25,320 nt of DNA from Salpingoeca rosetta (lineage: Eukaryota; Opisthokonta; Choanoflagellata; Craspedida; Salpingoecidae): assembly GCF_000188695.1 (NCBI RefSeq), contig NW_004754928.1:28528-53847 (forward strand), in the 5' to 3' direction. Below, piece by piece: positions 1 to 25,320 of this stretch. Position 1 is the first letter of the stretch; the number at the start of each line of letters is the position of its first letter. The translations under genes were made by a program, and so were the position numbers. Below the pieces are notes generated by a model, which worked only from the letters and a program-made list of their open reading frames with translations, made no database searches and was not told the DNA's origin.

Positions 1-480
1 TGTGTGTGTGTCTGTGTCTGTGTGTGTGTCTGTGTGTGTCTGTGTGTGTCTGTGTGTGTCTGTGTTCATGTGTGTGTGTGTGTGATGTGTCTGTGATGTG
101 TGTCTGTCTCTATATCTGCGTGTCGGTGTGTGTGTGTGTATTTTCTGTCCATCTGTCTGTCTGTCTCTCTGTCTGTGCCTGTGCCTGCGTGTCTGTGCAT
201 TCCTGTGCACTCGCGAGAACGTGCATGCTGTGTGTGCTTGTGATGGACGTCAAAGAGCACCGCTGACGTGCCATGTCACAACGACACCACCACTGCATGC
301 AGGGCCGCACGGATTCCCGCGTGCGGCGTATGGCTTTGGAAAGACACTGGGACTCACTGTGAGGTGTGTTGACTCACACTCATTTCATGTGCGCAGTGGT
401 CTCTGCTGGCTCACTTTGTTGATCACGCACTGGCGCTCACTTTGCCTCACTGTCTTCCTCCCACCATGCACTTGACTCAG
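1..480 (+). other. Probable intron with TG/TCTG microsatellite
   Basis: Positions 1 to about 165 are an imperfect TG/TCTG repeat, followed by non-repetitive sequence without a convincing reading frame. The stretch ends in a pyrimidine-rich run and CAG at 478-480, directly before the first exon I can support. It reads as the 3' part of an intron of the gene at 481-1263, so that gene should have more exons left of the window. The open frames here only translate the repeat. Confidence 0.5.
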
Positions 481-1263
481 ATTGCTGAGGAGAGCAAATG
501 AGGCGATGAGCTCATTCTCCAAGCGACATCAGATTGCGGAGTTGCACGAACAGCTGCAGTCTGGACTGAACGACATCAACGCGATCCGAAGTGAATGGCA
601 CCAACTCACCAACAGGCAGATGATCCAATCGTCGCTCCTCGGGTGGGTTTGTGATGGGGCTGTGTTTGTCTGTGGTGAAAGCTGAAAGACACCGCTCTTC
701 AATACATCTCTGCTCAACCACACGTGCACGCACTCTCACTCACTCACTCATTCACTCACTCATTCCTTCTCTCCCTCACACACACACTCACACACACTCA
801 CACACTCACTCACACACACACTCACTCACACACTCACTTACACTCTCCCTCACTCACTCACTCACTCACACACTCACACACACACACGTGCAACAGACAT
901 CAAGCAACGTCAGCCACTGCCCAAACCACGCTGCAATCCAGCGCTTCATCCACGCCAACGCCCACCCCTCCTTTGTCACCAACGCCACACACGACTGCTG
1001 CTACCGCTGCTGCTGCTGCTGGCACTCAGGCCCCAGCCTCCCCGCAGCCGTCAGCGTCGCAGCCACCATCCACGCCACCTGCACGCAGCAGTCAGGACGG
1101 ACATGCGGCCATGCTTGAGATGAGCGCGAAGACGGTGAAAAGCCAGCAGCAAGGCGTAGCGGGTAGTGACTATCTAAACGTGGCGCTGGCAGCACAACAG
1201 CTCGCCAGACAGGAACGCATCATCTTGCAGCAGCAGCAGCCAGGAAACGGGGCTGGTGACTGA
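481..1263 (+). CDS. Unrecognised protein, C-terminal part (two exons; 5' end outside window)
   Basis: Exons 481-642 and 897-1260 plus the TGA stop at 1261-1263. The exon at 481 follows a good acceptor (pyrimidine run, then CAG at 478-480). Its donor is GG|GTGGGT at 643 and the next acceptor is CAACAG at 891-896. The phases agree: two bases of a Gly codon before the intron and one after. The first exon encodes a charged, helical segment rich in Gln, Glu and Leu that could be a coiled coil. The second encodes a Ser/Thr/Pro/Ala-rich low-complexity stretch, then a Gln-rich helical C-terminus. An ATG at 506 could start a short version, but the upstream acceptor makes an internal exon more likely. 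The intron at 643-896 is a CACTCA/CACACA repeat. I do not recognise the family, and nothing visible assigns a function. The gene converges on the minus-strand gene at 1856. Confidence 0.6.
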
Positions 1264-4762
<3,499 letters not shown>

Positions 4763-5456
4763 TGGCGTTGCGTACGACGCCGCACAAGGCCCAATCGCCA
4801 CGGCCTGCTGTGGAGCTGTCTCGGCAGTGCCGTGGCCGCTGCCGCTGTTGTGGGCTGGGCGTGTCTCTGTGGTTTGGTGGCCCGCCTTGCTTCTGTCGAC
4901 GTTGTCGTTGTTCTCGTGGGTGTTTGTTGTTGCTGGTGCGGAGGCGGACGTTGGGGACGATGTCGCGGATGAAAGGGATGAGGATGTTGAAAGAAGATGT
5001 GTTGACTTGCCGCGTTCTGTCGTATCGAGAGCAGACCAGGGTGCGATGACGTGAGCCGGGGTACATGAGCCAACGTGCGAGTCAGAAGACTTGAAATGTG
5101 ACGGGCGCGTGAAACTATCACTCCACAACCGACAGATGGACAAGGGTAGCGTCGCTATGTGTCGACTACACAAAACCCGCGGCAAGGCATGAAAGAGTGT
5201 GCAAAAGGTGCAGTGCAGTTGGTTCAAGCCAGCAGCCACAAGTGCTGGCTTGAGCACGCAAGGCGCCCAGTCGCCTTCACCACACGTGCCATGGCGAGCT
5301 CAAGCAGGAAACCTCACCTTCAAACATTATCCCTGCGCTGAGCAGCAATGAGAAAGCAAAGGCAGGAGGGTACGAATGCTGTTCGTGAAGGATAAACTCT
5401 GTCGATACACGTGAGACAACCAAGGCATGCAGATATATGAGTAAGGGTGAATACAT

Positions 5457-5589
<133 letters not shown>

Positions 5590-6067
5590 GAACCACAAGC
5601 GCATCAGTTGCAACACAAGTCTCCGAAAAAGACAATGCAACTCCCATTCACTAACCAAGACTGACTGCTGAGGCGAATGAGTGGATCAAAGGGTGTGCCT
5701 GCGTTTGCGGTGTACGTTGTGTCCGGCCGTCTCTCTGCTGTTCACAACCGCTTCTCTTCAAAGTGCTGCTTGCTTGCTTGTGCTTGCCTTTACCCTTGCT
5801 CGCTTTGCTCGCTTGCTTGCCCCTTCGGCTTTGGACTGCTGCACGACTGTGTCGAAGGCAAACAAGAGGTGGTCGTGGTCGTGGTGGTCGTGGTCAGGCG
5901 ATGTGCACAAAACACACACACACACACAGACGCAGCGTGAATTTCGCCTTATTTTGCTGCTTGTTGACTGCTGGCGGGGTTTTTTGCGATTGGCAATGTC
6001 GAGGATTTGTGGGCGTTTTACGTCAATTATCAGTGGCACCCTTTCGTTTGTATTGTTCGCGGCACAC

Positions 6068-6102
6068 TTTTCGCGCCGCCAAATTTGAAGATTTTCGCGC
6101 TC
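6068..6102. promoter_or_regulatory. Cluster of E2F-like motifs upstream of POFUT1
   Basis: Within 35 bp lie TTTTCGCGCC (6068-6077), CCGCCAAA (6076-6083, the reverse complement of TTTGGCGG) and TTTTCGCGCTC (6092-6102). All resemble the E2F/DP consensus TTTSSCGC. They sit about 105-140 bp before the POFUT1 ATG, in a locally A/T-rich stretch. Function is inferred from motif match only. Confidence 0.4.
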
Positions 6103-6207
6103 AAACCTGTTTTGCAGCGGGCGACACCTCTCGTTGGGGCGACAGGCAGAGTTGTATGAACTGACAAGAAGAAGACGACAACGACCACGGCGAAGCGGTG
6201 TGTGGTG

Positions 6208-8715
6208 ATGATGGTCGCGGTCGTCGTGCTGGCAGTGGTGATGTTGGCAGTGGTGGTGGCGCAACGTGGAGGTGTAGTTGCGACGGCTGCAAGTACGACT
6301 GCCACGGAGGCTGCAACCGTAGCAAACGAGAAAGAGAATCGTGCGCACAGGAATGCATACCATGGGCTGACCAAGGAAGAAGAGAAGTTGTTGAGGTTGC
6401 ATGGACTGCGACGCTCCTCGTCCACAGGCATCCCCATTGACACCAATGGCTACCTTCTCTATTGCCCTTGCATGGGCCGCTTCGGCAACCAGGTGTGCTC
6501 TTGTCACAAAGGGGGTGGGTGAGTTGAGTTGCTGTGTGTCTGTGTGCGTGTGCTTGTTAGCGATTGTGTTTCTGGTTCTGTGTCTGGGTCTGTGTCTGTG
6601 TCTGTGTGCGTGTGTTTGTTTGCGATTGTGTTTCTGGTTCTATGTGTGGCTCTGTGTCTGTGTCTGTGTGCGTGTGTTTGTTTGCGAGTGTGCTTCTCGT
6701 TCTGTGTCTCTGTGTCTGGTGCTGTGTCTGTGGATGTGCGTGTTCCTGTGCGTGCGCCAACCCTGCCATTCACTGACATTGCATACCTTGGTTCCTTGTT
6801 GTGCTCCCTGACCATGACCTGCCAACCGCGCTTCATCACAGGCCGCGCACCTCATTGGCACGTTGTCAAAAGCAAAAGAGGTGAACAGGACACTCGTCGT
6901 GCCGCCATTTATCACTTACTCGCAGCGGCCCATTGGCTTGATCCCCTACACCAGCTACTTTGACCTGGCGTGAGTACACTTGATTCAAACACTCACAATG
7001 GTTGGTCCCGTCTGCGCTACTCGCCATTCCGTCGCCATTGGTCATGCTGTGCCCCTCTCCTCCTCCTTCACCAACATTACCCTCTTCACCAAACACAAAC
7101 ACCACCACCACCACCACCACCCTGCTCATCATCCCACGCTGCGCTGCCCCCTTGCGTTGACTGCGCCTCTGCCCATCACAGCACAACCGCCACCGCCACC
7201 TCTTCCTTCTCCTCCTCCTCCTCCTCCTCCTTCTTGTTTCCCCTCTTCTGTGCTGCCTCCCACAACACAAACTCATCACACCAACGCTCCTTCGCTGTCC
7301 ACAGGAAACTGCAAGAGTTCCACCGCGTGCTGCCCATGGAGACGTTCATGCAACTGCTGGCGCCGGAGGTGTGGCCGCCGGCACGCCGCCACATGTACTG
7401 CCCCCAGTTTCCATCCGCACACGGCTCTGATGCCCCCTCTGCAGTGGACTGCCGCACCAAGCAGGGTAACCCATTTGGGCCCTTCTGGGATGCGTTTGGT
7501 GTCGACTTCATCTCCGATCGAGCAGTTCCCCCGCACAGCGCAGACTGGGCAACAGCCCTGCCACCAAAGTCGCACCTGGTTGTGTCGCTGCGGGGTGCCC
7601 CTGCCCCCTTTCCCGAACGCCCCGAGCACAGATACATTGCGCAGTACATTGAGTGGAATGAAGAGGTGCATGCGAGCGTGGATGCGTGGATGATGCAGCA
7701 CCTGCAGCGGCCCGTTGTTGCGGCCCATCTGCGTGCTGGCGGTGACTGGCGTAACGCTTGCGCACGCGCGGCGGACACTATGCAAGAGTTTATGGCCAGC
7801 CCGCAATGCCCACACACCGGACCCATCACACAGGTCAATGAGTGCTCTGTGTGTCTGTGTGTGCGTGTCTGTGTGTCTGTGTCTGTGTCTGTGTGTCTTT
7901 GTATCTGTCTGTGTGTGTCTGTGTGTGTGTCTGTGTCTGTGTGTGTGCGTCAGTTTGTGTGTATGTTATTCTGTCTGTGTCCGTGTCTTTATGTCCATAC
8001 TCTGTCCCTCTGTTTCTGCGTCCCTCTGTTTCTGTGTCCCTCTGCCTGTCTGACTAACTGCCAGTGCGTGTGTCCGAGCGACGGGCATTCCTGTGCCTCT
8101 TGTCTCTGCCTCTACCTCTAACATATGATGTCGTTTTCCCTCATCATGGCTTGGCATGTTTGCAGGCCATGTGCCTGCCGACTGCGGAAGAGGCTGCGGC
8201 CAAGATTGCCGAAGAGGTGGTGAGGCAGGATGCGCGCTCTGTCTTCATTGCCACAGACAACTCTCATTACACCAAGCGCGTCGCTGCTATTGTCGAACAC
8301 CTTGTGTAAGACAAACGGCAGCCCATGGCTGACGCTGAGAGGGGGATGTGTCTCTGTGTGTCTGTGTGTGTGTGTGTGTGTGTATGCATGTGTGTGTGCG
8401 TCAGTGTGTGTGTGTGTATGCATGTGTGTGTGTGTTTCTTGTTTGCATGTGGTGCCGGTCATCTTACTGTGCTTCCAACGCACGTGTGCTCCCCCACTCT
8501 CTGACATTGACTTGCTCCCACCCACCCGCACAAATGTGTTCCCCCATGCAGCGATGCGCGTGTGGTGACGGCAGCCAAAGGATTCATGCACGACCTTGCT
8601 GTCCTGACAAAGTCGGACTTCTTCATCGGCAACTGCGTGAGCTCGTTTACCTCCTTTGTCACCCGGTACCGCCAAACCCGTGACCACCTCCCCATGACCT
8701 TCTTTGGACTCGACC

Positions 8716-8762
<47 letters not shown>

Positions 8763-8786
8763 GCCCACGACCCAACGGAATTTTGA
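6208..8786 (+). CDS. POFUT1: GDP-fucose protein O-fucosyltransferase 1 (POFUT1)
   Basis: POFUT1 is an ER-lumen enzyme that transfers fucose from GDP-fucose to Ser/Thr of folded EGF repeats at C2-x4-(S/T)-C3. Five exons: 6208-6492, 6842-6969, 7305-7833, 8166-8305 and 8552-8786. All introns are GT..AG and the phases agree, giving 438 aa; the human enzyme is about 390. Tandem ATGs at 6208 and 6211 begin a hydrophobic signal peptide. Recognisable family landmarks: [14 protein letters not shown] at the end of exon 1, a conserved N-glycosylation site NRT (N110) before [14 protein letters not shown] [25 protein letters not shown] (residues 279-290; R281 aligns with the catalytic Arg of human HLRIGSDW), FMASPQC, and [12 protein letters not shown] near the C-terminus. 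Oddities: 16 Gln codons (8715-8762) lie between the FFGLD end of the fold and the C-terminus, which finishes in PTEF instead of an RDEF/HDEL-like ER-retrieval signal. Introns 1, 3 and 4 are TG-rich. The next gene encodes many EGF repeats with the target consensus. Confidence 0.95.
8715..8762 (+). repeat. (CAA)16 tract at POFUT1 C-terminus
   Basis: Sixteen CAA codons lie just after the conserved FFGLD end of the fucosyltransferase fold, leaving only AHDPTEF before the stop. Confidence 0.95.
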
Positions 8787-9338
8787 CTTTGCCGTGGTGT
8801 CCTCTCGCCAAAGTCATTTTTGACATGGGCTTTGGCTTGAAAATTTGTGCATATTTTCAGTAAATCGTACGTAAGCGTTCCGATGCACACTCCTTCCTGC
8901 GTGCCACAAACGCCAACGCCACCACGAACAGACAGCCCACAGCAGAATGCGCTCAACAACAACACTGACACACAACAGGCAGCTGCGGCACATGCCTTCC
9001 TCCGTGTCGCGCATGCCAACTGTGGAAATGGAACAACCAACGCATGCCTTAGCTTCACAACAAGAAAACTTATGCCTGGCGGGATGTGCCGCCGTCTTGA
9101 GCGAGCCCTAAGCGAGCCTCGCAAACCATTTTCCTTTGCCTTTTCACCTCCCTGATCACCAGCAACCACCAACAACCACACTCGCCTCGAGTGCAAGCAC
9201 GACGACTCTCTCGCTTCATCCAGATCCATCCAGCACTTGAACTAACACCAAAGGCAGTCCAGCTGGCTTCAAGGAGAACGCCCGGCACACCCTAGATCAC
9301 ATCACACGCCCACAACAGACCTCGCTTGTGGCCGAGAG
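8787..9338 (+). other. POFUT1 3' region and upstream region of EGF receptor gene
   Basis: The 552 bp between the POFUT1 stop and the next ATG must hold one 3' UTR and one promoter/5' UTR. An A/T-rich island lies at about 8810-8875. I saw no open frame with coding character and no clear TATA box. Confidence 0.5.
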
Positions 9339-10217
9339 ATGGCTGGTGCGGCCACCGCAGCCACAGCAGTGCTGCTGGCACTGCTACTGGCCTCCCCAAA
9401 CGCACACGCAGGCGATTGGGAATGCCCGACTTACTCCGCCGTTGACAACTTCGAAGTCTCTTCCTACTCCAACAACGACGGCAACTTCAACTGGAACGGC
9501 CCTTGGGTCGAAGAGGACCCAAACGGCGGCGGCGTGACCTCCGGCAGGGTTCGCATCGAGAACGGCGATCTCCGCCTCGACGACATCGGCAGCACCCGCC
9601 AGCGCATCGCTGCCACGCGCTCTGTTGATCTCAGCAGCGCCGACCACAGCGCCACGCTCCAGCTGGAGTACCACACCGTCGGCGACGTCGAACGCACAGA
9701 CGAGTTTGTCATTGAAGTGTCAAAGGACGGCAATAGCTTTGTGGCCCTGGACACCATCAGCGCTACCTCCTGCCGCGACAACAAGCAATCCCGCATCTAC
9801 ACCATCTCCAAGTACGCGTCCCGCCACACCACCATCCGCATCCGCATCAAGGACGGCTTCCGTGGCCGCGACGAAGGCATCATCATCGACTGGATTGCCG
9901 TCACCTTCTCCTCGTGCAGCCCCTATTCATCCACAACCACAACACGGGCAGCCACAACCACCACCACCAAGGCACGCACCACGACCACGACACGGGCACC
10001 CACCACCACCACGACACGCGCTCCCACCACGACCACGACACGCGCTCCCACCACGACCACGACAGAGCGGGCCACGACAACGGCAGGCGGACCATGCGAT
10101 CCTAACCCGTGCCAGAACGGCGGCACCTGTGAGGTGTACTGGTGGAAGTACTACAAGTGCTACTGCCCAGACGGCTTCCGTGGCTCAAACTGCGAGGAGC
10201 AGGTGACAACCACATAA
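9339..10217 (+). CDS. Giant EGF/SUEL-lectin surface protein, 5' part (before the gap)
   Basis: The ATG at 9339 has purine at -3 and G at +4, and starts a signal peptide (residues 1-24, likely cut after NAHA). Residues about 25-190 form an extracellular domain with a beta-sandwich look. It contains DEFVIEVSKDGNSF and ends in IIIDWIAVTFSSC; this resembles MAM/jelly-roll-type modules of secreted proteins (tentative). A Thr-rich linker (about 192-248) repeats TTTTTRAP. One EGF follows, residues 253-286, with CDPNPC, CQNGGTC and CYC. Its C2-x4-T-C3 matches the O-fucose consensus. The frame reaches TAA at 10215-10217, just 3 bp before the scaffold gap. This could be a real stop, a sequencing error, or intron sequence, since CAG|GTGACA at 10200-10208 is a plausible donor. 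The same-strand EGF array beyond the gap is almost certainly the same gene. Confidence 0.8.
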   Translation: MAGAATAATAVLLALLLASPNAHAGDWECPTYSAVDNFEVSSYSNNDGNFNWNGPWVEEDPNGGGVTSGRVRIENGDLRLDDIGSTRQRIAATRSVDLSSADHSATLQLEYHTVGDVERTDEFVIEVSKDGNSFVALDTISATSCRDNKQSRIYTISKYASRHTTIRIRIKDGFRGRDEGIIIDWIAVTFSSCSPYSSTTTTRAATTTTTKARTTTTTRAPTTTTTRAPTTTTTRAPTTTTTERATTTAGGPCDPNPCQNGGTCEVYWWKYYKCYCPDGFRGSNCEEQVTTT

Positions 10218-10220
10218 CAC

Positions 10221-10320
10221 NNNNNNNNNNNNNNNNNNNNNNNNNNNNNNNNNNNNNNNNNNNNNNNNNNNNNNNNNNNNNNNNNNNNNNNNNNNNNNNN
10301 NNNNNNNNNNNNNNNNNNNN
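10221..10320. other. Assembly gap (100 N)
   Basis: Exactly 100 N bases, the usual placeholder for a gap of unknown size. The coding frame before the gap and the frame after it differ by a non-multiple of three across the Ns, so 100 is not the real length unless an intron lies within. The gap sits at the start of a near-identical 159-bp array, where assemblers collapse repeats. Confidence 0.95.
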
Positions 10321-13300
10321 CAGCAACCCGTGCCTGAACGGCGGCACGTGCAAGTCCAAGGACCACGGCCGGGACTACAAGTGCTACTGCCCCCACGGGT
10401 ACAAGGGCGAGCGCTGCGAGATCAACCGCTACACCACCACGCCCTCGCGCCCCACCACCACGGAGAACGACATCTGCGACAGCAACCCATGCCTGAACGG
10501 CGGCACGTGCAAGTCCAAGGACCACGGCCGGGACTACAAGTGCTACTGCCCCCACGGGTACAAGGGCGAGCGCTGCGAGATCAACCGCTACACCACCACG
10601 CCCTCGCGCCCCACCACCACGGAGAACGACATCTGCGACACCAACCCGTGACTGAACGGCGGCACGTGCAAAGTCCAAAGGACCACGGCCGGGACTACAA
10701 GTGCTACTGCCCCCACGGTACAAGGGCCGAGCGCTGCGAGATCAATCCGCTACACCACCACGTCCTCGCGACCCACCAGCACGGAGAACGACATCTGCGA
10801 CACCAACCCATGCCTGAACGGCGGCACGTGCAAGTCCAAGGACCACGGCCGGGACTACAAGTGCTACTGCCCCCACGGGTACAAGGGCGAGCGCTGCGAG
10901 ATCAACCGCTACACCACCACGCCCTCGCGCCCCACCACCACGGAGAACGACATCTGCGACAGCAACCCATGCCTGAACGGCGGCACGTGCAAGTCCAAGG
11001 ACCACGGCCGGGACTACAAGTGCTACTGCCCCCACGGGTACAAGGGCGAGCGCTGCGAGATCAACCGCTACACCACCACGCCCTCGCGCCCCACCACCAC
11101 GGAGAACGACATCTGCGACACCAACCCGTGCCTGAACGGCGGCACGTGCAAGTCCAAGGACCACGGCCGGGACTACAAGTGCTACTGCCCCCACGGGTAC
11201 AAGGGCGAGCGCTGCGAGATCAACCGCTACACCACCACGCCCTCGCGCCCCAGCACCACGGAGAACGACATCTGCGACAGCAACCCATGCCTGAACGGCG
11301 GCACGTGCAAGTCCAAGGACCACGGCCGGGACTACAAGTGCTACTGCCCCCACGGGTACAAGGGCGAGCGCTGCGAGATCAACCGCTACACCACCACGCC
11401 CTCGCGCCCCACCACCACGGAGAACGACATCTGCGACACCAACCCGTGCCTGAACGGCGGCACGTGCAAGTCCAAGGACCACGGCCGGGACTACAAGTGC
11501 TACTGCCCCCACGGGTACAAGGGCGAGCGCTGCGAGATCAACCGCTACACCACCACGCCCTCGCGCCCCACCACCACGGAGAACGACATCTGCGACACCA
11601 ACCCGTGCCTGAACGGCGGCACGTGCAAGTCCAAGGACCACGGCCGGGACTACAAGTGCTACTGCCCCCACGGGTACAAGGGCGAGCGCTGCGAGATCAA
11701 CCGCTACACCACCACGCCCTCGCGCCCCACCACCACGGAGAACGACATCTGCGACACCAACCCGTGCCTGAACGGCGGCACGTGCAAGTCCAAGGACCAC
11801 GGCCGGGACTACAAGTGCTACTGCCCCCACGGGTACAAGGGCGAGCGCTGCGAGATCAACCGCTACACCACCACGCCCTCGCGCCCCACCACCACGGAGA
11901 ACGACATCTGCGACACCAACCCGTGCCTGAACGGCGGCACGTGCAAGTCCAAGGACCACGGCCGGGACTACAAGTGCTACTGCCCCCACGGGTACAAGGG
12001 CGAGCGCTGCGAGATCAACCGCTACACCACCACGCCCTCGCGCCCCACCACCACGGAGAACGACATCTGCGACACCAACCCGTGCCTGAACGGCGGCACG
12101 TGCAAGTCCAAGGACCACGGCCGGGACTACAAGTGCTACTGCCCCCACGGGTACAAGGGCGAGCGCTGCGAGATCAACCGCTACACCACCACGCCCTCGC
12201 GCCCCACCACCACGGAGAACGACATCTGCGACACCAACCCATGCCTGAACGGCGGCACGTGCAAGTCCAAGGACCACGGCCGGGACTACAAGTGCTACTG
12301 CCCCCACGGGTACAAGGGCGAGCGCTGCGAGATCAACCGCTACACCACCACGCCCTCGCGCCCCACCACCACGGAGAACGACATCTGCGACAGCAACCCA
12401 TGCCTGAACGGCGGCACGTGCAAGTCCAAGGACCACGGCCGGGACTACAAGTGCTACTGCCCCCACGGGTACAAGGGCGAGCGCTGCGAGATCAACCGCT
12501 ACAGCACCACGCCCTCGCGCCCCACCATCACGGAGATCGACATCTGCGACAGCAACCCATGCCTGAACGGCGGCACGTGCAAGTCCAAGGACCACGGCCG
12601 GGACTACAAGTGCTACTGCCCCCACGGGTACAAGGGCGAGCGCTGCGAGATCAACCGCTACACCACCACGCCCTCGCGCCCCACCACCACGGAGAACGAC
12701 ATCTGCGACACCAACCCGTGCCTGAACGGCGGCACGTGCAAGTCCAAGGACCACGGCCGGGACTACAAGTGCTACTGCCCCCACGGGTACAAGGGCGAGC
12801 GCTGCGAGATCAACCGCTACACCACCACGCCCTCGCGCCCCACCACCACGGAGAACGACATCTGCGACACCAACCCGTGCCTGAACGGCGGCACGTGCAA
12901 GTCCAAGGACCACGGCCGGGACTACAAGTGCTACTGCCCCCACGGGTACAAGGGCGAGCGCTGCGAGATCAACCGCTACACCACCACGCCCTCGCGCCCC
13001 ACCACCACGGAGAACGACATCTGCGACACCAACCCATGCCTGAACGGCGGCACGTGCAAGTCCAAGGACCACGGCCGGGACTACAAGTGCTACTGCCCCC
13101 ACGGGTACAAGGGCGAGCGCTGCGAGATCAACCGCTACACCACCACGCCCTCGCGCCCCACCACCACGGAGAACGACATCTGCGACAGCAACCCATGCCT
13201 GAACGGCGGCACGTGCAAGTCCAAGGACCACGGCCGGGACTACAAGTGCTACTGCCCCCACGGGTACAAGGGCGAGCGCTGCGAGATCAACCGCTACACC

Positions 13301-13504
13301 ACCACGCCCTCGCGCCCCACCACCACGGAGAACGACATCTGCGACACCAACCCGTGCCTGAACGGCGGCACGTGCAAGTCCAAGGACCACGGCCGGGACT
13401 ACAAGTGCTACTGCCCACACGGGTACAAGGGCGAGCGCTGCGAGATCAACCGCTACACCACCACGCCCTCGCGCCCCACCACTACGCGTGCACCCCCAAC
13501 CACT
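10321..13504 (+). repeat. Tandem array of 20 near-identical 159-bp EGF units
   Basis: Units begin (Ser/Thr codon after CD) at 10322, 10481, 10640, 10802, 10961 and then every 159 bp to 13346. The third unit is 162 bp. Each encodes one EGF with spacing C-x4-C-x5-C-x10-C-x-C-x8-C, plus a RYTTTPSRPTTTENDI linker. Apart from the damaged third unit, differences are a handful of substitutions: AGC/ACC for Ser/Thr, CCA/CCG for the next Pro, and a few linker changes near 11250 and 12504-12540. Such identity at synonymous sites indicates very recent expansion or ongoing homogenisation. The array continues into the gap, so the true copy number is unknown. Confidence 0.97.
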
Positions 13505-16500
13505 ACCGGTGATGGTCCCTGTGAACCAAACCCATGCGAGGTACGTGTGCTGTTTAGCTTTTTCATATGTTTTGTTTTGTGGTCAAATGACTTTAGTTGT
13601 CGTTATGTACCTGTGCTCATGCATTCTTTGATGCAACTTTACAGGGGTGCATGCAACCGCACACATATGTGCGTTACACTCATCTCATTACTCACCCATC
13701 CACGTCGTTTTTGTGTGTTTTCTTTGCGTTTGATAGAATGGCGGTACGTGCGAGGTGTACTGGTGGCTCTTCTTCACGTGCCACTGCCCTGAGGGCGTCT
13801 CTGGACGCACCTGCGAACATGTCGACACCACCGCAACTACACGTGCTCCAACCACTACAACGACAGAGGCGACACCCACACGTCCGCGTACGACCACACC
13901 GCGCACAACAGCTGCAACAACGCCCAGGCCAACCACAACAACGACACCAGCAGCCACGACCCTGCCTGGCTACACATGCTTGAAGGCACGCCAGTGTGAG
14001 GCAGCTCCGCCAGGCGAGAAGTACTGCAACACGGCTGTGCTGCAGCTGAACTGTGGTCCACGGAGAGTCATCAAGGTTGCGCATGCGTTCTACGGTCGTC
14101 GTGACAAGGACGTGTGCCCTGATCCGCTGCTCCGTGACGGCAGCACAGACTTGACAACGTGCTCCATCCAGGCAACTGACCTTGTTGCAGACATTTGCGA
14201 CGGCGAAGAGGCGTGCCGTGTGTCTGCATGCAACTCTGTCTTCTCCGATCCGTGCGTGGACACGTACAAATACCTCGAGGTCGACTACCAGTGTGTCGAT
14301 GAGGACGATGTTGACGAGGAGGTTCGCTGTGGCGAGCACACGACCACACGGGCACCCACCACCACCACTGAGCGTCGCACCACAACAACGGAGCGCCCAA
14401 CTACCACCACTGAGCGTCGCACCACAACAACGGAGCGCCCAACTACCACCACGGAGCGTCGCACCACAACAACTGAGCGTCGCACCACAACAACGGAGCG
14501 CCCAACTACCACTACGGAGCGTCGCACCACAACAACGGAGCGCCCAACTACCACCACTGAGCGTCGCACCACAACAACGGAGCGTCGCACCACAACAACT
14601 GAGCGTCGCACCACAACAACGGAGCGCCCAACTACCACTACGGAGCGTCGCACCACAACAACGGAGCGCCCAACCACCACCACAGAGCGTCGCACTACGA
14701 CAACGGACCGCCCAACTACCACCACGAAGCGTCGCACCAAGACAACGGACCGCCCAACTACCACCACGGAGCGCCCAACAACAACCACGGAGCGTCGTAC
14801 CACGACCACTGAGCGCCCAACTACCACCACGAAGCGTCGCACCAAGACAACGGACCGCCCAACTACCACCACGGAGCGCCCAACAACAACCACGGAGCGT
14901 CGTACCACGACCACTGAGCGCCCAACTACCACAACGGAACGCCGCACCACGACAACGGAACGCCCAACTACCACAACGGACCGCCCAACTACCACCACTG
15001 AGCGTCGCACCACAACAACTGAGCGTCGCACTACGACCACTCCTGGTGGAGATGTGTGTGGTGACTTGACTGCGACACGTGACTTCCTTGGCAACCTCAT
15101 CTTCTGCGGTCAGTCTGGCCATGCGTGCCCAGGTGGAAGCTTCTGTGGCAGCCGCGACTACTGCTGTGACCGCGCGGAGCCATCCACCACCATCACGGAG
15201 CGTCGCACCACGACAACTGAACGCCCAACTACCACAACGGAGCGCCGCACCACGACAACGGAACGCCCAACTACCACAACGGAACGCCGCACCACGACAA
15301 CGGAACGCCCAACTACCACAACGGACCGCCCAACTACCACCACTGAGCGTCGCACCACAACAACTGAGCGTCGCACTACGACCACTCCTGGTGGAGATGT
15401 GTGTGGTGACTTGACTGCGACACGTGACTTCCTTGGCAGCCTCATCTTCTGCGGTCAGTCTGGCCATGCGTGCCCAGGTGGAAGCTTCTGTGGCAGCCGC
15501 GACTACTGCTGTGACCGCGCGGAGCCTTCCACCACGACAACGGAGCGCCAAACTACCACCGCTGAGCGTCGCACCACGACAACAGCGCCTGGCACCCGTA
15601 CAGAAACGCGCACAGAGACTAAGATGGAGACAACGCGTGCACGGACCACCACGGCTCCTCGCACTACAGCGACGGCAACTGCCACCGCCACACACACGCG
15701 CACACGCACCGAGGCCACCACGACAGTCCCTGCCACACACACGCGCACACGCACCGAGGCCACCACCACAGCGACGGCCACGCGTACAGCGACACGCACA
15801 CGCACCGATGCGGCCAGCACCACCACACCCATGTCTCGCATCCACTATGTCACCATCACCTTCCCCGACATTGACTTCTTCAGCGTGTTCACACACCCGT
15901 CCTCTGCGCGTGCGCTTGAGTTTGCGGGCGCCGTGTGGGAGAGGCTGGTCGAGGAGGACGTTGCCGGACCCAAGGAGATCCGCACCATCGACGTGTCGCT
16001 CGGTTCGAACGGTATCGACGTGATTGTCGGCGCCATCAACGCCGACGCCGCCGACCGTATTGAGCGCTACGTTGGCGCCCGCGCGTTCTGCATGCCCGTG
16101 TCGGAGGTGCAGATTGTGCTGTGCACGAGCGGTGCGCATCGCCAGCTCACCACCACGCGTGACACGCGCGCAACCACGACGGGCACGTCCGCGCGTCGCT
16201 GGACCACCACCACGACCGTGCGCATCAGCAACGGTGAACGCGTCGGTGCAGACAACAGCAACGGTGGCAACGGTGGCAACGGCGACAGTGGCTCCACGGG
16301 TGACGGGTCCGGGTTCAAGTTCTCCACCACGACCAGCATCATCCTTGGCGTGGGCACCCTCATCATCGCCATCGCTGTGATTGCCGTGCTTGTTGTTCGG
16401 CGCCAGGCCAAGCGACGCGAGGCGCTGCGGTCGGAGCAGTTTGCATTCAGCGACCACCGCCGCCGCAAGTCCAGCATCACCGCCTTTGCGCAGGCCCTGC

Positions 16501-17357
16501 ACTCGATGAGCGCGACAGACGTGTCCACGCCGCCTGCGTACGCCAGCCCGCAGCACAGCGCGCCGCCATCCTCCACAGCACCAACAGAGGTGGAGGTTGC
16601 TCGCATCAACACGGCCCACGCCCACCACGCATACCACCACGCCGACCCCAGCAGCGACGCGTCCAGTGCAACGTACGACCGCGCAACCTACGAGCGGGCC
16701 AGCTCTGCAGGGTATGATCCAATGGCGCAGAGCACAACGGCAGGCGGCATCCGCCTACTGCCTGGTCGCTCCACGCACGGCGATGACGCTGTGGTGGCAG
16801 GGTACACCGCCGCCAGCGCTTCTGGCGACTATGACATTGCAAGCAACCACTATGGATACTCCTCGACGCGTTACGACAACGCAGACCCGTATGCTGTTGC
16901 AGAGCCTGACATGACGGCGCCCGAGCAGGCACACATTCTCTCGCGCCAGCGCAGGTTGTCCCGTGGGAACTTGCTTTCTCCACGCACGAACGCCCTGTAC
17001 ACCCGCAACGCCCCCGAGATTGTTGCTGCGTCCAACGTGACGCGCGCAAACGCGCCGCCGCCACCGCCATTCCCGCTGCACGAGAGCAAGCGCAAGAAGC
17101 GCGTCGTTATCTCGGCTGATGTGCGCGACAACGTGCCGCTCGGTGCACCGGCGAAACCGCCCCGCTCGCGCACGAGCATGGACGAGAGCAGCACGGACGA
17201 CGCAGATGTTGATGCGGAGATGCAGCGGCTGCACCTCGGGGCAGGTCGGCGATCAGAGGAGCACGAGCTCAAGTCGATTCTGTCGCGGGCGCGCGCTGCA
17301 ACACCCACGTCTGCACAACTCCGACACAGGACCCCAACGCCGTCCCTTGATGTCTGA
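10321..17357 (+). CDS. Giant EGF/SUEL-lectin transmembrane protein, main part (after the gap)
   Basis: Two exons, 10321-13540 and 13737-17357, joined in phase 0 across a 196-bp GT..AG intron that splits an EGF after CE. Order of parts: 20 EGF units of 53 residues (10321 to about 13504); a divergent EGF (13523 to about 13820); a Thr/Pro linker; a SUEL-type (D-galactoside-binding lectin) domain at about 13968-14295 with the family signatures AHAFYGR and SDPCVDTYKYLEVDYQC; a long TTTTERR/TTTTERP stalk; two Cys-rich modules (15054-15180 and 15399-15525); a Thr/Arg linker; a globular juxtamembrane domain (about 15835-16125); a TM helix (about 16334-16398) followed by RRQAKRR; and a roughly 320-residue tail. 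The architecture is a single-pass adhesion or signalling receptor with sugar-binding ability, which is inference. One EGF unit (10640-10801) carries an in-frame TGA and five single-base indels. Tail motifs are listed separately. The gene is downstream of POFUT1 on the same strand. Confidence 0.85.
10640..10801 (+). pseudogene. Damaged EGF unit with in-frame stop and indels
   Basis: Compared with the other units, the second Cys codon TGC is TGA (10649-10651). There are four single-base insertions, one single-base deletion and three further substitutions. The indels sum to +3, so the array frame is restored at the next unit. All sister units are nearly perfect, and this one lies about 320 bp from the gap, so poor consensus at a contig end is the leading explanation. 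A genuinely decayed unit is possible. Confidence 0.6.
13541..13736 (+). other. Intron in EGF/SUEL gene
   Basis: GTACGT donor directly after GAG at 13540 and a GATAG acceptor at 13736, phase 0 on both sides. Joining the exons rebuilds a canonical EGF (CEPNPCE/NGGTCEVYWW). It is the only intron visible in about 7 kb of coding sequence, whereas the gene at 18268-22038 has 13 introns. Confidence 0.9.
14337..15045 (+). repeat. Thr-rich mucin-like stalk repeat (TTTTER[R/P])
   Basis: About 230 codons built from a 7-residue (21-bp) unit, usually alternating TTTTERR and TTTTERP to give a 42-bp period. Some units change to TKRR, TKTT or TDRP. Dense Thr with Pro suggests an O-glycosylated extended stalk that holds the SUEL and EGF parts away from the membrane (inference). 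Confidence 0.85.
14900..15528 (+). repeat. 345-bp tandem duplication carrying a Cys-rich module
   Basis: The Thr-rich segment plus the module beginning GGDVCGDLTATRDFLG occurs twice, offset by 345 bp (for example 15041 and 15386). The copies differ by few bases, such as Asn versus Ser in GNLIF/GSLIF. Each module has six Cys, with CPGGSFCGSRDYCC at its end. It looks like a small disulfide knot; I do not recognise a named family with confidence. Confidence 0.8.
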
Positions 17358-18267
17358 GCACGTGCTGTGCTCTATGTATGTGTTCGTGTCTGTGCCTGTG
17401 TGTGTGTGTGTGTGTCTGTGTGTCTGTGTGTCTGTGTGTCTGTGTGTCTGTGTGTGTGTGTCTGTTTGTGTTTGCTCTAGTTCTGCTGCTTCCCGATGTA
17501 TCTTTTCGCTCTTCCTTGCCAGCTCTGTTGACCAGTGCTGGCTCAGGTTCACTTGGCAGTTTTGCATCATGGTGTTTCAATGCATCATCAGTGTTTGCTC
17601 ACGCTGTCGTTTGACCACAAGCAACTCCTGCCCTTCTCCCTGTTCTCCTGAGTTTGGCTGACGGGTGCTTGGCTTGCCCTTCTTCGTATTCCCATAAACG
17701 AACACCTTTGCAACAACCCAGTGAATTGGTGTGACAGACATCGACGACACGAACAAACAGCGCACGGTGCGACGGTGGGCTGTGTGTTATACGTGGTTCT
17801 TGTATTGGGTTATGACGCCAGCCATCGTACGAAGGGCTGATAAAAAAGAAGTTGAGATTAGAACAACGGAAACAAAAGGCAACAACACTCCAACCAAACA
17901 AACGCAAGCGATCACATCATGTTACAACACCTCACGGAAGCAGAAAAAGACCTAAGGAAGGATGACCGCACGAACAACATCACGGACACAACCACCCAAA
18001 AGAACAGGGGTTGGGCATTCACGCTTCAAACGCGCTGCTTGAAGGAGGAGAGGGTTGGGTAATCAACCATGGCCCTGTGGCAAATCAAACGCAAGGAGAG
18101 GTGATGCAACAACGTTAAAAGTGGTGAGGAGTCTGCAAGTGTGCAAGCAGGGCAAGTGTGCGTGTGTGCATGACGTGTGCGTGTGTGCATGACGTGTGCA
18201 TTTGTGCATGACGTGTGCGTGTGTGCATGAAATATGCGCGGGTTCAAATGGTGTGCAAGTGTACGGC
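17358..18267. other. Convergent intergenic region (3' UTRs)
   Basis: This lies between the stop of the EGF/SUEL gene and the stop of the minus-strand DM15 gene. It includes a TG/TCTG tract at about 17396-17470, an A/T-richer stretch at about 17830-17960 and a 19-bp tandem repeat at 18158-18230. No gene is visible. Confidence 0.6.
18158..18230. repeat. 19-bp tandem repeat, four copies
   Basis: The unit TGCATGACGTGTGCGTGTG recurs with starts at 18167, 18186, 18205 and 18224, with few mismatches. It lies 40-110 bp past the stop of the minus-strand DM15 gene, hence probably in its 3' UTR. Each copy contains TGACGTG, a CRE half-site-like core; no function is shown. Confidence 0.85.
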
Positions 18268-20903
18268 TTACTCCTTGATGCGCGGGTGGATGCGGTCGCG
18301 TGGGAAGCCCGAGTACTCGAGGAAGCTGACGTACTTCTCCAGGCCGTACAGCTGGCCCTGATCGAAGTCGGCAATCACCTCCGCCTCAAAGTCGTCAAAC
18401 AGCGCGAGGTTGAAGCGGTCCTCCTTGAACTGCTGCTCCAGCCCGTAGCCGTAGAACCGAAACAGGCACTCAAGCCCATACCTGGGGGGGGGGGGATGAT
18501 GGTGAGATAATGGTGGTGAGATAATGATGGTGAGATGAGGGTGGCTGTGCGGAATTGTGGTGGTGATGACGGCCATTTGCACAAAAAGCAGGACTTGCAG
18601 CACGCTTGCAACCGCATAACGACACTTGTACATGGAACATGTGCGACAGCCGTACCGGTGGCCGCCCTCTGCGTCGCGGTGCGCCAGCGCACGGAACTCA
18701 TCGTACATGGCCCTGTGCACACACACACACACATGTGAAGAGTGGAGCGGGTATGAGAGCAAGCCAAAATTGTTGGTCCATCATGAAGGTCTTCCTGTTG
18801 CAGCACACAACGCTACCACTGACTGCTTCACATCACACTGCAACCCATAGCGTGGCAGGAACAGCAGCAGGAACAACAGCAGGAACAGCAACAGCGGCCG
18901 CACGCACGCACTTGATGAAGCAGTCGCGGAGGAGGTACGACCAGAACCGGTACAGCCGCGGCATGGTCCAGTGGTTCGTCTCGTCCTGCTCGCCTCGCAT
19001 GCACCTGGTGCACAGCGCGCAAGTCATCCATGGCACCCACGGTGAGGAAAGAACTTCAATCTCAACGCATGTCGCTTGCACTGTTGCGCGGTGCGGAACA
19101 GAAAACCACACATACGCACCACGTCAACACTCGCAACAGCCACATGTCTGTCTGTGTGTGTGTGTGTATGTGTGTGTGTGTGTGTCTGTGTGTGTGTGTG
19201 TGTCTGTGTGTGTATGTATGTATGTGTGTGTGCTCACTTTTCGTGAAAGGCGGTGTAGGTGTCCTGGTTGAAGCGGACGCCATCAGCAAACACGACCGTC
19301 GACCCGCGGTGCTCGTTCTCCTCATCAATGTACCAGCCAACGCCTACAGCAGCACCAAATACACACACACATACATACATACAAGTGTGTAACATGAGCA
19401 TATGATTCCACGAGAACGCATTTCAGTCTCACCTCCTTCTCATGCGTGTCCCGTGACCACCCTCTCATGGCACTGGATGACGATGATGAACACCCCCTCC
19501 CCTTTGTCTGTCTCCTCCCACCTCACCACACCTTGCCATACCACATCCGACAACGCACCCTTCTCTGTAACGGCGTCTGGCGAGTACTTGGTCTTGAACG
19601 TCTGCGACCCCTTGGCGTGCTGCGTTCATTCACAACAAGCGAGCGTTCATTCACAACAAGCGAGTGAGCCGCTCACGATGGCAATGAAAGGGAGAGAGAT
19701 GCATGACACGACAAGGGCGGAGATACGAGCATGTGGAGATCGTGGCAATTGCTGACATGTGCGTTGTACAATGCAACAACAGCGCACACAATGTGCACGA
19801 CACCACAGCACCACTGCTCCCTTACCTTTGGACGCGTAGGCTTGTAGTAACGAAGAGCCTGAGCAGAGGACGGCAATAGTCATCAATCACACATGTTTTC
19901 AAGACGCATCACAAAGAACCGGTAGGAAGCGTGAGAGGGGTGGTGTGTTTACGAACCAACACCACCACAGACAAACAAAGGCATGCACACGTACACACAC
20001 TCAATCACACACAATCACACACAATCACACACAATCACACACAATCACACATCAGCGCGCACACATCACCATCACCATCACCGCCACGTGAATCAGGGCT
20101 GGTGCAGCACCTGTGAGTCCTGGACTTTGTTGAGCGGGGAGCGGCGGCCCGGGCGGGAGCCGGTCGAGTTGGCGCGGCGGTGGCGCCCGCCATTCCCCTG
20201 CGTATTCGCAAACGTCTGCACATGGCCAATATGCAATGAGGTGTTAGGCGGGGTGGGACTGGAGGGGAGAAGAAGGGGGAGGAGAAGAGGTGTCAATGCA
20301 CCTGCAGTTGTCTGCTTGTCTGCCTGCCTGTCTGGCTGAGTAAGGGACAGTCATGTAATCACACAGCTGCGCATGCTAAAGAACGCACCGGTTCCCAGTG
20401 GAGGGAGGAGGGTGACTCTGAGCGCTTGGAGGCGTTGGAGACGCGGCGATACGGGCTTGCCCGGTCAGCCTGGTGAGGGGAGGAACAAGTAACAAGGTGG
20501 GCAGTGTCATCAAAAAAGCACAAGTGAGACAAGAGTGCAGATCGGAGAGAACAGATACACAAGCTGCACGAACAGATAAACAAGCTGCACTGATGAGCCA
20601 AAGCACAATACACGTACGCTCATGTGTGCGCGGTCGTAGACGATGCGGAGGAGGTTGATGCCGCTGGCCGACAGCTGGTCCTCAGGATACGCGCGACGCC
20701 TGACGTGTGGTAGTGGTGGTAATCGTGGTGGGCGATGGTGAGTATGATGATGGCCATGATGGTGGTGACCGGGTTATTTGTGAAGGTCGACTGGGGCGAC
20801 TGTGGGGCGGTGGCGTTTGCACAAGAGCTGCATGGTTCATGAAGCTTACGCTGCTGGCTGTGGATCGTCGTCGAGGCAGCCGTCATCCTCAATGGGACCG
20901 TCT

Positions 20904-20965
<62 letters not shown>

Positions 20966-21551
20966 AAAGGCAGCGGGGATGAAGGTGGAGGTCAGACAAC
21001 ATGTGGTTGGTCCTTCGACACGCAGCATGATCAACAACGATGAACAACCACTCCAGCCACGCTGAACAACCACTGCCAAACACACACACACACACACACA
21101 CTCCACGACATGAGTCCCCGGCAGCTACAGCGCACACCTTCAAACTCGAACGAGTCCAGCAGCTTGTCGAGAGGCTTGTCCTCCACCTTGTGGCCATTCG
21201 CTTCCGTGGCATCCTTCTTGTTACCTTTCTCATCGCCAAAGCTGCTCGGAAAGCACAAGTAGATGTGACACAGGTTGGGCAGCGAGCATGGTGAGGTGCA
21301 TGGTAAGACGCATGAGGCGCAAAAACACAGAAGCGAAGCAAAGCTCGCTCAGAAGCTTCGCATCTGATTGTCAAGGCATTGCGCCTGGCTCACTCCACAT
21401 CACACAAATGGCCGGACTCACATCACTGGGATGAGGCAGCCGTCCGTCTTTGGCTTGATGGCATCCACTGTCGACAAACAAGGCATAGGTAGGGGCCCTC
21501 ACATGTGAACACATTGCTGGTGCAACGCTGCACAGCAACCAAGTCGACAGT

Positions 21552-21625
<74 letters not shown>

Positions 21626-22038
21626 CGCGCACGCGTGCGTGTTCACAGGTTCAAACGGACCGATGTCCGAAGACCTGGTGGTTGGCTCGGATGAATTGCG
21701 CTGGCGCCAGTTGTGGTTGATACCTGAGCAACCAGCCATGCGTGCAAACCGAGCGTGCGTGAGACGATGCAGCGACAAACAGGCGGCGATAGAGCGCATG
21801 TATAGAAGGGGGAGGGTGTGACGCAAACGTGTGCTGCGAAGATGAGACGTGGCACTGCAAACACACACATACACACACACGCACACACACGCACACACGC
21901 ACACGCACACACACCTGGGCGACGGCCCTTGCCGAAGCTGTGCGTACGTCGACGCTGATCGCCAAAGGAGTCGGAGCGCTGCCGACTGCTTGAGCGATGG
22001 CCGCCATACCGGCTACTCGAAGCTCCGCGGGAGGACAT
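18268..22038 (-). CDS. LARP1-type DM15 (cap/5'TOP-binding) protein, no La motif seen
   Basis: Exons on the minus strand: 22038-21915, 21723-21622, 21467-21422, 21241-21138, 20901-20850, 20699-20618, 20469-20389, 20215-20111, 19858-19826, 19619-19559, 19343-19238, 19004-18912, 18712-18656 and 18481-18268. Every junction is GT..AG and all phases agree, giving 419 aa. The C-terminal part (about 285-418) matches the DM15 region of LARP1, which in animals binds the m7G cap and the first bases of 5'TOP mRNAs. It reads RFWSYLLRDCF, RYGLECLFRFYGYGLE and GQLYGLEKYVSFLEYS. By ungapped alignment, R318, Y322, R325, R357, Y361 and E364 fall on human R840, F844, R847, R879, Y883 and E886 (numbering from memory). 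Upstream, RYYKPTRPK...VGWYIDE resembles the RFYPV...VGWVMD segment before human DM15. The N-terminus is Ser/Arg-rich. I found no La motif in this model or upstream in the window. Small exons (33, 46 and 52 bp) and the third exon's boundaries are the least certain parts. Confidence 0.88.
19622..19663. repeat. 21-bp direct duplication at a splice acceptor
   Basis: The 21-bp segment at 19622-19642 is repeated exactly at 19643-19663. On the minus strand it lies immediately before the acceptor AG (19621-19620) of the 61-bp exon of the DM15 gene. A branch-point-like TGAATGAAC sequence is therefore present twice. Confidence 0.9.
20907..20964. repeat. (AC)n microsatellite in intron
   Basis: A pure AC run of nearly 60 bp. 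On the sense (minus) strand it is a (GT)n tract ending in TTTTAG, the acceptor of the 52-bp exon of the DM15 gene. Confidence 0.9.
21553..21622. repeat. (AC)n microsatellite at a splice donor
   Basis: A pure AC run of about 68 bp. On the minus strand the GT repeat begins exactly at the inferred donor of exon 2 of the DM15 gene, so donor choice within the repeat is ambiguous. Only the first GT keeps the phase I use. Confidence 0.85.
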
Positions 22039-23599
22039 TGTGCTGCTCTTTGCTGGGGTGTGCTGGAATGCGCGGACGCGTGTGTGGGTGGGTGGGTATG
22101 TGCTGCCTTGTCTAGCCCCGTCGCTGGTCAACAGATGCTGCTACTCGACTGCGGCTGACCGGTAATGGTGCACACGCGAGAGAGAGAGAGAGAGGGGCGG
22201 CAACAGACACACGGGTGTGTGTGCGTGTGTGTGGTGGACGTGATGCTGTGCCCTGTCGAAGAAAATGAGCGGCAGCGACGGGATATGAGAGATGTTGAGC
22301 AATATGTTGAGGAGGAATGACGAGGGAGATGTTGAGACAATCCAAACAAACACGTTCACGCCAGTCAAGAGGACGGAAAAAAATTGTGGAGTGAGAATCG
22401 GGCGAGCGACAGCGGAGCCCTTTATTCACCAAGCCTGCAGGCACGTGTGCGCGGTGCAATGACAGCTGGCGCAAGCCCGCACAAGATAGCAAACAAACAG
22501 GACTCACGTTTGCTTGCTGATCCGGTTTGGAATGGAATGAAAGGCGTCAGCTGGCGCCGGGTGTGTGGTAAACACTCACGTTCCTCCTTCGTGAGCGGCT
22601 GTTGCGGCAATGGTGCGAGTTGCCTTAACTCGTGTTGATGTGCTGCGGTTCAGGGTTTTGTTTGGGTTCCTTCGCGGCGTTCGAATGTGGCACGCACGCC
22701 AACAGCTAGGACGTCGATGCTTGCTTGCTTGCTTGCTTGCCACCTGACGTGATGATGGTTGCAGCCCGCCCGCAGAAAAAAAAAAAGGCAGACAGGAAGC
22801 GCAAGCGACGGGCTGGCTGGCGCGGGTGCGGGAGGGGAGGGTGTTTGGCAAGGACCGCACAAGAAAAAGGGCGGGTTCTGTTGCCGTTGCTGTTGTGCTT
22901 GCTGGTTCTTCATGCGCGTTTGTTTCGTGGCGTTTGGTTGGCGGGCGGGAATGTGCCACGCGTGTCCCGAAAAAACGATGACCGAACTGCAATTTGGATG
23001 AAATTTTCCCTAAATTTTCGCTGCGTGGTTGGGTTGCGGGTTTTGCCGCGAACCGGTGTTTGCATGTGAAACAGCACAAGCAGTAGCCAACTGTTGTGGG
23101 GTGCGTTGCGATGCAAAGGTATCGACACACGACACACAAAAGCATACACAGCTTCATCTTGGCTGTTGCACGCTTTGACGTTGGCTGTTGTTTGTTGTTG
23201 TTGTTTGTGTTTGTGACGTGAGCAGTGCATGCAGGGCTGCATGTTGCGCGTTTGACGTGTGTTGAAGAGAAGAAGGAGAGGAGGACGAAGAGTACGAGCG
23301 GCACACACCACTTCTTGCAACCACACACACACACACACACGCACAGAAATCGCACCCACGTCGTTGTCGCAACTGTCACTGTCCCACATCGCACCCACCA
23401 CACCCATCAACAGCAGCAGCAGCAGCAGCATCTGACTTGTCTCACACCAGCTTGAGCAACACAAGGCCGTCATCTGCTGACTCCGGTCACAGCGACATCG
23501 CTTCACATCGCTTCACATCGCTTCACATCGCTTCGCAGCACAGCACAGCACAGCACAGCACAGCACAACACACGCAGTGGCACTGCCAACGCCGCGTAC
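22039..23599. other. Divergent intergenic region
   Basis: About 1.56 kb between the starts of the minus-strand DM15 gene and the plus-strand gene at 23600. It holds a GA run (about 22178-22196), a GCTT repeat (about 22722-22740), an A/T-rich island (about 22968-23025, including ATTTTCGC as near POFUT1) and short repeats before 23600. Long frames here, including one of 275 codons on the minus strand at 22576-23403, lack domain character. I see no supported gene. Confidence 0.55.
23497..23571. repeat. Two short tandem repeats in the 5' region of the last gene
   Basis: About four copies of the 10-bp unit ATCGCTTCAC (from about 23498) are followed by about six copies of the 5-bp unit AGCAC (from about 23538). 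They lie 30-100 bp before the ATG at 23600, so they may be in its 5' UTR or core promoter. Confidence 0.8.
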
Positions 23600-24053
23600 A
23601 TGTTTCCACGATGGCTGCGCCCCATGGTGGTTGTGGTGGTGTTGTTTGGGCTGGCATCGTTCGGCCATGTGGTGTATCTGCGCCTGCGACCGGAGATCCG
23701 GCGCACGCTGCGGTTCCCGCCGCTGCCGCCAGCATCAACGCCATACCCGCCACTACCAGTCATTGAGGACTTGGAGGTGCTTGTGGACTTCTTCCGCACG
23801 TCCCTTGACGATGTCGCTGAGGACACGACAAAGTCCCTCTGCGTTGCCGCGTCGTACAGTTTTGGCTGGACGCTCGTCGGTGACCGTAACTTTCGGCTGG
23901 CCAGAACCGCCGGCATGGCGCTTGGCTTGGGTGCCTACATGGGCTGCGATCGGCTCGGCGACGCCATTGGCGACCGAGCCGCGGATCTCATCACCTCCAC
24001 CATGACTATGCTCGGGTGCGTGCGTGCGTGTGCGTGTGCGTGCGCGTGTGTGT

Positions 24054-24100
<47 letters not shown>

Positions 24101-25320
24101 TGTCTGTCTGTCTGTGTCTGTCTGTCCGTGTGTGTGTGTGTGTCTGTGTGTCTTGTCTGTCTGTGTGTATGTATGTATGTGTGTGTCTGTCTGTCTGTAT
24201 GTCCGTGTCCGTGTGTATGTGTATGTGTGTGTGTGTGTGTTTATATCTGTGGGCGAGCTTGTCTCCGTCCCCATGTGCATGTCCATCAGTGCGTGCATGG
24301 CCGTGGCTACACAAGACACGCGATTGCTCTCATGCCACCTTCTGCCTTCTCCTCTCCCCCACGCCAACGTCTCAATGTTAACCGGCTCCCCGCCCTTCCT
24401 ACTTGTGCACTTGCAGGTATGTACCGCCGCTGCCCGAACCCAAGCGGGAGAAGAACTTTTCGCTGTTATCACGCGTCGCAGATGACGCCATGGAGGACAG
24501 CTTCAAGCTCGTGTGCCTGTGGTCGCACATCATGATTGGCGGCTTGCTCGGTGATAACCTCATTGTCAACACCTTTGGCATGCAATCCACCAGCCTGAAC
24601 TGGGCCATTCGCCTCGGGGTGCCTGCTGCCAAGTACAACCTCTGCAACATCTACGCCGACTATCTTGGCGAGTGGGTGCACTATCACATTGGACACATGA
24701 CGCAGTCATGGTCGCCCCAGCTCAGAATCGCCTCCATCACCACCACCACCAGCAGCAGCAGCAGCGACACCACACATGCTCATGGGCCGTCCCTCCTTAC
24801 AGGCGCGTGCTCCAGTTCCGGCAGTTGCGGTAACCGGAACAGTCGCCACCATTCTGCGCATGGTGGTGGCGGTGGTGATGGTGCTCAATGTGGGCGCTAT
24901 GGTGGTGATTGCATGGCAGGTCACGATGGCGGGAATGGTGGCAGCAGGCGCGATAGCAGAGCAGTCGACGTGTGCGGTTCGCCGAGCTTCACAACCTGGC
25001 TGTGCTCGTGGTGGACGCTGGTGTGGGAGTGGCTGGAATGGCTGCTCCCGTGGTCGCAGCCGCCTGCAAACGGGCTCACACACGCCCCAACACCACGCAG
25101 AGGCGCAGCCACAGCAACAGTCGCAGCAACAGCGAGCACAGTGCGGACACGGGAGGAGCGGCTTCGGGCTGCACAGGAGCTGCTACAGCGGTACTCGCGC
25201 CCGCGCCACGGCGGCAGTAGTGGTGGTGGTGGTGGTAGTAGTGATGACAGTGATGGTGGTGGTGGTGATGGCAGTGATGGTGGCGATGCTTGTGGTATTG
25301 GTGAACGTGGTGCTGGTGAC
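23600..25320 (+). CDS. Unrecognised membrane protein, partial (runs off right edge)
   Basis: The ATG at 23600 begins MFPRWLRPM, followed by a hydrophobic helix (VVVVVLFGLASFGHVVYL, about residues 9-27), probably a signal anchor. Exon 1 (23600-24015) ends in phase 2 at GTGCGT. The intron 24016-24416 is largely TG repeat, and exon 2 starts at 24417 after TTGCAG. The joined frame reads GYVPPLPEPKREKNF and then a non-repetitive segment with two hydrophobic stretches (SHIMIGGLLGDNLIVN and NWAIRLGVPAAKYNLC). This codes convincingly to about 24675. Beyond that the same frame stays open to the edge through Ser/Thr, Gly-rich and Trp-rich sequence and a helical TREERLRAAQELLQRY. A second frame from 24803 is also open and encodes a strongly hydrophobic run. 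With GAGTGG|GTGCAC (24671-24682) as a possible donor and CTTACAG (24796-24802) as a possible acceptor, the 3' structure is unresolved. I do not recognise the family. Confidence 0.6.
24016..24416 (+). other. TG-rich intron of the last gene
   Basis: Begins GTGCGTGCGTGCG, continues as TG/TCTG/TATG repeat to about 24245, and ends in a pyrimidine-rich stretch and TTGCAG. Phase 2 on both sides. Confidence 0.85.

Follow-up and report, generated by a model that had tools for sequence, protein, structure and literature searches.

An ordinary POFUT1 gene next to one of many candidate substrates: the probable meaning of a POFUT1/EGF-array gene adjacency in Salpingoeca rosetta

Results

A POFUT1 gene and an EGF-array gene are adjacent

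In Salpingoeca rosetta, a POFUT1 gene is located 5' of a gene coding for an EGF-array transmembrane protein, on the same strand and at a distance of 552 bp (Table 1; the window is the whole stretch of 25,320 nucleotides that was analysed). This arrangement, reported by the first-pass annotation, is borne out by the position of the receptor ATG at 9339. We consider it quite probable that the enzyme is an ordinary POFUT1 having one likely substrate among many as its neighbour, that their adjacency is coincidental and that the two genes would not be co-regulated. According to this reading, POFUT1 would act in the secretory pathway, placing O-fucose on folded C2-x4-[S/T]-C3 EGFs across the EGF proteins of the genome, the EGF-array protein being one among its probable substrates, and the latter would owe its repeated consensus to a single canonical EGF unit, recently amplified in tandem or homogenised.

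Table 1. Features of the POFUT1 and EGF-array genes (positions in the window)
Feature	Position	Strand	Evidence
POFUT1 gene, five exons, 438 aa	6208..8786	+	PF10250, POFUT1 structures
POFUT1 exons	6208-6492, 6842-6969, 7305-7833, 8166-8305, 8552-8786	+	joined, one open frame
Spacer, POFUT1 stop codon to receptor ATG, 552 bp	8787..9338		sequence
N-terminal domain of all-beta, jelly-roll-like type, with signal peptide (by eye)	9339..9917	+	C22 relative, low-confidence model, weak fold matches
First EGF, CQNGGTC	10095..10190	+	Pfam
In-frame TAA (10215-10217) and 100-N assembly gap (10221-10320)	10215..10320	+	sequence
Array of 159-bp units (EGF and Thr/Pro linker), 19 readable CLNGGTC copies	10321..13489	+	sequence
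Intron, 196 bp, located in the last EGF, after C2-E and before NGGTC	13541..13736	+	sequence
Last EGF, second half (CENGGTC once spliced), resembling the first EGF	13737..13814	+	Pfam
SUEL (galactose/rhamnose-binding) lectin domain	14046..14294	+	PF02140, E 3.8e-19
Thr-rich repetitive stalk, 57% Thr in 235 aa	14340..15044	+	translation
Two near-identical Cys-rich modules after the stalk	starts 15054 and 15399	+	translation
Probable transmembrane segment, hydrophobic stretch	16335..16397	+	picked by eye
Tail of 319 aa containing 12 Tyr and the stretch PPPPPFPLH, up to the stop codon (last base 17357)	16398..17357	+	translation

The POFUT1 gene

The exon ends of the POFUT1 gene were set by eye at GT-AG sites. 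In a Pfam scan, the product matched the O-FucT domain PF10250 with 196.5 bits over positions 1-324 of the 326 of the profile. Comparison with the PDB at E <= 0.001 returned four sequences, all named POFUT1 (5ux6, 5kxq, 5kxh and 3zy2; E 1.6e-84 to 2.4e-63), which we take to be the human, mouse and C. elegans enzymes; residues 78-418 align with 5ux6. POFUT2 is absent among these four, and the S. rosetta enzyme appears closer to POFUT1 than to POFUT2. The conserved motifs GRFGNQ and HLRxGxDW, as well as a third motif of 10 residues, are found. The HLR motif of the catalytic site, which contains R240 in animal POFUT1, is present, and a stretch of 15 residues aligns with GIHLRIGSDWKNACA in the PDB comparison. 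The gene is apparently complete, as had been proposed on first reading, and its product is a putative O-fucosyltransferase.

The N-terminus is hydrophobic and the C-terminus consists of a poly-Q run followed by AHDPTEF, so that no KDEL-like ER-retention tail was found at the last residues. Such a tail is presented in PMC11990869 as a localisation feature of mammalian POFUT1 and was not counted here as family-defining for POFUT1 (GT65). The PTEF ending sits uneasily with the secretory-pathway reading, in which ER residence of the enzyme is a proposal.

Domain organisation of the EGF-array protein

The EGF-array protein is composed, in this order, of a jelly-roll-like domain, an EGF, the array of 159-bp EGF units, an EGF, a SUEL lectin, a Thr-rich stalk, a transmembrane segment and a Tyr-containing tail, an organisation compatible with a probable single-pass surface protein. 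The gene extends to 17357 and does not end at 13820 as first annotated.

The N-terminal domain was modelled without alignment at low confidence (mean pLDDT 59.7), and its weak fold matches to the MAM domains of meprin/enteropeptidase and neuropilin, the Eph ligand-binding domain, CBMs, reelin and some others are only a hint. Its sole relative found (33% identity) belongs to a receptor-kinase gene, L052, on contig C22. The two genes share this related N-terminal domain, a Thr-rich linker and a consensus EGF (CAQGGTC in L052), whereas L052 matches the protein-kinase profile in part (69/258 positions), possesses Receptor L domains and is devoid of a large EGF array. The genome profile search found no PF10250 match on contig C22.

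Two irregularities surround the assembly gap. The in-frame TAA, absent from the earlier annotation, sits 3 bases 5' of the run of N, and the array copy at 10637-10798 measures 162 bp instead of 159 bp, with a TGA at the C2 codon and several indels; a search of the genome with the array unit likewise reads one TGA in this copy. As assembled, the 5' part and the array do not form a single open frame. Both irregularities look like sequencing faults, and the two parts are considered as one gene because the EGFs flanking the array are alike (both NGGTCEVYWW). That the gene is misassembled at the gap, either with the part carrying the N-terminal domain and one EGF separate from the array-lectin-transmembrane part, or with a wrong copy number or order, seems improbable to us: the TAA, the faulty copy two units past the gap and the building of the published assembly from Sanger and 454 reads (PMC4054682) would agree with it, but the likeness of the flanking EGFs argues for continuity and the faults cluster by the gap, as low-quality reads would give.

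The array contains near-identical consensus sites

C2-x4-[S/T]-C3 is described in PMC11990869 as the consensus of POFUT1 sites in EGF domains. A C2-x4-T-C3 site occurs in 21 readable EGFs of the gene (one first, 19 in the array and one last), which correspond to its 21 PF00008 matches. The first-pass count of at least 22 consensus EGFs is therefore corrected: the consensus holds in every readable EGF, but the array furnishes 19 such copies and not 20. The same site is present in 19/19 readable array copies. Among the 17 full inner copies, 34 of the 136 pairs are identical and the mean is 1.5 differences per 159 bases (about 99% identity); since the copies are near-identical, the array represents one observation or event and not 20. 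It appears to be young or recently homogenised. Searched against the genome, the array unit scores 107-120 bits inside the gene and does not exceed 36.4 bits outside it. From its sequence, the protein is a probable POFUT1 substrate, perhaps the richest in sites.

Some array copies also carry the O-glucose-type motif CDSNPC. Two GT90 loci (L005 and L006), either of which may be POGLUT1, are present in the genome; comparison of part of L005 with the PDB gave no match at E <= 0.001. A search of the genome for the Fringe family gave no match, a blank which does not establish absence.

Consensus EGFs are widespread in the genome

PF10250 matches are confined to one gene in the profile search of the genome. 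When the EGF-array gene is excluded, C-x4-[S/T]-C is found in 61/120 EGF matches, distributed over 28/43 regions; the 21 remaining matches of the 141 are those of the EGF-array gene. This count is mechanical and includes three false C2-C3 assignments (CDADDTC once, CQHLITC twice), without which it becomes 58/120 in 26/43 regions. Some regions are near-duplicates or fragments of one gene, many matches lie under the Pfam cut-off, EGFs split by introns can escape the count, and the scoring left out 26 of 176 first-look candidates. The EGF-array gene has 20 of the 45 exact C-x-NGGT-C sites of the genome, the most of any locus; the looser C-x-x-GGT-C pattern is uninformative (115 matches versus 93 in a reversed control).

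With one PF10250 gene and many consensus EGF loci, one enzyme would have to serve many genes, and the dedicated pair suggested by the first-pass annotation is not supported. A dedicated and co-regulated enzyme-substrate pair, in which the linkage would be maintained by a requirement of the receptor for POFUT1 in its folding, export or ligand binding, is unlikely: the same strand, the short spacer, a neighbour so rich in readable consensus EGFs and exact sites and the low a priori probability that POFUT1 adjoins such a locus (see below) speak for it, but the many other candidate targets of the one POFUT1 gene found, the relative of the N-terminal domain unlinked to POFUT1 and the post hoc choice of the pair speak against it.

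The frequency of the consensus could also mean that NGGTC is usual in the EGF fold, the sequence being merely canonical and these EGFs not fucosylated at all. The sites in about half of the other EGF matches and a POFUT1 devoid of a KDEL-like tail are consistent with this, but an apparently complete POFUT1 keeping its conserved motifs should have some EGF substrate, and we hold the explanation to be rather doubtful.

Significance of the adjacency

The S. rosetta genome contains 11,629 genes (PMC4054682) in 54.38 Mb, or one gene per about 4.7 kb, a density at which a spacing of 552 bp is unremarkable. The chance that either of the two neighbours of POFUT1 is a consensus-EGF locus is about 0.5%, with about 29 candidate loci (the 28 regions and the EGF-array gene itself) among the 11,629 genes and for a pair chosen post hoc. 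The adjacency is notable, though post hoc. This low chance and the concentration of 20/45 exact sites in the neighbour are the observations that a coincidental reading accommodates least easily.

The evidence leans against an ancestral pairing of the two genes, since the array seems young or homogenised, its unit is hardly matched elsewhere, the relative on C22 is unlinked and, according to PMC4054682, the gene synteny of S. rosetta with Monosiga (M. brevicollis) is relatively limited. No description of the gene pair was met among the literature matches listed (titles and abstract openings).

Discussion

For POFUT1, an enzyme that is probably older than Notch, the S. rosetta genome supplies a concrete list of candidate substrates. 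The 19 readable near-identical copies make the EGF-array protein an unusually easy target for mass spectrometry. Conservation of the linkage, were it found, would indicate the ancestral POFUT1 client. It is a long shot that POFUT1 has been kept linked, physically and transcriptionally, to the most densely fucosylatable surface protein of S. rosetta, a mucin-EGF-lectin receptor, with O-fucose on EGF arrays playing a pre-animal, non-Notch role in adhesion or prey recognition.

Gazave et al. 2009 (PMC2770060) present O-fut as holozoan-specific and see in the Notch pathway a metazoan feature; for Monosiga, they report nothing closer than a Notch-like gene of weak similarity. Table 2 of the same paper gives LNR, EGF and ANK as the diagnostic Notch domains. 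LNR and ANK were not found by Pfam in the three pieces of the EGF-array gene scanned (10215-10810 lying outside the scan), and LNR matches in the genome are restricted to contigs C7 and C16.

The S. rosetta enzyme shares with animal POFUT1 (CAZy GT65) the full PF10250 domain and the conserved motifs, and differs from it by the poly-Q and AHDPTEF end in place of a KDEL-like tail. Like Notch and other EGF-array receptors, its neighbour carries tandem C2-x4-T-C3 EGFs in a probable single-pass protein, whereas the Thr/Pro-rich linker between the EGFs, the SUEL lectin and the near-identity of the repeats distinguish it from these receptors.

The POFUT1 gene and its product

The window corresponds to C6:28528-53847 in the S. 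rosetta genome (54.4 Mb, 49 contigs). The translated microbial-rhodopsin locus of that genome (L007) agrees with the phosphodiesterase chain 7d7q, with no mismatch seen by eye across residues 110-455 of an alignment spanning 110-456; 7d7q is the S. rosetta rhodopsin-phosphodiesterase. The POFUT1 gene encodes 438 amino acids in five exons separated by GT-AG introns, the exon limits being set by eye. The product was matched to the O-FucT domain PF10250 (196.5 bits, profile positions 1-324 of 326), and the four PDB sequences that it matched at E <= 0.001 are all named POFUT1; HLRxGxDWxNAC and FMASPQC are among its conserved stretches. A genome-wide search did not reveal a second PF10250 gene, matches being confined to POFUT1 (two exons), and it therefore yielded no POFUT2 candidate in S. 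rosetta. Whereas mammalian POFUT1 carries a KDEL-like tail (PMC11990869), the S. rosetta protein shows poly-Q and then AHDPTEF. With no KDEL-like C-terminus, ER retention of the S. rosetta enzyme is in question.

Organization of the EGF-array gene

The first-pass annotation had placed POFUT1 directly upstream of a gene of O-fucose-consensus EGFs, twenty of them in an array. The arrangement was confirmed, the ATG of the neighbour lying on the same strand 552 bp past the POFUT1 stop, and the array count was corrected: the 159-bp units give 19 readable EGFs, and one further copy is broken, with a length of 162 bp, TGA in place of the C2 codon and indels. Furthermore, an in-frame TAA precedes the 100-N gap at 3 bases. 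If the sequence analysed is the published assembly, which relies on Sanger and 454 reads (PMC4054682), errors are to be expected where a gap interrupts an array of near-identical units, and both the TAA and the broken copy were treated as probable faults. The alike EGFs flanking the array argue for a single predicted gene on both sides of the gap.

The 17 inner copies of full length form 136 pairs, of which 34 are identical, and two copies differ on average by 1.5 bases; the repeated consensus is therefore one amplified or homogenised unit. Only one amino-acid change recurs, that between S and T in CD[S/T]NPC: TNPC stands in 12 of the 19 readable copies and SNPC in 7, in one of which the preceding residues are hidden by the gap. 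CDSNPC agrees with the O-glucose consensus C-x-S-x-(P/A)-C (PMC3675014) whereas CDTNPC does not.

Features of the window (neighbour-gene parts in N- to C-terminal order)
Feature	Position (strand)	Remarks
Open frame	1859-5299 (-)	1147 aa; long poly-Q runs; GPYRCGRCGQMLKGHTCPY zinc-binding-like motif; Pfam scan, no family above cut-off
POFUT1 gene	6208-8786
POFUT1 C-terminus	8710-8786	no KDEL-like signal
Neighbour gene	9339-17357
Signal peptide		by eye
N-terminal domain		beta-rich
Linker		Thr-rich
First EGF		CQNGGTC; before gap
Gap, then EGF array	10321-13489 (array)	100 N
Last EGF		CENGGTC; spliced
SUEL lectin		PF02140, E 3.8e-19
Stalk		Thr-rich
Two Cys-rich modules	15054-15540	near-identical, VCGDLTATRDFLG..CGQSGHACPGGSFCGSRDYCCD; no match in Pfam scan of the gene
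Hydrophobic segment
C-terminal tail		319 aa, 12 Tyr
Exon with LARP1 HEAT-repeat-region match	18268-18777 (-)	PF21071, 91 bits

Consensus sites elsewhere in the genome

At E <= 1, PF00008 gave 141 EGF matches, 21 in the neighbour gene and 120 elsewhere, and the latter were all fetched, translated and scored for the POFUT1 consensus C-x4-[S/T]-C (PMC11990869). It was present in 61 of the 120, in 28 of 43 regions (58 matches and 26 regions once three that are not true C2-C3 pairs are removed). The strict codon pattern C-x-NGGT-C occurs at 45 sites, 20 of them in the neighbour gene, against 2 for the reversed pattern. The second-richest frame (4361 aa, contig C23) holds 11 matches, one spurious, in two loci (L009 and L010). 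The neighbour gene is thus the richest in such sites, and many other genes are also candidates. These counts do not support the idea of a dedicated pair; the sites of a candidate substrate are there, and an enzyme-substrate relation between POFUT1 and its neighbour is plausible, as one common to many genes.

Significance and age of the linkage

With 29 loci among 11,629 genes (PMC4054682), a candidate locus would lie on at least one side of POFUT1 with a probability of 0.5%. This is low for a single question asked in advance; it was asked post hoc, when many enzyme-target pairs would be eye-catching, and the adjacency is probably a coincidence.

Indirect evidence tends to speak against an ancestral dedicated pair, since the one other relative found of the neighbour's N-terminal domain (33% identity) stands first in a gene on contig C22, apart from POFUT1, since the array unit, with 107-120 bits within the neighbour gene, does not score above 36.4 bits in the rest of the genome, and since gene synteny with M. 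brevicollis is described as relatively little (PMC4054682). The C22 gene (L052, G000:C22:1246500-1256400) combines EGFs with Receptor L domains, matches part of the protein-kinase profile (69 of 258 positions) and probably encodes a receptor tyrosine kinase. It also contains a very long unbroken Thr run.

POFUT1 outside the Notch setting

A 1789-aa frame at locus L044 (G000:C7:1984800-1986000) contains a strong LNR match and two weak EGF matches (20.7 and 16.8 bits, under Pfam's cut-off), a pairing resembling the Notch ectodomain. Both EGF matches lack S/T before C3 (CLNGGRC and CINGGEC). On these two matches alone, the best-fitting POFUT1 targets would be other proteins, the neighbour included, rather than the LNR-EGF protein. 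POFUT1 without Notch is not new, since O-fut was described as holozoan-specific by Gazave et al. (PMC2770060) and homologues of both POFUT1 and POFUT2 were placed in the ancestral opisthokont set (PMC10481521).
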